This document shows positions 1 through 64,000 of a stretch of DNA of 64,000 bases, piece after piece (position 1 is the first letter of the stretch; each line of letters opens with the position of its first letter). The position numbers were made by a program, and so were the translations under genes. Source of the stretch: Olsenella sp. An285. GTDB lineage: Bacteria > Actinomycetota > Coriobacteriia > Coriobacteriales > Atopobiaceae. The stretch is from contig NZ_NFIZ01000006.1 in assembly GCF_002159625.1 (NCBI RefSeq), positions 62,001 through 126,000 of the forward strand, in the 5' to 3' direction. The notes beneath the pieces were generated by a model, which saw nothing but the letters and a program-made list of their open reading frames with translations, had not been told where the DNA came from and searched no databases.

Positions 1-88
1 TCGCATGACAAGGCTCCCGGATCGCCAACCCGGGAGGTACGAGGTTGGAAACCCCGTGCTGAGAACCCCAGGAGTTAAGGAGAAGGAC

Positions 89-646
89 ATGGCAGACAAG
101 TACGTCCCCCGTCTCAAGGAGCAGTATTTCGCCACCGTGCGTGACGAGCTCCAGAAGCAGTTCAACTACACCAACGTTCACCAGATCCCCAAGATCGAGA
201 AGATCGTCGTGAACATGGGCGTCGGCGAGGCCGCCACGGACGCCAAGGCCATCGACGGCGCCGTTGCCGACCTGCGCGCCATCACCGGCCAGCAGCCGCT
301 CGTGACCCACGCCCGCAAGTCCATCGCCACCTTCCACCTGCGCGCCGGCATGCCCATCGGCGCCAAGGTCACCCTCCGCGGCGACCGCATGTGGGAGTTC
401 TTCGATCGCCTGATCTCCATCGCCATCCCGCGCATCCGCGACTTCCGCGGCATCTCCCCGAAGAGCTTCGACGGCCGTGGCAACTTCTCCATGGGCGTCA
501 CCGAGCAGCTCATCTTCCCGGAGATCGACTTCGACAAGATCGACCACACCCGCGGCATGGACATCACCATCGTGACCACCGCTCAGACCGACGAGGAGGG
601 CAAGGCGCTGCTCAAGGCCTTCCACTTCCCGTTCAAGGCTGAGTAG
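89..646 (+). CDS. rplE: Large ribosomal subunit protein uL5
   Basis: uL5 binds 5S rRNA in the central protuberance of the 50S subunit. The 185-aa product matches the family in length and carries the typical [14 protein letters not shown] segment and a [10 protein letters not shown] stretch. The frame is open upstream to position 5, but the ATG at 89 follows a strong Shine-Dalgarno (aaggagaagg) and gives the normal N-terminus MADKY. A hairpin (14-20 with 30-36) lies in the leader. A TGA at 6-8 could be the end of the preceding rplX, whose body is outside the window. First gene of the visible spc operon. Confidence 0.97.
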
Positions 647-708
647 GTCAAATATCAACACGGCGCCTCGGACACCCGGGGCGCCAGGATTGCACTGAAG
701 GAGGATTT

Positions 709-894
709 GTGGCTAAGACATCGATGATCGTCAAGGCTCAGCGCGAGCCGAAGTTCTCGACGCGCAAGCAGAACCGCTGCCAGCGTTGTGGGCGTCCCCA
801 CTCCGTCTATCGCAAGTTCGGCCTCTGCCGCGTCTGCTTCCGCGAGCTGGCGAGCAAGGGCGAGCTTCCTGGCGTCCGCAAGGCGAGCTGGTAG
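709..894 (+). CDS. rpsN: Small ribosomal subunit protein uS14, zinc-binding type Z
   Basis: Short 61-aa S14 of the zinc-dependent type, a 30S head protein. The four zinc ligands are visible as C24-x2-C27 and C40-x2-C43. Start is GTG at 709 after gaaggagg. It sits between rplE and rpsH as in other actinobacterial spc operons. The zinc-free paralogue that some actinobacteria keep for zinc starvation is not in this window. Confidence 0.96.
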
Positions 895-984
895 GACGCA
901 AAGGGCTCTGACGCCCAGGCGCACGCTCCACGGGTGCGTGCGAACCGGGCACTCAGGTTCATCATTACCGAAGGAGAATGATCC

Positions 985-1383
985 ATGAAGATCACTGATC
1001 CCATTTCTGACATGCTGACGCGCATCCGCAACGCGAACGCTGCCAACAAGCCGGAGGTCTCCATGCCTTCGACCAAGGTGCTCGTTGAGATCGCGCGCGT
1101 CATCTGCGAGGAGGGCTACATCGCGGGCTACGAGGTCGAGGACACGACCCCGCAGAAGACCCTGCACGTGACCCTCAAGTACGGCGCCCGTCACGCCAAG
1201 GTCATCCGCGGCATCCGCCGCATCTCCAAGCCGGGCCTTCGCATCTACACCACCGCTGAGAAGCTCCCGCGCGTCCTCGGTGGCCTCGGCACCGCCGTTA
1301 TCTCCACTTCCAAGGGCATGATGTGCGACCGCGACGCCCGCAAGCAGGGCATCGGCGGCGAGGTCATCGCCTACATCTGGTAA
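985..1383 (+). CDS. rpsH: Small ribosomal subunit protein uS8
   Basis: 132-aa S8, a primary 16S rRNA-binding protein and, in many bacteria, the translational repressor of its own spc operon. Starts MKITDPISDMLTRIRNAN and ends with the conserved IGGEVIAYIW tail. ATG at 985 is preceded by aaggag at 971-976. About 90 bases separate it from rpsN, the usual place for leader RNA, but I do not identify a specific S8-binding motif there. Confidence 0.97.
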   Translation: MKITDPISDMLTRIRNANAANKPEVSMPSTKVLVEIARVICEEGYIAGYEVEDTTPQKTLHVTLKYGARHAKVIRGIRRISKPGLRIYTTAEKLPRVLGGLGTAVISTSKGMMCDRDARKQGIGGEVIAYIW

Positions 1384-1411
1384 CTCTCGGCAGGAATGAA
1401 AGGAGACTGAC

Positions 1412-1948
1412 GTGTCTCGTATTGGTAAGCAGCCTGTCCAGGTTCCCGCCGGAGTCACTGTGACAGTTGATGGCACCACCGTTACCGTCAAGGGCGGCAA
1501 GGGCGAGCTCACCCGCACCTTCTCCGACCTCGTCAAGATCGAGGAGGAGGGCGAGGAGCTCCACGTCGTGCGCGTTGACGAGTCCACCGCCTCCAACGCC
1601 CAGCAGGGCCTCACCCGCACCCTTCTTCACAACATGGTCATCGGCGTCTCCGAGGGCTTCGAGAAGAAGCTCGAGCTCACCGGCGTCGGCTACCGTGCCA
1701 CGCTCAAGGGCAAGGACCTCGACCTCTCCCTGGGCTACTCTCACCCCGTGATCTACGTCGCTCCCGAGAACATCACGTTCGAGGTGCCCGACAACACGCA
1801 CATCAACGTGAAGGGCATCTCCAAGGAGCAGGTCGGCCAGGTCGCCGCTGAGATTCGCATGAAGCGTCCTCCCGAGCCTTACAAGGGCAAGGGCATCCAC
1901 TACGTTGGCGAGCACATCCGCAGGAAGCTCGGCAAGGCCGCCAAGTAG
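1412..1948 (+). CDS. rplF: Large ribosomal subunit protein uL6
   Basis: 178-aa L6 near the factor-binding site of the 50S subunit. The N-terminus MSRIGKQPVQVPAGVTV and the C-terminal KRPPEPYKGKGIHY signature are diagnostic. GTG start at 1412 follows aaaggag at 1399-1405. It lies 28 bases downstream of rpsH in the operon. Confidence 0.97.
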   Translation: MSRIGKQPVQVPAGVTVTVDGTTVTVKGGKGELTRTFSDLVKIEEEGEELHVVRVDESTASNAQQGLTRTLLHNMVIGVSEGFEKKLELTGVGYRATLKGKDLDLSLGYSHPVIYVAPENITFEVPDNTHINVKGISKEQVGQVAAEIRMKRPPEPYKGKGIHYVGEHIRRKLGKAAK

Positions 1949-2007
1949 CCATAGGGCTGGTACAAGACCATCACCCCGTCAGGTGGTGGCACGTCTAAGG
2001 AGAAGGA

Positions 2008-2376
2008 ATGAACAAGCAGCAGGCGAAGAAGGCCGGTCTCAAGCGCCGCGAGCGCCGCGTCCGCGCCAAGATCTTCGGCACCGCTGAGCGCCCGCGCCTC
2101 AGCGTGCACCGCACCAACGCAAACATCTACGCTCAGGTCATCGACGACGCCGACGGCAAGACCATCTGCTCTGCCTCGACCCTCGACCCCGAGTTCCGCG
2201 CCACGGGCAAGATCGGCTCCAACAAGGAGGCCGCCGAGTTCGTTGGCGAGCTCGTGGGCAAGCGTGCCGTCGAGAAGGGCGTCACCACGGTCACCTTCGA
2301 CCGCGGTGGTCGCATCTATCACGGCCGTGTCAAGGCTCTGGCAGACGGTGCCCGCAACGCGGGCCTGAAGTTCTAG
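2008..2376 (+). CDS. rplR: Large ribosomal subunit protein uL18
   Basis: 122-aa L18, which binds 5S rRNA together with L5. It begins with a basic N-terminus ([13 protein letters not shown]) and ends in the family tail [16 protein letters not shown] at 2008 follows aaggagaagg. The short gap before it contains a small hairpin (ccatcacc with ggtggtgg, about 1968-1989). Confidence 0.96.
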
Positions 2377-2385
2377 GAGGATTCA

Positions 2386-2907
2386 ATGGCACGAGATCGT
2401 AAGCGCCAGCAGGACACGGATCTTCAGGAGCGCGTCGTCTACATCCACCGCGTCTCCAAGACCGTCAAGGGCGGCCGTCGCATGTCCCTCGTGGCCCTCG
2501 TGGCCGTGGGTGACGGCAAGGGCAACGTGGGCCTTGGCATGGGCAAGTCCGCCGAGGTGCCCCTGGCCATCCAGAAGGGCATCGAGGACGCCAAGAAGAA
2601 CATGTTCAAGGTGCCCGTGACCGAGCACGGCACGATTCCGCACACCGTCGAGGGCCACTACGGCGCCGGCCGCGTTCTCATCAAGCCGGCCATCGAGGGT
2701 ACCGGCGTCATCGCCGGCGGCCCCGTGCGCCCGCTCTTCGAGCTCGCCGGCATCACCAACGTGCTCTCCAAGTCTCTCGGCACCAACAACGCGATGAACA
2801 TCATCAAGGCCGCCGCCGAGGGCCTCAAGGAGCTCTCCAGCCCCGAGCAGGCCGCCGAGCGTCGCGGCATGACCGTCGGCGAGATGTTCTGCGGGAAGGA
2901 GAACTAA
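2386..2907 (+). CDS. rpsE: Small ribosomal subunit protein uS5
   Basis: 173-aa S5, a 30S body protein involved in decoding fidelity and mRNA unwinding. Double-stranded-RNA-binding N-terminal domain followed by the S5 C-domain, with the [20 protein letters not shown] segment visible. ATG at 2386; its Shine-Dalgarno aggagg overlaps the rplR stop region, indicating tight translational coupling. Confidence 0.97.
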
Positions 2908-2909
2908 CG

Positions 2910-3095
2910 ATGGCTCAGTCCCTCAAGATCAAGCTCGTGCGCAGCGCCGTGGCCTCCGTCAAGAAGGACCAGACGGCCACCTGCCGCGCCCTCGGCCTCC
3001 GCAAGATCGGCGACGTCGTCGAGCAGCCGGACAACCCGAGCATCCGTGGAATGATCTTCAAGGTCAAGCACCTTGTCACTGTGGAAGAGAACTAG
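2910..3095 (+). CDS. rpmD: Large ribosomal subunit protein uL30
   Basis: 61-aa L30 with the normal bacterial length and the [20 protein letters not shown] core. It starts two bases after the rpsE stop, so it is almost certainly translated by coupling. Its own Shine-Dalgarno (aaggag) lies inside the end of rpsE. Confidence 0.96.
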
Positions 3096-3104
3096 GAGTC
3101 ACTC

Positions 3105-3554
3105 ATGCAGCTCAACGATCTGCGTCCCGCGGAGGGCTCGCGCAAGAACCGCAAGCGCATCGGCCGCGGTAACTCGTCCGGTCACGGCACCACCGCCGGC
3201 CGCGGCACCAAGGGCCAGCTCTCCCGCGCTGGCGGCGGCAAGGGCAAGGGCTTCGAGGGCGGCCAGCAGCCGCTCGCGATGCGTCTCCCCAAGCTCCCCG
3301 GCTTCATCAACCACAACCGCGTGGAGTACGCTCCGGTGAACGTCTCCCGCCTCGAGACGCTGTTCGCCGACGGAGAGACCGTCGACGCCGACAGCCTGGT
3401 TGCCAAGGGCGTCATCAAGCACAACTATATTCCCGTGAAGGTCCTCGGCGACGGCGAGCTCACCAAGAAGCTCACCGTCAAGGTGGACAAGGTCTCCGCC
3501 TCCGCTCAGGCTAAGATCGAGGCGGCCGGAGGAAAGGTCGAGCAGGCGTGCTAA
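3105..3554 (+). CDS. rplO: Large ribosomal subunit protein uL15
   Basis: 149-aa L15 with the characteristic glycine-rich basic N-terminal extension (residues about 10-50) that threads into 23S rRNA, and the [15 protein letters not shown] motif. ATG at 3105 with taggag upstream. Its end overlaps the secY start by 7 bases. Confidence 0.97.
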
Positions 3555-4825
3555 AGGGAATCGCCAATGCGTTTCGCATTCCGGAGCTCAGGCAGAAGCT
3601 CCTGCTGACGGCGGGCATCCTCCTGCTGTACCGCATCGGTGCGTACCTGCCTGTTCCGGGTGCGCCGTTCCAGGACATGCTCAGCGCCTATCAGTCTGGC
3701 CTGTCCACGAGCGGTGCTATGGCCGTGCTCAACCTGTTCTCGGGTGGCGCGCTTTCCCGTATGTCTGTGTTCAGCCTGGGAATCATGCCCTACATCACGG
3801 CTCAGATCATCCTGCAGCTCATGCAGGCCGTGATTCCCTCCCTTGGCGAGCTTGCCAAGGAGGGCGAGGCCGGTCAGCGCAAGATCACTCAGTACACGCG
3901 CTACCTCACGATCGGCCTCGCCCTCCTCAACGCGGTGGGCTACCTGTTCCTCTTCAGGAGCTACGGCGTGACCTTCGCCAACGCCGGTGCGCCCGAGATT
4001 CTGCTTGATGTCGTCGTGGTCTTCACGATGGTCGTCGGCGCCATGGTGATCATGTGGCTCGGCGAGATCATCACGCAGCGCGGCGTGGGCAACGGCATGT
4101 CGCTCATCATCTTCGCGAACATCATGTCCGGCCTGCCCTCCTCGCTCATCTCCTCGGTTGCCTCCGCCGGCAACATCATCCTCACCGTCGTGACTCTGCT
4201 CATCGTGGTCGCCATCATACCGGTGATCGTCTACGTCGAGCGCGGTCAGAGGCGCATCCCCATCCAGTACGCCAAGCGCGTCGTGGGGCGCAGGATGATG
4301 GGCGGCCAGTCCACCTATCTTCCCATCAAGGTGAACACCGCCGGCGTCGTGCCGATCATCTTCGCCTCGGCGATTCTGTACCTGCCCGCCCAGCTCGCCG
4401 TGTTCTTCCCCAACGTCGACTGGGTCCAGGCCGTTGCCAACGCTCTCTCCACGGGGTGGATCAACTGGATCCTCTCCGTCGCCCTGATCGTTGCCTTCGC
4501 GTACTTCTACTCGTCGATGGTGTTCAACCCCACCGAGACGGCGGACCAGCTTCGCAAGCAGGGCGGCTTCATCCCCGGAGTTCGTCCCGGCGCCGCCACC
4601 GCCGCCTACATCAAGAGCACGATCGACCACATCACGCTCCCGGGCGCGCTCTTCATGGCCGTCCTCGCCGTGGTGCCCTCGATCATCTTCTGGTTCACCG
4701 GCAACACGCTCATCCAGGCGTTTGGCGGAACCTCCATCCTCATCATGGTGAGTGTTGCCATGGATACGCTCTCCTCCATCGAGAGCCAGCTCAAGATGCA
4801 CAATTACGACGGGTTCTTCAAGTAG
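3548..4825 (+). CDS. secY: Protein translocase channel subunit SecY
   Basis: 425-aa SecY, the ten-helix core of the Sec translocon that exports proteins and inserts membrane proteins. It begins with the amphipathic [13 protein letters not shown] segment. The signatures [19 protein letters not shown] (TM2/plug region) and [12 protein letters not shown] are visible. GTG start at 3548 overlaps the rplO stop, as is common in spc operons. Confidence 0.97.
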
Positions 4826-4876
4826 GCCCGTCGACGGTAGGCAAGCGAGTTGGACTAGGGAAAGGCGGTCGGCATC

Positions 4877-5503
4877 ATGAACATCGTTCTTCTTGGCGCC
4901 CCTGGCGCGGGCAAGGGAACCCAGGCTCAGAAGCTCGTTGCTGAGTTTGGCTTCGCGCACATCTCCACCGGTGACCTGCTTCGCGCGGCCATCAAGGAGG
5001 GCTCGAGGCTCGGTAAGAAGGCCAAGGGCTACATGGACGAGGGCAAGCTCGTTCCCGATGACCTGGTCATCGACCTGGTGAAGGAGCGCCTCGAGGCCGA
5101 CGACGCCCAGAAGGGCTTCATCCTCGACGGCTTCCCCCGCAACACCGCCCAGGCCGTGGCGCTCGACTCTGAGCTCGCCGCCATGGGTCGCACGCTCGAC
5201 GCCGCTCTTCTCGTCTCTGTTGAGCCGGCGGTCATCGTGGAGCGCCTCAGCTCCCGCAGGACCTGCCGCGACTGCGGCTACACCGCCCCTGCCGGCGTGG
5301 ACACCTGCCCGCGCTGCGGTGGCGAGATGTACCAGCGTGACGACGACAAGCCCGAGACGATCCAGCACCGCCTCGACGTCTACCAGAGCCAGACGGCTCC
5401 GCTCGTCGAGTACTACAAGGGCCACTCTATTCTCAGGGAGGCAGACGGAGACCGTCCCGTCGACGAGGTCTACGCTGACGTCAAGACGCTCCTCAACCTA
5501 TGA
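4877..5503 (+). CDS. adk: Adenylate kinase, zinc-lid type
   Basis: 208-aa adenylate kinase (ATP + AMP = 2 ADP). The P-loop GAPGAGKGTQA is at the N-terminus and the LDGFPRN AMP-binding motif lies near residue 85. The long LID domain carries a C-x2-C ... C-x2-C zinc site (CRDCG ... CPRCG), as in Gram-positive enzymes. ATG at 4877. The end overlaps map by four bases (ATGA). Confidence 0.97.
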   Translation: MNIVLLGAPGAGKGTQAQKLVAEFGFAHISTGDLLRAAIKEGSRLGKKAKGYMDEGKLVPDDLVIDLVKERLEADDAQKGFILDGFPRNTAQAVALDSELAAMGRTLDAALLVSVEPAVIVERLSSRRTCRDCGYTAPAGVDTCPRCGGEMYQRDDDKPETIQHRLDVYQSQTAPLVEYYKGHSILREADGDRPVDEVYADVKTLLNL

Positions 5504-6291
5504 TCAACATCAAGTCACCAATTGATATTGAGCAGATGAAGGCCGCCGGGGCTCTGTCCAAGGCGGCCCTTCGTCGTGCCGGCGCCCTTGTTCGCCCCGG
5601 CGTCTCCACCAAGGAGATCGACCAGGTGGTCGAGGGCTTCATCCGCCTGCACGGCGCCGTCCCCACCTTCAAGGGGTACGGCGGCTTCCCGGCGAGCATC
5701 TGCTCGTCCGTGAACGAGCAGATCGTTCACGGCATCCCCTCTCCTGCGACCATCCTCCAGGACGGGGACATCATCTCCATCGACACGGGTGCCACGTACC
5801 AGGGCTGGGTGGGCGACAACGCCTGGACCTTCTACGTGGGCACCCCGTCGGAGGAGTACCGGGCCCTGTGCGAGTGCACGCGCGACTGTCTCAAGGCTGC
5901 CATCGAGCAGGCCGTGCCGGGCAACCACCTCGGCGACATCGGCGCCGCCGTGCAGGAGCTCGCCGAGGGCAACGGCTACGGCGTGGTCCGCGACTACGTG
6001 GGCCACGGCGTGGGTCGCGTCATGCACGAGGATCCCGAGGTGCGCAACTACGGCAAGCGCGGCCGCGGGGTCAAGCTCCAGGCGGGCATGGTCATCGCCA
6101 TCGAGCCCATGATCACCATGGGCACGTACGAGTGCCAGACGCTCGCCAACGGCTGGACCGTCGTCACGCGCGACGGCCTTCCCGCCGCGCACTACGAGAA
6201 CACGGTAGCGGTCACCGAGGACGGCCCCGTCATCCTCACGGAGGACGAGCAGGGTCCGTGGTGCCCGATGCAGGGCGGTGTGGAGGCCTAG
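5500..6291 (+). CDS. map: Methionine aminopeptidase, type I
   Basis: 263-aa type I enzyme that removes N-terminal methionine from nascent proteins. Metal ligands are recognisable: the two Asp of SIDTG...GDNAW, His in GHGVGRVMHE, Glu in AIEPM, and Glu in HYENTVAV. It overlaps the adk stop by an ATGA, so it is translationally coupled to it. A hairpin follows the gene before infA. Confidence 0.97.
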   Translation: MINIKSPIDIEQMKAAGALSKAALRRAGALVRPGVSTKEIDQVVEGFIRLHGAVPTFKGYGGFPASICSSVNEQIVHGIPSPATILQDGDIISIDTGATYQGWVGDNAWTFYVGTPSEEYRALCECTRDCLKAAIEQAVPGNHLGDIGAAVQELAEGNGYGVVRDYVGHGVGRVMHEDPEVRNYGKRGRGVKLQAGMVIAIEPMITMGTYECQTLANGWTVVTRDGLPAAHYENTVAVTEDGPVILTEDEQGPWCPMQGGVEA

Positions 6292-6310
6292 GGTGCCCCG
6301 CATCTCCCGA

Positions 6311-6351
6311 TTCAGTCCACGTTGTGTTCGTATGATGCAGCGTGGACTGAA
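6311..6351 (+). promoter_or_regulatory. Hairpin in the map-infA leader
   Basis: An 11-bp perfect inverted repeat (ttcagtccacg / cgtggactgaa) encloses a 19-nt loop between map and infA. There is no T-run, so it is not an obvious intrinsic terminator. It may set mRNA processing or partial attenuation before infA. The loop contains tatgat, so an embedded promoter cannot be excluded. Confidence 0.5.
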
Positions 6352-6406
6352 GTGTGAGTTTTAGGTATGATATTTGGTCGCTGTCAGAGTGGAGAGGGTG
6401 CAGATT

Positions 6407-6625
6407 TTGAGCAAGCAGGACGCAATCGAGCTTGAGGGCAAGGTCATCGAGCCGCTGCCCAACGCCATGTTCAACGTTGAGCTTGAGAACGGTAAGACCA
6501 TTCTCTGCACCATCTCGGGCAAGATCAGGATGAACTACATCCGCATCCTGCCCGGCGACAAGGTCGTGGTGGAAATTTCCCCGTACGACCTCACCAGGGG
6601 GCGCATCACCTACCGCTACAAGTAG
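6407..6625 (+). CDS. infA: Translation initiation factor IF-1
   Basis: 72-aa IF-1, an OB-fold protein that occupies the 30S A site during initiation. The frame is open further upstream, but TTG at 6407, preceded by gagagggtg at 6392-6400, yields the standard start [13 protein letters not shown]. The conserved [16 protein letters not shown] and [11 protein letters not shown] segments are present. Confidence 0.95.
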
Positions 6626-6714
6626 GGGAGGCGCGCCCTTCAGCTGTGGATATTCACGCCAGCGGCTGGGCGAGTAGATAAGTTCGTGTCAGCACTACCA
6701 GAAAGGTAAGGCTC

Positions 6715-6828
6715 ATGAAGGTACGTCCTTCGGTCAAGAAGATGTGCGACAAGTGCAAGATCATTCGTCGCCACGGCAAGGTCTACGTGATCTGCGAGAA
6801 CCCGCGCCACAAGCAGCGTCAGGGCTAG
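6715..6828 (+). CDS. rpmJ: Large ribosomal subunit protein bL36
   Basis: 37-aa L36, the smallest 50S protein. The product begins [19 protein letters not shown], has the zinc pattern C-x2-C ... C-x4-H (CDKC, CENPRH), and ends KQRQG. Start ATG at 6715 after aaaggtaagg. It sits between infA and rpsM as expected. Confidence 0.96.
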
Positions 6829-6843
6829 GGAAGGAGCTTCAAG

Positions 6844-7215
6844 TTGGCCCGTATTAACGGCGTCGACCTGCCGCGCGAGAAGCGCGTCGAGGTTGGACTC
6901 ACCTACATCTACGGCATCGGTCAGACCCGCGCGACCAAGATCTGCGCTGAGACCGGTGTTAACCCGGACACCCGCGTCAAGGACCTCACCGAGGACGAGG
7001 TCACCAAGATTCGTGACTTCGTTGACGCCAACTACACCACCGAGGGCGACCTTCGCCGCGAGGTGAGGCAGAACACCGCCCGCCTGATGGAGATTGGCTG
7101 CTACCGCGGCCTCCGTCACCGCAAGGGCCTTCCTGTCCACGGTCAGCGCACCCACACCAACGCTCGCACCCGCAAGGGCAAGAAGCGTCAGATCGGTGCC
7201 AAGAAGAGGGGCTAG
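6844..7215 (+). CDS. rpsM: Small ribosomal subunit protein uS13
   Basis: 123-aa S13 of the 30S head, contacting P-site tRNA and L5. N-terminus [21 protein letters not shown] with a helix-two-turn-helix, and a basic C-terminal tail [18 protein letters not shown] start at 6844 with gaaggagc upstream. First of the alpha-operon genes rpsM-rpsK-rpsD-rpoA-rplQ. Confidence 0.97.
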
Positions 7216-7225
7216 GGAGTAGACA

Positions 7226-7627
7226 ATGCCGCAGAAGAAGAACGCTCGCACCACGCGCGTCCGCCGTTCCGAGCGCAAGAACATCGCCGTGGGCCAGGCC
7301 CACATCAAGAGCACGTTCAACAACACGATCGTCTCCATCACCGACCCCCAGGGCAACGTCATCTCCTGGCAGTCCGGTGGCACCGTGGGCTTCAAGGGCT
7401 CCCGTAAGTCCACGCCCTTCGCCGCTCAGCTCGCCGCCGAGGCGGCTGCCAAGGCGGCCATGGAGCACGGCCTGCACAAGGTGGCCGTCTTCGTGAAGGG
7501 TCCCGGCTCCGGCCGCGAGACCGCCATCCGTTCCCTCCAGGCCGCCGGCCTCGAGGTTTCGGGCATTCAGGACAAGACCCCCATCGCGCACAACGGCTGC
7601 CGTCTGAGCAAGCGTCGTCGCGTGTAG
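7226..7627 (+). CDS. rpsK: Small ribosomal subunit protein uS11
   Basis: 133-aa S11 of the 30S platform. The conserved [16 protein letters not shown] segment and the C-terminal [15 protein letters not shown] are visible. ATG at 7226, ten bases after rpsM. Confidence 0.97.
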
Positions 7628-7642
7628 CTAGGAGGAGCATCA

Positions 7643-8236
7643 ATGGCTATCGATAGGACCCCGGTCCTCAAGAGGTGCCGCCAGCTCGGCATCGACCCCG
7701 TTGTGATGGGGATCAACAAGACTTCCAACCGTGAGCCCAAGCGTCGTCGTCGCCAGGAGAGCGAGTACGGCATCCAGCTCCGCGAGAAGCAGAAGGCCAA
7801 GTTTATCTACGGCGTTCTCGAGAAGCAGTTCCACGGCTACTACGAGAAGGCACTGAAGCTCGAGGGCATCACCGGTGACAACCTGATGGCCCTTCTCGAG
7901 CGTCGCCTTGACAACGTCGTCTTCCGTCTTGGCTTCGCCCGCACCCGCAAGGAGGCCCGCCAGACCGTCCGTCACGGCCACATCACCGTGAACGGCCGTC
8001 GCGTGGACATCCCCTCCTTCCAGGTCAAGGCCGGCGACGTCGTCGCCGTTGCCGAGAAGGCCCGCGACCTCCTGCCCATCAAGGAGGCCCTCATCTCCTC
8101 CGAGCACATGGCCGTTCCCGCCTGGCTCGAGGTTGACATCGAGAAGCTCAAGGGCACCGTCCTCCAGCTCCCCACGCGCGACCAGATCGACCTTGACATC
8201 GACGCGCAGCTGATCGTCGAGCTCTACTCCAAGTAA
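7643..8236 (+). CDS. rpsD: Small ribosomal subunit protein uS4
   Basis: 197-aa S4, a primary 16S-binding assembly protein and, in several bacteria, the alpha-operon autoregulator. It carries the S4 RNA-binding domain (RLDNVVFRLGFARTRKEARQ and the following GHITVNGRRVDIPSF). No cysteine cluster is present at the N-terminus. ATG at 7643 after taggagg. Confidence 0.97.
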   Translation: MAIDRTPVLKRCRQLGIDPVVMGINKTSNREPKRRRRQESEYGIQLREKQKAKFIYGVLEKQFHGYYEKALKLEGITGDNLMALLERRLDNVVFRLGFARTRKEARQTVRHGHITVNGRRVDIPSFQVKAGDVVAVAEKARDLLPIKEALISSEHMAVPAWLEVDIEKLKGTVLQLPTRDQIDLDIDAQLIVELYSK

Positions 8237-8264
8237 GTAAGCCCGACACGATTTGGAGGTAGGA

Positions 8265-9206
8265 ATGTCCGAGTTCATCCGACCGCAGGTGTCGGTAGAG
8301 GAGATCAGCGAGAACCTCGCGCGCGTGAGCGCCGAGCCGCTCGAGCGCGGCTATGGCGACACGCTGGGCAACTCCCTTCGTCGCGTGCTGCTGTCCTCCC
8401 TTTCGGGGGCAGCCGTCGAGGCCATCCAGATCGATGGCGTTCAGCACGAGTTCACGACCGTCGAGGGCGTCTACGAGGACGTCACCGACATCGTTCTCAA
8501 CGTGAAGGGTCTCGTCTTCCGTTCCATGGGAACGGGCGACGAGGCGGAGGCCTCCATCTCGGTTGACGGCCCCATGACCGTCACCGGTGGCGACTTCGAC
8601 GTTCCCGCCGAGTTCGAGCTCGTGAACCCCGACCACGTCATCTGCACCCTGGGCGCTGGCGCCCACCTCACCATGAGGATGCGCGTCGGCGTTGGCCGTG
8701 GCTACGTCTCCGGCGAGGACAACGAGCGCGAGAGTGACCCCATCGGGATCATTCACGTCGACTCGCTCTACTCGCCCGTGCGCCGCTGCGCCAAGGCCGT
8801 CGAGGCCTGCCGCGTTGGCCGCCACACCGACTACGACCGTCTTGTGCTCGAGATCGAGACCAACGGCTCGATCACCCCGCGTGACGCCATCGTCGAGGCT
8901 GCCAACATCATCAACCAGCACATGACCGCGTTCATGAGCCTGGCCGACGAGGACGAGCCCGTCGAGGATGCCTCCATCTTCGCCACGGGCACCGTCGAGG
9001 ACAACGTTGAGCTTGACAAGCAGATCGAGGACCTGGACCTCTCCGTCCGCTCCTACAACTGCCTCAAGCGCGCCGGCATCCACTCCGTGCGCCAGCTCGT
9101 CGAGTTCTCCGAGAACGACCTTCTCAACATCAGAAACTTTGGCGTCAAGTCCATCGAGGAAGTCAAGGACAAGCTCGAGACCATGGGCCTGTCTCTTAAG
9201 GCCTAG
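8265..9206 (+). CDS. rpoA: RNA polymerase alpha subunit
   Basis: 313-aa alpha subunit. The N-terminal domain for assembly includes GNSLRRVLLSSLSGAA. The C-terminal domain (from about residue 245) has the helix-hairpin-helix core LDLSVRSYNCLKRAGI and binds UP elements and activators. An upstream in-frame TTG at 8253 exists, but ATG at 8265 with ggaggtagga just before it is the better start. Confidence 0.97.
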   Translation: MSEFIRPQVSVEEISENLARVSAEPLERGYGDTLGNSLRRVLLSSLSGAAVEAIQIDGVQHEFTTVEGVYEDVTDIVLNVKGLVFRSMGTGDEAEASISVDGPMTVTGGDFDVPAEFELVNPDHVICTLGAGAHLTMRMRVGVGRGYVSGEDNERESDPIGIIHVDSLYSPVRRCAKAVEACRVGRHTDYDRLVLEIETNGSITPRDAIVEAANIINQHMTAFMSLADEDEPVEDASIFATGTVEDNVELDKQIEDLDLSVRSYNCLKRAGIHSVRQLVEFSENDLLNIRNFGVKSIEEVKDKLETMGLSLKA

Positions 9207-9233
9207 GCGCGCCGGATTTAGGAGAAGCAAGAA

Positions 9234-9704
9234 ATGCGACACAACAAGAAGAGGGGCATGAAGCTCGGCACCGACGCCAGCCACACCAAGGCCATGAAGA
9301 AGAGCCTTGTCCGCGCCCTGTTTGAGAACGACCGCATCAAGACCCTCGACCAGCGCGCCAAGGCCATCCGCCCTGACGTCGACAAGGTCATCACCTGGGC
9401 CAAGAAGGGCGACATCGCGAGCCGTCGTCTCGCCATCGCCAAGGTCGGCGACAAGGAGATCGTCCGCGAGGTCTTCGAGAAGGCCGCGCAGGGCATGTGG
9501 GCCGACCGCAACGGCGGCTACACCCGCATCATGAAGCTCGGTCCCCGCAAGGGCGACGCCGCCGAGGTCGTGATCATGGAGCTCGTGACCGAGCCCGTCA
9601 AGACCAAGGCTGCCCCCAAGGCCAAGGTCACCAAGGTCGAGGCCGCTCCCGTGGAGGAGCCCAAGGCCGAGGAGACCGCTGAGGCCGAGAAGGACGCCGA
9701 GTAG
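9234..9704 (+). CDS. rplQ: Large ribosomal subunit protein bL17 with acidic/basic C-terminal extension
   Basis: 156-aa L17. The conserved core (MRHNKKRGMKLGTDASHT through about residue 118) is followed by a low-complexity Ala/Lys/Pro/Glu extension of roughly 38 residues, a feature seen in actinobacterial L17. ATG at 9234. Last gene of the alpha operon; a strong terminator begins about 30 bases later. Confidence 0.96.
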   Translation: MRHNKKRGMKLGTDASHTKAMKKSLVRALFENDRIKTLDQRAKAIRPDVDKVITWAKKGDIASRRLAIAKVGDKEIVREVFEKAAQGMWADRNGGYTRIMKLGPRKGDAAEVVIMELVTEPVKTKAAPKAKVTKVEAAPVEEPKAEETAEAEKDAE

Positions 9705-9734
9705 CGTCCGCTGCGGACAGAGTCTGACTGTCAG

Positions 9735-9757
9735 GGCCCCGGCCATGCGCCGGGGCC
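9735..9757 (+). terminator. Intrinsic terminator of the spc/alpha operon
   Basis: Perfect 8-bp GC stem (ggccccgg 9735-9742 with ccggggcc 9750-9757), 7-nt loop, followed by tttgttg. It lies 30 bases after the rplQ stop. Confidence 0.85.
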
Positions 9758-9794
9758 TTTGTTGTGAGGAGGCCCGTGTGGAGGTGAGACGTCG

Positions 9795-11354
9795 TTGATC
9801 GAGCTTGAGCATGTTTCCTTTGGCTATGCCGCCAATAGCACGGCCGTTGACGGCGTCTCGCTTGCCGTGCGGCCTGGGGAGCGCCTCGTCGTCCTGGGCA
9901 GAAACGGGTCCGGCAAGTCCACGCTGGGCCGTCTGATGAACGGCTCGCTCGTTCCCCGCGGGGGCTCGGTGTCCGTCGACGGGGAGACGCGCGACCTCGC
10001 CCGCTTGGTTGGCTACGTTCGTCAGGACCCGCGCAACCAGATCGTGAGCTCGCTCGTTTCCGACGAGGTCGCGTTTGGTCCGCGCAACCTCGGCCTGCCT
10101 CGTGAGGAGGTGCTCGCTCGTGTAGGCGAGGCGCTCTCGACCTGCGGCATCGCCCATCTCAGGGACCGCATGACAGGTGAGCTCTCTGGCGGACAGCAGC
10201 AGCTCCTTGCCATTGCGGGCGTGGTGGCCATGCGTCCGCGCTACCTCGTGCTCGACGAGGTGGGCTCCCAGCTCGACGAGGCCTCCCGGAGCAGGGTTTC
10301 GCGCCTCGTCAACGACCTCGTGCGCGAGGGCGTGGGAGTCGTGGACGTGGCCCACTCCGTCGAGGCGCTCTTCGGCGCCGACCGCGTTGCGGTCCTTTCC
10401 TCGGGGCACCTTGTGTGGCAGGGGCGGCCGGAGGACTTCCTTCTGCACGATGACGCGCTCGACCTCTCCGGGCTCGCCTCAGACTCGCTGACCCGCATTC
10501 TCTCGAGGGCGGTGGCGGCTGGGTATGGGCTTCCCGATTGGCCGGACCCCAAGGGCCTCGCTCCCTACATGGGCGGGCTTCCCAGTGTCCGTGTCGCGGA
10601 TGCCCCCGCCCTGGGCGGCTACGAGCTCTCCTGTGCTTCCGTGAGCCTGTCCTATGACGACCTCAGGGCCCTTGACGGCGTCTCTCTCTCCGCGCGCGGC
10701 CTCACCCTCGTGCTGGGGCGCTCGGGCTCCGGCAAGACCACGCTGGGAGGCGTGCTCGCCGGCGTGCTGACGCCCGACTCGGGGCACGCCGCGCTCGACG
10801 GCCGTCCGGTGGGCGCCGGGGACGTGGGACTTGCCTTCCAACGCCCCGAGGACCAGCTCTTCTGCGACACGGTGCTCGACGACATCGCCTACGGGCCGCG
10901 GCAGCGCGGCCTGGGGGAGGGGGCGGCCCTGGCTGCGGCCCGCGACGCCGCCGCTCTTCTGGGCGTTGGGGGGGAGCTGCTCGGACGCTCCCCCTTCGAG
11001 CTCTCCGGCGGCCAGATGCGCCGCGTGGCGCTTGCCGGCGTAGTCGCCTGCGGACGGGGCGCCCTCGTCCTGGACGAGCCCACGGCAGGCCTGGACGTCG
11101 AGTCGCGGCAGGAGCTGCGGGAGGTCGTGAGGAGGCTCGTCGAGGGCGGAGCCGCCGTCGTGGTGATCACGCACGACGCGGGGGAGTGGCTCGAGGACGC
11201 GACCTCCGTGGCGTTCCTGAGCGAGGGACGCCTCATCGCGGTGGCGGAACCGGCTCGAGCTGCGGGCGACCCCGCGCTCTTCGAGGCGGCCGGGCTCGAG
11301 GCCCCGCTCTCCGTGCGCCTGCACGCCGCGCTGAGGGGGTTGGGAGATGCGTAA
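9795..11354 (+). CDS. ECF transporter ATPase, two ATP-binding domains fused in one chain
   Basis: 519-aa protein with two complete ABC ATPase domains, equivalent to EcfA1 and EcfA2 joined end to end. Domain 1 has Walker A GRNGSGKST (35-43) and signature LSGGQQQ; domain 2 has GRSGSGKTT (308-316) and LSGGQMR. It energises uptake of vitamins or metals with EcfT and substrate-binding S proteins. TTG start at 9795 follows ggaggtgag. It overlaps the ecfT start by 8 bases. No S component is adjacent, which suggests a group II ECF module shared by S proteins encoded elsewhere (inference). Confidence 0.9.
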   Translation: MIELEHVSFGYAANSTAVDGVSLAVRPGERLVVLGRNGSGKSTLGRLMNGSLVPRGGSVSVDGETRDLARLVGYVRQDPRNQIVSSLVSDEVAFGPRNLGLPREEVLARVGEALSTCGIAHLRDRMTGELSGGQQQLLAIAGVVAMRPRYLVLDEVGSQLDEASRSRVSRLVNDLVREGVGVVDVAHSVEALFGADRVAVLSSGHLVWQGRPEDFLLHDDALDLSGLASDSLTRILSRAVAAGYGLPDWPDPKGLAPYMGGLPSVRVADAPALGGYELSCASVSLSYDDLRALDGVSLSARGLTLVLGRSGSGKTTLGGVLAGVLTPDSGHAALDGRPVGAGDVGLAFQRPEDQLFCDTVLDDIAYGPRQRGLGEGAALAAARDAAALLGVGGELLGRSPFELSGGQMRRVALAGVVACGRGALVLDEPTAGLDVESRQELREVVRRLVEGGAAVVVITHDAGEWLEDATSVAFLSEGRLIAVAEPARAAGDPALFEAAGLEAPLSVRLHAALRGLGDA

Positions 11355-12105
11355 GCGCCGCGCCATCGGGTCGTTCGTGCCGGGCGACACGCTCGCCCAC
11401 CGCCTTGACGCCCGCACCAAGGTCCTGTGCCTGCTCGTCGCGTCGATCGCCTCGTTCGCCGCCGCCCCGCCGGCGGGGCTCGCCGTCGCGGCGGCGGGTC
11501 TCGTGGCGGCGCTTGCGGCGAGCAGGACCTCGCCGCTCCGCGTTCTTCTCGCCCTGCGCCCCGCCCTTCTTGTCCTGGGCTTCTCCCTGCTGGCAAACAC
11601 CGTGGTGCTGGTGGGCCAGCCGGGGGTCTCCGTCGACGGCTTCCTGCGCACCGCCCAGGCCATCGTGCGCATCGTGCTGGTGGTGGGCTTTGTGCTCGTG
11701 TTCTCCGCCACCACCATGCCGCCCGCGATCGCCGACGCCCTCGCCTCTCTCATGCGGCCCCTCGCGCGCCTGGGGGTTCCGGTGGGGGACATCTCCACGA
11801 TGGCGTCCATCGCCCTCAGGTTCATCCCCCTCACCGCCGAGGAGGTGCTGCGGATTCGCAGCGCCCAGAGGGCGCGCGGCGCACGGCCGGACGAGGGCGG
11901 CGTGCTGCGTCGGGTGACCTCCTGGGGCCAGGTGCTCGTGCCCCTGGTGGTCTCGCTTTTCAGGCGGGCGGACGAGCTTGGGCGCGCCATGGAGGACCGC
12001 TGCTACACGGGGGAGCAGACCTCGCTGGCGGGGCCGCTCGCTGCTCGAGACTGGCTGGCGCTTATCCTGACCGCCGCGTGGGCGGCCCTTGCCGTCCTGC
12101 TCTAG
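11347..12105 (+). CDS. ecfT: ECF transporter transmembrane component EcfT
   Basis: 252-aa integral membrane protein with about five hydrophobic segments between residues 28 and 250. It has the two ALR-type coupling motifs of EcfT: ASIALRFIPLTAEEVLRIRSAQRARG and the nearby ELGRAMEDRCY segment. It transmits ATPase movement to the S component. ATG at 11347 lies inside the end of the ATPase gene, so the two are translationally coupled. Confidence 0.9.
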   Translation: MRKRRAIGSFVPGDTLAHRLDARTKVLCLLVASIASFAAAPPAGLAVAAAGLVAALAASRTSPLRVLLALRPALLVLGFSLLANTVVLVGQPGVSVDGFLRTAQAIVRIVLVVGFVLVFSATTMPPAIADALASLMRPLARLGVPVGDISTMASIALRFIPLTAEEVLRIRSAQRARGARPDEGGVLRRVTSWGQVLVPLVVSLFRRADELGRAMEDRCYTGEQTSLAGPLAARDWLALILTAAWAALAVLL

Positions 12106-12234
12106 GCGGAGTCAGCGCGAGCTGGCGCATGGTGTCAGACCCAAGCGTGCGCGCCGTGCGGGGCCATGGCTTCCGGGCTCGTCTCGCATACAATGGGCAC
12201 GCCCCCTTTGTGGGGCACGGAGAAGGGAGAGCTG

Positions 12235-13029
12235 ATGTCAGAGGGCGCGACGCTCGTCATACGGCTGGGCTACCGCGGGGCGGAGTTTGCCGGGTTTGCC
12301 GAGCAGCCCGCCGCGCGCACCGTTGCGGGCGAGCTGCGACGGGCGCTCGAGACGGCGCTGCGACGACCCTGCGAGCTCACCTGCGCCGGGCGCACGGACG
12401 CCGGGGTGCACGCCATCGCCCAGTACGTGAGCCTTCCCGTGACGGACGAGGAGGCGGCCCTGCCCGGGACGCGCCTCATGCGCAGCCTCGTGGCGCTCAC
12501 CCCCGACGACCTCTCCGTCCAGGCGCTCTACCGGGCCCCCGCGGACTTCTCCGCGCGCTTTGACGCCCTCGCCCGCAGCTACCGCTACCGGATCGCCGCG
12601 TCCGACGCGCGGCCCGTCCTTTCCTGGGACCACGCCTGGTGGTACCGAGGGAGGCTCGACGTCGATGCCATGAACGAGGCGGCCCAGGTTCTGGTGGGGG
12701 AGCACGACTTCAAGAGCTTCTGCAAGGCGAGCTCGGCCGAGGGCAAGCCAACGTGCCGCTACGTGGGACGCCTCGCCGTCAGCCGCGTGGAGGAGGCGGG
12801 GGAGGGGCTCGTTGCCATAGACGTCACGGGCAACGCCTTCCTGCACAACATGGTGCGCACCATCGCAGGGACGCTCGTCGAGGTGGGGCGCGGGCACCGG
12901 GACGCCGCATGGGTCGCTCGCGTGCTCGAGGCGCGCGACCGCACCGCCGCCGGGCCCTGCGCGCCCGCGAAAGGCCTCACGTTCGTGGGGGTAGAATATC
13001 CCGAAAACTCTCTGGCGCCCTGGGAGTGA
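12235..13029 (+). CDS. truA: tRNA pseudouridine(38-40) synthase TruA
   Basis: 264-aa TruA, which isomerises uridines 38-40 in the tRNA anticodon arm. The catalytic aspartate is D55 in CAGRTDAGVHA. The frame extends upstream to 12166, but ATG at 12235 after agaagggaga gives a normal N-terminus with the LGYRGAEFAGF motif. It follows ecfA-ecfT, a common arrangement downstream of the ribosomal operon. Confidence 0.95.
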   Translation: MSEGATLVIRLGYRGAEFAGFAEQPAARTVAGELRRALETALRRPCELTCAGRTDAGVHAIAQYVSLPVTDEEAALPGTRLMRSLVALTPDDLSVQALYRAPADFSARFDALARSYRYRIAASDARPVLSWDHAWWYRGRLDVDAMNEAAQVLVGEHDFKSFCKASSAEGKPTCRYVGRLAVSRVEEAGEGLVAIDVTGNAFLHNMVRTIAGTLVEVGRGHRDAAWVARVLEARDRTAAGPCAPAKGLTFVGVEYPENSLAPWE

Positions 13030-13056
13030 CGGGCGCCCAGCAAAGAAGGAAGCACC

Positions 13057-13968
13057 TTGGACCTGTTTCTTCACGTTCTCGAGCACAGCGCCCTCGACAC
13101 GCTGCGGCTCGTGCCGTTCCTGTTTGTCACGTACCTCGCGATGGAGGCGCTCGAGCACGCAAGCGCGGAGCGCGTCCAGGCCGTCGTCGAGCGCTCCGGC
13201 AAGGCGGGCCCGGTGGCGGGCGCGCTCCTGGGCGCCGTCCCGCAGTGCGGCTTCTCCGCCATGGCGGCCACGCTCTACGCGGGTCGCGTGGTCACAGCTG
13301 GCACGCTCGTGGCCGTGATCCTCTCGACCTCGGACGAGATGGTGCCCGTGTTCCTGGCGCACCAGGAGCCGCTGGGGAGGCTTCTTGCGATCGTGGCCGT
13401 CAAGGTCCTCATGGGCGTCGTGGTGGGGCTTCTCGTTGACGTGGCGCTGCGCGCGTGGCACCGCGCCGGCGACGGGAGGCCGCACATCAGCGAGCTCTGC
13501 GAGCGGGCCCACTGCCACTGCGAGGAGGCAGACCACGACCACGATCACGGTCACGAGCACGGGCACGGTCGCTGGGCGATCGTGCGCTCCGCCGCCGTGC
13601 ACACGGTGCAGGTGGGCGTCTGGATCCTCGTGATAACCTTTGCCTTTGGCCTCGTCATAGAGCTCGTGGGGACGGACGCCCTCGCCGCGCTTCTCGTCAA
13701 CCATCCGGTGAGGGCCACCTTCGTCTCCGCGCTCGTGGGGCTCGTGCCCAACTGCGGCGCGAGCGTGGCCATAACCGAGCTCTACCTCGAGGGCGTCCTC
13801 ACCACGGGTCCCATGCTCGCCGGCCTGCTCTCCTCCGGCGGTGTGGGCCTTCTCGTGCTCTGGCGCACCAACGCGAGCGCGGGTCAGAACGCCGTCATCA
13901 CGGCCTTCGTCTACGCGGTCTCGGTTGCCGTTGGCCTTGTGGCGGGAATGTTAGGTATCCTGTTCTAA
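13057..13968 (+). CDS. Putative ten-helix metal/arsenic exporter (ArsP_2-like)
   Basis: 303-aa membrane protein with about ten hydrophobic segments in two halves. Each half has a matching Pro-x-Cys-Gly motif: PQCGFSA at about residue 62 (C64) and PNCGASV (C233), the hallmark of the ArsP_2/permease-like heavy-metal exporter family. The central loop (about residues 148-170) is rich in His, Cys and Asp, suggesting divalent-metal binding. TTG start at 13057 after agaagga. The family link is from motif recognition; the substrate is unknown. Confidence 0.72.
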   Translation: MDLFLHVLEHSALDTLRLVPFLFVTYLAMEALEHASAERVQAVVERSGKAGPVAGALLGAVPQCGFSAMAATLYAGRVVTAGTLVAVILSTSDEMVPVFLAHQEPLGRLLAIVAVKVLMGVVVGLLVDVALRAWHRAGDGRPHISELCERAHCHCEEADHDHDHGHEHGHGRWAIVRSAAVHTVQVGVWILVITFAFGLVIELVGTDALAALLVNHPVRATFVSALVGLVPNCGASVAITELYLEGVLTTGPMLAGLLSSGGVGLLVLWRTNASAGQNAVITAFVYAVSVAVGLVAGMLGILF

Positions 13969-14008
13969 ACGTGCCGCGCACGGGCGGCGCGCGACAGGGG
14001 AGGCGACG

Positions 14009-14794
14009 ATGTTCAGACGCAGAGAGCGGTTCGAGCGCACGGACGTTCCGCGGGAGAACCCGTACCGCAACGTGATCGGCGTCGTCGTGTGCGTGGTCGT
14101 GTTCGCGGCGCTGGCCGTGGTGGTCTCCGCCGTCTGGAACCGGGTGAGCCTGGAGAGCCGCCTGGGGGACGTGGGCCTCTCTGAGGCCGTCGACTCCCAG
14201 GGCTCCGTGGCGGTCGCGGCCTCGGGCTACGCCGCCTCCACGGATGACCGCGAGCTCACGCTGCTGCTCGTCACGGACGACGTCGACGCGGCGGGGTCTG
14301 CCCTCTCCTCCGTGCGCGTGCTCTCCGTCAACCACACGCGCGGCGCCGCGGGCTACATCAACCTGCCCGCGGACGTTGCCGTCACCTTTGGCGAGACCCG
14401 CGTCTCGCTCTCGAGCCTCTTTGCCACGGACGGGTACGCGGCCTGCGTGCAGCCGCTCGCGACGGCAACGGGGATAGCCTTCGACCATGTGGTGGTCTCC
14501 AGCGGGGACGTGGTGGCCGAGGCGGCCTCCCTCGCAGGGTTCGACAGCTCCGCGCTCCTGCGCTCCGCCTCCGACTTCCTCAAGAAGATCAGGACGGACA
14601 TGGACGCCACCGAGCTGCTCTCGCTCGCGGGCTCCATCGCCTCGGTTGGGGTGGAGAACATCACCGCCTTCGACGCGCCGCTGGTGACCGACGTCGCCAC
14701 GGACGCGGACGGCAACCTCGTGGAGACGGGCCTTCAGGCCGTCGACGCGGTGCAGCTTGCGATCACGCTCGGTCTTCTCGTCCCGGGCGCATAG
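14009..14794 (+). CDS. Membrane-anchored LCP-like protein of unknown function
   Basis: 261 aa: basic cytoplasmic N-terminus, one membrane helix (about residues 22-42), then an extracytoplasmic domain. The order of elements (LTLLLVTDD, VRVLSVNHTRGAAGYINLPAD, AACVQPLATATGIAFDHVVVVS-like region) mirrors the LytR-CpsA-Psr fold. The conserved Arg/Asp residues that bind polyprenyl phosphate in active LCP enzymes are not evident, so it may be a non-catalytic relative. ATG at 14009 after ggggagg. It precedes a glycosyltransferase gene. Confidence 0.5.
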   Translation: MFRRRERFERTDVPRENPYRNVIGVVVCVVVFAALAVVVSAVWNRVSLESRLGDVGLSEAVDSQGSVAVAASGYAASTDDRELTLLLVTDDVDAAGSALSSVRVLSVNHTRGAAGYINLPADVAVTFGETRVSLSSLFATDGYAACVQPLATATGIAFDHVVVSSGDVVAEAASLAGFDSSALLRSASDFLKKIRTDMDATELLSLAGSIASVGVENITAFDAPLVTDVATDADGNLVETGLQAVDAVQLAITLGLLVPGA

Positions 14795-14925
14795 GTCCCC
14801 GGCACGCTCACTGTGCTCATTTTGCAAGGTCGCCCGCGCCCAATCGGGGCGGACGCCGCGACTGATACCCTAAAGGACGTGATTTGACTCGCGCCCGCTT
14901 GGGCAGGGTGGAAGGACGCGGCGGC

Positions 14926-15993
14926 ATGTCGCACTACACGCCTACATCACCGGTGGTCTCGGCCCTCATGGTCACCCATGACGCCGAGAAGACCGTGCGG
15001 CGCGCCGTCGAGAGCCTCCAGAACCAGACGCTCAAAAACTTCGAGCTCGTCGTCGTTGACGCGGGGTCCCAGGACTCGACGCTGCGCCTGCTCGAGTCCG
15101 CCGCGGAGCGCGACATGCGCATCCGCGTGGTCCAGGCGGACGCCTGCGACCGTCAGACCGCCCTCAACCTGGCGCTCGACCGCGCGCGGGGCACGTACCT
15201 GACCGTGACCGACGCGGACGGCTGGGCGGACCAGACCATGTTCGCCGACCTCGTGGATGCCGCTGAGCGGGGGAGGGCCGAGCTCGTCATCGGCGGGTTC
15301 GTGCTCTCGATCGGCCTGTCGGGCGGCCGCGAGGCCCGTGCCGAGGTCTCGTCCGAGGGCGTTGCCTATCCCACGCAGCACGAGTTCAGGGCGGCCGCCT
15401 GGAAGCTGCTCTCCTCCGGACAGCTGCTCCCCGCGGGCGGCAAGCTCTTCTCGCGCGCGTTTGCGAAGCGGTGCGGCGTGCGGTTCCTGCCCTCCAGCGG
15501 CTCCGACCACTCCTTCGTGACCGGCTTTCTCGCGGACGTGGAGCGCGTGGTCGTCTGTCCCGGCACCTGCTGCCACATGGTTCGCCGCGCCGTCCGGCAG
15601 GGTGCCGACGGCGCCCTCGAGGCACATCGCCACGTCGAGGGCGAGCACGGCGCCATCCTGGAGCTCTTCCGCCACTGGGGGCTCGAGGGCGACGCCGCGA
15701 GCATGGCCGCGCTGCAGGACCGCTACATCGAGCAGCTCGTGGACTGCATAGAGCGGGTGTGCGGCCGCGGGAGTCGCGTTTCCTCCGCGGACCAGCGGCG
15801 CATCGTCTCCCAGATGATAGACACGGACCGTGCCCAGCTCGCGGCGAGCGTGGCCCATCCCAGGGGAAACGCGGCCCGCGCCATGCTCGCCCCCATCCGC
15901 TCGCACAACGCCTCTCTCGTCTGCGTGCAGACGCGCCTCATGTCGCTCCTCCGTCCCGGCATCGCGGACGTGGCTCCCGACTTCTTTGTCTAG
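14926..15993 (+). CDS. Family 2 glycosyltransferase
   Basis: 355-aa GT-A fold glycosyltransferase. The N-terminus shows the GT2 pattern VSALMVTHDAEKTVRRAVES, then LVVVDAGSQDST and the metal-binding DADG (near residue 98, in VTDADGW). ATG at 14926 with ggaagga upstream is preferred over the in-frame TTG at 14884. It probably adds a sugar to a surface polymer; acceptor unknown. Confidence 0.8.
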   Translation: MSHYTPTSPVVSALMVTHDAEKTVRRAVESLQNQTLKNFELVVVDAGSQDSTLRLLESAAERDMRIRVVQADACDRQTALNLALDRARGTYLTVTDADGWADQTMFADLVDAAERGRAELVIGGFVLSIGLSGGREARAEVSSEGVAYPTQHEFRAAAWKLLSSGQLLPAGGKLFSRAFAKRCGVRFLPSSGSDHSFVTGFLADVERVVVCPGTCCHMVRRAVRQGADGALEAHRHVEGEHGAILELFRHWGLEGDAASMAALQDRYIEQLVDCIERVCGRGSRVSSADQRRIVSQMIDTDRAQLAASVAHPRGNAARAMLAPIRSHNASLVCVQTRLMSLLRPGIADVAPDFFV

Positions 15994-16050
15994 ACGGCCC
16001 TTCGGCCCCCGCGTTCTTCTCGCCAGTCGCCTCCTTTGTCGGTTTCTAGC

Positions 16051-16078
16051 TTGCAATCAATACAAAATAGGATAATAT
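16051..16078 (+). promoter_or_regulatory. Promoter of the glycyl radical enzyme operon
   Basis: A -35 box ttgcaa (16051-16056) and a -10 box taatat (16073-16078) are 16 bases apart in a short AT-rich stretch, 34 bases upstream of the ATG at 16112. Confidence 0.6.
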
Positions 16079-16111
16079 CGGATAAAACAAGAATTCGAGC
16101 CAGGAGGGACC

Positions 16112-18448
16112 ATGCTCACCCCGCGCACCCGTCGCATCAAGGACTCCCTGTTTGCCAACGCGAGGCAGATTTCGCTCGAGCGCGCGCTGCTCTATCGCGA
16201 GAGCTATCTGGAGACCGAGGGCGAGCCTCCCGTCATGAGGAGGGCCAAGGCCTTTGCGCGCGTGCTCGAGAAGCACGAGATCGTGCTCGATGGGGACGAC
16301 CTGCTCGCGGGCAACCGCACCCCCACGCCGCGCGCCGGCGTGGTCTCCCCGGAGATGTCCCCCTACTGGATCCTGGACGAGCTCGACGAGTTTCCCGTGC
16401 GCCCCCAGGACACCTTCGAGGTCTCCGAGGAGGACAAGCGCACCTATCGCGAGGTGCTCTACCCCTTCTGGGCGGGGCGCTCGCTCAACGACTGGTACAC
16501 CGCCCATCGCCCTGCGGACGTGGCGGCTGCCGAGAAGGACCGCGTGTTCGCGGTGGCGCAGACGGACAAGGGCCAGGGCCACATCATCGCCGACATCCCC
16601 GAGGTGCTCTCGCGCGGCCTCGGCGACGTGCTCGCGGAGGTCGAGGCCCTGAGCGCCGAGGCGCCGGAGAACGACTTCCTTCGTGCGGGCGCGCTCTGCG
16701 TGCGGGCGCTCGTGGCCTACGTGCGCCGCTACCAGCGCGCGGTGGAGGACGCGGCCGCCGGGCGCGAGCCCTCCGACCCCCATGCGCGCGTGGAGCCCGC
16801 ATGGAGTCCCGAGCGGGCGGCCGAGCTGCGCCGGATGGCGGGGGTGCTCGCCCACGTTGCCACGGAGCCCTGTCGCGACCTCTACGACGCGCTCCAGATG
16901 ACGTGGCTTCTGTGCGTGGCGCTGCAGCACGAGTCCAACGCCAGCTCCATCTCGCTGGGGCGCATGGACCAGTACCTGCTGCCGTACTATCGCGCGAGCG
17001 TGGCCGCGGGCGCGACCGAGGCCGAGGTCCGCGAGCTCCTGCAGTGCTTCTACCTCAAGACCAACACCATTGTCTTCGTGCGCTCCACGGAGAGCGCACG
17101 CTTCTTCGCCGGCTTTCCCACGGGCTACAACCTGGTGGTGGGCGGCGTGGACGCCGAGGGCAACGACGCCTCGAACGAGCTCTCCGAGCTGCTCCTGGAC
17201 CTCCAGCGAGACACGCGCCTGCCCCAGCCCAACCTGAGCGTTCGCGTGCACGCCGGCTCCCCGGAGGCGCTTCTGCGCAAGGCGGCGGAGATCGTCCGCC
17301 TGGGGGACGGCCTGCCGCAGTGCTTCAACGACGAGGTCAACGTCGAGTCCTTCGTCCGGCGCGGCGTGAGCCTGGCGGACGCACGCGACTACGCTGTGGT
17401 GGGCTGCGTGGAGCTCTCCATCCCCGGCAGGATGTACGGCCTGCACGACATCTGCATGTTCAACATGATGCGCTGCCTCGAGCTCGCGATGCTCGCGCAC
17501 CCGGAGGGCTTCGAGACCTTCGAGGCGCTGGAGCAGGAGGTGGAGCGCACGATAGACCGCTACGTGGCCCTCATGGTGCGCGGCTGCAACGTCTGCGACG
17601 AGGCCCATCGCGAGACCTCGCCCACGCCCCTCCTCTCCGTGCTCGTGCACGACTCGCTGGAGCGCGGCGCGGACATCACGGCGGGCGGCGCTCGCTACAA
17701 CCCCTCGGGCGTGCAGGGCGTGGGCACGGCCAACCTGGCGGACTCGCTCTACGTGGTGAAGAAGGCCGTCTTCGAGGAGGGGGCGCTCACCTGGGCGCAG
17801 CTGCTCGAGATGCTGGGGCGCGACTGGCAGGGCGAGGGGGACGAGGCCTGGCGCCAGCGCTTCATCAACCGCTACGCCAAGTACGGAAACGACGTCAACG
17901 AGGTGGACCAGATCGGCAGGCGCTTTCTCGAGCACTACGGCGAGGAGGTCGCCGGGTACGAGAACGTGCGCGGCGGGCACTTCCAGCCCGGCAGCTACAC
18001 GGTCTCGGCGCACATCCCGCTCGGCGCCGCCGTGGGCGCCACGCCGGACGGGCGCCGCGCGGGCGAGCAGCTCGCCGACGGCGGCCTCTCGCCCATGGTG
18101 GGGCGCGACAAGAACGGCCCCACGGCGAGCCTGCTCTCCGTCTCCAAGCTGAGGAACGTGCTCGACACCAACGGCTCGCTCCTCAACGTGAAGTTCTCCC
18201 CGTCAACCCTGGAGGGCGAGGCGGGCCTGGCGCGCCTCGTGGCCTACCTGCGCAGCTTCTGCCGCCTGGGCATCCAGCACATCCAGTTCAACGTGGTGGA
18301 CCGTGCCACGCTGCTCGATGCGCAGGCCCATCCCGAGCGCCATCGCGACCTCGTGGTGCGCGTGGCGGGCTACTCCGCCATGTTCGTGGAGCTCGCGCGC
18401 CCCATCCAGGACGACATCATCAACCGCACCGAGCACGAGCTGGGGTAG
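16112..18448 (+). CDS. Glycyl radical enzyme, pyruvate formate-lyase-like (substrate unknown)
   Basis: 778-aa oxygen-sensitive glycyl radical enzyme. The radical-bearing glycine is G753 in RVAGYSAMF near the C-terminus. The thiyl cysteine is C432, in GCVELSIPG, with E434 two residues later, the C-x-E arrangement of the dehydratase/decarboxylase branch rather than the adjacent Cys-Cys of true pyruvate formate-lyase. Length fits glycerol or hydroxyproline dehydratase-type enzymes. No small subunit is adjacent, which argues against a 4-hydroxyphenylacetate-decarboxylase system. Strong Shine-Dalgarno aggaggg. Its activating enzyme follows directly. Substrate cannot be set from sequence alone. Confidence 0.88.
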   Translation: MLTPRTRRIKDSLFANARQISLERALLYRESYLETEGEPPVMRRAKAFARVLEKHEIVLDGDDLLAGNRTPTPRAGVVSPEMSPYWILDELDEFPVRPQDTFEVSEEDKRTYREVLYPFWAGRSLNDWYTAHRPADVAAAEKDRVFAVAQTDKGQGHIIADIPEVLSRGLGDVLAEVEALSAEAPENDFLRAGALCVRALVAYVRRYQRAVEDAAAGREPSDPHARVEPAWSPERAAELRRMAGVLAHVATEPCRDLYDALQMTWLLCVALQHESNASSISLGRMDQYLLPYYRASVAAGATEAEVRELLQCFYLKTNTIVFVRSTESARFFAGFPTGYNLVVGGVDAEGNDASNELSELLLDLQRDTRLPQPNLSVRVHAGSPEALLRKAAEIVRLGDGLPQCFNDEVNVESFVRRGVSLADARDYAVVGCVELSIPGRMYGLHDICMFNMMRCLELAMLAHPEGFETFEALEQEVERTIDRYVALMVRGCNVCDEAHRETSPTPLLSVLVHDSLERGADITAGGARYNPSGVQGVGTANLADSLYVVKKAVFEEGALTWAQLLEMLGRDWQGEGDEAWRQRFINRYAKYGNDVNEVDQIGRRFLEHYGEEVAGYENVRGGHFQPGSYTVSAHIPLGAAVGATPDGRRAGEQLADGGLSPMVGRDKNGPTASLLSVSKLRNVLDTNGSLLNVKFSPSTLEGEAGLARLVAYLRSFCRLGIQHIQFNVVDRATLLDAQAHPERHRDLVVRVAGYSAMFVELARPIQDDIINRTEHELG

Positions 18449-18450
18449 CC

Positions 18451-18508
18451 ATGACAATTAGCTCAGGTCAAACTGTCAACTTGACAATTAGCTCAGGTCA
18501 AACTGTCA
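18451..18508 (+). repeat. Two tandem copies of the 13-nt-core palindromic element at the activase start
   Basis: Two 27-nt copies (18452-18478 and 18482-18508) repeat with a 30-nt period. Each has 7-nt inverted arms (tgacaat / actgtca, one mismatch) around a 13-nt core tagctcaggtcaa with CAG at its centre. They lie exactly between the glycyl-radical-enzyme stop and the activase gene. The insert is in frame, and an ATG is found at both ends of it. Confidence 0.75.
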
Positions 18509-19350
18509 TGTCCGCCACGGTCACCAACGTCCAGCGCTTCTCGCTGCACGACGGCGGCGGCATCCGCACGGTCGTCTTTCTCAAGGGCTGCCCCTTCCGC
18601 TGTCCGTGGTGCTGCAACCCGGAGAACCTCTCGAGCGAGCCCGAGGTCTCCTTCAAGGAGCGCCTGTGCATCCACTGCTCGCCGCGCCCGGACGGGGGCC
18701 TCTGCGCGACGCCCCCCGAGGAGTGCCCCACCGGCGCCAAGGAGCTGCTCGGCCGGCGGCGCACCGTCGCCGACCTCATGGCAGAGGCCGCTCGCGACCG
18801 CGCGTTCTTTGAGGAGAGCGGGGGAGGGGTCACGGTCTCGGGAGGGGAGTGCCTGCTCCACCAGGGCTTCCTGCGCGCGTTTCTCGAGGCGTGTCACGCC
18901 GAGGGGCTCGGCACCGCGGTGGAGACCACCCTGGCGCTGCCGCTCGAGGACGTGGCAGGCCTGGTGAGCGCCTGCGACACCTTCCTCGTTGACTTCAAGA
19001 TCGCAGACCGCGCGCGCAGCCTTGAGGTCACGGGGATAGACCCGGACCTCCGCGACGCCAACGTGCGCGCGGTCGTGGCCGCCGGCGGGCACGTGGTGGC
19101 GCGTATGCCCATCATCCCGGGCTTCACGGATGACGAGGCCTGCGTGGCGGCAAACGTGACGCGCATCGTTGGGCTGGGAATCTCGCGGGCGGACGTCCTT
19201 CCCTTCCATCAGCTCGGCCAGGGCAAGTACGACTCCACCGGTCGCGAGTACGCCATGCGCGACGTGCCCCAGCTCTCCGAGAAGGACGTGGAGGCCGTGG
19301 TGGCGCGCTGCGAGGCCGCGGGTCTCGAGGTCGTCGTCCACGGCGAGTAG
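18508..19350 (+). CDS. Glycyl-radical enzyme activase (radical SAM)
   Basis: 280-aa radical SAM enzyme that installs the glycyl radical on its neighbour. The SAM cluster motif C-x3-C-x2-C is CPFRCPWC, preceded by SLHDGGGIRTVVFLKG. A shortened auxiliary ferredoxin insert (CIHC ... C ... CPTGA) suggests one extra 4Fe-4S cluster rather than two. The GGE motif is VSGGECLL. The start is uncertain: ATG 18508 gives the usual N-terminus, but ATG 18451 is also in frame and would add 19 residues encoded by the tandem repeat. Confidence 0.9.
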   Translation: MSATVTNVQRFSLHDGGGIRTVVFLKGCPFRCPWCCNPENLSSEPEVSFKERLCIHCSPRPDGGLCATPPEECPTGAKELLGRRRTVADLMAEAARDRAFFEESGGGVTVSGGECLLHQGFLRAFLEACHAEGLGTAVETTLALPLEDVAGLVSACDTFLVDFKIADRARSLEVTGIDPDLRDANVRAVVAAGGHVVARMPIIPGFTDDEACVAANVTRIVGLGISRADVLPFHQLGQGKYDSTGREYAMRDVPQLSEKDVEAVVARCEAAGLEVVVHGE

Positions 19351-19359
19351 CCCGAAACC

Positions 19360-19400
19360 GTGCAAAGGTGCCTGTCACTTTTGCACAGCTTTGCACAGCT
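19360..19400. repeat. 13-nt-core palindromic element between convergent genes
   Basis: Arms gtgcaaa (19360-19366) and tttgcac (19380-19386) enclose a 13-nt core ggtgcctgtcact. A second tttgcac-containing decamer (ttgcacagct) is duplicated immediately after. It lies between the converging activase and glycosyltransferase genes and could act as a bidirectional terminator. Confidence 0.75.
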
Positions 19401-19402
19401 GG

Positions 19403-20518
19403 CTAGACGCGCCCGCCCCCGAGCCTCTTGCGAGCCGTCTCGAGGGCGAAGCCCAGGCCGTTCTCGCGCACGCGATAGAGCGCCTCGCGCCCGAGGTGGG
19501 CGTAGTAGGGCAGCGAGCTCGCGCGGCCGGCGCGGATGCCGCGCACGCGCGCGAAGAGCCGCTTGCCGGCGGGGCTGATGAGGCCGCTCCTCAGCACGAC
19601 GCCCTCGTCGAGGCGCTCCATCGAGGCCTCGAGAAGCCCCCGCGCGTCCGGCGCGTCCTCGCCCGCGGCGTTCACGGTTATGAGGGCGTAGTTGACGCCG
19701 CGCGCGGCGAGCGCCTCGACCACGCGCGGGTCGCTCACGTTTGCGCGCGCGGCGGCGTCCATCATGTCGTTCCAGCGCTCCAGCGGCACGAGCGGGGAGC
19801 GCGCGGCGAAGCTCTCCGCCTCGTTGAGGTCGCGCTCACGGTAGCGGTAGCCACAGGCCTCGGTGTAGACGATGCGGTCCGTGCGGCAGAGCGTCTCCAC
19901 CAAAAACGGGTTGTCCGCCCAGCCTGCGCCCGGAATCTCCAGGAAGCGGATGCTCTTCTCGGCAAGGTAGCCCCTGCGATAGAGGGCGGACCAGATGGCA
20001 GGGTGGTGCAGCATGAGCTCGATGCCGTCCCCCACGGAGAAGGGCTGCGTGCGCGGCCTCACGCGGCCGCGGTACGGGCAGGCAACGCGGACGGTGCCCC
20101 CGTCGCGCCCCGGCAGCTCGCGCCAGTAGGGGGCCTTGACCACGTCCACGGCCTGCGCACCGCCATGCTCCGACGCGCAGGAGAGGAGGTCTTCCACCCA
20201 GGTGGGCTCGACCGCGTCGTCCGGCTCCACGATGGCGACCCAGGTTCCGCGCGCGATGGAGATGCCGCGGTTGCAGGAGGCGCCGTAGCCCTCGTTGCGC
20301 TTGTCGATGATGACGGTGCGGGAGTCGTCTTTCGCGTGGGCGCGGGTGATGGCCGCCGATCCGTCCGTGGGCCCATCGTTCACGCAGATGATCTCGAGCT
20401 CGCGGTGCGTCTGGGCCTCGATGCTCGAGAGGCATTCGTCGAGCGTTCCCTCCACGTTGTAGATGGGAACGACTATCGAGACGAGGCTCTTCTCGGTTGG
20501 CACAGAGGAGTTGCTCAT
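19403..20518 (-). CDS. Family 2 glycosyltransferase
   Basis: 371-aa GT2 enzyme. The N-terminal nucleotide-binding half is classic: VSIVVPIYNVEGTLDECLSS, IICVNDGPTDGS, and the DxD-like EPDD in VAIVEPDDAVEP. The C-terminal third is basic and resembles that of enzymes for capsule or teichoic-type polymers. Start ATG at 20518. It is transcribed divergently from the next glycosyltransferase. Confidence 0.82.
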   Translation of the reverse strand: MSNSSVPTEKSLVSIVVPIYNVEGTLDECLSSIEAQTHRELEIICVNDGPTDGSAAITRAHAKDDSRTVIIDKRNEGYGASCNRGISIARGTWVAIVEPDDAVEPTWVEDLLSCASEHGGAQAVDVVKAPYWRELPGRDGGTVRVACPYRGRVRPRTQPFSVGDGIELMLHHPAIWSALYRRGYLAEKSIRFLEIPGAGWADNPFLVETLCRTDRIVYTEACGYRYRERDLNEAESFAARSPLVPLERWNDMMDAAARANVSDPRVVEALAARGVNYALITVNAAGEDAPDARGLLEASMERLDEGVVLRSGLISPAGKRLFARVRGIRAGRASSLPYYAHLGREALYRVRENGLGFALETARKRLGGGRV

Positions 20519-20604
20519 GGGACCCCCTGACTTCGGGTGTGGGACGTTTTCGGGGACGTACCCTATACTATACGCGGATTGGCAACGAGCCCGGGAGGGG
20601 TGGG

Positions 20605-21597
20605 ATGAGGCGTCCGGCCATCGTCATAGTGACCTACAAGCGTCAGGGGCTGCTGGCGGAGCTGCTCGACTCCATCCTGGGGCTCACGATCGCGCCGTGG
20701 CGCGTGGTGGTCGTGGACAACGAGAACTCTCCGGAGACCGAGTGCGTGGCCCGCGACTTTGCCGTGCGCGCAGAGGGGCTCTGGGGTCCCACGGCGGACG
20801 ACCCGGACGCGCTCGGCGGCACTGACCGCACGGTCTACGTGCCCATGGAGGAGAACACCGGCGGGTCCGGGGGCTTCTCCGAGGGCGTGCGCCGCGCCTT
20901 TGAGCTGGGCGCCGAGTGGTTCTGGGTCATGGACGACGACGTCGCCGTCCTGCCGGAGGGACTCGAGGTGCTCGCCCGCTGGTCCGAGGAGGCCGACGCC
21001 ATCATGGGCCAGCGGAGGGACTTCGACGGCGGCCACTTCTTCTGGCAGCACCGCTTCTGGCCGCGGCTGGCCATCTACAACCCCCTCTCGCGCGACGGCT
21101 GGCGACCGGGTGAGCGCTACAAGCTCGCAAACGCCCTGTGCTTCGAGGGCGGGTTCTTCTCGCGCCGCGTGGTCCAGCGGATCGGCCTGCCGGACGCCCG
21201 CTTCTTCATCTACCTCGACGACGCCCTCTACGGCTACCTTGCGAGCAAGGTCTGCGACGTCTACTACGTGCCGGACTACGTGCTCTCGCGGCGCCGCGAG
21301 GTTGCCAACAAGGAGATCGGCTCGGTCCGCCAGCTCAACTCCACCTCTGACATGACGCGCTACTACATCACGCGCAACCGCGGCTACATGGCGCGCTACT
21401 TCATGCTCCACGGCGACTACAGCGCGCCCGGCTTTGCGCTGGGCACCTTCCTCACGTTTGCCAAGGAGCTCGTGCGCCTGCTGATCGTGGACCGCAGCCA
21501 CCTCAGAAGCGGCATGGCGCGCCTCGTCGCCGGCCACCGTGACGCGCGCAAGATTCTCCATGACCCTGGCTGGGAGCCCATGCCGCCCCTGGGCTAG
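20605..21597 (+). CDS. Galactofuranosyltransferase-like family 2 glycosyltransferase
   Basis: 330-aa GT2 protein. It starts AIVIVTYKRQGLLAELLDSI and shows the GlfT/rhamnosyltransferase-type features NTGGSGGF and WVMDDDVAVLP (the DDD metal site). The ATG at 20605 after ggaggggtggg is preferred over upstream in-frame codons. Likely acts in surface glycan assembly with the divergent neighbour. A short intergenic region with ccctatactatac near 20560-20572 may hold its promoter. Confidence 0.82.
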   Translation: MRRPAIVIVTYKRQGLLAELLDSILGLTIAPWRVVVVDNENSPETECVARDFAVRAEGLWGPTADDPDALGGTDRTVYVPMEENTGGSGGFSEGVRRAFELGAEWFWVMDDDVAVLPEGLEVLARWSEEADAIMGQRRDFDGGHFFWQHRFWPRLAIYNPLSRDGWRPGERYKLANALCFEGGFFSRRVVQRIGLPDARFFIYLDDALYGYLASKVCDVYYVPDYVLSRRREVANKEIGSVRQLNSTSDMTRYYITRNRGYMARYFMLHGDYSAPGFALGTFLTFAKELVRLLIVDRSHLRSGMARLVAGHRDARKILHDPGWEPMPPLG

Positions 21598-21693
21598 GCC
21601 GGACCCCCTGTCCTTCTCGCTCGCACCGGGACCCGGCGGGCCGCAAGGCGTACAATAAAGAGCTGCCGATACGACCTTGAGAGGGGAAGGCCT

Positions 21694-22989
21694 GTGGCCG
21701 AGAAGCGCGACTTCCTAGATGAGCTCATTGACCTGCAGAGCGACTGGCGGGCCCTTTCCGACCTGCCGGGCAACATGGTCGACTCCCTCGTGGGGGAGGG
21801 TGACCGCCAGGTCTTCAATCCCGCGGACTACAAGGAGAAGCCCTTCGCCAACTCCAACAAGTGCCTGCGGGTCGCCTCCGGGCGCGAGGACGTGTGCTCT
21901 CGCTGCCTGGACGTCTGCCCGGTGAAGGGCGCGCTGAGGATACACAACAAGTCCGTCCTCATTGGCGAGGACTGTCGCAAGTGCGGCCTGTGCGCCGCGG
22001 TGTGCCCCACGGAGACCATCTCCACCCGCAGGCACGCCCCGCGCCAGGTCTACGACCAGATTGCGCGCGTGGCGTCCGCCTACGAGCAGTGCTACGTCAC
22101 CTGCACCCGTGCCCTCAAGCGCGTTCCCAAGGGCAACGAGGTCGTGCTCGCCTGCGTGGGCTCCGTCCCGCGCGACCTCTGGTTCTCCCTGCTCGCGGAC
22201 TACGACAACATCAACGTCTACCTGCCGGTGGGCATCTGCGACCGCTGTCGCACCACCACGGGCGAGGAGGTCTACACCGACGCCATCGCCACCGCCGAGG
22301 AGTGGGCGGACGCGGCCATGGGCCTCGAGGCGGAGGAATCCGCCATGAACCACGAGTTCACGCGCGCCTACAAGCGCAGCCAGTTCGTGAGCGGGGCCAT
22401 CCACTCCGCGGAGCGCCTGGTCTCTCGCACCAACCCGGCGCTCGCCGGCGCCAAGGCGGTGGCAAAGAAGGTCTCCGACCACGCCAAGCGCCTCGACCAG
22501 CTCCAGCGCGACCTCGAGTCCGCGGTGGGCGCCAAGGCCTCCAACAACCGTCAGCGCGTGCTCACGCAGGGGCGCAAGCTCATGATGGGCGCCCTCCAGC
22601 ACGACGAGGGCCTCGCGGACTTCATCCGCCTCGAGGCGCCCGTCTGCGACTCCTCGCTCTGCACCATGTGCGGGGACTGCGCGCAGGTCTGCACCACGCA
22701 CGCGCTCGACCTGGACCGGCAGGGCAACGTCACGGTCAAGAACGCGTACTGCGTGGGCTGCGGCGCGTGCGTCACGGTCTGCGAGGACGGCGCGCTCTCC
22801 ATGGAGCCCATGGACGTGCACGAGCTCGTGATTCCCGACAAGGCGGCCGAGGAGCTCGCGCGCAAGAAGGCTGAGGCCAAGGCCAAGGCGTCCGAGTACA
22901 TGGAGAAGGGCAAGCAGCAGCTGGGGCGCGTGGCGGACGTCCTCGAGAAGCTCGACGACGGGTCCGGCGAGTCCGGGTCCGAGAAGTAG
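21694..22989 (+). CDS. Polyferredoxin-type 4Fe-4S protein
   Basis: 431 aa with two ferredoxin pairs at opposite ends. N-terminal cysteines are C57, C68-x2-C71-x3-C75-P and C94-x2-C97-x2-C100-x3-C104-P. The C-terminal pair (about residues 320-365) has CTMCGDCAQVC and CVGCGACVTVC. Between them is a long helical region without obvious catalytic motifs. The tail is Lys/Ala-rich. GTG start at 21694 after gaggggaagg. Probably an electron carrier or scaffold in anaerobic metabolism; partner unknown. ychF follows 14 bases later. Confidence 0.72.
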   Translation: MAEKRDFLDELIDLQSDWRALSDLPGNMVDSLVGEGDRQVFNPADYKEKPFANSNKCLRVASGREDVCSRCLDVCPVKGALRIHNKSVLIGEDCRKCGLCAAVCPTETISTRRHAPRQVYDQIARVASAYEQCYVTCTRALKRVPKGNEVVLACVGSVPRDLWFSLLADYDNINVYLPVGICDRCRTTTGEEVYTDAIATAEEWADAAMGLEAEESAMNHEFTRAYKRSQFVSGAIHSAERLVSRTNPALAGAKAVAKKVSDHAKRLDQLQRDLESAVGAKASNNRQRVLTQGRKLMMGALQHDEGLADFIRLEAPVCDSSLCTMCGDCAQVCTTHALDLDRQGNVTVKNAYCVGCGACVTVCEDGALSMEPMDVHELVIPDKAAEELARKKAEAKAKASEYMEKGKQQLGRVADVLEKLDDGSGESGSEK

Positions 22990-23003
22990 GTAAGGAGAAG
23001 AAC

Positions 23004-24080
23004 GTGTCGCTTTCCATTGGCATCGTGGGCCTGCCCAACGTGGGCAAGTCGACCCTGTTCACGGCCCTCACCAAGAAGGGCGGCCTCGCGGCCAACTACC
23101 CCTTTGCCACGATCGACCCCAACGTGGGCATCGTGGACGTGCCCGACGAGCGCCTGGCCAAGCTCGCGGAGATCGTGCACCCCGGGCGCATCGTGCCCGC
23201 GACGGTGGAGTTCGTGGACATCGCCGGCCTTGTGAAGGGCGCCAACGAGGGCGAGGGCCTCGGCAACCAGTTCCTCGCCAACATCCGCGAGACCGACGCC
23301 ATCTGCGAGGTCGTCCGCTACTTCAAGGACCCCAACGTCATGCGCGAGGTAGGGCGCGTGGGCGAGTTCGTGGATCCGGCGGGGGACGCCGACACCATCA
23401 TGACCGAGCTCATCCTCGCGGACATCCAGTCCCTCGAGAAGCAGCTCCCGCGCCTTGAGAAGGACGCCAAGCGCGACAAGGAGCTTGCGCCCAAGTACGA
23501 GGTGGCGCGCCGCCTGCTCGCGTGGCTGAACGAGGGCAACCGCGCCGCCACGATGGAGATGACCGACGAGGAGCGCGCCGAGACGCGCGGCCTCTTCCTG
23601 CTTACCATGAAGCCCATCCTCTACGTGGCAAACGTGGACGAGGACGAGCTGGGCGCCGAGCTCGAGCCCATCGACGGCGTGACCCCCATCCCCATCTGCG
23701 CCAAGGTCGAGGCCGAGCTCTCCGAGCTCGAGCCCGAGGAGGCCGCCGAGTACCTCGCGGACCTGGGCCTCGAGAAGAGTGGCCTGGAGACGCTGGCACA
23801 GGCGGCCTATCGCCTGCTGGGCCTCCAGAGCTACTTCACCGCCGGCGAGATGGAGGTCAAGGCCTGGACCGTGCGCGTGGGCGCCAAGGCCCCCGAGGCT
23901 GCCGGAGTCATCCACTCGGACTTCGAGCGCGGCTTCATCAAGGCCGAGGTTGCCAGCTACGAGGACTACGTCACCCTCGGCGGCGAGGCGGGCTGCAAGA
24001 ACGCCGGCAAGCTCCGTATCGAGGGCAAGGACTACGTCGTCCAGGACGGCGACGTGATGCACTTCAGGTTCAACGTGTGA
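23004..24080 (+). CDS. ychF: Redox-regulated ATPase/GTPase YchF
   Basis: 358-aa Obg-family P-loop NTPase that associates with ribosomes. G1 is GLPNVGKST, followed by [12 protein letters not shown], and G3 is VDIAGL. The C-terminal TGS domain includes [13 protein letters not shown] and [18 protein letters not shown] start at 23004 after taaggagaag, right behind the ferredoxin gene, so the two are probably co-transcribed. Confidence 0.95.
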
Positions 24081-24090
24081 CGTCAGGAGG

Positions 24091-24168
24091 GGCCGCCCGC
24101 CGACCTTCACGCAGGAGTGTTCGCGCTTCGCGCTCAAAAACTACTGCTTAGAAGGTCGGCGGGCGGCC
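24091..24168. repeat. Large inverted repeat with structured loop after ychF
   Basis: Perfect 18-bp arms (24091-24108 and 24151-24168, GC-rich) enclose a 42-nt loop that itself holds a second imperfect pairing (gcaggagt / actactgc) and a gcgcttcgcgc hairpin. It lies between the converging ychF and LCP genes. It has no T-run and is separate from the terminator further downstream. Confidence 0.7.
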
Positions 24169-24226
24169 TGCCGTCAGCGATTGAAGGGCGGTCGAGAAGG
24201 GCAGCTGGAAAGGGCGAGAAGGACGA

Positions 24227-24260
24227 GCGGGCCCGCAACCTGTTTGGGTTGCGGGCCCGC
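24227..24260. terminator. Terminator between ychF and the LCP gene
   Basis: Perfect 14-bp stem (gcgggcccgcaacc 24227-24240 with ggttgcgggcccgc 24247-24260) and a 6-nt loop, followed by gttcttctc on the + strand. It lies between convergent genes and probably serves both. Confidence 0.75.
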
Positions 24261-24294
24261 GTTCTTCTCGCCGTGCGTCTGATGCGACGGCTGG

Positions 24295-25902
24295 TTAGCC
24301 CATGTCCTCGCCCAGGAGCACGATGACGTCGTACTCGGTGCTGTAGGTGCCGTCGTTCTCGCGGATGTGGGAGCTGCTGAGCCCCAGCGTCTCGGCCACG
24401 CCCGCGGCCACGCCCTCGGCGCTGCCGTTGTAGTAGATCGTGGTCGTGGTGTTGCCAAACGAGGACGCGTTGTCGGAGCTGGCGTAGAAGCCGGTGTAGT
24501 TGAGGGTGTCGGCCGTGCTCGCGCCCAGGCCGCTGATGCCCGCGCCGTTGAGCACGAAGACGGAGCCAGAGTAGACCGGCGTGACCTCGGGCTCGGTGAC
24601 CGCTTCCTCGTCCTCCTCCGAATCCTCGGACGTGGTGTCGACCTCGCCCTCCGTGATGTTGGAGCCAGAGCCGATGGAACCGGCAACGCCTGCCGTGAAG
24701 TCCTGGCTGGCGTCGGAGTAGGGGGACTCGCCGGCCTCCACGCGCGCCATCATCTCCTCCCAGGCTGCCTGGTTGGGAATCTCGTACCACACGCTGTTGA
24801 TGTACTCGGAGACCGTGGGGGTCTGGCCGGAGTACATGTTGTTGTCCACGTCAAAGCTGCGGAACTGCGCCACGAGGCTGAGGATGTCCGTCGCGCTGAA
24901 GTCCGTGCTCACGCTGTCCGCGAGCTCGGAGACCGTGGTCGCCATGGTGGCGATGTCACCGAGCTGGAGGACCTTCTTCACGATGGCGCCGATCACCATG
25001 CGCTGGTTGGCGGCGCGGTAGAAGTCGCCTCCGCCGTAGTCGTCGTAGGCGTGGCGCGCGCGGCACAGGCCAAGGGCGGTGGCGCCGTCGATGGTCTGCG
25101 TGCCGGCGGGCAGGTCGATGACGGCGTAGTCGTCGTGGATTGCCACCGGCAGCGTGACCTCGATGCCGCCGATGGTGTCAACGATGGAGGTGAGCTGCTC
25201 GAAGTCCACCTCGGCGTAGTGCGAGATGTCCACGTCTGCAAAATCGGAGACGATCTCGGTCATGTACGCCGCGCCGCCGATGGCGTAGGCGTCGTTGATC
25301 TTTCGCTCGCCGTTCTCGCCCATGTCCACGAGGGTGTCGCGCGGGATGGAGACGAGGGTCACCTTTTGTGCGGGCGCGTCCACGCGCGTGAGGATGATGG
25401 TGTCGGCACGGAAGTTGGAGGTGTCGGCGCCCCACTCCTCCGCTCGGCCCTCGCTCTTGTCGACGCCCAGGAGCAGCATGTAGAAGGGCTCCTGGGGCTC
25501 CACTGCCACGAGCTGCTGGCGGAGGTCGTCGCTCACCACGTCCTTGTCCGCAAGGCGGCCGTTGAGGTCCGCGAGCCACAGGCCCACCGCCGTGCCCGCC
25601 CCGGCGAGCACCACCAGGACGGTGACGAGAAGGACCTTGAGCACGCGGCCCGCACCCTTCTTCCTGCGGCGCTGGCGATAGGCCTCAACGCCCTCGGCGC
25701 GGGAGGGCGCCATGTGGGCGCCGGCAGGGCGCCCCGAGGAGGAGCGGCGGCTCGTGCGCGGCTCGGTCATGGGGCGCGGCTCGGCCGCCTGCCGCGCCGC
25801 GGCTGCGGGCTGTGCCTCAGCGGCCCCGCGCCCGTAGCGGCTCTCCGAGTAGCGCGCCTGCTCGGCGCTGGTCATCTGCCGGTGTTTTCTCTTGTCGGCC
25901 AC
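24295..25902 (-). CDS. LytR-CpsA-Psr family cell-wall polymer ligase
   Basis: 535 aa: long basic cytoplasmic tail, one membrane helix (about 88-110), LCP catalytic domain (about 135-310) and a C-terminal LytR_C domain (about 440-530), separated by an acidic Ser/Glu linker. Catalytic-type residues appear in LLGVDKSEGR, RADTIILTRVD and VSIPRDTLVDM; RARHAYDDYGGGDFYRAANQR is the family's substrate-binding segment. It attaches glycopolymers to peptidoglycan outside the membrane. GTG start at 25902 after agaagggg. Divergent from guaA. Confidence 0.93.
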   Translation of the reverse strand: MADKRKHRQMTSAEQARYSESRYGRGAAEAQPAAAARQAAEPRPMTEPRTSRRSSSGRPAGAHMAPSRAEGVEAYRQRRRKKGAGRVLKVLLVTVLVVLAGAGTAVGLWLADLNGRLADKDVVSDDLRQQLVAVEPQEPFYMLLLGVDKSEGRAEEWGADTSNFRADTIILTRVDAPAQKVTLVSIPRDTLVDMGENGERKINDAYAIGGAAYMTEIVSDFADVDISHYAEVDFEQLTSIVDTIGGIEVTLPVAIHDDYAVIDLPAGTQTIDGATALGLCRARHAYDDYGGGDFYRAANQRMVIGAIVKKVLQLGDIATMATTVSELADSVSTDFSATDILSLVAQFRSFDVDNNMYSGQTPTVSEYINSVWYEIPNQAAWEEMMARVEAGESPYSDASQDFTAGVAGSIGSGSNITEGEVDTTSEDSEEDEEAVTEPEVTPVYSGSVFVLNGAGISGLGASTADTLNYTGFYASSDNASSFGNTTTTIYYNGSAEGVAAGVAETLGLSSSHIRENDGTYSTEYDVIVLLGEDMG

Positions 25903-26108
25903 AACGGCCCCTTCTGTTGTGGAGGCCTGTGGCCCCGCTGGCGGCTCGATTCAGACGCATAAATGATAGAGAAGTTGGGTGAATGACGCATGAAGGGCCC
26001 AAAAATGGGCGCGTTTTCCAGAAAACCGGCAATAATGTTGAGGTTGCATTTCCTGAATCACGTTCCGGCGCACGGCTCTCCGTGCGCGTCGAGAAGACCG
26101 GAGGATGT

Positions 26109-27698
26109 ATGAGCGAGGCCACCCCCAAGCAGTTCGTCGCGGTTCTGGACTTTGGCGCCCAGTACGGCCAGCTGATCGCGCGTCGCGTGCGCGATCTGCA
26201 CGTGTACTCGGAGATCGTGCCGTGCGACATCCCCGCAGACGAGCTCGCCGCCATGGGGCCCTCCGCCATCATCCTCTCCGGCGGCCCGGCCTCCGTCTAC
26301 GCGGAGGACGCGCCCAGGATCGACCCGGGTGTCCTCGAGCTTGGCGTGCCGGTGCTCGGCTTCTGCTACGGGCACCAGATCATGGCGGTGACGCTGGGCG
26401 GCGAGGTCGCGCACTCTGAGGTGGGCGAGTATGGCCCGGCCACGATCGTGCGCGACGGCGAGTCCGCTCTGTTCGCGGACACGCCCGACGAGCAGACCGT
26501 GTGGATGAGCCACCGCGACGCCGTGAGCCGCGTGCCCGAGGGCTTCGTCGTCACGTCCTCCACGGACGTGTGCCCGGTGGCCTCCATGGAGTGCCCCGAG
26601 CGCAGGCTCTTCTCGACCCAGTTCCACCCGGAGGTGCGCCACACCGAGCACGGCCGTGCGCTGCTGGAGAACTTCCTCTTTGGCATCTGCGGACTCGACG
26701 CCACCTGGACCATGGACAACATCATTGAGGAGAAGGTCGCGGAGATCCGCGCGCAGGTGGGCGACCGCAAGGTCATCCTGGGCCTCTCTGGCGGCGTGGA
26801 CTCCTCCGTGGTGGCCGCGCTCGTGCACCGCGCCATCGGTGACCAGCTGACCTGCGTCTTCGTGAACCACGGCATGCTCCGCAAGGGCGAGCCGGAGATG
26901 GTCGAGGAGGTCTTCCGCGATCAGTTCCAGGTGCCGCTCGTGCACGTCCACGCAGAGCGCCGCTACGAGCGTCTGCTCGCCGGCGTGACCGAGCCGGAGG
27001 AGAAGCGCCGCCGCATTGGCTCCGAGTTCTGGAAGGTCTTCTTCGACGAGGCCCAGCGCATCGGCGGCGTGGAGATGCTCGCGCAGGGCACCATCTATCC
27101 GGACATCATCGAGTCCGGCGCGCGCAAGACGGGCGGCAAGGCCTCCACGATCAAGAGCCACCACAACCTGATCCCCTTCCCCGAGGGCGTGCACTTTGAC
27201 CTCATCGAGCCGCTCGACCACTTCTTCAAGGACGAGGTGCGCGAGCTGGGCGTGGCGCTCGGTCTGCCCGACCGCATGGTCTACCGTCAGCCGTTCCCGG
27301 GACCGGGCCTTGCCATCCGCATCATCGGCGAGGTGACCTCCGAGAAGCTCGAGATCCTCAAGAACGCCGACGCCATCGTGCGCGAGGAGCTGGACGCCTA
27401 CAACGAGCGCCTCTTTGAGGAGACGGGCGAGCGCAACTCCGAGCACAGCTGCTGGCAGTACTTTGCCGTGCTGCCCGACATCCGCTCCGTGGGCGTCATG
27501 GGCGACGAGCGCACCTACGCGCGCCCGGTGATCGTGCGCGCGGTGGAGTCGAGCGACGCGATGACCGCGGACTGGGCGAAGCTGCCCTACGACGTGCTGG
27601 GCCGCATCTCGAGCCGCATCGTGGCCGAGGTGCCCGGCGTGAACCGCGTGGTCTATGACGTCACGCCCAAGCCTCCCGCGACGATCGAATGGGAATAA
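26109..27698 (+). CDS. guaA: GMP synthase (glutamine-hydrolysing), full length
   Basis: 529-aa two-part enzyme converting XMP to GMP. The class I glutaminase half has the nucleophile in GFCYGHQIM and the partner FHPEV. The PP-loop ATP pyrophosphatase is [13 protein letters not shown], and the C-terminal dimerisation domain ends PPATIEWE. The frame is open upstream to 25983, but ATG at 26109 after ccggagg gives the family N-terminus. A second, glutaminase-less copy lies at 61683-62669. Confidence 0.95.
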   Translation: MSEATPKQFVAVLDFGAQYGQLIARRVRDLHVYSEIVPCDIPADELAAMGPSAIILSGGPASVYAEDAPRIDPGVLELGVPVLGFCYGHQIMAVTLGGEVAHSEVGEYGPATIVRDGESALFADTPDEQTVWMSHRDAVSRVPEGFVVTSSTDVCPVASMECPERRLFSTQFHPEVRHTEHGRALLENFLFGICGLDATWTMDNIIEEKVAEIRAQVGDRKVILGLSGGVDSSVVAALVHRAIGDQLTCVFVNHGMLRKGEPEMVEEVFRDQFQVPLVHVHAERRYERLLAGVTEPEEKRRRIGSEFWKVFFDEAQRIGGVEMLAQGTIYPDIIESGARKTGGKASTIKSHHNLIPFPEGVHFDLIEPLDHFFKDEVRELGVALGLPDRMVYRQPFPGPGLAIRIIGEVTSEKLEILKNADAIVREELDAYNERLFEETGERNSEHSCWQYFAVLPDIRSVGVMGDERTYARPVIVRAVESSDAMTADWAKLPYDVLGRISSRIVAEVPGVNRVVYDVTPKPPATIEWE

Positions 27699-27699
27699 A

Positions 27700-27773
27700 T
27701 TCCGCCTGATTTTCTCCAAAACTTGCTTTATTACGGCCTTATTTTCGCCATTCTGTGCGAAAATAAGGCCGTA
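27700..27773. repeat. Leader repeat A, copy 1 (palindrome upstream of an ATPase gene)
   Basis: A 17-bp perfect inverted repeat (27732-27748 with 27757-27773, 8-nt loop) is preceded by the tract ttccgcctgattttctccaaaa. Copy 2 is at 43010-43082. The palindrome ends 24 bases before the ATG of the ATPase gene at 27797, so it can be a leader hairpin or operator for that gene, or the terminator of guaA. Confidence 0.75.
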
Positions 27774-27796
27774 TCTATTTTAGGAGAGGAGCTTGT

Positions 27797-29098
27797 ATGG
27801 AACGATTCCTCATGGATGGGCTCGTTGCCTGGAAGGACGGGCTCCGTCGCAAGCCGCTCATCCTCAACGGCGCGCGCCAGGTGGGCAAGACGTGGCTTCT
27901 CCGGGAGTTCGGCAGGACGCAGTTCGAGAACGTCGCGTACGTGAACCTCGACGACAACCCAAGGATGCGCGAGCAGTTCGAGCTGGGCTACGACATCCCG
28001 CGCATCGTCTCGGCCATCCAGTTCGAGACGGGGGAGGTCGTGTCCGAGGGCGGCACCCTCATCGTCCTTGACGAGATCCAGGCGTGCCCGAAGGCGCTCA
28101 CCTCCCTCAAGTACTTCTGCGAGGACGCGCCCGGGTACGTGGTGGCTGCGGCCGGCTCGCTTCTGGGCATCACCGTGCACGAGGGAAGCGGGTACCCCGT
28201 CGGGAAGGTGAATACGCTTGACCTTTATCCCCTTAGCTTTCGGGAGTTTCTTGTCGCAACGGGGAACCGGACGCTCTGCGACCTCATCGACACGGGAGAC
28301 ACGAGCCTCATCAACGGCTTCTCAAGCAAGTTCGTTCCGCTCCTCCGCCAGTATTACTACGTCGGGGGGATGCCGGAGGCGGTGAGCGTCTTTCTTGAGC
28401 GAGGTCTCTTGGAGGATGCGCGTGAGGTGCAGCTTGAGGTCCTGCGCGGCTACGAGCGCGACATCTCGAAGCACCTGAGCAGGACCGAGACCGAGTACGC
28501 GCTCGCCGCGTGGCGGTCGATCCCGTCCCATCTCGGGAGGGAGAACAAGAAGTTCGTGTTCAGCCACATTGCTTCGGGTGCGCGGGCACGGAACTACCAG
28601 GCGGGCATCACGTGGCTCACGCAGGCCGGCATCACGACTCTCGTCCGCAGGATCTCGAAGCCTGGCATCCCTTTGGCCCCCTATGCTGACGATACGGCCT
28701 TCAAGCTCTTCCTTGTGGACGTCGGCCTGTTGGGCGCGATGGCGGAGCTCGACAAGGAGACGGTCGTCGGGGGCAGCGAGATCTTCGAGGAGTTCAAGGG
28801 CTCCCTCACCGAGCAGTACGTCTGCCAGCAGCTCGTTTCCGACTGCGGGCTCACGCCGTACTACTGGTCGGCCGAGAACTCTTCAGGAGAGATCGACTTC
28901 CTGGCGCAGGGGCCGAATAGCGTCTACGCCATCGAGGTGAAGGCGGAGGAGAACCTGCGCGCCAAGAGCCTCCGGGCGTTCAAGGGCGCCCACCCGGAGA
29001 TCAAGTCCGTCCGCTTCAGCCTGTCGGGCTACCGCGAGCAGGACTGGATGAGGAACGTCCCGCTGCACGCGATGTCAAACATGGGGTTGTGGGGATAG
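27797..29098 (+). CDS. AAA+ ATPase with DUF4143 C-terminal domain
   Basis: 433-aa protein of the large bacterial AAA_14/DUF4143 family (function unclear; often multi-copy and laterally transferred). Walker A is NGARQVGKTWLL (residues about 25-35) and Walker B is LIVLDEIQ. The mid-region LYPLSFREFL and C-terminal SSGEIDFLAQG...AIEVKAEENLRAKSL match a DUF4143 nuclease-like fold with its E-D-ExK residues. ATG at 27797 follows aggagagg. First of three intact members here. Confidence 0.85.
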   Translation: MERFLMDGLVAWKDGLRRKPLILNGARQVGKTWLLREFGRTQFENVAYVNLDDNPRMREQFELGYDIPRIVSAIQFETGEVVSEGGTLIVLDEIQACPKALTSLKYFCEDAPGYVVAAAGSLLGITVHEGSGYPVGKVNTLDLYPLSFREFLVATGNRTLCDLIDTGDTSLINGFSSKFVPLLRQYYYVGGMPEAVSVFLERGLLEDAREVQLEVLRGYERDISKHLSRTETEYALAAWRSIPSHLGRENKKFVFSHIASGARARNYQAGITWLTQAGITTLVRRISKPGIPLAPYADDTAFKLFLVDVGLLGAMAELDKETVVGGSEIFEEFKGSLTEQYVCQQLVSDCGLTPYYWSAENSSGEIDFLAQGPNSVYAIEVKAEENLRAKSLRAFKGAHPEIKSVRFSLSGYREQDWMRNVPLHAMSNMGLWG

Positions 29099-29241
29099 GC
29101 CGAGCAATGTGATGGTCTGCGTGACTGTTTACGGGGAGGCGGCAATGGTCGTAGGGCCGGAGATGGGACATGCAGTGATTTGAGCGGGACGTGTTTAGCG
29201 TGACAGCATTTTGAGCCGGGCGTCTCTGTGGCACAAGACAC

Positions 29242-29287
29242 TTCTATTGAGAAGAAATGCCGCATACGGCAAAACTGCTCAATAGAA
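29242..29287. repeat. Leader repeat B, copy 1
   Basis: Perfect 10-bp outer inverted repeat (ttctattgag 29242-29251 with ctcaatagaa 29278-29287) around an inner palindrome tgccg-cata-cggca. Copies 2 and 3 are near 37255 and 41040. It precedes a decayed ATPase gene. Confidence 0.75.
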
Positions 29288-29315
29288 CCGACTTGGAAAC
29301 CAAGATGAGGTACGC

Positions 29316-29599
29316 GTGGAAATCGGGCATGACCAATACCTCAACAGACTCAACGGGCTTCTGCGCATGAGAAACGTCGACGTGTGCGTGACGGGGGGGG
29401 CAACTCGAAGCTCCTCTCGCATGACGTCATGACGGAGTTCCGGGGCCGCGGGGACGAGGTTCGAATACGGCCGTTGTCCTTCTCCGAGTTCATGCAAGGC
29501 TCCGGCGGCGACCGCTACCAGGGCTGGGCCGAGTACGCGGTGCGCGGAGGCATGCCGCTCGCTCGCGTGGCCCCGTATCAAAAGGGCATCACGATATAG
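29316..29599 (+). pseudogene. Relic of a DUF4143 ATPase gene
   Basis: The reading frame from 29316 gives EIGHDQYLNRLNGLL, an ATPase N-terminus. It then jumps to the conserved VDVCVTGGNSKLLSHDVMTEF region with a frameshift at an eight-G tract (29393-29400). It continues FRGRGDEVRIRPLSFSEFM and ends at 29599. The Walker A/B portion (about 100 residues) and the C-terminal DUF4143 half are missing. The leader repeat just upstream is intact, so the decay is in the coding part. Confidence 0.7.
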
Positions 29600-29671
29600 A
29601 GACACCCCCGTGTCCTCCTACGTGAGGGGCAGGCGCACCACAAAGACGCTGCCCAGGAGAAGGCGGTGCCG

Positions 29672-30040
29672 TCACTCGACGATTTCGTATCCCGCGCGCT
29701 CGAGAATGTCCAGCGCCCTCTGGTAGCTCTCCTTCTTCACCAGAACGTAGTCGGTGTTGTAGGTCGAGATGGCAAAGATCGAGATGCCGTTCCCCGCCAG
29801 TGTCTCCGCGATGCCGGCCAGTATCCCGATGAGAGGGAAGTTCAGCATCCCTTGGATGCGGAAGCCCCTCCACCTGTCGTCTCGCTCAACAACGTTCGAC
29901 GGGACATCGCCGGTGGCGCATACCAGGGAGTTCTCTTCATCCGTCTTGCCGATGAAGCTGTACTCTGCGCTCAGATCTACCAGCGAGTAGTCCTCCACCT
30001 TGCATACGGAGAACTCCCGATCGAGCTCCTTCGGCTTCAT
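29672..30040 (-). CDS. ACT-domain protein
   Basis: 122-aa protein of the small cytoplasmic ACT/CASTOR-like family, which binds amino acids. The C-terminal half (MLNFPLIGILAGIAETLAGN...IFAISTYNTDYVLV) is a typical ACT fold. ATG at 30040 is chosen over the longer frame because ggagggg lies just upstream. Same strand as the following EamA transporter gene, about 115 bases downstream of it, so possibly co-transcribed. Confidence 0.78.
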   Translation of the reverse strand: MKPKELDREFSVCKVEDYSLVDLSAEYSFIGKTDEENSLVCATGDVPSNVVERDDRWRGFRIQGMLNFPLIGILAGIAETLAGNGISIFAISTYNTDYVLVKKESYQRALDILERAGYEIVE

Positions 30041-30157
30041 GGCGCCTGCCCCTCCTGCATTCCGATTCCGCCCTTTCCCCTTAGATAATCGCATTGTCCC
30101 CGCCGGCTGCGGCATCCGACCGAACGTTCGGAGGCCGCAGCTGCCTCATTGGCGCGG

Positions 30158-31120
30158 CTATGCCGTCGGCCTCTGCGCACGAGCCCCTCTCAGCGCGGGC
30201 ACTTGCGCGAGGCACACGCCGGCGAGGATAACGACCACGCCCAGCCATTCGATGACACCGAGGGGCTCGCCAAGCACGATCATGGCGATGAGAAGGCCGG
30301 CGGGGAGCTCGGCGGCCGCCATGACGGTGGAGAGGCCGGCGGGCAGGTGCGGGGAGCCCAGGCCGAAGAGCAGCACCGGGCACATGAGGCCGAAGAATCC
30401 CGCTACGGCGGCAAAGGGCAGGATGCCCTGGAAGACGACGTCGGAGACGAGGTAGTTGGGACACACAGTGAGCGACATGATGCCCGCGCCGAGGCACACG
30501 ATGACGCCTCGCTGCTCGTTGGAGCAGCTAGCCTTGACCTTGCCAGAAAACGTGACGAACAGAGAGCAGGTCACAGCCGCTCCGAGGGCACAGACGAGGG
30601 CGACGGGGTCGTAGCCGGCGAGCCCTGTTTTGTAGACGCCGCTTGCGAACACGGTGCCGAACACGATGACCGCGGCCGAGGCGATTTCGAGGGGCTTGGG
30701 CGCCCGCCGCGTTATGATGGTCTGCCAGATGAGTCCCATCCAGGTGAACTGGAACAGCAGCGTGAGCGCTACGGGTGCGGGGAGCACGCTCATGGCGTAG
30801 CAGTACAGGATCGAAGTGGTGCAGGTTAGGGCGCCAAGCCCCATGAGTTTGAGCGCCTGCGTGCCCGTAAGGCGAACCAAGCGCCCGCCGCGCGCCAGTT
30901 TCACAGCCGTTGCAAGTACGAAGAACAGGCAGCCGAACCACGCCTGGCTCGCCACCACCTGCGCGGAGGTAAAGCCTGCTGCGTAAGCAAGCTTGTACGT
31001 GGTTGCCATCGCGCCATAACAGGCCCCGCCGGCAAATACCTGCAGGGCGGCCGTAACCTGGCGATGCTGCGAAGACGAGGCGTCCGTAGATGGCGTTTGC
31101 GAATTGATTGCGCTTCCCAT
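30158..31120 (-). CDS. EamA/DMT family transporter
   Basis: 320-aa membrane protein with ten hydrophobic segments in two EamA repeats, the drug/metabolite transporter fold. It probably exports amino acids or other metabolites; the ACT-domain gene downstream makes an amino-acid substrate plausible (inference). ATG at 31120, after gggaggga, is preferred to the upstream in-frame start at 31282. The long leader holds an attenuator-like hairpin. Confidence 0.85.
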   Translation of the reverse strand: MGSAINSQTPSTDASSSQHRQVTAALQVFAGGACYGAMATTYKLAYAAGFTSAQVVASQAWFGCLFFVLATAVKLARGGRLVRLTGTQALKLMGLGALTCTTSILYCYAMSVLPAPVALTLLFQFTWMGLIWQTIITRRAPKPLEIASAAVIVFGTVFASGVYKTGLAGYDPVALVCALGAAVTCSLFVTFSGKVKASCSNEQRGVIVCLGAGIMSLTVCPNYLVSDVVFQGILPFAAVAGFFGLMCPVLLFGLGSPHLPAGLSTVMAAAELPAGLLIAMIVLGEPLGVIEWLGVVVILAGVCLAQVPALRGARAQRPTA

Positions 31121-31206
31121 GTTCTCTCCCTCCCGCGCCCCGCCTCGCGCGGGGCATGGCTTCGTACGTTTCGAGCTGTCGGAAGAGAGACCATGCGGTT
31201 GGCGAC

Positions 31207-31329
31207 CGCCGACAAAGAAAAGGCCACGCGACCGAAGCTCGGTTGCGTGGCAAAAAGGTGGCTTGCGCCCAGAAAAGTCCACACGTTTTTAGACGGACTA
31301 AATTGTCGAGGGTTCTTCGAAAATGTCAA
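31207..31329 (-). promoter_or_regulatory. Promoter and attenuator-like leader of the EamA transporter
   Basis: Reading the minus strand: a -35 box ttgaca (31329-31324), a 17-base spacer and a poor -10 (acaatt). Next comes a small hairpin (agtcc...ggact), then a stable 13-bp hairpin (31252-31224, one G-T pair) followed at once by ccttttctttg. This has the form of an intrinsic terminator about 100 bases before the ATG. The segment gtgtgg in the first hairpin can pair with ccacgc of the terminator stem, so an antiterminator is possible. I cannot assign a known riboswitch class. Confidence 0.5.
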
Positions 31330-31506
31330 GCAGGAATGGTCGGATCGCCCTCGGCTCTTGACAGCGCTGACGTTGAGGCCATAATGGGTCTCGAAAATCG
31401 CAGCGGATTTTTCCGGATACCGTCATCTTTTCGCCGCTCGCCTGCCTCTGGCAGACGGGCGGCCTTTCTATATAGACAGCACCAGCGGGAGAAAGGACAT
31501 GACATC

Positions 31507-32028
31507 ATGGCGAACGACCTTATCGACCTCATCAGGACGCGTCGCAGCGTGCGATCATACACGGCGGAGCCCGTGCCGGAGGAGCTGCTCGATCAGGTGC
31601 TCGAGGCGGGCACCTTCGCGCCCACCGGCGGCGGCCATCAGTCTCCGGTAATCGTGGCGGTGACCAACCCCGAGACCCGCGAGCGCCTGCGTCGGCTCAA
31701 CGCCGCCGTCATGGGCAGGGACACCGACCCGTACTATGGCGCCCCGGTCATCGTGGTCGTGCTCGCCGACGGCGGACGCGGCACCTTCGTTGAGGACGGT
31801 TCCTGCGTGCTGGAGAACCTCATGCTCGCGGCGCATGCCCTGGGGCTCGCCAGCTGCTGGATCCACCGCGAGCGTGAGGTCTTCGACAGCGCGGAGGGCA
31901 AGGCGCTCCTCAGGGAGTGGGGCCTGCCCGAGACGCTGCGCGGCGTGGGCGCCATCGCCTTGGGATACGCCGCGGGGCCCGAGGGCGCGGCCGCCCCGCG
32001 CAAGGACGGCTATGTTGTGCGCATCTAG
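31507..32028 (+). CDS. Nitroreductase family protein
   Basis: 173-aa flavin (FMN)-dependent oxidoreductase. The N-terminal RTRRSVRSYTAEPVPEELL and TFAPTGGGHQSPVI are the family's FMN-binding and dimer signatures. The C-terminal ALGYAAGP motif is also typical. ATG at 31507 after gagaaagga. The upstream intergenic region contains tatata near 31470, a possible -10. Substrate unknown. Confidence 0.88.
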   Translation: MANDLIDLIRTRRSVRSYTAEPVPEELLDQVLEAGTFAPTGGGHQSPVIVAVTNPETRERLRRLNAAVMGRDTDPYYGAPVIVVVLADGGRGTFVEDGSCVLENLMLAAHALGLASCWIHREREVFDSAEGKALLREWGLPETLRGVGAIALGYAAGPEGAAAPRKDGYVVRI

Positions 32029-32222
32029 CAGGATTTGGTCTTGCCAGAGGCGTCCGTCCTCCTCGGCGGGAATGCAAGCCGCTCGGAAGCTGTCGAGCGA
32101 ACATCGGCGTTGAGTTCATATTGAGTTCAACTCAAGTGCTCGAAAATTGCCAGATTCTGGCGAATAGGGGGACACCGATACACCACGTAGACGAGAGGCT
32201 ATGGAAGTGCACGATTTGATTA

Positions 32223-32339
32223 CTGAGTGGGAGTAGGAAATTCGGCAGTTATGGGGGTATAAATCGTCAATCATGCTAGAAATACCCCGATAAAAGAGAT
32301 ATTTGCTATACTGGCTCCAGTCGAGAGATTGGGGCCAGT
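32223..32339 (+). repeat. Leader repeat C, copy 1, with start-codon hairpin
   Basis: Two hairpins precede the ATPase gene at 32340. The first is ggggtat (32254-32260) with atacccc (32282-32288). The second is a 10-bp stem actggctcca (310-319) with tggggccagt (330-339) around the loop gtcgagagat, ending directly at the ATG. The only G-rich candidate ribosome site is inside the second stem. A homologous copy lies at 42036-42155. The rest of 32029-32222 shows short repeats of gagttcaa and no gene. Confidence 0.72.
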
Positions 32340-33569
32340 ATGCGTTTGTTCGAGCGCGAGGACTACCTTGGGAAGATCCGCGGGTTCTACCACGACGACG
32401 GCGTGATCAAGGTCCTCACCGGGGTCCGCCGGTGTGGCAAGTCGTGTCTCATGCAGACCATCGCCGAGGAGCTCAGGGCCGCGGGGGTGCGGGAGGACCA
32501 GATCATCTACCTCGACCTCGACCGGTACGGCTTCCGCTCGGTGAAGACGCCGGAACAGCTCGAGGCGCTGATCGAGCCCGCGCTCAAGACCCGCGGCATG
32601 AAGTACCTCTTCATCGATGAGATCCAGAACGTCGAGGGGTTCGAGGAGGTGGTGAACGAGTTCCGCTCCGAGGGCGGATTCTCCATCTTCATCACCGGGT
32701 CGAACTCCTATCTGCTCTCCGGTGAGCTCGCCACCAAGCTGACGGGGCGCTACGTCGAGTTCGAGGTGCAGACGCTCAGCTTCAAGGAGTACCGCGAGAT
32801 GAAGCGCTTCCTCGGGCAGGCGGTCGACCCCAACCCTGTGGCCGAGCTTGACCGCTATATCCTCGAGGGCGGCTTCCCCAAGGCGCTCGACTACCCCAAG
32901 ATGGCGGACAAGCGCGCCTACGTGTGCTCCGTCATCAAGGAGATCTTCGAGAAGGACATCCGCCGCCGCGTGAAGGTGAAGAACGTCTCGGTCTTCAACC
33001 AGGTGCGCGACTACGTCATCAACAACTTCGGCGCGACGACCTCGCTCACGAACATCCAATCCGATCTCGAGCGGCAGGGCGTTCGCATCAAGCGCGAGAC
33101 GCTCAACCGCTACCTCCAGATACTCGAGGACGCCAAGATCATTAGCAAGTGCACGCGCTTCGACATGAAGTCGCGCAAGTCGCTCAAGGGCGAGCAGAAG
33201 TACTACCTCGCCGACCTGGGCTTCTACTTCGCGCTCAACACGGACAACCGCATCAACTACGGGCCGGTGCTGGAGAACATCGTCTACTGCTACGCGAGGA
33301 GCCTGGGCTACGAGGTGAGCGTGGGGCGCATCGGCAAGCTCGAATGCGACTTCGTCATGCGCTCGCCCGAGATGGAGTACGCCTACGTGCAGGTGGCGAT
33401 GACCATCATGAGCGACCGGAAGACCGAGGACCGCGAGTACCGCCCGCTCGTCCAAATCAAAGATAACTACCCCAAGCATTTACTGACGCGGAACGATCCC
33501 ATTCAGCGAAGAGACGGCATTGCCCACGCCAACATCCCCGAGTTTATGCAGGAAAGAAGAGCTTTCTAA
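32340..33569 (+). CDS. AAA+ ATPase with DUF4143 C-terminal domain
   Basis: 409-aa AAA_14/DUF4143 protein. Walker A is GVRRCGKSCLM (about residues 27-37), Walker B is YLFIDEIQNV, sensor-like ITGSNSYLLSGELAT follows, and LSFKEYREMKRFL marks the linker. The C-terminal half ends with VGRIGKLECDFVMRS...YAYVQVAMTI, a nuclease-like core. ATG at 32340 immediately follows a hairpin, with no free Shine-Dalgarno. Second intact member. Confidence 0.85.
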   Translation: MRLFEREDYLGKIRGFYHDDGVIKVLTGVRRCGKSCLMQTIAEELRAAGVREDQIIYLDLDRYGFRSVKTPEQLEALIEPALKTRGMKYLFIDEIQNVEGFEEVVNEFRSEGGFSIFITGSNSYLLSGELATKLTGRYVEFEVQTLSFKEYREMKRFLGQAVDPNPVAELDRYILEGGFPKALDYPKMADKRAYVCSVIKEIFEKDIRRRVKVKNVSVFNQVRDYVINNFGATTSLTNIQSDLERQGVRIKRETLNRYLQILEDAKIISKCTRFDMKSRKSLKGEQKYYLADLGFYFALNTDNRINYGPVLENIVYCYARSLGYEVSVGRIGKLECDFVMRSPEMEYAYVQVAMTIMSDRKTEDREYRPLVQIKDNYPKHLLTRNDPIQRRDGIAHANIPEFMQERRAF

Positions 33570-33682
33570 AAGGTCAAATGGTTAGTTGAGAAGGCTATTC
33601 TGGATGGGGCGGAAAAGTGCTGGCGGTACTATTGCACACAAAAACGGGGAAGGCGATACCATTGGGAAAAACGAAGGAACCA

Positions 33683-35263
33683 ATGAGCTATATTAAGTCA
33701 ATTCATATTGAGGGCTTCAAGAAATTCAAATTCGTTGATGTTTCGCTTAACCCACACATGAACATTATCGTTGGGGAAAACGAGGCAGGAAAGAGCACTA
33801 TTCTTGAAGCAATAAGGATTGTCCTCAACCAACAGTATCGTAATGCTGATAAATCAGTTTTGTCTGATTTATTTAACGCTGAAAACGTTGCAGCCTTCAA
33901 GGCCAATCCGAGCGTCAAAACGCTCCCAAAAATCGTGATCGAGCTATTTCTTGAACTGGACACCCATAAAAAGGATGCTCCCTATTATTATGGAGAAGTC
34001 TATGGCGGTAGAGGCCGGAAAGACGAGAAATATGGAATCCGATTTGAGTGTATATTTGATGCCGAGCTCGGCTCTGGTCTAGAAGGCTTTATCAGCGAGG
34101 GTAACTTGCCGCTTGAGTATTACTCGCTAACATGGACGACTTTCGCAAAGAACCCATATAGGACAATTAAACGCCCCCTCAACTTCTTGTTTATCAACGC
34201 GGCGACAAGTGCAGCGGGGCCTTCGTTTAACTACTACAACAAATCATTGTTTAACAGTAAATACGACAACGAGACTCAAGCAAGGGCGAAGAACGAATTC
34301 CGAGCTAAGCTTGATAGCGCCTTTGATTCTGTTGGCCTTGACCCCATCGACAAGAAAAGGAGGTTTGGAATCGACGGCAAGAAGGTGCAACTAGAAAATA
34401 TCATTTCGGTGTTCGAGGACTCTATCCCGCTCGAGAATCGCGGCAGCGGAATGGAGAGCCTAATTAAAACTCAGATTGCTTTCAGCAAGGCGAGCGCACT
34501 TGATGTGGTATTGATGGAGGAGCCTGAAAATCACCTGTGCTTCACAACGATGAGGAAAATGCTAAACGAGATTTCTGCCAACGGGAAAGGCTCTCAGATA
34601 ATCATTACGACCCATAGCAATATGATTGCCTGTACCCTCAACTTAAGCAATGTTCTTTGGGTTACCGAGGGCTGCACGCAATCCTTGAGAGATGTTCCTG
34701 GCGATGTTGCAGAATTCTTCACAAAAGCAGACAACAACGCATTCCTGCAGCTGCTCTTATCCAAGAGAGCCATTCTGGTTGAAGGGGCTACCGAATATAT
34801 CTTGCTGCCCAAGCTCTATGAGCAACTTACCGGAAGAACCGTTGAGGATGATGAGGTTACGGTCATTCCTTGTGGAGGCGTTTCGTATAAGAGATACCTT
34901 GCAATAGCGGAGTGCGCTAATAAGAAGGTAGCCGTTATCACGGACAATGACGGGGATTCTGACGGAATCTCTGAAGCTAACAAATACAACAGCCTGCATG
35001 ATTGTCAACACGTTTTCATGGATCAGACAATCGAAGGGTGGACATGGGAGGTATGTTTTTACAAGGAGAATAAAGAAACCCTCGATGGGCTTATTAAGGT
35101 CGCTCCAAAGGCAAAATATCTGTTTAACAAGAAGGACTACGGTCCTGTTCTCGGCAAGATGCTAAACAACAAAGCAGATGTTGCGTACCAGATGTTGATC
35201 TCGGGAATCAAGTTTACTGCGCCAAAATACGTGAAAGATGCGATCGCATGGCTAAACGAATAA
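33683..35263 (+). CDS. gajA: Gabija-like GajA: OLD-family ATPase-TOPRIM nuclease
   Basis: 526-aa protein with an ABC-type ATPase head and a TOPRIM nuclease domain, the class 2 OLD architecture. Walker A is GENEAGKST (31-39) and Walker B region VLMEEPENHL, followed by IIITTHSN. TOPRIM residues are E367 in LVEGATE and D421/D423 in TDNDGD. ATG at 33683 after aaggaa is preferred to GTG 33617. It overlaps the helicase gene by 16 bases, the arrangement of Gabija anti-phage systems, where GajA nicks DNA when nucleotides are depleted. The AT-richer composition differs from the chromosome around it, suggesting transfer. Confidence 0.85.
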   Translation: MSYIKSIHIEGFKKFKFVDVSLNPHMNIIVGENEAGKSTILEAIRIVLNQQYRNADKSVLSDLFNAENVAAFKANPSVKTLPKIVIELFLELDTHKKDAPYYYGEVYGGRGRKDEKYGIRFECIFDAELGSGLEGFISEGNLPLEYYSLTWTTFAKNPYRTIKRPLNFLFINAATSAAGPSFNYYNKSLFNSKYDNETQARAKNEFRAKLDSAFDSVGLDPIDKKRRFGIDGKKVQLENIISVFEDSIPLENRGSGMESLIKTQIAFSKASALDVVLMEEPENHLCFTTMRKMLNEISANGKGSQIIITTHSNMIACTLNLSNVLWVTEGCTQSLRDVPGDVAEFFTKADNNAFLQLLLSKRAILVEGATEYILLPKLYEQLTGRTVEDDEVTVIPCGGVSYKRYLAIAECANKKVAVITDNDGDSDGISEANKYNSLHDCQHVFMDQTIEGWTWEVCFYKENKETLDGLIKVAPKAKYLFNKKDYGPVLGKMLNNKADVAYQMLISGIKFTAPKYVKDAIAWLNE

Positions 35264-36381
35264 TCCTTGCAGTTGCCGGTGCTGGCAAAACCTACCATAT
35301 TTGCCATGCCATCGATCCTGAAAAGAGAAATCTTATACTTGCTTTTACGCGTGAGAACGTGGCCAACATTCAGAGAGAGCTGATTGATGCGTTCGGCACA
35401 ATACCCGAGCTGACAGCTATTTCAACATTCGATTCGTTCGTCTATCACAACTTCATTCTTCCTTATGAGCCGAGCATCGGTGCCCATTTCGGTTGTGCGC
35501 AATTTGCCAGCAAAGGGATTACCATGATTGATCCACCGCCTCGGCGCGTTAAGTCAAGTGGCGGAAAAATGATTCCGAACAGAAGATATGTCGCTAAAGA
35601 TAGGCTACTTCATTACATTGATGGCAGCTTAAGGTATTACTGCGCGACATTATCCGAGCTTGCTCTACAGGTCAAATACGGTGACGGCACGCTTGTTGGC
35701 AGGGCTGCAAAGCGCCTAAGCCTCTTCTACGATGATGTCTATATCGATGAATTTCAGGATTTTCGAGAGCATAATTACGACCTAATCGTAAAGGTTTCAA
35801 AGGCGCTTGATAATGTGACCCTGGTTGGGGATTATTATCAGCATTCGGTTTCTGCGCAAAATAACAGCGGTAAGCCCTTTGCTAAAGGTAAGGTTGAGAT
35901 TGGATACCAGGAGTTTCTGGGAAAACTTAAAAAGGAAGGATTCGAGATAGATGAAACATCGTTACGCGAATCTCGAAGATGTGCTCCTGCTGTCTGTTCG
36001 TTTATTAGAGAAAAACTGGGCATTCAAATAATCTCTTCGGGAGACGGCGAAGGCAAAGTAATTTGGGTCGAAGAGGACCCTGACGCAATCCTTTTGAATG
36101 ACGAAGTAATCAAGCTCGTTTACAACAATTCCGATGGCTATGCCTTCCGCTCTGTGAACTGGTCGTATTCAAAAGGCGATACCATGGACTCAACGTGCGT
36201 TGTGCTTACGGATGGATTTGAGAGGTTGGCGGAAGAAGACTTCTCGCCGCAAGGCATATCGAGGCAGACGATTAATAAGCTGTATGTTGCTCTGACGAGA
36301 AGCCGTGGAGACGTATACCTGATAAGAGCATCCGTATTCAAGTCAGTCAAAGACAGGTATTGCCTCTCTGAAAGGAAATAG
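35248..36381 (+). CDS. gajB: Gabija-like GajB: compact UvrD-type helicase
   Basis: 377-aa superfamily 1 helicase. Motif I is AVAGAGKT (8-15), motif II YIDEFQDF, motif III LVGDYYQ, and motif VI LYVALTRSRGDVYL, so all core motifs are present in a short chain. The family members I know are longer (near 490 aa), so this is a compact form. ATG at 35248 lies inside the end of gajA. Low GC like its partner. In Gabija the helicase senses DNA ends and activates or assists GajA. Confidence 0.8.
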   Translation: MAKRIILAVAGAGKTYHICHAIDPEKRNLILAFTRENVANIQRELIDAFGTIPELTAISTFDSFVYHNFILPYEPSIGAHFGCAQFASKGITMIDPPPRRVKSSGGKMIPNRRYVAKDRLLHYIDGSLRYYCATLSELALQVKYGDGTLVGRAAKRLSLFYDDVYIDEFQDFREHNYDLIVKVSKALDNVTLVGDYYQHSVSAQNNSGKPFAKGKVEIGYQEFLGKLKKEGFEIDETSLRESRRCAPAVCSFIREKLGIQIISSGDGEGKVIWVEEDPDAILLNDEVIKLVYNNSDGYAFRSVNWSYSKGDTMDSTCVVLTDGFERLAEEDFSPQGISRQTINKLYVALTRSRGDVYLIRASVFKSVKDRYCLSERK

Positions 36382-36540
36382 CCGGCTCCTAAATGGCTTC
36401 AAAACTCCAAAGCTTGGTGTCAAAATCGGCTACGCACGCATCACCAAATGACACCAGAAGCCATCAGATAAAGGAAGGCTTCTACAGAGTGGGAACAGCG
36501 AATTATTATTCTAATTTGCGCCAGCATGGCGCGAAGGTAG

Positions 36541-37189
36541 GACTGCAGTATTTCTGGGCTCCCGCATTTTGAGGGAGTTGATGTCGATGAGCGCGCTGTC
36601 AAACGCGTTTGGGGTGCCGGCTTCGGTAAAGATAATCGGCTGAACGTCGAGTATTACGAGCTCGTTCGTGAGCGAGGCCATTCCCGCAATCATGTCGAGT
36701 GACGAGATAATCGCCCTCACGCTCGAAGTTCTCGGCATGAACGCCTCTGATATGCGCTGTGCATACTGCGGCAACCTTGCGACGGAGTGGGACCATCTCA
36801 ACGCCATCGTGCGGGATAAGCGCCCGACTGGCTACATCTCGGAGATCCACAACCTCGTCCCCGCATGTGGGAAGTGCAATCAGTCGAAGGGCAACAAGCC
36901 CTGGAGGAGTTGGATGTTCGGGCCATCACCGCTGTCGCCCGCATCGCGAGGAGTGGGGGACATCGAGGAGAGGGCCGAAAGAATCGCCGACTACGAGCGG
37001 AGGTTTCCTCCGGTGAGAATCGACTTCGAGGCGGTGGTCGACGGGGGTCTGTGGAGGGCGTATTGGGATGCGCACCGGAATCTGATCGAGGAGATGAAGC
37101 GCTGCGAGGAGCTTGCAACCGCCGTCCGGGCGGAGATTTCCTCTCAGGCCGAGCCGCTGCGGGACAGGTGGATTGATTCTGGACATTAA
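36541..37189 (+). pseudogene. HNH endonuclease gene with probable frameshift
   Basis: The frame from 36668 (GTG) to 37189 encodes a 173-aa protein with an HNH zinc-nuclease core: CAYCG, EWDHLNAI, IHNLVPACGKCNQSKGNKPW. Another frame just upstream (36541-36699) reads as coding too (ERAVKRVWGAGFGKDNRLN and EYYELVRERG), ending at TGA 36700. The two look like parts of one gene split by a +1 shift near 36665-36700, either true decay or a sequencing error. Adjacent to Gabija, so possibly defence-related. Confidence 0.6.
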
Positions 37190-37736
37190 TCTGGACAACG
37201 ATGCGGACATGACCAGAAAAATGTCCTGAATAGGCCGGGGCTCACCTTCTTCTTGCTGAGAAAAAATGCCGCATACGGCGAAATTGCTCAATAGAAATCA
37301 CGGGTGAGTTTCGCCGGCAACGCTCTGGGCGGGACCGCCGATTCCGAAAGAAGCCGGGAATGCATCGCGGTCCTTGCGGGAAAAGCGGGTTCCGTGACAG
37401 GCTGCGCGCACAAGGAATAACCGGCATCCGCCGGCCTTGGCTCGTCGCTATTGGGTTGTCTCTGGAGTTCGTCTTATCGGCTCTGCACCCGGCCGAGAGG
37501 GGGAAAGACGGGCCCTACTCTGACCACTCGGACTTACTCTTACCCGAACTGGCCGCTTCATGTGACGGCATGTCATGCGCCTGAGCTGCGGATTTATGCT
37601 GTGGGCAGGAGGGTTGCTACTGGGCTGCTCGGACCTACTCGGACTTACTCGAACCCGCTCTGTCCGAGCGAGGATTACGGATTTCAGCGGATGGTCGCAG
37701 TCACCAGTGGGCTTTCAAGAGTCGATCTAAAAAACT
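37190..37736. other. Gene-poor accessory stretch
   Basis: No convincing gene. It contains leader repeat B copy 2 near 37255-37300, here without an ATPase behind it. It also holds two blocks with related ctcggacttactc sequences (about 37524-37545 and 37636-37665). A 95-residue frame across these blocks has no recognisable features and is not called. Confidence 0.5.
37255..37300. repeat. Leader repeat B, copy 2 (solo)
   Basis: Shares atgccgcatacggc and the right arm gctcaatagaaatc with copies 1 and 3. The left outer arm has diverged. No ATPase sequence follows. Confidence 0.7.
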
Positions 37737-37765
37737 AGAGCGGTTCCGCCAGGCGGCCCCGCTCT
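37737..37765 (-). terminator. Probable minus-strand terminator of the Abi gene
   Basis: Nested hairpin: agagcgg with ccgctct outside, ccgcc with ggcgg inside. On the minus strand it is followed by ctagtttttt, a proper T-run. It lies about 110 bases past the second in-frame stop of the Abi gene. Confidence 0.6.
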
Positions 37766-37950
37766 TACAAAACCTTGATGGGTTTTTACATCTGTCGTTA
37801 TTCTGCCTGATTCGGAACTTAGGCGTCAACAAGCCCTCCCCGGAGGAAGTCGAAAGGCGACGATGGCGTTGACTATGGCCGTGAGAGGCGGCCGGCCGCT
37901 CTGTCCATGACCTCGCTGAGCATCGCCAGGCCGTTCTTCAGCTCGCCCTG

Positions 37951-39018
37951 CTAGGAGAAGTAGCCCCTGTGCGCCATGAATCGCCTGCGCAGGGCTTGGA
38001 GCCTCTCTGCGGCGTCCCCTCTCGCGTCCTCGCTCTTGACCAGGTGCATGTAGCAGAGGGCGAGGGCGGTGAAGTCGTGGACGATGGGCGCCCTCTTGGT
38101 GAGCGACACGAGCTCGCGGTCGATTCCCAGCTCCTCGACCGCCATCCTCGAGATGGAGCCGACGGGCTTCCTCAGCTTCGAGCCGAGCGTGCTGAGCATG
38201 TTCCCGTTGTGGGCCGCCGCGTTCCTCAGTGCCTTCGTCGGGAAGAGTAGGCCCTTCACAGCCTCCTCGTCCTTCATCGCTCGCCGCTCGAAGACGTAGT
38301 ACTTGTAGAGCGAGATGACGCCCCCGAAGGACGCGAGCTCGAGGTAGCTCCAGACCGCCATGTGCCCGGGGTCCCCGTACTTCTCGACGAGCCCACGGGT
38401 GTAGGAGGACCCGCCCAGCCCGGCAAGGCTCCTCTCGGTATGGTCGGGGTCTATCCCGCCGAGCGAGTCCGACGATAGGTGCAGCAGGCCCGCGAGGGCG
38501 TAGATGACGGTCCTGACGTCCGAGGAAGTCAGGTCTTCGGATAGGGCTCTGACTACAGGGGCCTTCGACCGGGCGGAGTCAAGGTCGGCCCTCTTCTCGA
38601 GTACCTTTATCTTCCTTTCGTGCTCGGATTCGAAGAAGGAGGCCATGAGTTCGTAGGGGTCGTCCCCCGCGTCCATGATCATCCTATTGAGCTCGACCTT
38701 CATGTAGTGCTCGATGTCGAGGGTGAGCGAGAGGACTGACTCGCGGAGGTGGTGGTCGAGCTTCGTGAGCTCGGCGAGGTAGGCGAAGTCGAGGTTGATG
38801 TAGGAGCCGAAGTGCTCCGAGCCGGGGTTGGTGTAGCGGGAGAAGCACTTCGCGAACACCTTCACCTTGAAGAAGAAGTTGCTCTCCCGCAGGAATCGCT
38901 CGGCCTCCCGCTCGTCCGTCAGCTCGAAGCGGACCCCTCGGTCCTTGAGGTGGCGGACCTGCTGGGCGGCGTCGATGAGCGGCCGTTCCCTCGTTGTCGC
39001 GGTGCCGGGATCTCCCAT
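37951..39018 (-). CDS. Abi_2/AbiD-F family abortive-infection-like protein (HEPN)
   Basis: 355-aa helical protein of the AbiD/AbiF (Abi_2) family. It carries a HEPN-type RNase motif R265-x4-H270 (LRNAAAHN) and an N-terminal segment typical of the family (LKDRGVRFE, FRYTNPGS-like). ATG at 39018 after ttttggag. After the TAG stop at 37951-37953 the same frame continues for 25 codon-like codons to a second TAG at 37873, so the gene may have acquired a premature amber stop. Located beside Gabija and an HNH gene. Confidence 0.78.
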   Translation of the reverse strand: MGDPGTATTRERPLIDAAQQVRHLKDRGVRFELTDEREAERFLRESNFFFKVKVFAKCFSRYTNPGSEHFGSYINLDFAYLAELTKLDHHLRESVLSLTLDIEHYMKVELNRMIMDAGDDPYELMASFFESEHERKIKVLEKRADLDSARSKAPVVRALSEDLTSSDVRTVIYALAGLLHLSSDSLGGIDPDHTERSLAGLGGSSYTRGLVEKYGDPGHMAVWSYLELASFGGVISLYKYYVFERRAMKDEEAVKGLLFPTKALRNAAAHNGNMLSTLGSKLRKPVGSISRMAVEELGIDRELVSLTKRAPIVHDFTALALCYMHLVKSEDARGDAAERLQALRRRFMAHRGYFS

Positions 39019-39636
39019 ATCGGCTCCAAAAGGTAAGAAAAATGCGGCTGAAGGTACAGGTACCCGCAGCCGCTAAAAGCCCTAGGGCTTTTCACAATGA
39101 CTGAAGTATACCCGATTGAGGCGAACGGGGGAAGCGCTCGGGAAGTGCGGGCCATCCATCAGAGGAGTTCCATACCCTCGACATAGAGGGGTCTGCGCGC
39201 ACGACGATCGCGCTGGCGCCGACGGGGCGGGGGTAGGCTCGCCTCTCACCTCCGCGACATCCCGAAGATGAGGGCGTCCTCGCGCTCGACGTCCGAGGGC
39301 TCCGCCTCGCCGCGCATGGCGGAGAACTCCCGCGCGAGGAAGTCGACCGTCCAGGCGAGCTCCTCGTCGACCTCGTTGGCGGAACGGATGCGCCTGAGCT
39401 CGCGGTACACGCGCCCTCTGCTGACTGCTCATTTATGTCCGCGCGAACGCCTATGTTGTGTGCGATGGAACTATCTCTACGTGACGGCAGGACAAAGAAG
39501 GGGTGGTGCCGCCGTGAACGACGCGGACCGCGTTTTTGCCCGGATATCGAGGCGCACAAGCTTGGCCCGGCGCGCTATCTCGCTGGGATGATTGCTCGAA
39601 ATTGAGGAAAGGTCAAATAACCAAGAAGGGGGCCAC
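39019..39636. other. Intergenic region with coding relics
   Basis: Between the divergent Abi and 459-aa protein genes. It holds a perfect palindrome (agccctagggct with flanking a/t runs, about 39077-39094), a minus-strand coding remnant (39246-39428), and near 39520-39597 a short + strand stretch reading EAHKLGPARYLAGMIARN before a stop. It looks like debris from lost genes. Confidence 0.45.
39246..39428 (-). pseudogene. Short coding remnant
   Basis: One minus-strand frame bounded by stops reads RVYRELRRIRSANEVDEELA, then WTVDFLAREFSAMRGEAE and ends DALIFGMSRR. Its amphipathic, acidic/basic composition looks like real protein. There is no good start (a GTG at 39410 at best) and I do not recognise the family. 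Either a tiny gene or the 3' end of a lost one. Confidence 0.35.
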
Positions 39637-41016
39637 ATGGAGTGGAAGCTCGTTGCACCGGATATCGACAGGCTTCTCGGATGCTTTAACGGGGGATACA
39701 AAAATCCCGCCGCCCAGACGCGCAAGGTGCTCGGCGCGCTCGACCACCTCATCGAGGAGCTGGCTGATCTCGCGCCGCTCGCGACCAGCAACGAGGCGAA
39801 GTCCATTTGGCTCAAGGTTCCGCGTGGGAGCTTGGACGATTTCGACAGCTACGAGGACCCACTGGGCGAGGGGGAGGTGGGCTCACGCGAGGAATTCATT
39901 GCGCTGTGGGAGAGCGAATATCCGGATTCCTATAAGTGGTACGAGCTCGTCATCATGAAGAGCGAGCGCTGCCGGGCGGTATCGGTCGGCAGGGTGTCCG
40001 TTGTCTGCGCCGATCTCGGCCGGGAGCCCGCTGAGGGCGACTGGCATGAGGAGCATCTGCTTGCGCTTCTCGAGATGCTTGTACGAGCTGCGAGCGAAAG
40101 CATGGATGCCTTGAGGAGTGGTACGTATAACGAGACCGTTGCCAACGAGCTCCCGTACTTCCATCGCATCGGCGTTGTTTCGCGAGGCGACGTCTGGGCA
40201 TGCGAGCCGGAATCCAGGGCGGCCCACTTCGACGGGATGGATAGCGATACGTTCGAAGCGTTCTGCTCATATGCGTCATCGGATGCTGAGGATGCGAGCA
40301 AGATCAATCGCCTGCCCTCCATGACGGGCAACGATTTCTTGGCCGCATGCGCGCTTGGCTACGAGGCGTGCGGATATAACTTGTGTGGAAAAGGCGGTAA
40401 ACGCCTACCGCTTGACGATCTGTATCTGTGCTATGCAGACGGACGCGACGAAGGGCTTACCGGTAAGGGGATGGGCCTCCATTCCGGACCGGGCGTTGAC
40501 CTTTCGAGTTCTGATGCATGGGAAGAATGGTATTTCAATCGGAACCGAATCGGCGGGCACCCGTGGGAGGTATGCCGTGGCGGGAATTCTACCCACGTGA
40601 GCCTGTTCGTCTGTCACGACGGGCCGGAGACGGAATTCCGGCATCGCCTCGGAGAGCTCAGCGACGCCGAGTTCCAAGAATCGAAGAAACTCTGGGGGTA
40701 CTACTACGCCGTCGCGGGCAAAGCGTGGAGCAGATCGGTTGAGGCGGTGGGCTTCTATGTTGCCCTCAAGTGTGCTGGGCTGCCCGCAGTTCTTTGCGAT
40801 GCTCGTGCGGTTCTTGCGCGGTTCAAGGGAGAGGACCTTATCGGCGTGGTTCCCCACGACGTCATCCCCGCGTACTGCGAGAGTATGTTTCCCAAGCGCC
40901 TGGGGACAATTCTCGACTTCATGCACGTATACGATGAGGATATGGCGAACTTTGGCGATAAGATCGAGTGGCTGCCAGAGCCCGCGGCACGGTTGGCGAG
41001 TCGGGCTATGGAATAA
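39637..41016 (+). CDS. Unrecognised 459-aa protein
   Basis: I do not recognise this protein. It is acidic, soluble by appearance (no signal peptide or membrane helix) and rich in Trp, Tyr and Cys. Notable stretches are GGHPWEVCRGGNSTHVSLFV, the repeated YYYAV/GFYVALK aromatic region and GVVPHDVIPAYCESMFP near the C-terminus. ATG at 39637 after agaaggggg is preferred to an upstream in-frame start at 39592. Its place in an accessory island with defence genes is suggestive, but no function is assigned. Confidence 0.75.
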   Translation: MEWKLVAPDIDRLLGCFNGGYKNPAAQTRKVLGALDHLIEELADLAPLATSNEAKSIWLKVPRGSLDDFDSYEDPLGEGEVGSREEFIALWESEYPDSYKWYELVIMKSERCRAVSVGRVSVVCADLGREPAEGDWHEEHLLALLEMLVRAASESMDALRSGTYNETVANELPYFHRIGVVSRGDVWACEPESRAAHFDGMDSDTFEAFCSYASSDAEDASKINRLPSMTGNDFLAACALGYEACGYNLCGKGGKRLPLDDLYLCYADGRDEGLTGKGMGLHSGPGVDLSSSDAWEEWYFNRNRIGGHPWEVCRGGNSTHVSLFVCHDGPETEFRHRLGELSDAEFQESKKLWGYYYAVAGKAWSRSVEAVGFYVALKCAGLPAVLCDARAVLARFKGEDLIGVVPHDVIPAYCESMFPKRLGTILDFMHVYDEDMANFGDKIEWLPEPAARLASRAME

Positions 41017-41039
41017 GTCGTTATGATTAGAAAAACTAA

Positions 41040-41084
41040 TTGAAAAAAATGCCGCATACGGCAAAAATGCTCAATAGAAATCGC
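41040..41084. repeat. Leader repeat B, copy 3
   Basis: Shares the inner palindrome tgccgcatacggca and the right arm gctcaatagaaatc with copies at 29242 and 37255. It is followed at once by a decayed ATPase gene, as at copy 1. Confidence 0.72.
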
Positions 41085-41107
41085 TCGGGAACCAAGGTGA
41101 CGTACAA

Positions 41108-41551
41108 AGGGAAATCAGGCGGGACCGATACCTCAACGGGCCCATCGGCCGCATGCACAATGGCATGGTTAAGATGGTCTCAGGCATCTGGCGCTGCGGG
41201 AAGACATGCCCGCCTTTCAGCCTCTTTGGCGACTACCTGCGCTCGGAGGGCGTCGACGACGACCACATCATTGAGGCCGCGCTTGATGTCGAGGAGAACG
41301 CAGCTCTCCGCGGAGAGTACGGCGTGGTTACGGCGAGCGTGTTCGACTTCCTGCTCGACAAGGACTGCCTCTCTGGGATAGAGGAAGCGAGCGGTGGCGT
41401 TGGGTTCGTTTTGAGTTCAACGCAGGCATCCATAATCTGGGTCACTCCGACGATGGGGGCGACCGCATGGCGCGCGGCTGAGAGTGCACGAGAGTGGACA
41501 ACTCGCTCGTCTGTCGATAGCAACGAGATAAGTATTGTACTCACTATATAA
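41108..41551 (+). pseudogene. Truncated DUF4143 ATPase relic
   Basis: The frame reads EIRRDRYLNGPIGRMHNGMV, then a degenerate Walker A in SGIWRCGKTCPPF and LFGDYLRSEGVDDDHIIEAAL, the family's N-terminal third. After about residue 75 homology stops and the frame runs into unrelated sequence. The Walker B, linker and DUF4143 parts are absent. Coupled to leader repeat B copy 3. Confidence 0.7.
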
Positions 41552-41601
41552 AATGAAGAAGGAGCCATAACAATCTCGTCGTTCGAGAAGGGAACGGACC
41601 G

Positions 41602-42030
41602 ATGGAGAGAATGGGCGAGGACGCCGAAAAGATTATGGCGGAGCGATTTGGAAAAGACTCCATCATCGCGTTGGCAACAGTGGAGGATGGGGTGCCTTAC
41701 GTGCGCTGGGTAAACGCCTATTACGAAGACGGCGCGTTTTACATCATCACGCATGCGCTCTCAAATAAGGTGAGGCAGGCGGAGCGTAGCCCTGTCGTCG
41801 GAATAGCCGGCGAGTGGTTTACGGCGCATGGAAGAGGCGTCAATCTGGGCTATTTCGGGAAGGAGGGCAATCGTCGAATTGCCGAGAGGCTGCGGAGAGC
41901 GTTTTCCGAGTGGATCGACAACGGCCACAATGACTTTGATGATGAGAACACGATAATCCTATGCGTGGAGCTGACGGATGGTGTGCTGTTATCGCATGGA
42001 ACGAGGTATGAGTTCCAGCTCTCGGCATGA
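41602..42030 (+). CDS. Pyridoxamine 5'-phosphate oxidase-like flavoprotein
   Basis: 142-aa split-barrel protein of the PNPOx-like group (FMN- or F420-type). The order of elements (IIALATVEDGVPYVRWVNAYYEDGAFYIITHALSNKVRQ) is typical. It lacks enough length for a true PdxH. ATG at 41602 after gaaggga. The upstream region has ttgtac and tatataaaat, a plausible promoter around 41530-41555. Substrate unknown. Confidence 0.78.
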   Translation: MERMGEDAEKIMAERFGKDSIIALATVEDGVPYVRWVNAYYEDGAFYIITHALSNKVRQAERSPVVGIAGEWFTAHGRGVNLGYFGKEGNRRIAERLRRAFSEWIDNGHNDFDDENTIILCVELTDGVLLSHGTRYEFQLSA

Positions 42031-42035
42031 TGGCA

Positions 42036-42155
42036 TTGTCGAGTGGGAGTTAATTTTCAGGAAGCTATGGGGGTATAAACCGCCATTTTTGACAAAAATG
42101 CCCCGATAAACGCGATATTTGCTTTGCCGGTCCCAGTCGAGAGGCTGGGGCCGGC
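42036..42155 (+). repeat. Leader repeat C, copy 2
   Basis: Homologous to 32223-32339. First hairpin ggggtat (42070-42076) with atgcccc (42098-42104). Second hairpin gccggtcccag (126-136) with ctggggccggc (145-155), loop tcgagagg, ending at an ATG. The stems differ from copy 1 in sequence but keep pairing. Confidence 0.75.
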
Positions 42156-42310
42156 ATGCGTTTGTTTGGGCGGCGGGACTAGCTTGAGCGGGTTTGCTCC
42201 CTCGGCCACTATGGCGTCGCGATCGATGCGTCCGCCGGTATTTGCCGGTGCGGCACGTCGTGCCTCATGCAGGCAATCATGGGGCTCGATGCTGGGGGCG
42301 CCGCGGGGCG
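42156..42310 (+). pseudogene. N-terminal relic of a DUF4143 ATPase
   Basis: From ATG 42156 the frame reads MRLFGRRD, a stop, LERV, then VAIDASAGICRCGTSCLMQAIM. This aligns with MRLFEREDYLGKI and VLTGVRRCGKSCLMQTIA of the intact gene at 32340. The Walker A lysine is replaced (GKS to GTS). Homology ends near 42310. Clearly a decayed sister copy with the leader still recognisable. Confidence 0.75.
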
Positions 42311-42435
42311 AGGCGCTTCCTCGGGCGCTCCTTCGGCCCCGTTCCTGCGGCAGAAGGCAGAGCTGGGCAGATGATAAAATGGATTCGTCTGATCGCCGCC
42401 GGCAAGCGTCAACGCCTCGAGTTTGGAGGGCGCGC

Positions 42436-42915
42436 ATGGACCACGATTTCTACGAGTGGGCGTCCGATGCCCCGCTCCGTGCGCCCGACGGCTTTTCGGA
42501 GGCTGCGACTGCGGCAGGGGTTGCTGCCTCGGTCGCGGAGCGAAACGAGATACTGGCCTATGCGCTTCAGACCTTCGGACGTGGCCACGCCCAGCTGCTC
42601 GGACGCATTCTCTCTGGTTATGAAAAGGCGAAGAGGCTGCAGATTCGCGGAATGATCGCCTATGCGGTGGTTGCCGCGCTGGCCCTAGCTGTTGTTCTGG
42701 CGCTTCCGCTTTCCATGGATGCGGAGCTTAGGGTTATCGTTTGGCTCTCGTTTGCCGGGCTGCTCTTCATTCCGTTCATTCCCCTGTGGATTCTGCTCTG
42801 CAACCATGTTCTCGCACCTGACTGGGATACCTATGCGACGTGGTATCGCCGCCGTGATCGCAAGGGGCTTGGCTTCGAGGATCTCTATCGCGCCATGGGC
42901 ATGACGCGTTCGTAG
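42436..42915 (+). CDS. Small two-helix membrane protein
   Basis: 159 aa. The N-terminal ~75 residues are soluble and Ala/Glu-rich. Two membrane helices follow (about 77-95 and 103-123), then a basic tail. No family recognised. ATG at 42436 after ggaggg. The upstream frame is continuous to 42124 but that part is ATPase relic, so it is excluded. Confidence 0.65.
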   Translation: MDHDFYEWASDAPLRAPDGFSEAATAAGVAASVAERNEILAYALQTFGRGHAQLLGRILSGYEKAKRLQIRGMIAYAVVAALALAVVLALPLSMDAELRVIVWLSFAGLLFIPFIPLWILLCNHVLAPDWDTYATWYRRRDRKGLGFEDLYRAMGMTRS

Positions 42916-43009
42916 TGAGAGCGATAAAAAGGAAGCCGTGCTTGCGGTCTCGTGCCACGTAGACGAGGGCGCGTGGGGTCCATTTTCCGCTTGCGAGGCA
43001 GGGGTGGAG

Positions 43010-43082
43010 TTCCGCCTGTTTTTCTCCAAAAATGGCTAAACAACGGCCTTGTTTTCGCCAATTGATGCGAAAACAAGGCCGT
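43010..43082. repeat. Leader repeat A, copy 2 (solo)
   Basis: Same order as copy 1 at 27700: ttccgcctgtttttctcc tract, then a 16-bp perfect inverted repeat (43043-43058 with 43067-43082, 8-nt loop). No ATPase gene follows. Confidence 0.75.
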
Positions 43083-43090
43083 GTCTGGGA

Positions 43091-43121
43091 GCGTGCAAAA
43101 GTGCCTGTCCCCTTTGCACGC
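43091..43121. repeat. 13-nt-core palindromic element at the oleate hydratase stop
   Basis: Arms gcgtgcaaa (43091-43099) and tttgcacgc (43113-43121) surround the 13-nt core agtgcctgtcccc. The right arm touches the stop codon of the minus-strand gene beginning its end at 43121. Confidence 0.78.
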
Positions 43122-45016
43122 TAGATTGCCTTGAACTCCCTGAGGATCTTTTCGATGTCCGTCCCCTTGATCTTCTTGAGCGCCTCCTTGAGCGCAAAGC
43201 GCTCGACCAGCCCGAGCTTCATGTCGGTGATCGGCTTGCCGTCACGCAGCTTCACGCTTGCCATGAGCAGGTCGCGCACGTCAAAGACGCTGCCCCACAC
43301 CTCGGGCACGCCGCGGTCAACGTCGCAGAGCGTGTAGACAGCCTCCATGCCCGTGCGCATGGAGTACTCCGTGGTGAAGATGGTGTCGCGCGGCGTCTCG
43401 GCAAACTGGCCGATGAAGGCAAAGTTGACCGCGCCGTCGGGCACCACGTCGGGGCGGTCGCCCGCCGCCCGCGGCATGAAGAACGCCGTGATGTAAGGCA
43501 TCATGACGGGTACCGTGTTGGCGTGGTTCGCGGCGAGCTCGGCGATGCGGTCCTCGGGAACGCCCATATGGTAGAGCCACTCCTGGCAGATCTCCTCGCC
43601 GGTGCAGTCGCGCATGGGCTTTTTCACGTAGTTGCCGGGCTCGTCAGGGAAGAGGCCGTACACCCAGACGCAGAGCTCGTTCTTGGGCTGGTCGCGGAAC
43701 TGCTGCTGGCGGTTGAGCGTCCAGCTCATGAGCCAGTTGGAGTCGGTGCAGGTCACGATGCCGCCGGTGACCACGTGGCCGGTGAAGGGGTCGCGCTTGC
43801 AGATTGCCTGGATGTAGGGTGGTATCTCCCCGTCGAAGGTCGTGACCGTGGCGCTCATCCACTTGGTCTTCTCGGGGTCGCCGCAGAAGGTGTCGGGATG
43901 GCCGAAGCTGGGGTCCTGCGCGGCGATGCGGCGCCACATGTCCCAGCCCCCGCCGGGGGCGAGTTCGGGCCTCCATGCGGCGGGCCTGTCCTGCGCCCCC
44001 ATGGTGGAGTTCTCGACGCAGCCGCCGTTGGTGATGAAGACGAGGTCGTCCTCGGTGAGGTCGATGACCGTGGTCGCGCCGGCCTCGGCTCCGTCTCCTG
44101 CCGCCGTCCGGCTCAGCACGATGCGCGTCGCGACCTTCTTCGCGGGAGAGCTGTGGGGGTTGCGCGGAAGGGCCGCCTGCTGGATGCGCTGGATGGTGTC
44201 CTGGCCGGTGCCGGTGCGCGGACGCACCGGGCCCGCGCCGCCTCCGATGGAGAACCTGATGTCCTCGACCTTCGTGTTGAAGTGGAACTGAACGCCCGCG
44301 GCCTTGAGGTACTCGACGAGGGGCAAAATCATCGACTCGTACTGGTTGTACCTGGTGAAGCGCAGGGCCGAGAAGTCCGGCAGCCCGGCGATGTGGTGGA
44401 TGTAGCGCTTGATGTAGAGCTTCATCTCGAGCGCGGAGTGCCAGTTCTCGAACGCGAACATGGTGCGCCAGTACATCCAGAAGTTGGAGGAGAGCACCTC
44501 GTCGTCAAAGAAGTCGGTGATGGGACGGTCATAGAGCTTCTCGTCGGGCGTGAAGAAGAGCTCCATGATCTCCATGGCCGCCTTGTCCGAGAGGCCGAAC
44601 TTCCCGGCGCACCCTGCGTCCTGCCCGCGGTTCTTCGTCGCACGGCAGAGCGAGTAGTTGGGGTCCTCCTTGTTGAGCCAGTAGTACTCGTCCAGGACGG
44701 AGACCCCAGGCGTCTCGATGGAGGGGATGGAGCGGAACAGGTCCCACATCACCTCGAAGTGGTTGTCCATCTCGCGGCCGCCGCGCATGACGTAGCCAAG
44801 GCCGGGGATCTCGAGGCCGTCGCACGCGCCGCCGGGTACGTCGTCCTTCTCGAAGATGTGAATGTTCTTGCCTGGCATCTGGGCGTCGCGTACGAGATAG
44901 CACGCGGCGGAGAGCGCCGCCAGGCCCGTGCCCACGATGTAGGCGCTCTTGTGCTCGATGCCCGCGGGCTTCCTCGGGCGAGCGAACGCTTCGTAGTTGC
45001 CGCTTGAGTAGTACAT
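43121..45016 (-). CDS. ohyA: Oleate hydratase (MCRA family)
   Basis: 631-aa FAD-dependent fatty-acid hydratase that adds water to the cis-9 double bond of oleate or linoleate, giving 10-hydroxy acids; widespread in gut bacteria as a detoxification step. The N-terminal dinucleotide fold is AYIVGTGLAALSAACYL, followed by the family's FEKDDVPGGACDG and YVMRGGREM motifs. ATG at 45016 after ggaaaggtg is preferred to the upstream frame start at 45097. The TetR-type gene just upstream on the same strand is a likely regulator. Confidence 0.93.
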   Translation of the reverse strand: MYYSSGNYEAFARPRKPAGIEHKSAYIVGTGLAALSAACYLVRDAQMPGKNIHIFEKDDVPGGACDGLEIPGLGYVMRGGREMDNHFEVMWDLFRSIPSIETPGVSVLDEYYWLNKEDPNYSLCRATKNRGQDAGCAGKFGLSDKAAMEIMELFFTPDEKLYDRPITDFFDDEVLSSNFWMYWRTMFAFENWHSALEMKLYIKRYIHHIAGLPDFSALRFTRYNQYESMILPLVEYLKAAGVQFHFNTKVEDIRFSIGGGAGPVRPRTGTGQDTIQRIQQAALPRNPHSSPAKKVATRIVLSRTAAGDGAEAGATTVIDLTEDDLVFITNGGCVENSTMGAQDRPAAWRPELAPGGGWDMWRRIAAQDPSFGHPDTFCGDPEKTKWMSATVTTFDGEIPPYIQAICKRDPFTGHVVTGGIVTCTDSNWLMSWTLNRQQQFRDQPKNELCVWVYGLFPDEPGNYVKKPMRDCTGEEICQEWLYHMGVPEDRIAELAANHANTVPVMMPYITAFFMPRAAGDRPDVVPDGAVNFAFIGQFAETPRDTIFTTEYSMRTGMEAVYTLCDVDRGVPEVWGSVFDVRDLLMASVKLRDGKPITDMKLGLVERFALKEALKKIKGTDIEKILREFKAI

Positions 45017-45201
45017 GGCCGCACCTTTCCTACGTGCGCACCGGGCGTGTCCGATGCGTCTGGTTCCATGGTGGGGCCTCGGAGGGGGGCATACCATGAG
45101 CAGGGCGGCGCTTCTGTAAGGATTCTTATCAATGTGACCGGATTGTACAGACGGGCGAGAAGAACGGGCGAGAGGGACGGGCGATGCCCGCGCCGCGTCC
45201 C

Positions 45202-45816
45202 CTACGACGCGGCGGGCCCCTCCGGCACGCTGCCCTCGCTCCCGGCGACGTAGCCGCCGGGAACCTCGAGCCGGTCGAGCGCGGTCTCGATGGCGCCATC
45301 CGAGATGGTGGCGACCCTCTGCACCAGCTGCTGCGGGTCGTCGCGCATGTCTCGGGCGATCCAGTCCAGGACCGTCCCGATGAGGGCGTGCGCGAAGAAG
45401 CGTGCGATGAAGTCCCTGTCCTGGTCGTGCACGTGCCTGCGCGCCGCGTGCTCGTCAACCACGTCCTTCACCAGGTCGCTTACCACGGGGACGAGAAACC
45501 GCTCCACCTGCTCGCGGCTCATGTCGTGGTAGATGCTCGTGATGAAGGGCTTGTTCTCGCGCAGGGAGAGAAACGTATCGAGGAGGCCGGTCTGCCAGGT
45601 GCCGGCGGTCTTGTTGCCGGCTATGGCCCGTGCGGCGTCCTCCTCGCACGACCACTCGACCAGGTCGTAGATGTCCTGGAAGTGATAGTAGAACGTCATG
45701 CGGCTGATGCCGCAGTCGTCGGTGATGTCTGCGATGGTGATCTTGCCCAGGGGCTTTACGAGCAGGAGGCGCTTGAGCGACTCCTCGAGCGCGCGCTTGG
45801 TGAGCTGGCTTGACAT
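45202..45816 (-). CDS. TetR-family regulator next to oleate hydratase
   Basis: 204 aa. The N-terminal helix-turn-helix is KITIADITDDCGISRMTFYYHF, the variant found in DhaS/TetR_C_8-type regulators. The C-terminal part is a helical ligand-binding/dimer domain. ATG at 45816. It lies 185 bases upstream of the oleate hydratase on the same strand; fatty-acid-responsive control is inferred from position only. Confidence 0.85.
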   Translation of the reverse strand: MSSQLTKRALEESLKRLLLVKPLGKITIADITDDCGISRMTFYYHFQDIYDLVEWSCEEDAARAIAGNKTAGTWQTGLLDTFLSLRENKPFITSIYHDMSREQVERFLVPVVSDLVKDVVDEHAARRHVHDQDRDFIARFFAHALIGTVLDWIARDMRDDPQQLVQRVATISDGAIETALDRLEVPGGYVAGSEGSVPEGPAAS

Positions 45817-46049
45817 GTGCCCTCCCGGTGGTCGTTTCTCTTCGTATACCCTTGCGCACGAGGGGGATTCGCGGACAGCGGTGGTGGCGCAAACGGAGCT
45901 GGTCGCATCGGATGGCGGACACGCAAGTTTGGGAAGTAATCCCGGAATCTAGGGGAGGCTCTCGCTCACGTCTCATGTTTCACGGGTCTGCGCTGGTACA
46001 CGTCTCGTACGAACGCTGAGGCGCTGCTGCCGAGGAGCGCCCTCCCAAC

Positions 46050-47261
46050 CTATTTCAGCAGCCAATCAACGAGGTTGCGCTGCTCAATGCCGTTATGGTC
46101 CGTCGTGCCGATGCGGTCCAGGGTGAGCAACGTCTTGGGGTAGGAGTCTCCCAGCAGCTCGAGCGGGCGCAGCTCGCGCCGCAGCGTTGCCTCGTCCAGT
46201 ACGGACAGCGCGACCTGATAGTAGTGCGGCTTGCCCTCGCGCTCGGCAACGAAGTCGATCTCCAAATCTCCCACACGCCCTACGCGCACCGTGTGGTAGC
46301 GCCGCAGCAGCTCTAGGTACACGACGTTTTCCACACGATGTCCGAGGTCGCTGCCGTCGCGTCCGAGCAGCAGATGTCTGAAGCCAAGGTCGCCGAGGTA
46401 GTACTTGCCCCCCTGCTGCAGCAGGCGCCGACCCTTGGCATCATAGGGGTCGGCCTTGAAGATGAGGTAGCACTCCATGAGCGCGTTGAGGTACTCGCTG
46501 ACGGTGGTTGGGGAGACTTTTGAGCCGTTGGCCGTCAGCGTGTCCGCGACCGTTTTGAGCGAGAAGCGATTTCCCACGTTATCGGCGAGAAAGGCGAGAA
46601 GCGCGCGCAGGACGGGCATGCTGATGCGGGGGTGCCGCGTCGCCACGTCTTTGACGAGGACGGTGTTGAGCACGCCGTCAAGGTACTCGGACACGTCCTC
46701 GGTGGGCAGTAGGGAGGCGTACGGCATGCCCCCCAGCGAGAGATAGCGGTTGAGCAGCTCGGCATCGTCCGCGCCGTCCGCAAAGGCGGCGCGGGCGCCA
46801 CGATACTCCGCGAACGAGAGCGGCAGGAGTCGGAACTCAACATAACGTCCGGTAAGCAGCGTGGCAAGCTCGCTCGAGAGCAGATCGGAGTTCGATCCGG
46901 TGACGTAGACGTCGCAGTCTTCGCGTGCGTACAGCGCGTCGACTGCTCGCTCAAAGCCCTTGACGCGCTGGGGCTCGTCGATAAACACGTAGCAACTCGG
47001 GGAGCTGATGCGGGCGACGACGTAATCGTAGAGCTCCTGCGGCGTGGTGGGGGCGGCAAAGCCCAGGCGCTCAAGATCAACCGAGACGATTGACTCCTCG
47101 TTCACGCCGGATTCGACAAGGGCTCGCTGGGCCAGCTTGAGCGCGGTTGACTTACCGCAGCGCCTCAGGCCGGTCACCACTTTGATGACGTCACGGTCCT
47201 TCCAGCGGAGAAGCCATTCGGTTGCCTGGGGGCGTGGGACGATGATTGGCTGGTTTGTCAT
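46050..47261 (-). CDS. AAA+ ATPase with DUF4143 C-terminal domain
   Basis: 403-aa third intact AAA_14/DUF4143 member. Walker A is GLRRCGKSTALK, Walker B CYVFIDEPQRV, then VTGSNSDLLSSELATLLTGR and LSFAEYRGAR. The C-terminal core is VGRVGDLEIDFVAERE...HYYQVALSVL. ATG at 47261 is used; an in-frame TTG at 47282 would add seven residues and neither has a clear Shine-Dalgarno. The AT-rich upstream region (47283-47370) has repeated tccaac/ttggat motifs. Confidence 0.85.
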   Translation of the reverse strand: MTNQPIIVPRPQATEWLLRWKDRDVIKVVTGLRRCGKSTALKLAQRALVESGVNEESIVSVDLERLGFAAPTTPQELYDYVVARISSPSCYVFIDEPQRVKGFERAVDALYAREDCDVYVTGSNSDLLSSELATLLTGRYVEFRLLPLSFAEYRGARAAFADGADDAELLNRYLSLGGMPYASLLPTEDVSEYLDGVLNTVLVKDVATRHPRISMPVLRALLAFLADNVGNRFSLKTVADTLTANGSKVSPTTVSEYLNALMECYLIFKADPYDAKGRRLLQQGGKYYLGDLGFRHLLLGRDGSDLGHRVENVVYLELLRRYHTVRVGRVGDLEIDFVAEREGKPHYYQVALSVLDEATLRRELRPLELLGDSYPKTLLTLDRIGTTDHNGIEQRNLVDWLLK

Positions 47262-47527
47262 GAGCGAGTCCAATCTGTCCAACCAAATGGATAAGCTAAG
47301 GAAACATCCTAATTGTATCCATTTATCTAGACGAATATCTGCAAATTGGTAAATCTATCCAACAAACTGGAAGTATCGTGCCATCCATAATCGCGCAGCG
47401 CATCGTATCGATCGAGCGGCCATTGTTGCTCATGAGACCGCACGTGCTTTCACCTGCTCAGGCACCCTTCCATATCTGGGTCAACGGGGTAGCCTTGTTC
47501 TCGAAAGCCAAGGGAAAGCGAGGCTCC

Positions 47528-48157
47528 ATGTCAGGCAGGTTCGAGCGCTTCGAGAATCTTTCCGAGGATCGCAGGCGCGCCGTCGTTGACGCAGCGGTCG
47601 AGGTGTTCGGAGACGAGGACTACGCCCGTGCGTCCACGGCGGACATAGCGAGGCGCGCGGGCGTGTCAAAAAGTCAGCTCTTCTTCTACTTCAGAAACAA
47701 GAGGGACCTCTACCTCTACGTTCTTACGGCGGTCACCAGGTGCGTGGCGGATGCGGTGGTCGACGAGCGCTGGTACCAGATCGACGACTTCTTCGAGATC
47801 ATGCGCTACGCCGCGACTCGGAAGGCCGTCCTCGTCAAGCTGAACCCGCACATCTTGGACTTCTTCGTTCGCGCGTTCTATCCCGGCCACAGAGACGTCT
47901 CCGGGGTGCTCGACGCCTTCATGACGGATTCCGTGCCAATCATGGTGCGAACGTACCTGGGCCATGTGCGCTGGGAGCGCTTCCGGGAGGACGTCGACCC
48001 CATGCGGGTGGTGCGCATGCTCGTATGGTGCGGGGACGGCTATCTCCACGAACGGCTGCGCGGCGGGGAGACATTCGACATGGGGGAGATGCTCTCTGAG
48101 TTTCTCGTTTGGCTCGACTGGCTCAAGAGGGCCACGTACAGGGGGGAGTACCTATGA
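47528..48157 (+). CDS. TetR-family regulator of an ABC export operon
   Basis: 209 aa with an N-terminal TetR helix-turn-helix (ASTADIARRAGVSKSQLFFY). The rest is a helical domain rich in aromatic residues. ATG at 47528 is selected within a longer open frame (from 47378). It overlaps the downstream ABC ATPase gene by ATGA, so regulator and transporter form one operon, usual for self-regulated drug/metabolite exporters. Confidence 0.88.
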   Translation: MSGRFERFENLSEDRRRAVVDAAVEVFGDEDYARASTADIARRAGVSKSQLFFYFRNKRDLYLYVLTAVTRCVADAVVDERWYQIDDFFEIMRYAATRKAVLVKLNPHILDFFVRAFYPGHRDVSGVLDAFMTDSVPIMVRTYLGHVRWERFREDVDPMRVVRMLVWCGDGYLHERLRGGETFDMGEMLSEFLVWLDWLKRATYRGEYL

Positions 48158-49074
48158 CTGCGAGCGGGGTGGAGACCGCGATCTGCGTGCGTGGGCTCAC
48201 GAAGGACTACGGGAGAGGCCGCGGCGTCTTTGACGTCTGCCTTGAGGTGGCCGCTGGAGAAGTGCTCGGGTTTCTCGGCCCTAACGGGGCTGGGAAGACG
48301 GTGACGATGCGCCATCTCATGGGGTTTATCAAACCTCAGAAAGGAAAGGTGGAGATTCTCGGGCACGACTGCTTCCGGGAGCGCCCATGGGTGCAGGCTC
48401 GCCTGGGCTACCTGCCCGGGGAGAACGCATGTATGCAGGAGATGTCCGCGCGGTCCTTCCTCGACCTCATGGCGGGAATGCGGGGCATGCGCGACCGCTC
48501 ACGCATGCTGGAGCTCGCTGACGCCTTTGGGCTTGACCTCGGAGCGCGGATCGGCGGGATGTCCAAGGGCAATCGGCAGAAGGTCGCGATTGTGGCGGCG
48601 TTCATGGCGCGCCCTGACGCGCTCCTGCTCGACGAGCCGACGAGTGGTCTCGACCCGCTCATGCAGGAGCGCTTCCTCGACCTCGTGGCGGAGGAGCGTG
48701 CGCGGGGTGCCACCGTCCTGCTCTCCTCGCACATCTTCGAGGAGGTCGGGCGTGCGTGCGATCGCGTGGCGTTCATCCGCGTGGGGCGGGTGGCCCTGAC
48801 CTGCGCCATGGACGAGGTGCGCTCGATGCGCGGACGCGGCTACGTGGTCGAGTTCTCGAGCGCGCGGGAGCGCTCGCGTTGGGAGCTCGCCCACGGCGCC
48901 GAGCCAGCGGAGGGGGAGGCCCGCGGGGTCGAGCTTCGCGACGTGCGCGACGTGAACGCACTCATCCGCGAGCTCTCCTCCTACGACGTGGCCTCGGTTA
49001 CGTCCCGCGAGCAGACGCTCGAGGAGCTGTTCTTGCACCTGTACGAGGGCGCCGAGCCCTCGCGGCAAAGCTAG
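48154..49074 (+). CDS. ABC transporter ATP-binding protein
   Basis: 306-aa ATPase of the ABC-2/DrrA type. Walker A is GPNGAGKTVTM, the signature is a divergent MSKGNRQKV, and Walker B is ALLLDEPTSGLDPLMQ, with SSHIFEEV following. The C-terminal ~80 residues form the extra domain of this subfamily. ATG at 48154 is coupled to the TetR stop. Confidence 0.92.
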   Translation: MTASGVETAICVRGLTKDYGRGRGVFDVCLEVAAGEVLGFLGPNGAGKTVTMRHLMGFIKPQKGKVEILGHDCFRERPWVQARLGYLPGENACMQEMSARSFLDLMAGMRGMRDRSRMLELADAFGLDLGARIGGMSKGNRQKVAIVAAFMARPDALLLDEPTSGLDPLMQERFLDLVAEERARGATVLLSSHIFEEVGRACDRVAFIRVGRVALTCAMDEVRSMRGRGYVVEFSSARERSRWELAHGAEPAEGEARGVELRDVRDVNALIRELSSYDVASVTSREQTLEELFLHLYEGAEPSRQS

Positions 49075-49083
49075 GGGGTTCCG

Positions 49084-49881
49084 ATGATCCTTCCTCTTTT
49101 CAGGCACGAGTTGCGCTCCTGCCTGCTTCCGACCGCAATCATCGCCGCGGTGGTGATTCTCTATGCCTGCGTCATCATCGGCATGTACGATCCTCGGCTC
49201 GGCGAGTCGCTTGCCCTCATGCGCGACGCCATGCCCGAGCTCTTTGCCGCCTTCGGCATGTCCGATCAGGGAACGACGCTTTTGGAGTTCGTCGTCAACT
49301 ACCTGCACGGCTTTTTGCTCGTGGTGTTTCCCCTCGTTCTCGTGGCGGTGCTCACCAGCCGGCTCGTGGTCCGTCACGTCGAGCGCGGCAGTATCGCCTA
49401 CCTGCTCGCGCAGCCCGTGGGGCGCACGCGGCTCGTGCTCTCGCAGGCGGGCGTCCTCGCTCTCTGCCTCGTTCTTCTCGTGGTGGCGCTCACGGCGTTC
49501 GAGCTGGCTGCGGCCCAGGCCATGTTCCCCGGCGAGCTTGTCGCCTCCGACCTCGTCGCCGTCAACGTGGCCACGTTCTGCCTGTGGCTGTTCCTCTCCG
49601 GCATGTGCTGGGTGGGGGCCTGTGTCCTCCCGAACGTCTCTGCCGCGAGGTGGGTGGGCGTTGCCGTTTGCACGCTCTTCGTCCTCGCCCAGATGCTCTC
49701 GGGGATGGGAGACGAGCTTGCCTGGCTTGCCGACGTCACGCCCCTCTCGCTTCTCGACCCCCTCGGGGTCGCCTCGGGGGATGCCGATTCCGTTGCCGGC
49801 GCTGCCGTGCTCGCGGCCACGGGCGTGGCGCTCGTCGCCTTGGGGGCCGCCGCCTTCTCTCGCCGTGACCTGAGCGTGTAG
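49084..49881 (+). CDS. ABC-2 type membrane permease
   Basis: 265-aa membrane protein with six hydrophobic segments and the short charged loop of ABC-2 permeases. It starts ten bases after the ATPase gene and completes a TetR-ATPase-permease operon. Substrate unknown; efflux is likely. Confidence 0.88.
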   Translation: MILPLFRHELRSCLLPTAIIAAVVILYACVIIGMYDPRLGESLALMRDAMPELFAAFGMSDQGTTLLEFVVNYLHGFLLVVFPLVLVAVLTSRLVVRHVERGSIAYLLAQPVGRTRLVLSQAGVLALCLVLLVVALTAFELAAAQAMFPGELVASDLVAVNVATFCLWLFLSGMCWVGACVLPNVSAARWVGVAVCTLFVLAQMLSGMGDELAWLADVTPLSLLDPLGVASGDADSVAGAAVLAATGVALVALGAAAFSRRDLSV

Positions 49882-50000
49882 GGGCCGACTGGGGTAACTC
49901 AACCGATCGATCCCACGCCCCCCCGAACGCTTGAAGCCGGGCGGGCCCGACGGCACCGTGCTACGATGCCCCCAATGACCCGCGCATCCAAGGAGCTCCC

Positions 50001-51044
50001 ATGAAGGCACTCGTGCACGACGGATACGGCACCATCGCGCTTGTCGACCGGCCCCGCCCGCGGCTCGTCGAGCCCGGCGACGCCATCGTGCGCGTGACGC
50101 GCTCGACCATCTGCACGAGCGACCTGCACATCCTGCGCGGGGCGGTGCCGCGGGCGCTCCCGGACACGGTGCTCGGCCACGAGTTCGTAGGCGTGGTCGA
50201 GGAGGCGGGCCTGGGTGTCACGTCCTTCTCGCCCGGAGATCGCGTGGCCGTGAGTTGCGAGACCTTCTGCGGCGAGTGCTTCTTCTGCCGGCGCGGCTGG
50301 GTCAACAACTGCGAGCACGGAGGCTGGCTTCTGGGCTGCACCATCGACGGCTGCCAGGCGGAGTACGTGCGCGTGCCGTACGCGGAAAACGCGCTCACGC
50401 GCATCCCGGACGGCGTCTCGGACGAGGACGCGCTCTTCGTGGGCGACATCCTGGCCACCGGCTGGTGGGGAGCGCGTCTCGCGGAGGTCGAGCCCGGATC
50501 GGCCGTCGCGGTGATCGGCGCCGGGCCGGTGGGCCTCACCACCATGATGTGCGCGCGTCTGGCAGGACCGGGGCGCGTCATTGCGCTCGACGTGGACGAG
50601 TCGCGCCTGGCGCTCGCGCGGGAGCGCGGACTTGCGGACGTCGTCATCAACCCTGCCGAGAAGAACCTCGACGAGGTGGAGGCCATTGTGCGGGAGGTGA
50701 CCTCCGGCCGCGGCGCGGACGCCGTGATCGAGGCTGCGGGCGGGGAGGACACCTTCGAGATGGCCTGGCGCATCGCCCGTCCCAACGCCGTCGTGGTGCT
50801 CTCGGCCATGTACGAGCGAGACCAGGTGCTGCCGCTGCCGCAGATGTACGGCAAGAACCTCACGTTCAAGACGGGCGGCGTGGACGCGTGCGGCCTGGGC
50901 GAGGTGATGGAGCTCATCGCCGCGGGCAGACTCGACACGAGCCTGCTTATCTCGAGGCGCTACCCGCTGAGCGACATCCTGGAGGCTTACCGCGCCTTCG
51001 AGGCCCGCGAGGACGGCTGCCTCAAGGTCGTCATCACCCCGTAG
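50001..51044 (+). CDS. Zinc-dependent medium-chain alcohol dehydrogenase
   Basis: 347-aa MDR enzyme. Catalytic zinc ligands are consistent with C38 and H60-E61 (GHEFVG). The structural zinc site is C90-x2-C93-x2-C96-x7-C104. NAD(P)-binding Rossmann motif is VIGAGPVGL (about residues 168-176). ATG at 50001 with aaggagc upstream. Closest in style to butanediol/threonine/isopropanol dehydrogenases; the substrate is not fixed by sequence. Confidence 0.9.
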   Translation: MKALVHDGYGTIALVDRPRPRLVEPGDAIVRVTRSTICTSDLHILRGAVPRALPDTVLGHEFVGVVEEAGLGVTSFSPGDRVAVSCETFCGECFFCRRGWVNNCEHGGWLLGCTIDGCQAEYVRVPYAENALTRIPDGVSDEDALFVGDILATGWWGARLAEVEPGSAVAVIGAGPVGLTTMMCARLAGPGRVIALDVDESRLALARERGLADVVINPAEKNLDEVEAIVREVTSGRGADAVIEAAGGEDTFEMAWRIARPNAVVVLSAMYERDQVLPLPQMYGKNLTFKTGGVDACGLGEVMELIAAGRLDTSLLISRRYPLSDILEAYRAFEAREDGCLKVVITP

Positions 51045-51069
51045 CACGGGACGAGCCGAGCCCTCCCAG

Positions 51070-51387
51070 CTAGGGGCGGTGCGTGCGCCCAACGGGAAGC
51101 TGCTCGCCGGTTATGAGGTCAACCGCGTGCGACGATCGCTGCGCCACGGCGGCATCGTTTACCACGATGCCCCGGTGGATGCGCGTGAAGCCCGCCCCTG
51201 CGAGCTCTTGCTCGAAGTCGGAGATTCTGCCGCGCACGCGGAACGTGCTGCAGCGCGCGTGGATGACCACGTAGTGCAGCCGGGCCTCAAGGTAGAGCAC
51301 GCTCTCGAGCGGGATGCGGGCGAGGGAGCGGCCCGCCTGGACGGTGATGCCGCGCTCGGCGGGGTTCGTCGTGGTCATGGCGCTCAC
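51070..51387 (-). CDS. LytTR-type DNA-binding protein
   Basis: 105-aa protein consisting almost only of a LytTR DNA-binding domain (IPLESVLYLEARLHYVVIHAR...FRVRGRISDFEQEL...FTRIHRGIVVN). No receiver domain, so it is a stand-alone LytTR regulator. It overlaps the end of the membrane-protein gene upstream by ATGA, a layout usual for LytTR/membrane-inhibitor pairs, where the membrane partner restrains the regulator. Confidence 0.85.
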   Translation of the reverse strand: MSAMTTTNPAERGITVQAGRSLARIPLESVLYLEARLHYVVIHARCSTFRVRGRISDFEQELAGAGFTRIHRGIVVNDAAVAQRSSHAVDLITGEQLPVGRTHRP

Positions 51388-52037
51388 CTCTCGTCCCGGG
51401 TGGCGTCGAGTCGCGCGAGGTGGTCGTAGAGGCTTTGGGAGGGGTCGAGCATCTCATCGAGCAGACGGTCGGGATCGACGAGCACAACGTTGGACAGCCC
51501 TTTTAGCCACGCAAGCGCCGCGCCCAGTGTGGCGGGGTCGCGCTCGAGGCCGGAAAACTCGACGGTCGTGCCGTCGTCCAGGGTCATGCGTACGGTCACG
51601 GGGTAGGAGAGCGAGGGCAGGCCTCCCGCCGCGGCGAAGCTCACGACCTGGCGCCGCCAGCGCAGCTCGACGCGCCGGATCGCCGCGATTGCAAGAAGAA
51701 CGTCGGGCTCCGGCTCGCGTCCGGCAAGCAGGCTGCCCGCGTAGCGCAGGAAGCCCGCGCGCTGGGTGACGGAGCGATAGCGCAGGCTCTTCTTGGTGAG
51801 CTCCCAGCGCTCCGAGCCCAGCACGACCTGCTGGAGCGCGAGCGCCCCGAGCGCGAGGCAGACGAGCGCGCCCGCGATGCCGCGCATCCACGGGTCGAGG
51901 GGGAGCGCGTCGAAAGGAGGCCTGCTCTGAAAGCCCGTGCCGCCCCAGGCTGCCGCCGCGGCTGCAAGCGCGGAGACGGCCGTGACGAGCGCGACGGTTC
52001 TTCTCGAGCATTCGTGCCCTATGACAAACGACTTCAT
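51384..52037 (-). CDS. Two-helix membrane partner of the LytTR regulator
   Basis: 217 aa: short N-terminus, two membrane helices (about 14-33 and 50-72) and a cytoplasmic C-terminal part with beta-rich, PH-like character (KSLRYRSVTQRAGFL...TVRMTLDDGTTVEF). ATG at 52037 after aaggagaagg. Operon position with LytTR suggests it controls that regulator (inference). No family named. Confidence 0.7.
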   Translation of the reverse strand: MKSFVIGHECSRRTVALVTAVSALAAAAAAWGGTGFQSRPPFDALPLDPWMRGIAGALVCLALGALALQQVVLGSERWELTKKSLRYRSVTQRAGFLRYAGSLLAGREPEPDVLLAIAAIRRVELRWRRQVVSFAAAGGLPSLSYPVTVRMTLDDGTTVEFSGLERDPATLGAALAWLKGLSNVVLVDPDRLLDEMLDPSQSLYDHLARLDATRDER

Positions 52038-52157
52038 GGCAGCCCCCCTTCTCCTTGCAGAGGGGATACCGCGGGGTGTCACGCCTCAAGCGCTGCCTGG
52101 CACGAACGACAGGGCGCCTGAGCCCGGGAGGGGAGGTGCCTCCGGAGCGAGGGGGCC

Positions 52158-52219
52158 GTGCAAAGGGGGCAGTCACTTTTGCACGCTTTGTACGTGCAAA
52201 AGTGACTGTCCCCTTTGCA
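52158..52219. repeat. Paired inverted copies of the 13-nt-core element
   Basis: Two copies face each other: gtgcaaa-core-tttgcac at 52158-52184 (core gggggcagtcact) and gtgcaaa-core-tttgca at 52194-52219 (core agtgactgtcccc). Together they make one long hairpin of about 27 bp with a single mismatch. Located between the divergent membrane-protein and tex genes, so not a simple terminator. Confidence 0.8.
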
Positions 52220-52312
52220 AGGAGCGGCGTGCTTCTCACTGAGCGGGCTGCTTCGGGTATCCTAGGGAACCTTGCACTATCGCACCCACGCACCCGACCG
52301 AGGGAGCCACAC

Positions 52313-54469
52313 ATGGACATCATCGCCACGCTAGCTGAGGAGCTTGGCCTCAGGCCAGAGGCGGTCGAGGCCGCCGTCAAGCTCATCGACGAGGGCAACA
52401 CCATCCCCTTCATCGCCCGCTACCGCAAGGAGGCAACGGGCGGCATGGACGACATCGCCCTGCGCACGCTCGACGAGCGCCTCGCGTACCTGCGCAACCT
52501 CGAGCAGCGCAAGGAGGACGTCCTTCTCCTCATTGGTGCCCAGGGCAAGCTCACGCCCGAGCTCGAGGAGCAGATCCGCTCCGCCACGCAGCTCCAGCGC
52601 GTGGAGGACCTCTACAAGCCCTTCCGCAAGAAGCGCATGACGCGCGCGCAGAAGGCGCGCGAGGCCGGCCTCGAGCCGCTCGCCAACATGATCTTCATGC
52701 AGGTCGCAACCAAGGGCTCGGCACTCGACGCCGCGGCGCCCTTCGTGACGCCCGAGGCGGCGGAGGCCGGATTCGACACGCCCGAGAAGGCGCTTGCAGG
52801 CGCAGCCGACATCGTGGCCGAGACGGTGGCCGAGGACGCCGAGAACGTCGCCGACCTTCGCGCCTTCACCGAGAACACGGCCGACATCGTGTCCGTTGCC
52901 GTGAACCCCGACGAGAAGACCCCCTACGAGCCCTACTACGACTTCGCCGAGCCCGCGCACAAGATCCCCAACCACCGCGTGCTCGCGATCGACCGCGGCG
53001 AGCGCGAGGAGAAGCTGCGCGTTCGCGTTCGCGTAGACGCCGAGGCGGCCGTGGCGCGTCTGGGGAGCCGCTGGCCGCGCCGCCAGGGCGTCTTTGCCCC
53101 GGTGCTGGACGCCGCCATCGCGGACGGCTACAAGCGCCTCATGGCTCCCTCGCTCGAGCGCGAGGTCCGCGCCCGCCTCACGGTGCGCGCCCAGACGGAC
53201 GCCATCAGCGTCTTTGCTAAGAACGTCGAGAGCCTCCTCTCCGCGCGACCGGTGCGCGGCGCGCGCGTGATCGCGCTCGATCCAGGCTTCCGAACGGGCT
53301 GCAAGGTGGCGGTGCTTGACGAGTACGGCACCCTGCTCGACCACGGCGTGGTCTACCCCACGGTGCCGCGCCGCGACGTGGCGGGCACCAAGCGCGAGCT
53401 CGCGCGCCTCACGGCCAAGTACGGCATCAACACCATCGTCATAGGCAACGGCACCGCCAGCCGCGAGACCGAGGAGGTCGTCTCCGACTTCATCGCCGAG
53501 TCCGCACCGGAGCTGCGCTACACCATCGTCAACGAGGCCGGTGCCTCGGTCTACTCCGCCTCCGAGCTCGCGAGCCAGGAGTACCCCGACCTCGACGTCA
53601 CCACGCGCGGCGCCATGAGCCTGGGCAGGCGCCTGCAGGATCCGCTCGCCGAGCTCGTGAAGATTCCGCCCCAGTCCATTGGCGTGGGCCAGTACCAGCA
53701 CGACCTCGACCAGACGGAGCTTGCGCGCACGCTGGGTTACGTGGTGGAGGACGTGGTCAACCGCGTGGGCGTGGACGTCAACACCGCGAGCGCGAGCCTG
53801 CTCTCCTACGTCTCCGGCATCACGAGCGCCGTGGCGAGAAACATCGTGGCCTACCGCGAGGAGAACGGCCCCTTCACGGACCGTCGCCAGCTCAAGAAGG
53901 TCTCAAAGCTCGGTCCCAAGGCCTACGAGCAGTGCGCCGGCTTCCTCCGCATCAACGGGGGCAAGAACCCGCTGGACGCCACGGCGGTGCATCCGGAGAG
54001 CTATGCGGTGGCGACGGCGGTGCTCGAGCGGGCCGGCGTGACCGAGAAGGACCTCGCGCGCGGCGGCATCCCCGACATCCAGCAGCGCCTGGGCAGCGTG
54101 GGCGTGCTTGCCGGGGAGCTCGACTGCGGCATCATGACCCTCCTCGACATTGTCTCCGAGCTGGAGAAGCCCGGGCGCGACCCGCGCGACGACGCTCCCG
54201 AGGTGGTCTTCAGCCGCGCAGCGCTCTCGATCGACGACCTTCAGCCCGGCATGGAACTCACGGGCACCGTGCGCAACGTCGTGGACTTTGGCGCGTTCGT
54301 GGACGTGGGCGTGCACCAGGACGGCCTCGTGCACATCTCCAAGCTGGCGCGGCGCTTTGTCAAGCACCCGAGCGACGTTGTGGCGGTGGGCGACACCGTC
54401 AAGGTGTGGGTCGAGCGCGTGGACCGCGACCGCGGAAAGATCTCGCTCACCATGGTTCCCGGCAAGTAA
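52313..54469 (+). CDS. tex: Tex family RNA-binding transcription accessory protein
   Basis: 718-aa Tex/YhgF protein. It shows the N-terminal helical part (IPFIARYRKEATGGMDD), the YqgF-like domain (ALDPGFRTGCKVAVLD), helix-hairpin-helix region (NTASASLLSYVSGI) and the C-terminal S1 RNA-binding domain (GTVRNVVDFGAFVDVGVHQDG). ATG at 52313 after agggagc. Its stop is inside the arm of a palindromic element. Confidence 0.94.
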   Translation: MDIIATLAEELGLRPEAVEAAVKLIDEGNTIPFIARYRKEATGGMDDIALRTLDERLAYLRNLEQRKEDVLLLIGAQGKLTPELEEQIRSATQLQRVEDLYKPFRKKRMTRAQKAREAGLEPLANMIFMQVATKGSALDAAAPFVTPEAAEAGFDTPEKALAGAADIVAETVAEDAENVADLRAFTENTADIVSVAVNPDEKTPYEPYYDFAEPAHKIPNHRVLAIDRGEREEKLRVRVRVDAEAAVARLGSRWPRRQGVFAPVLDAAIADGYKRLMAPSLEREVRARLTVRAQTDAISVFAKNVESLLSARPVRGARVIALDPGFRTGCKVAVLDEYGTLLDHGVVYPTVPRRDVAGTKRELARLTAKYGINTIVIGNGTASRETEEVVSDFIAESAPELRYTIVNEAGASVYSASELASQEYPDLDVTTRGAMSLGRRLQDPLAELVKIPPQSIGVGQYQHDLDQTELARTLGYVVEDVVNRVGVDVNTASASLLSYVSGITSAVARNIVAYREENGPFTDRRQLKKVSKLGPKAYEQCAGFLRINGGKNPLDATAVHPESYAVATAVLERAGVTEKDLARGGIPDIQQRLGSVGVLAGELDCGIMTLLDIVSELEKPGRDPRDDAPEVVFSRAALSIDDLQPGMELTGTVRNVVDFGAFVDVGVHQDGLVHISKLARRFVKHPSDVVAVGDTVKVWVERVDRDRGKISLTMVPGK

Positions 54470-54500
54470 CATGACAAGGGGACAGTCCCTTTGTCATGTT
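54468..54500. repeat. 13-nt-core palindromic element at the tex stop
   Basis: Perfect 10-bp arms aacatgacaa (54468-54477) and ttgtcatgtt (54491-54500) around the core ggggacagtccct. The left arm begins within the tex stop codon. Arms differ completely from the gtgcaaa type. Confidence 0.82.
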
Positions 54501-54521
54501 ATGTAGGAGAGGGGAGACGGG

Positions 54522-55304
54522 ATGGACGTGTCCGGGGTGAGGGCGTTCGTGTTCAGCGGTGCCGGGACGACGCGTGCGGTGGCGGAACGGTTCGCGTGTG
54601 GGTGCGGCGTGCCGCACGAGGTGGTAGACGTCACGCCGCAGGGGGCGCAGGTCCCCATGTTCGAGCCGGGTGACCTGGCCGTCTTTGCCGTTCCGTCGTA
54701 CGGCGGGCGCGTACCCGCGCCCATGGTCGAGCGCATCTCGCGCTGCGTGGGGGGCGACACGCCGGCCGTCCTTCTTGTCACGTACGGAAACCGCGCCGTG
54801 GACGACACGTTCCTCGAGCTGGCGGACCTCGTGCGCAAGCGGGGCTTTGTCCCGGTGGCGGCAGGCGCCGTTGTGGCGCACCACTCCCTCATGGTCAACG
54901 TTGCGGAGGGGCGCCCGGACGAGAAGGACCTGGGCGTCGTGGACTCGCTCGCGCACGAGGTCATGGCAAAGCTGTTCGCTGCCGCGGACGTCCGAGCGGC
55001 GGAGCTCGCGGACGTTCCCGGCAACCGCCCGTACCGCGACTTTGGTGGCGTGCCCTTCCGTCCCGAGGCGGACCCCGCCGCCTGCACGTCCTGCGGCACG
55101 TGCGCGGCGCAGTGCCCCACGGGCGCCATCGTCGCGGCGAACCCGCGCGAGACCAACGCGGAGCTCTGCGTCTCCTGCATGCGCTGCGTGGCGGCGTGTC
55201 CGGCGGGCGCGCGCAAGATAGGCGGGGGAGCCGCCCTCGCCGCGGCTCGTGCCGCGTTTGCCGTGCGCTGCGCCGCCCGCCAGGAGTCCTACCTGCTTCT
55301 GTAA
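54522..55304 (+). CDS. Flavodoxin-ferredoxin fusion (EFR1-like)
   Basis: 260 aa. The N-terminal half (FVFSGAGTTRAVAERF, AVPSYGGRVPAPM, LLVTYGNRAVDDT) is a flavodoxin-like domain. The C-terminal part has two 4Fe-4S motifs, CTSCGTCAAQCPTGA and CVSCMRCVAACPAGA. This arrangement is the EFR1 family of small electron carriers common in anaerobes. ATG at 54522 after ggagaggggag. Confidence 0.87.
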   Translation: MDVSGVRAFVFSGAGTTRAVAERFACGCGVPHEVVDVTPQGAQVPMFEPGDLAVFAVPSYGGRVPAPMVERISRCVGGDTPAVLLVTYGNRAVDDTFLELADLVRKRGFVPVAAGAVVAHHSLMVNVAEGRPDEKDLGVVDSLAHEVMAKLFAAADVRAAELADVPGNRPYRDFGGVPFRPEADPAACTSCGTCAAQCPTGAIVAANPRETNAELCVSCMRCVAACPAGARKIGGGAALAAARAAFAVRCAARQESYLLL

Positions 55305-55313
55305 ATGAGGCTC

Positions 55314-55397
55314 GCATGCTTTGCACGCTTTGGGACGTGCCTGAAACGTGCAAGTTTTTGCACGTTTCAGGCACGTCCCAAAGCGTGCAAAGCATGC
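55314..55397. repeat. Perfect 40-bp inverted repeat
   Basis: Left arm 55314-55353 and right arm 55358-55397 are exact reverse complements with a 4-nt loop (gttt). The arm contains tttgcacg, ggacgtgcctg and cgtgcaa, so it is related to the 13-nt-core family but longer. It lies between the flavodoxin-ferredoxin gene and the GH13 promoter, where it can terminate transcription. Confidence 0.85.
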
Positions 55398-55421
55398 AAA
55401 TCGGACGGACAAAAAGTCTTG

Positions 55422-55483
55422 TGGACAGAGAGAAAGTCGCGTGAGATAATAAAAACAGCGACAAATTGGAAACGTTTCCAATT
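55422..55483 (+). promoter_or_regulatory. GH13 promoter with LacI-type operator
   Basis: Promoter: -35 tggaca (55422-55427), 17-base spacer, -10 gataat (55445-55450). Directly downstream is a perfect 20-bp palindrome centred on CG (aattggaaac / gtttccaatt, 55464-55483), the form of a LacI/GalR-family operator. A second half-site-like tggaaac follows at 55485. No lacI-type gene is in the window. Confidence 0.8.
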
Positions 55484-55507
55484 CTGGAAACGGGAGAGGG
55501 GAGCCGC

Positions 55508-57073
55508 ATGGGCAGCTGGCTTGACGACGCCGTCTTCTACGAGATCTACCCGCAGAGCTTCAACGACACCAACGCCGACGGCATCGGTGACCTCCAGGGC
55601 ATCATCGAGAAGCTCGACTACGTGCGCGAGCTCGGCTGCAACGCCCTCTGGCTCAACCCCTGCTTCGTCTCGCCCTTCGGTGACGCGGGCTACGACGTGG
55701 CGGACTACTGCCGGGTGGCCCCGCGCTACGGCACCAACGAGGACCTCGAGCGCCTCTTTTCCGAGGCCCACGCCCGTGGCATGCACGTTCTTCTCGACCT
55801 GGTGCCCGGCCACACCTCGATTGAGCACCCGTGGTTCAAGGAGTCCTGTCGCGCCCAGAAGAACGAGTACTCCGGCCGCTACGTCTGGACCGACGACGTC
55901 TGGACGCCCGTGGGAGACGTGCCGGGCGTGAACGGCGTCCTGCGCGGCATCGCCGAGCGCAACGGTGCCGTGGCCGTGAACTTCTTCGCCTTCCAGCCGG
56001 CGCTCAACTACGGCTTCTACAACGTGACCGAGCCCTGGCAGAGCGCGATGGACTCGCCCGAGGCCCTCGCCACGCGCCAGGCCATGAAGGACGTCATGGC
56101 CTTCTGGCTCGAGCGTGGCTGCGACGGCTTCCGCGTGGACATGGCCGGCTCGCTCGTGAAGAACGACCCGCAGCAGGAGGGCACGATCGCCCTCTGGCAG
56201 GACATGCGCGCGTTCCTCGACGCCACGTACCCCGATGCCGTCCTCATCTCCGAGTGGGGCGAGCCGGACAAGACCATCCGCGCCGGGTTCCACATGGACT
56301 TCCTGCTCCAGTTTGGCACCTCGCACTACATGGACCTCTTCCGCTGCGAGCACCCGTGGTTCGCGCGCGAGGGCGCGGGCAACGCGAGCGAGTTCGTGGC
56401 GACCTACCGGCGCAACATGGAGCTCACGGACGGGCGTGGCCTCATGTGCATCCCGTCCGGTAACCACGACATGGACCGCATGCGCAAGTTCCTGGACCCG
56501 GAGGAGATGAAGATGGCGTTTGCCTTCATCATGTCCATGCCCGGGTGCCCCTTCGTCTACGCTGGCGACGAGATCGGCATGCGTCATCTGGACGTGACCT
56601 CCGTCGAGGGTGGTTACCAGCGCACGGGCGCGCGCTCGCCCATGCAGTGGGACGCGGCGGAGCCCAACTTCGGCTTCTCCGACGCGCAGGCCGACGAGCT
56701 CTACATCCCCCAGGATCTCGGTGACGACGCCCCGACGGTCGCCGCGCAGATGGCCGACGACTCCTCGCTCTGGCACGAGGTCCAGCGGCTGGCCACGCTG
56801 CGCCGGGAGGTGCCGGCGCTGGGCGTGAACGCCTCGGTCGACTTCGTCTATGTCGAGAAGAACGCGTATCCGCTCATCTACCTGCGCGCGGAGCGCGGCG
56901 AGGGCGGTCAGCGCGTGCTCTGCGCGCTCAACCCGTCCGGTCGCCCCGTCGAGGTTCCGTGCGGCTTCGAGCCCGCCCGCGAGCTCTACGCGCTGGGCGA
57001 GAGGTGCGAGCTCACAGACGGCGTCCTGCGCATGCCCGCCGAGAGCGCCACCTTCTTCGAGCTCCGTATGTAA
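55508..57073 (+). CDS. GH13 alpha-glucosidase/amylase-family enzyme
   Basis: 521-aa GH13 enzyme with an intact (beta/alpha)8 barrel. Catalytic residues are D211 (nucleophile, FRVDMAG), E249 (acid/base, LISEWGE) and D321 (GNHDMD). It begins MGSWLDDAVFYEIYPQSF as in oligo-1,6-glucosidases and trehalose-synthase relatives. No signal peptide, so it is cytoplasmic. ATG at 55508 after gagagggga is preferred over TTG 55466, which lies in the operator. Substrate (maltodextrin, isomaltose, sucrose) not resolved. Confidence 0.9.
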   Translation: MGSWLDDAVFYEIYPQSFNDTNADGIGDLQGIIEKLDYVRELGCNALWLNPCFVSPFGDAGYDVADYCRVAPRYGTNEDLERLFSEAHARGMHVLLDLVPGHTSIEHPWFKESCRAQKNEYSGRYVWTDDVWTPVGDVPGVNGVLRGIAERNGAVAVNFFAFQPALNYGFYNVTEPWQSAMDSPEALATRQAMKDVMAFWLERGCDGFRVDMAGSLVKNDPQQEGTIALWQDMRAFLDATYPDAVLISEWGEPDKTIRAGFHMDFLLQFGTSHYMDLFRCEHPWFAREGAGNASEFVATYRRNMELTDGRGLMCIPSGNHDMDRMRKFLDPEEMKMAFAFIMSMPGCPFVYAGDEIGMRHLDVTSVEGGYQRTGARSPMQWDAAEPNFGFSDAQADELYIPQDLGDDAPTVAAQMADDSSLWHEVQRLATLRREVPALGVNASVDFVYVEKNAYPLIYLRAERGEGGQRVLCALNPSGRPVEVPCGFEPARELYALGERCELTDGVLRMPAESATFFELRM

Positions 57074-57100
57074 ATTGGGGACAGCCCCCAATTTACATAC
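57066..57100. repeat. 13-nt-core palindromic element at the GH13 stop
   Basis: Perfect 11-bp arms gtatgtaaatt (57066-57076) and aatttacatac (57090-57100) around the core ggggacagccccc. The left arm contains the last codons and stop of the GH13 gene. Confidence 0.82.
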
Positions 57101-57225
57101 GCACAAAGCTGAAAGAATTAGAGAAAGCTAACATGATTTTGGCTGGTAAAAGCGGGTAGGAGAGGGCTATCTACATCCAACGTGCCCGGCCGGCGCCGCC
57201 GACGGGGCAGGGAAGGGGTCGCCCC

Positions 57226-58191
57226 ATGTGCACGGGCATCCGCTTTACCAGTACCTCCGGAGCTATGTACTTCGGCCGCAACCTTGACTGGACTCAGGGA
57301 TACGGCGAGCGCGTGGTGATGACGCCACCTGCCGCGAAGGTGCCGTCCGCCTTCGAGCGCCTGGAGGATCTCGAGCGCGGCTATGCCGTCATAGGGATGG
57401 GCATCGTCGCGGAGGGCGTGCCGCTCTACTTTGACTGTGGGAACGAGGCGGGCCTGGCCGTGGCGGGGCTCAACTTCCCGCAGAGCGCGCGCTACGCGAG
57501 CGAGCACGTGCACGGCGCCATCAACGTCGCCGCCTACGAGTTCCCGTTCTGGGTCGCCCGGAACTTCTCGTCGCTCGAAGAGGTGCGCGAGGCGCTGAAG
57601 CGCGTCGTCATCGTGGCGAAGCCGGTGAGCGAGCAGCTTCCCGTTGCCAATCTCCACTGGATCATCGGCGACGCCACGGGCAGCGTGGTCGTGGAGTGCC
57701 TGGAGGAGGGCCTGCGCATGTGGGAGAACGACGTCGACGTCCTCACGAACGAGCCCGACTTTGGCTGGCAGCGCACCAACCTGCGCAACTACCTCACGCT
57801 CAGCGACGGCGAGCCCGCGCCCGCATCGTGGGGTCGCGCCCAGCTCCCCGCATTTGGCTCCGGCATGGGCATGCACGGGATTCCCGGGGACTACAGCGGT
57901 CCCTCTCGCTTTGTGAAGGCGGCCTTCGTCAACGCTCACTACCCCGACCAGGAGGACGAGCGACAGAACGTGACGCGTCTCTTCCGCACGCTGGGGTCCG
58001 TTGCGGTTCCGGACGGGTGCGCCCAGATGGCGGACGGCTCCTTTGAGCGGACGCTCTACACGAGCTGCTTCTCCGCCGCGAGCCTCACCTACTATCACGC
58101 CGCCTATGACGACCTGGAGATCAAGGCGTACCCGCTTGCCTCGTGCAACATGAACGGATCCGTCCCGGTAGTCGTGGAGCCCGCCGCGTAA
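57226..58191 (+). CDS. Choloylglycine hydrolase family protein (bile salt hydrolase-like)
   Basis: 321-aa Ntn hydrolase. After methionine removal Cys2 is the nucleophile. The accompanying residues of bile salt hydrolases are in place: R18 and D21 (GRNLDW), N83 (GLNFP), N175 (LTNEPDF) and R228 (SGPSRF). It hydrolyses amide bonds, most likely of conjugated bile acids; penicillin V acylase activity is the alternative. No signal peptide. ATG at 57226 follows a ggcagggaagggg tract. A hairpin lies after the stop (58204-58230). Confidence 0.88.
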   Translation: MCTGIRFTSTSGAMYFGRNLDWTQGYGERVVMTPPAAKVPSAFERLEDLERGYAVIGMGIVAEGVPLYFDCGNEAGLAVAGLNFPQSARYASEHVHGAINVAAYEFPFWVARNFSSLEEVREALKRVVIVAKPVSEQLPVANLHWIIGDATGSVVVECLEEGLRMWENDVDVLTNEPDFGWQRTNLRNYLTLSDGEPAPASWGRAQLPAFGSGMGMHGIPGDYSGPSRFVKAAFVNAHYPDQEDERQNVTRLFRTLGSVAVPDGCAQMADGSFERTLYTSCFSAASLTYYHAAYDDLEIKAYPLASCNMNGSVPVVVEPAA

Positions 58192-58203
58192 TCGGTCGAT
58201 AGG

Positions 58204-58230
58204 GGCCAAGAGGGGCGCTCCCCCTTGGCC
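58204..58230 (+). terminator. Hairpin between hydrolase and MFS genes
   Basis: Stem ggccaag-a-gggg with cccc-cttggcc, 4-nt loop, no T-run. It may partly terminate or protect the upstream mRNA 3' end. Confidence 0.4.
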
Positions 58231-58256
58231 CGCCCTCAGACAAACTAGGAGTAACC

Positions 58257-59894
58257 ATGCACAGCCCTTCCGTCAGCGTGGGGCCCGTGGGAGCGTCTGC
58301 GTCGAGAGAGCGCTTCCTGGTCCTGCCCATAGTCATACTGATCCTCGCCCAGATGGGAACGACGGGCGACAACGGCGCCCTCTCGCTCGCCGCGTCCGCG
58401 CTCACCACGGACCTGGGCGCCACGACCTCTGACATCCAGCTCGCCAACATGATCTACCCGCTCGTGGGCGGGGCGTTCATGATCGCGGGCGGTCTTCTCG
58501 GCACCATCTTTGGGTGGGCGCGCACGTTCCGAACGGGAGCCCTCGTCTGCGCCCTGGGCGAGGCGGTCCTTGCCTTCTCGCCCAACATGGTGGTCTTCAT
58601 CTGGGTCGGCCGCGTGCTCGTTGGTCTGGGCGCGAGTCTGCTCGTCCCCTCGGTTCTCGGCATGATTCCGCTGCTCTATCAGGGGCATAACCGAATGGTC
58701 GCCTTTGGCTGCATCGGTGCTGCCTCGGGACTCTCCGCCGTGCTGCCGCTCATCCTGGGCGTGGTGATGGAGGCCGCGGGCATGCGCCCGACCTTCCTCG
58801 TGCTCGGGGCGTACTTCTTCGTGGTGGCAGCGCTCTCGCTGCGCCTCCCGCACACCGCCAACACCAGGGAGAAGCTCCCCTTTGACGGCGTGGGCGTGGC
58901 GCTTGCGGCCCTTGGGCTCTTCCTCGTGCTCGTTGGCCTCTCGAGCATCTCCAGCTGGGGCCTCGTCGAGCCCTTCGAGGGATGCCCCTTCACGGTCTTT
59001 GGCATCTCCCCGGCGCTGCCCGCCGTGGCGTGCGGCATCGTGGTGCTCGTCGTGCTCGTGCGCGTGGAGCGGGGCGTGGAGGAGAAGAACGGCATCGCCC
59101 TTCTCCCCAGCTCCTTCCTCAAGACTCCCCAGGTTCTTGCCGGCCTCACCGCCAACGCCCTCATGTTCTTCTTCATGGGCGCCCAGTCCATCCTCATGGC
59201 ACCCTACCTGCAGCTCGTTGCCGGATGGTCGCCCATCGACGTGGGCACGATTTCCATCGTCACCGGCATCCCCACCTTTGCCCTCTCGCTGGGCATCCCC
59301 AAGCTCGCTCCGCACGCCAACCCGCGTCACGTCATCCAGGCGGGGTACGTGGCGATGGCGCTCGCCCTCGGCGTGATGGCGCTCTCCGTCACGCTCGACG
59401 GCGCCAACACGGCGGGCGTCTACCTCGGCGCGTTCCTCGCCGGCGTGGGCGCGGGAACGGTTGCCTCTCATGCCAGCAACGTCGTAGCGGCCGCCCTGCC
59501 CGAGCGTGACGCCTCTCAGTCCGGCGGCATCCAGAGCACCATGCGCAACGTGGGCCAGGCCGTGGGCGTGGCGCTGCTGGGGGCAGTGCTGCTCTTTGGC
59601 ATCACCAACACGGTGAGGTCCGGCGTCGCGGCAGACCTCTCGCTCTCGCCCGAGGTGCACGAGGCCGTCTCCAGTATGAGCGTCAACCTCGGCAGCAACG
59701 AGGAGTTCGAGCAGCAGATCAAGGACATCCCCATGTCCTCCGCAGACAGGGAGAAGCTCGTCAAGATCGATGCCCAGGCGCGCTTTGACTCGACGCGCGT
59801 GGCGTATGCCGTGGGCGGCGTCATCGTCCTGCTCGGCCTTGCCACCACGCCCCTGATCACGACGTTCGAGAAGGGAGGCCATGCCGCGGCGTGA
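58257..59894 (+). CDS. MFS transporter, 14-helix type
   Basis: 545-aa major facilitator with about 14 hydrophobic segments and an N-terminal cytoplasmic lead. Motif A-like region is GGLLGTIFGWARTFRTGA, and GRVLVGLGASLLVPS lies in TM4. A large soluble loop precedes the last helix (about residues 465-510). ATG at 58257 after taggag. It directly follows the choloylglycine hydrolase, so bile acid transport is a reasonable hypothesis. Confidence 0.88.
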   Translation: MHSPSVSVGPVGASASRERFLVLPIVILILAQMGTTGDNGALSLAASALTTDLGATTSDIQLANMIYPLVGGAFMIAGGLLGTIFGWARTFRTGALVCALGEAVLAFSPNMVVFIWVGRVLVGLGASLLVPSVLGMIPLLYQGHNRMVAFGCIGAASGLSAVLPLILGVVMEAAGMRPTFLVLGAYFFVVAALSLRLPHTANTREKLPFDGVGVALAALGLFLVLVGLSSISSWGLVEPFEGCPFTVFGISPALPAVACGIVVLVVLVRVERGVEEKNGIALLPSSFLKTPQVLAGLTANALMFFFMGAQSILMAPYLQLVAGWSPIDVGTISIVTGIPTFALSLGIPKLAPHANPRHVIQAGYVAMALALGVMALSVTLDGANTAGVYLGAFLAGVGAGTVASHASNVVAAALPERDASQSGGIQSTMRNVGQAVGVALLGAVLLFGITNTVRSGVAADLSLSPEVHEAVSSMSVNLGSNEEFEQQIKDIPMSSADREKLVKIDAQARFDSTRVAYAVGGVIVLLGLATTPLITTFEKGGHAAA

Positions 59895-59939
59895 CGAGGC
59901 GCGGCTGCGGGGGCGGGGCAGCGACGCGCTTCGCCCCCG

Positions 59940-60623
59940 TCAGGCCTCCGGGTCCGCGATGAAGCGTAGCGAGAGCAGGAAGAGCGCGCTTATCGCCAGG
60001 CAGGCGAGCTGCCCCGTGGCGTCGATGAGGAACTTGCACGCGACCGCGCCCACGCAGAAGGACGCCACGAGCCCCGCATAGCGGGCAGAGCGGTGCAGCT
60101 CGTGACGGTCCTTCTCGAAGAGTCCGTCATAGAGGGTCTCTCCAAAGGAGCGCAGGTTGCCGGTGCAGAAGACGCTCGCGTACGCGGACTTGGTCCCAAA
60201 CTGCCGGAAGTTCTCGTAGGAGACGGCGGCGCAGAAGGCGATGGCGCTGTTCACCAGGAGGTCAGGGACCCAGGCGGGCAGAACGGCCATCGCGGCAAAC
60301 GCAACTGCCTCAAAGACCGCGACCCATCGCTGCATGCGGTGGGTCGCGCGGCCGTGGACGCGTACGAGGACGTGACGCGAGAGCATGATTCCCAGGACAA
60401 AGGCAAGGATCGAGACAAGATAGTGCGCCACGCCAATCCACTGCCCCTCTGCGAGGTTCATGCACAGAAGAACGATGTTTCCGGTCTGCCCCGTGGCAAA
60501 GACGTGATCGTGCAGCAGGTACGAGTACGCGTCCATGAACCCGCCCGCGCAGATGACCGTGAGGCCCAGCCTCACGGGCACCTTCGTCTTTCCCGCCTGC
60601 TCGATCGCCGCTGTCTCTCCCAT
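59940..60623 (-). CDS. DUF1275 (YoaK) family membrane protein
   Basis: 227-aa membrane protein with six hydrophobic segments and the family's GGFMDAYSYLLHDHVFATGQTGNIV and SYENFRQFGTKSAYASVFCTGNLR signatures. Function not established for the family. ATG at 60623. Convergent with the MFS gene. Confidence 0.88.
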   Translation of the reverse strand: MGETAAIEQAGKTKVPVRLGLTVICAGGFMDAYSYLLHDHVFATGQTGNIVLLCMNLAEGQWIGVAHYLVSILAFVLGIMLSRHVLVRVHGRATHRMQRWVAVFEAVAFAAMAVLPAWVPDLLVNSAIAFCAAVSYENFRQFGTKSAYASVFCTGNLRSFGETLYDGLFEKDRHELHRSARYAGLVASFCVGAVACKFLIDATGQLACLAISALFLLSLRFIADPEA

Positions 60624-60711
60624 GTCACTCTCCGCTCGACTCCGTCCCGATCGCGTGTCATGCTAGAGCAAATCGCGTGCGCGGCGGCACAGTTTGCGGG
60701 AGGGAAACACA

Positions 60712-61383
60712 ATGGGCACTGGCGAGCGGGCGGAGGGCGAGAAGAACCTCGAGCTGCGGCGTGACGCCGAGGGCCTCGCGCTCGTGGGCGACGGCATGGT
60801 GCTGCGCGCGGACTTCGTGCGGCTTCTTCCTCGCCTGAGGCCGGACCGCCTGGGCAGGGAGCTGCTCGTCCGCGCCGCGCGCGTGCGTGGCGTCGAGGCG
60901 CCGAGCGCGGTGGACGCCACGGCCGGGCTGGGGGAAGACGCGCTGCTCCTTGCGGCGGCCGGCTTCGTGGTCACGATGTTCGAGAAGGACCCGGTGATCG
61001 CCGCGATTCTGCGCGACGCCCTGGAGCGCGCGGCGCGGGTGCCGGAGCTTGCGCCCGTCGCGAAGCGCATGACGCTCGTGGAGGGCGACTCCGTTGCGGG
61101 CCTGCGCTACCTGGGCTTCTCGCCCGACGTCGTGTTTCTTGACCCCATGTTCCCCGAGCGGACCAAGAGCGCCGCGGTGAAGAAGAAGTTCCAGCTCCTG
61201 CACCATCTGGAAAGGCCGTGCGACAACGAGGAGGAGCTCGTGGAGGCCGCGCTCGCCGCCCGCCCGCGCAAGGTCGTGATCAAACGGCCGCCCAAGGGGC
61301 CGCTGCTCGCGGGGGCCAGGCCCAGTTACCAGGTCTCCGGCAAGGCCGTGCGCTACGACGTCTTGGTTCCGTCGCGCGACTGA
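60712..61383 (+). CDS. rsmJ: 16S rRNA (guanine-1516-N2)-methyltransferase RsmJ
   Basis: 223-aa class I SAM methyltransferase. The SAM site is VDATAGLGEDALLLAAAGF with the following MFEKDPVIAAIL. The catalytic-type motif is VFLDPMFPERTKSA, and the C-terminal KRPPKGPLL segment is typical of RsmJ/YhiQ. ATG at 60712 after gggaggg. Modifies the small-subunit rRNA. Confidence 0.88.
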   Translation: MGTGERAEGEKNLELRRDAEGLALVGDGMVLRADFVRLLPRLRPDRLGRELLVRAARVRGVEAPSAVDATAGLGEDALLLAAAGFVVTMFEKDPVIAAILRDALERAARVPELAPVAKRMTLVEGDSVAGLRYLGFSPDVVFLDPMFPERTKSAAVKKKFQLLHHLERPCDNEEELVEAALAARPRKVVIKRPPKGPLLAGARPSYQVSGKAVRYDVLVPSRD

Positions 61384-61682
61384 CGCCGTCGGGCACCCTC
61401 TCTGGCAGGGAGTCTCGTTTGTAGGGTACTTCGTCAGGGGATTCCCAAATACACTGCTTATGAATTCTGAGAATTCCGCAGCTAGATCAATTGCTACTCC
61501 TCAGGTGATACTTGACGGGGCGCCCAGGAAATACCCTACACATGTGAGGGCCTCTCCGACGGCGCCGTCTTGCGGATGAGGTTTCGCCGGAGCGCGCGTG
61601 ACCTCTGCGTTTGTCACGAAGTTCTCGTTATGCGGCCGCGGTACAATCGTCTTACCTGAAGCCCCGAGCAAAGGAGTCTCGC
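61384..61682 (+). other. Structured leader of the second GMP synthase
   Basis: No gene. It contains a distant inverted repeat, tgtagggta near 61420 with taccctaca near 61550, and two aattctgagaattcc-like palindromic stretches between. It does not fit any purine-riboswitch consensus that I can recognise. The Shine-Dalgarno aaaggag lies at its end. Confidence 0.4.
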
Positions 61683-62669
61683 ATGGACCTTCCCAACAAG
61701 CGCCCGGACGACATGGCGCGCATCACCACCCCCGAGCTGGCGCAGGCCTTCATCGACGAGCAGGTCGAGGCCGTTCGCGCGCAGGTCGGCAACAAGAAGG
61801 TGCTTCTCGCCCTCTCCGGCGGCGTGGACTCCTCCGTGGTTGCGGCCCTGCTGATCAAGGCCATCGGCAAGCAGCTCATCTGCGTGCACGTCAACCACGG
61901 CCTCATGCGCAAGGGCGAGTCCGAGCAGGTCGTCGACGTCTTCAAGAACCAGATGGACGCCAACCTCGTCTACGTCGACGCCACCGACCGCTTCCTCGAC
62001 CTGCTGGCCGGCGTGGCCGAGCCCGAGCGCAAGCGCAAGATCATCGGCGCCGAGTTCATCCGCGTCTTCGAGGAGGAGGCCCGCAAGGTCGCCGACGACG
62101 TCGACTTCCTCGCGCAGGGCACCATCTACCCGGACATCGTGGAGTCTGACGGCGTGAAGGCCCACCACAACGTGGGCGGCCTGCCCGATGACCTGCAGTT
62201 CGAGCTCGTCGAGCCCGTTCGGCTGCTCTTCAAGGACGAGGTTCGCGTGGTGGGTCGCGCCCTGGGCCTGCCCGAGGGCATGGTCGAGCGCCAGCCGTTC
62301 CCCGGCCCGGGCCTCGGCGTGCGCTGCCTCGGCGCCATCACCCGCGACCGCCTGGAGGCGCTGCGCGAGGCCGACGCCATCCTGCGCGAGGAGTTTGCGG
62401 AGGCGGGCCTTGCCGGCAAGGTCTGGCAGTACTTCGTCGTGGTGCCGGACATGCGCGCCACCGGCGTGCGCGACGGCAAGCGCGCCTATGACTGGCCGGC
62501 CATCATCCGCGCCGTCAACACCGTCGACGCGATGACCGCCACGGTCCCCGAGCTCGACTGGGCGCTTCTCAAGAAGATCACCGACCGAATCCTCGCCGAG
62601 GTGCCGGGCATCTGCCGCGTGACCTACGACCTCACGCCCAAGCCCGTCGGTACCATCGAGTGGGAGTAA
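61683..62669 (+). CDS. GMP synthase, ammonia-dependent subunit without glutaminase
   Basis: 328-aa protein with the ATP pyrophosphatase and dimerisation halves of GMP synthase but no class I glutaminase. PP-loop is [13 protein letters not shown], followed by [13 protein letters not shown]-like and [12 protein letters not shown] motifs, ending PVGTIEWE. This is the archaeal-type GuaAb layout, which needs ammonia or a separate glutaminase; none is adjacent. ATG at 61683 after aaaggag. It shares function with the full-length guaA at 26109. Confidence 0.9.
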
Positions 62670-62727
62670 CTTTTAATAGAAAGATACATTATAGAACATA
62701 AATAATCTCTAGAATACGTTTTATTTT

Positions 62728-62757
62728 GGGGGCTCCGTTCAGCTGAGACGGAGCCCC
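62728..62757 (+). terminator. Terminator after the second GMP synthase
   Basis: 10-bp stem ggggctccgt with acggagcccc and a 9-nt loop, followed only by tcgttcgg. It has an AT-rich approach. Likely terminates the GMP synthase transcript. Confidence 0.6.
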
Positions 62758-63119
62758 TCGTTCGGCCAATCGGACCGCCGCGCGCCCTCCGGATGAAGTC
62801 GCGTCGCGGGTATTGCGGCCAGGGCGCGGATTCTGGAAGGCGCGTTGCGGTTTTGGGGCTCGTGGCATGCGAAGAGCTGCCCATGGCGGAGTCGCTAACG
62901 GGGAAAGCTGGTCGGCAGCGTGGGCGACCTGTGGTTCTTCTCGCCATTGAGGGGGTACGGGCACGCGCGTCGAGCAGATTCCGTGCCCTGGCCGATAATA
63001 CGACGACGCTCTCCGAGGACTTTGTGCCCCAGCTGCCGATCTCATGACGCTCTGCCCCGCACCGGAACAAAGGAGAAGCTCGCGCGAAGTGAGGCCGAGC
63101 AAGACAGACGGGAGAACCG
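62758..63119. other. Gene-free stretch
   Basis: No convincing coding sequence in six frames. It holds one copy of the 12-mer gttcttctcgcc (62934-62945) and, at the end, the Shine-Dalgarno of the acetyltransferase. Nothing else recognised. Confidence 0.5.
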
Positions 63120-63746
63120 ATGGACCTCGAGGAAGTCAGACGTCGAATGACCGACGGGCGCCTCTATGCCTGCAACATCCCGGAGCTCTTTGAGGAGCAG
63201 GCACGATGCCGCGATCTTCTGGATGTCTACAACCGCCTACCGTTCGGCAGCATGGCAGAGCGAGACGAGCTGCTCGCGCGGATGGTTGCCGAGGCGGGCG
63301 AGGGCTGCATGATCGAGCCCCCGCTCCGCGCCAACTGGGGCGGGGCAAACCTGCACCTGGGCAATCGCGTGTACGCCAACATGGGGCTCACGCTCGTGGA
63401 CGACGCCGCCATCTATATCGGGGACGATGTGATGATTGGTCCCAACGTGACCATCTGCACGGGGACGCATCCCGTCTCGCCGCGTCTGAGGGCGATGCAG
63501 GCGCAGTACAACAAGCCCGTGCGCATCTGCGCGGGCGCATGGATTGGCGCCGGGTGCGTGCTGCTCCCGGGCGTGACCGTGGGCGAGGGTTCGGTTGTGG
63601 GCGCCGGAAGCGTGGTCACGCGCGACGTTCCCGCCGTGGTGGTGGCAGCCGGGAACCCGTGCCGCATCCTGCGCGCGATTGACGAGAAGGACGACCGCTC
63701 GTACGACCACGGCAAGGCGGCCGAGGGGCTCTGGTTCGATGAGTGA
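63120..63746 (+). CDS. Maltose/galactoside O-acetyltransferase family protein
   Basis: 208-aa left-handed beta-helix (hexapeptide) acetyltransferase. The N-terminal Mac helical cap includes RRRMTDGRLY and RLPFGS; the hexapeptide repeats run from about residue 70, with GPNVTICTGTHPVSP holding the catalytic histidine and VGAGSVVTRDVP at the end. It transfers acetyl from acetyl-CoA to sugars. ATG at 63120 after gggagaac. Confidence 0.9.
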   Translation: MDLEEVRRRMTDGRLYACNIPELFEEQARCRDLLDVYNRLPFGSMAERDELLARMVAEAGEGCMIEPPLRANWGGANLHLGNRVYANMGLTLVDDAAIYIGDDVMIGPNVTICTGTHPVSPRLRAMQAQYNKPVRICAGAWIGAGCVLLPGVTVGEGSVVGAGSVVTRDVPAVVVAAGNPCRILRAIDEKDDRSYDHGKAAEGLWFDE

Positions 63747-64000
63747 CGCGGATGTCCGGCGAGACGTCGCGGTTGCCGGGCGCTCCCTCGAGCGCGCCGA
63801 GAAGAGCCGACATACCGCGGCCGGCGCGCATGACCCTACGGCGACGCCGTACTTCGTGCTGGAGGACCTCCTCGGCGCGGTGGGCCTCTCCGAGGGCTCG
63901 CATCTGCTGGACGTCGGCTGCGGCGCCGGGCGCGTGCTCGCGTACTTTGTGGAAGCCGGGCTGCCCGGGCGCGTGACGGGCGTTGAGCTGGACGCTTGGC
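63739..64000 (+). CDS. SAM-dependent methyltransferase (3' end outside window)
   Basis: Partial gene; 87 codons are visible. The motif I glycine loop is LLDVGCGAGRVLAYF, and the following VTGVELDAW begins motif II. ATG at 63739 overlaps the acetyltransferase stop by 8 bases, so the two are coupled. Confidence 0.8.
   Translation, partial: MSDADVRRDVAVAGRSLERAEKSRHTAAGAHDPTATPYFVLEDLLGAVGLSEGSHLLDVGCGAGRVLAYFVEAGLPGRVTGVELDAW

Follow-up and report, generated by a model that had tools for sequence, protein, structure and literature searches.

The 64,000-nucleotide stretch of the Olsenella sp. An285 genome analysed here (the window) includes a perfect palindrome at positions 55314-55397, and the question raised by this locus is what kind of element it is and how its two arms came to match at every position. 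Direct reading and a repeat finder agreed that the arms (55314-55353 and 55358-55397) are 40 nt each and 100% complementary, with 4 nt, GTTT, between them (55354-55357). The arms, loop and coordinates given in a preliminary description were therefore exact, and the words tttgcacg and gtgcctg that it mentioned are both found in the palindrome. At about 4^-40 for any given position and size of loop, the probability of a 40-bp perfect inverted repeat is negligible, and this palindrome is the longest by far in the window, the runner-up perfect inverted repeat having 17-bp arms. Single-strand folding gave an energy of -58 kcal/mol versus -17.1 +/- 2.7 for shuffled sequences (z = -15.1). The parts of the element and the genes that flank it are the following.

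55314..55397, no strand: palindromic element (REP doublet / REPIN) with 40-bp perfect arms (sequence reading, repeat finder, folding)
55332..55352, + strand: left core unit, GGGACGTGCCTGAAACGTGCA, common to the whole family (core comparison)
55359..55379, - strand: right core unit, an inverted copy (core comparison)
55353..55358, no strand: 6-nt spacer AGTTTT between the cores (doublet comparison)
55314..55319, with its partner at 55392-55397, no strand: GCATGC arm extension past the family unit, locus-specific (doublet comparison)
54522..55304, + strand: upstream gene for a 260-aa protein that has 4Fe-4S ferredoxin domains (gene calls, domain search)
55466..57073, + strand: downstream gene for a protein of the alpha-amylase family, with its ATG probably at 55508 (gene calls, domain search)

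Each half of the palindrome is a REP unit. The left hairpin consists of the core and the 12 nt that precede it on the 5' side (55320-55331), so that the left unit spans 55320-55352 and the right one 55359-55391. The outer A and T of the spacer are paired, which leaves GTTT alone unpaired as the loop, and the GCATGC present on both sides stretches the arms to 40. A search of the genome itself (G000, a draft of 2.41 Mb in 33 contigs) with the palindrome as query gathered about 29 loci. Within the genus, family copies were also found in the sister metagenome-assembled genome (MAG) G018 (about 19) and in G014 (two), and none was found in the 28 other genomes searched. A search across 84,980 species, which possibly left out records of the own genome, found the exact 21-nt core GGGACGTGCCTGAAACGTGCA in one species alone, the uncultured Atopobiaceae bacterium represented by the sister MAG. 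The typical copy, including that at 55314-55397, is about 72-84 bp and is composed of two inverted 33-nt units, each with 12 variable outer nucleotides and the 21-nt core, and the spacer between the cores is 6 nt in 45 out of 45 doublets. Only three of these doublets have strongly extended arms, namely the palindrome at 55314-55397, L014 and L040:6178, and the first is the longest-armed copy in its own genome. Variant copies include three units, tandem unit duplications and single units, and a single unit can be folded as a stem, an internal loop and an upper stem, like group-2 REPs.

Dispersed, mainly intergenic copies of a hairpin unit of 20-50 nt and inverted doublets of set spacing, the features by which REPs and REPINs are recognized, are thus both found in this family. 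As no GTAG or GT[AG]G tetranucleotide foot was seen in the outer 12-24 nt of the copies compared, the palindrome was not filed as a GTAG REP.

A candidate for the cognate enzyme was identified among the Pfam Y1_Tnp matches in G000. This RAYT gene (G000:C33:40440-41204, L029:2141-2905) codes for a 254-amino acids protein and is located between rsfS on one side and dinB on the other, as named from their translations. Clusters of three family units are found on each side of it, and the two clusters are inverted repeats of one another over about 107 bp at 91%. The family units therefore bracket a RAYT gene in their own genome, as in a REPtron, and the transposase gene has a long inverted repeat at each end, as in a TIRtron. 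Besides its match to Pfam Y1_Tnp, the protein scored 69.7 bits with NCBIfam REP_Tyr_transpos, falling short of the cut-off of 80, and matched PDB 4er8 TnpAREP in sequence (E = 0.0018). The AlphaFold2 model (mean pLDDT 85.5) had as its top fold match 4er8, TnpAREP bound to a REP hairpin (E = 1.8e-6); fold matches other than HUH/Y1 enzymes were discarded as noise. The residues H63, H65, Y122, N126 and P127 are unchanged in an alignment of 29 RAYTs of the genus, and the protein includes the HUH and Y-x-x-x-NP motifs together with the TnpAREP fold. Its C-terminus shows helices at 215-250 in the model and a QIERLTGIG-type motif, with weak matches only to HTH-type profiles. Considering its length, the NHVH sequence and the C-terminal helices, the enzyme probably belongs to subclass 2.1 / TIRYT (PMC6006769, PMC3733652). 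Elsewhere in G000 a broken RAYT gene (C1:213327-214071, L129) is followed by a perfect palindrome with 44-bp arms (GGGGACAGGACGAAA...), whose ortholog in G018:C213 (L131) is also near perfect and has different arms.

Without a GTAG foot and with a RAYT like those of subclass 2.1/TIRYT, the family comes closest to the TIRtron among published kinds (PMC3733652; PMC6006769). The features in common are a long HUH-Y1 protein of about 250 amino acids with NHVH and Y-x-x-x-NP, whose C-terminal tail may be HTH-like; inverted repeats that bracket the gene; repeats that are dispersed, moderately abundant and arranged as doublets and clusters; and, in sister hairpin classes, sequences such as GGGGACAG that fit GGGGWSAS, a motif published for TIRtron repeats only as a majority motif. 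Unlike those repeats, the family core, which reads GGGGACGT/GGGACGTG, does not include GGGGWSAS, the doublet spacer is fixed at 6 nt, and the arms, many of them perfect, evolve together. In the survey of Quentin et al. 2018 (PMC6006769), genes of subclass 2.1 are reported as having no REP-like sequences nearby. The family also resembles REPINs and BIMEs (PMC3116915; TnpAREP-REP, PMC8266576) in its inverted REP doublets that can form one long or two small hairpins, its intergenic location, a cognate RAYT bracketed by its REPs, and arm-compensating changes, but it differs from them in the lack of GTAG, in its about 30 loci compared to hundreds, and in a RAYT that does not resemble group 2 or 3.

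The arms of this family co-evolve within each copy. At the outer 12 nt, arms of the same copy agree at 75% and arms of different copies at 61%, and none of 5,000 permutations reached 75%. At the outer positions -13 to -24 palindromy was at background level and only three doublets extend strongly, so a general palindromy of the outer flank was discarded. Across the 429 arm positions of 13 G000/G018 ortholog pairs there were 18 joint changes, compared to 3.3 expected under independent arms; complementarity was kept in both species at 15 of them. When arms were shuffled among loci the mean was 9.8 joint changes, and 18 was reached in 8 of 10,000 trials. Furthermore, the spacers are exact reverse complements of each other in four out of 14 ortholog pairs (L018/L040, L022/L046, L026/L047 and the first doublet of L032/L048). 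At L016, the final codons of the gene to the left, CCTGCCGC, a gene end that is conserved or nearly so across genomes, recur inverted to the right of the palindrome in G007 and G018. The L016 locus, L041, L154, L155 and L162 represent one convergent intergenic gap, which is occupied by palindromes of differing classes depending on the species. The flanks of the G000 copies L025 and L031 are united in a single G018 copy, L049, either a rearrangement breakpoint or a chimeric contig.

In published work, homogenised arms together with an inverted spacer are the signature of template switching during replication (PMC8604942; also PMC8794818), and the arm and spacer pattern, read from sequence comparison, suggests that this process has acted at the family palindromes. 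As in the published quasipalindrome correction, arms are homogenised, spacers inverted and perfect stems created; the difference is that here the process would be recurrent in one dispersed bacterial repeat family and would reach into a gene end. Since compensatory changes in REPINs were reported earlier (PMC3116915), the phenomenon as such is not new.

We consider it likely that the palindrome at 55314-55397 is a non-autonomous REP doublet, similar to a REPIN or BIME, with the C33 enzyme as its cognate RAYT and with arms perfected by template switching. Family members may have moved by transposition: the RAYT would act on single-stranded REP hairpins at replication forks and thereby spread copies, the doublet being able to fold as one long hairpin or as two single ones. 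After insertion, replication would stall at the hairpin and the polymerase would switch template between the arms, which would render them identical, occasionally invert the spacer, and occasionally copy neighbouring unique sequence, even a gene end, into the arm on the other side. The perfect 40-bp arms would then be the outcome of correction and not of a recent origin. The preliminary description had taken the lack of mismatches as a sign of recency, and this is not supported, because the orthologous copies in G018 are near perfect as well, with different arm sequences, in spite of flanks that diverge by about 5-12%.

Selection for a hairpin at the RNA or DNA level, acting as a terminator, as a protection of mRNA 3' ends or as a protein-binding site, could instead maintain the complementarity of the arms; with few orthologs, the joint changes could also come from such selection. 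The location of the copies is in agreement with a role of this kind. According to heuristic gene calls, 16 doublets of G000 are found between tandem genes, seven between convergent genes and none between divergent genes, three being inside called frames, and mostly they are near stop codons. The stop codon of the ferredoxin-domain gene ends 10 bp upstream of the palindrome, the predicted fold is very stable, published REPs are placed alike (PMC3733652), and REPINs have been described as showing compensatory changes (PMC3116915). So close behind a stop codon, the palindrome may also influence the 3' end of the transcript coming from the upstream gene. However, a classical intrinsic terminator is not indicated, as no T-run follows the palindrome on the + strand, where AAATCGGACGGAC comes next, and selection on a hairpin predicts neither the exact inversion of spacers nor the appearance of a gene's final codons in the flank on the other side. 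As the explanation of the perfect arms we consider hairpin selection unlikely. No usable empty site for the palindrome was found in relatives, because the region upstream of the G018 amylase gene is unrelated and the neighbours of the ferredoxin gene differ (G003/G029).

The window also includes hairpins of other classes, as listed below.

54467..54501, no strand: single hairpin of a different REP class, GACAAGGGGACAGTCCCTTTGTC (repeat finder, RAYT-bracket comparison)
57065..57101, no strand: single hairpin of a third REP class, AATTGGGGACAGNCCCCAATT (pattern search, RAYT-bracket comparison)
52159..52219, no strand: doublet of a fourth class, GTGCAAAAGTGACTGTCCCCTTTGCA, the 13-nt-core family of the preliminary description (sequence search)
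43092..43120, no strand: single unit of the fourth class, GTGCAAAAGTGCCTGTCCCCTTTGCAC (sequence search)

Four intergenic gaps within 5 kb (52159-52219, 54467-54501, 55314-55397 and 57065-57101) contain a different RAYT-linked hairpin class each. The class GACAAGGGGACAGTCCCTTTGTC also brackets the RAYT at G000:C29:43189 and the third class that at G000:C1:249532, the pattern TTGGGGACNGNCCCCAA of the latter being found at 70 G000 sites, many of them paired about 40 bp apart. In relatives, the RAYTs of L112 and L133 are bracketed by the fourth-class CGTGCAAAAGGGACAG. Another hairpin that recurs, ACGGCCTT(A/G)TTTTCGCC...GGCCGT, is located at 27732-27773, 43043-43082 and L190:6308-6347 (G005) and does not include the GGGAC motif.

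The palindrome had been proposed to derive from the 13-nt-core hairpins, as a longer or composite form of them. The kinship stands as far as style is concerned, since the palindrome and the TTTGCACG / GTGCCTGTCCCC hairpins (52159-52219, 43092-43120) all look like hairpin repeats of the RAYT type, with the words TTTGCACG and GTGCCTG in common and a similar architecture of a stem plus GGGAC/GTCCC. The derivation is not supported, as in the own genome the palindrome retrieves a separate homogeneous family when used as query and 52150-52225 retrieves another, and the two classes bracket different RAYTs; with a family and a RAYT of its own, a composite origin of the palindrome is very improbable.

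An origin as a MITE of a DDE-type insertion sequence would account for a dispersed inverted-repeat element with long complementary arms. We regard it as extremely improbable considering that no exact or clean target-site duplication could be defined around the family copies, no direct one being evident at those listed, that the element ends are ragged, that odd-numbered tandem units occur, and that the linked gene codes for a HUH-Y1 transposase. The possibility of a fold-back chimera, a worry of the preliminary description that a draft of 33 contigs with a break inside one family copy (C14 end / C30 start) might appear to justify, deserves practically no credence, because the independently assembled G018 MAG has palindromes at the same family loci, with arms that are different yet complementary, and because the flanks of the palindrome are unique and unlike each other.

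In E. coli it is established that replication hairpins are cut by SbcCD (PMC4245961). None of the 31 genus genomes had a match over the cut-off to the profile of SbcD, a subunit of this hairpin nuclease, while such matches were found in several genera elsewhere in the family. In 400-kb samples, perfect arms of at least 25 numbered four in the own genus, and arms of at least 20 were seen in no sample from relatives of other genera, either SbcD-containing or SbcD-lacking. Loss of SbcD as the sole cause of long palindromes was not supported, since SbcD-lacking members of other genera have no arms of at least 20 in 400 kb. Loss of SbcCD may permit long palindromes without producing them by itself.

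A RAYT between rsfS and dinB is also present in G014, G029, G024 and G027 (in the last with the dinB side alone on the same contig), with 53-57% identity to the C33 protein. The repeats that bracket these RAYTs resemble a hairpin related to the family, a GCCTAAA-GGGG-type REP, of which exact copies number 22 in G014, 22 in G029, 18 in G024 and 10 in G027, and 0-4 in the remaining genomes, with the exception of G030, which has 41; presence of the rsfS-dinB RAYT and copies of this repeat are associated (Fisher p = 1.8e-4). G030 has its 41 GCCTAAA repeats without a RAYT at rsfS-dinB, and G018 has family repeats with the rsfS-dinB site empty of a RAYT. The G018 assembly is 85% complete, and its family copies may at present be without the rsfS-dinB enzyme. 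These two genomes indicate that the repeats today need no linked RAYT. Throughout the genus, bracketing inverted words of at least 14 nt were found at 33 of 40 RAYT loci, as compared to two of 300 random control pairs, and nearly always included GGGAC/GTCCC.

As a tentative generalization, which we hold to be somewhat more doubtful than not, the RAYT-linked palindromes of the genus would be self-perfecting: recurrent template switching, possibly primed by a nick of the RAYT itself, would rewrite either arm after the other, flip the spacer and lengthen the arms into the ends of adjacent genes. They would be tolerated as SbcCD is missing, and different RAYT classes would reuse the same intergenic sites.

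The family can be regarded as a new one within a known kind, the REP doublets linked to RAYTs; it comes nearest to TIRtron repeats, and its evidence of arm correction is unusually clear. It offers a clean natural example of how palindrome arms evolve in concert in bacteria, with orthologs at hand for comparison, and ties REPIN-like doublets to a type of RAYT that the published survey gave as having no REPs. From a long perfect palindrome neither youth nor artefact need follow, and its perfect arms give no insertion date. Family copies nevertheless harm assemblies, as the G000 contigs C14 and C30 meet within one of them. The genus, rich in RAYT/REP pairs, is a setting in which the co-evolution of transposases and their hairpins can be tested.
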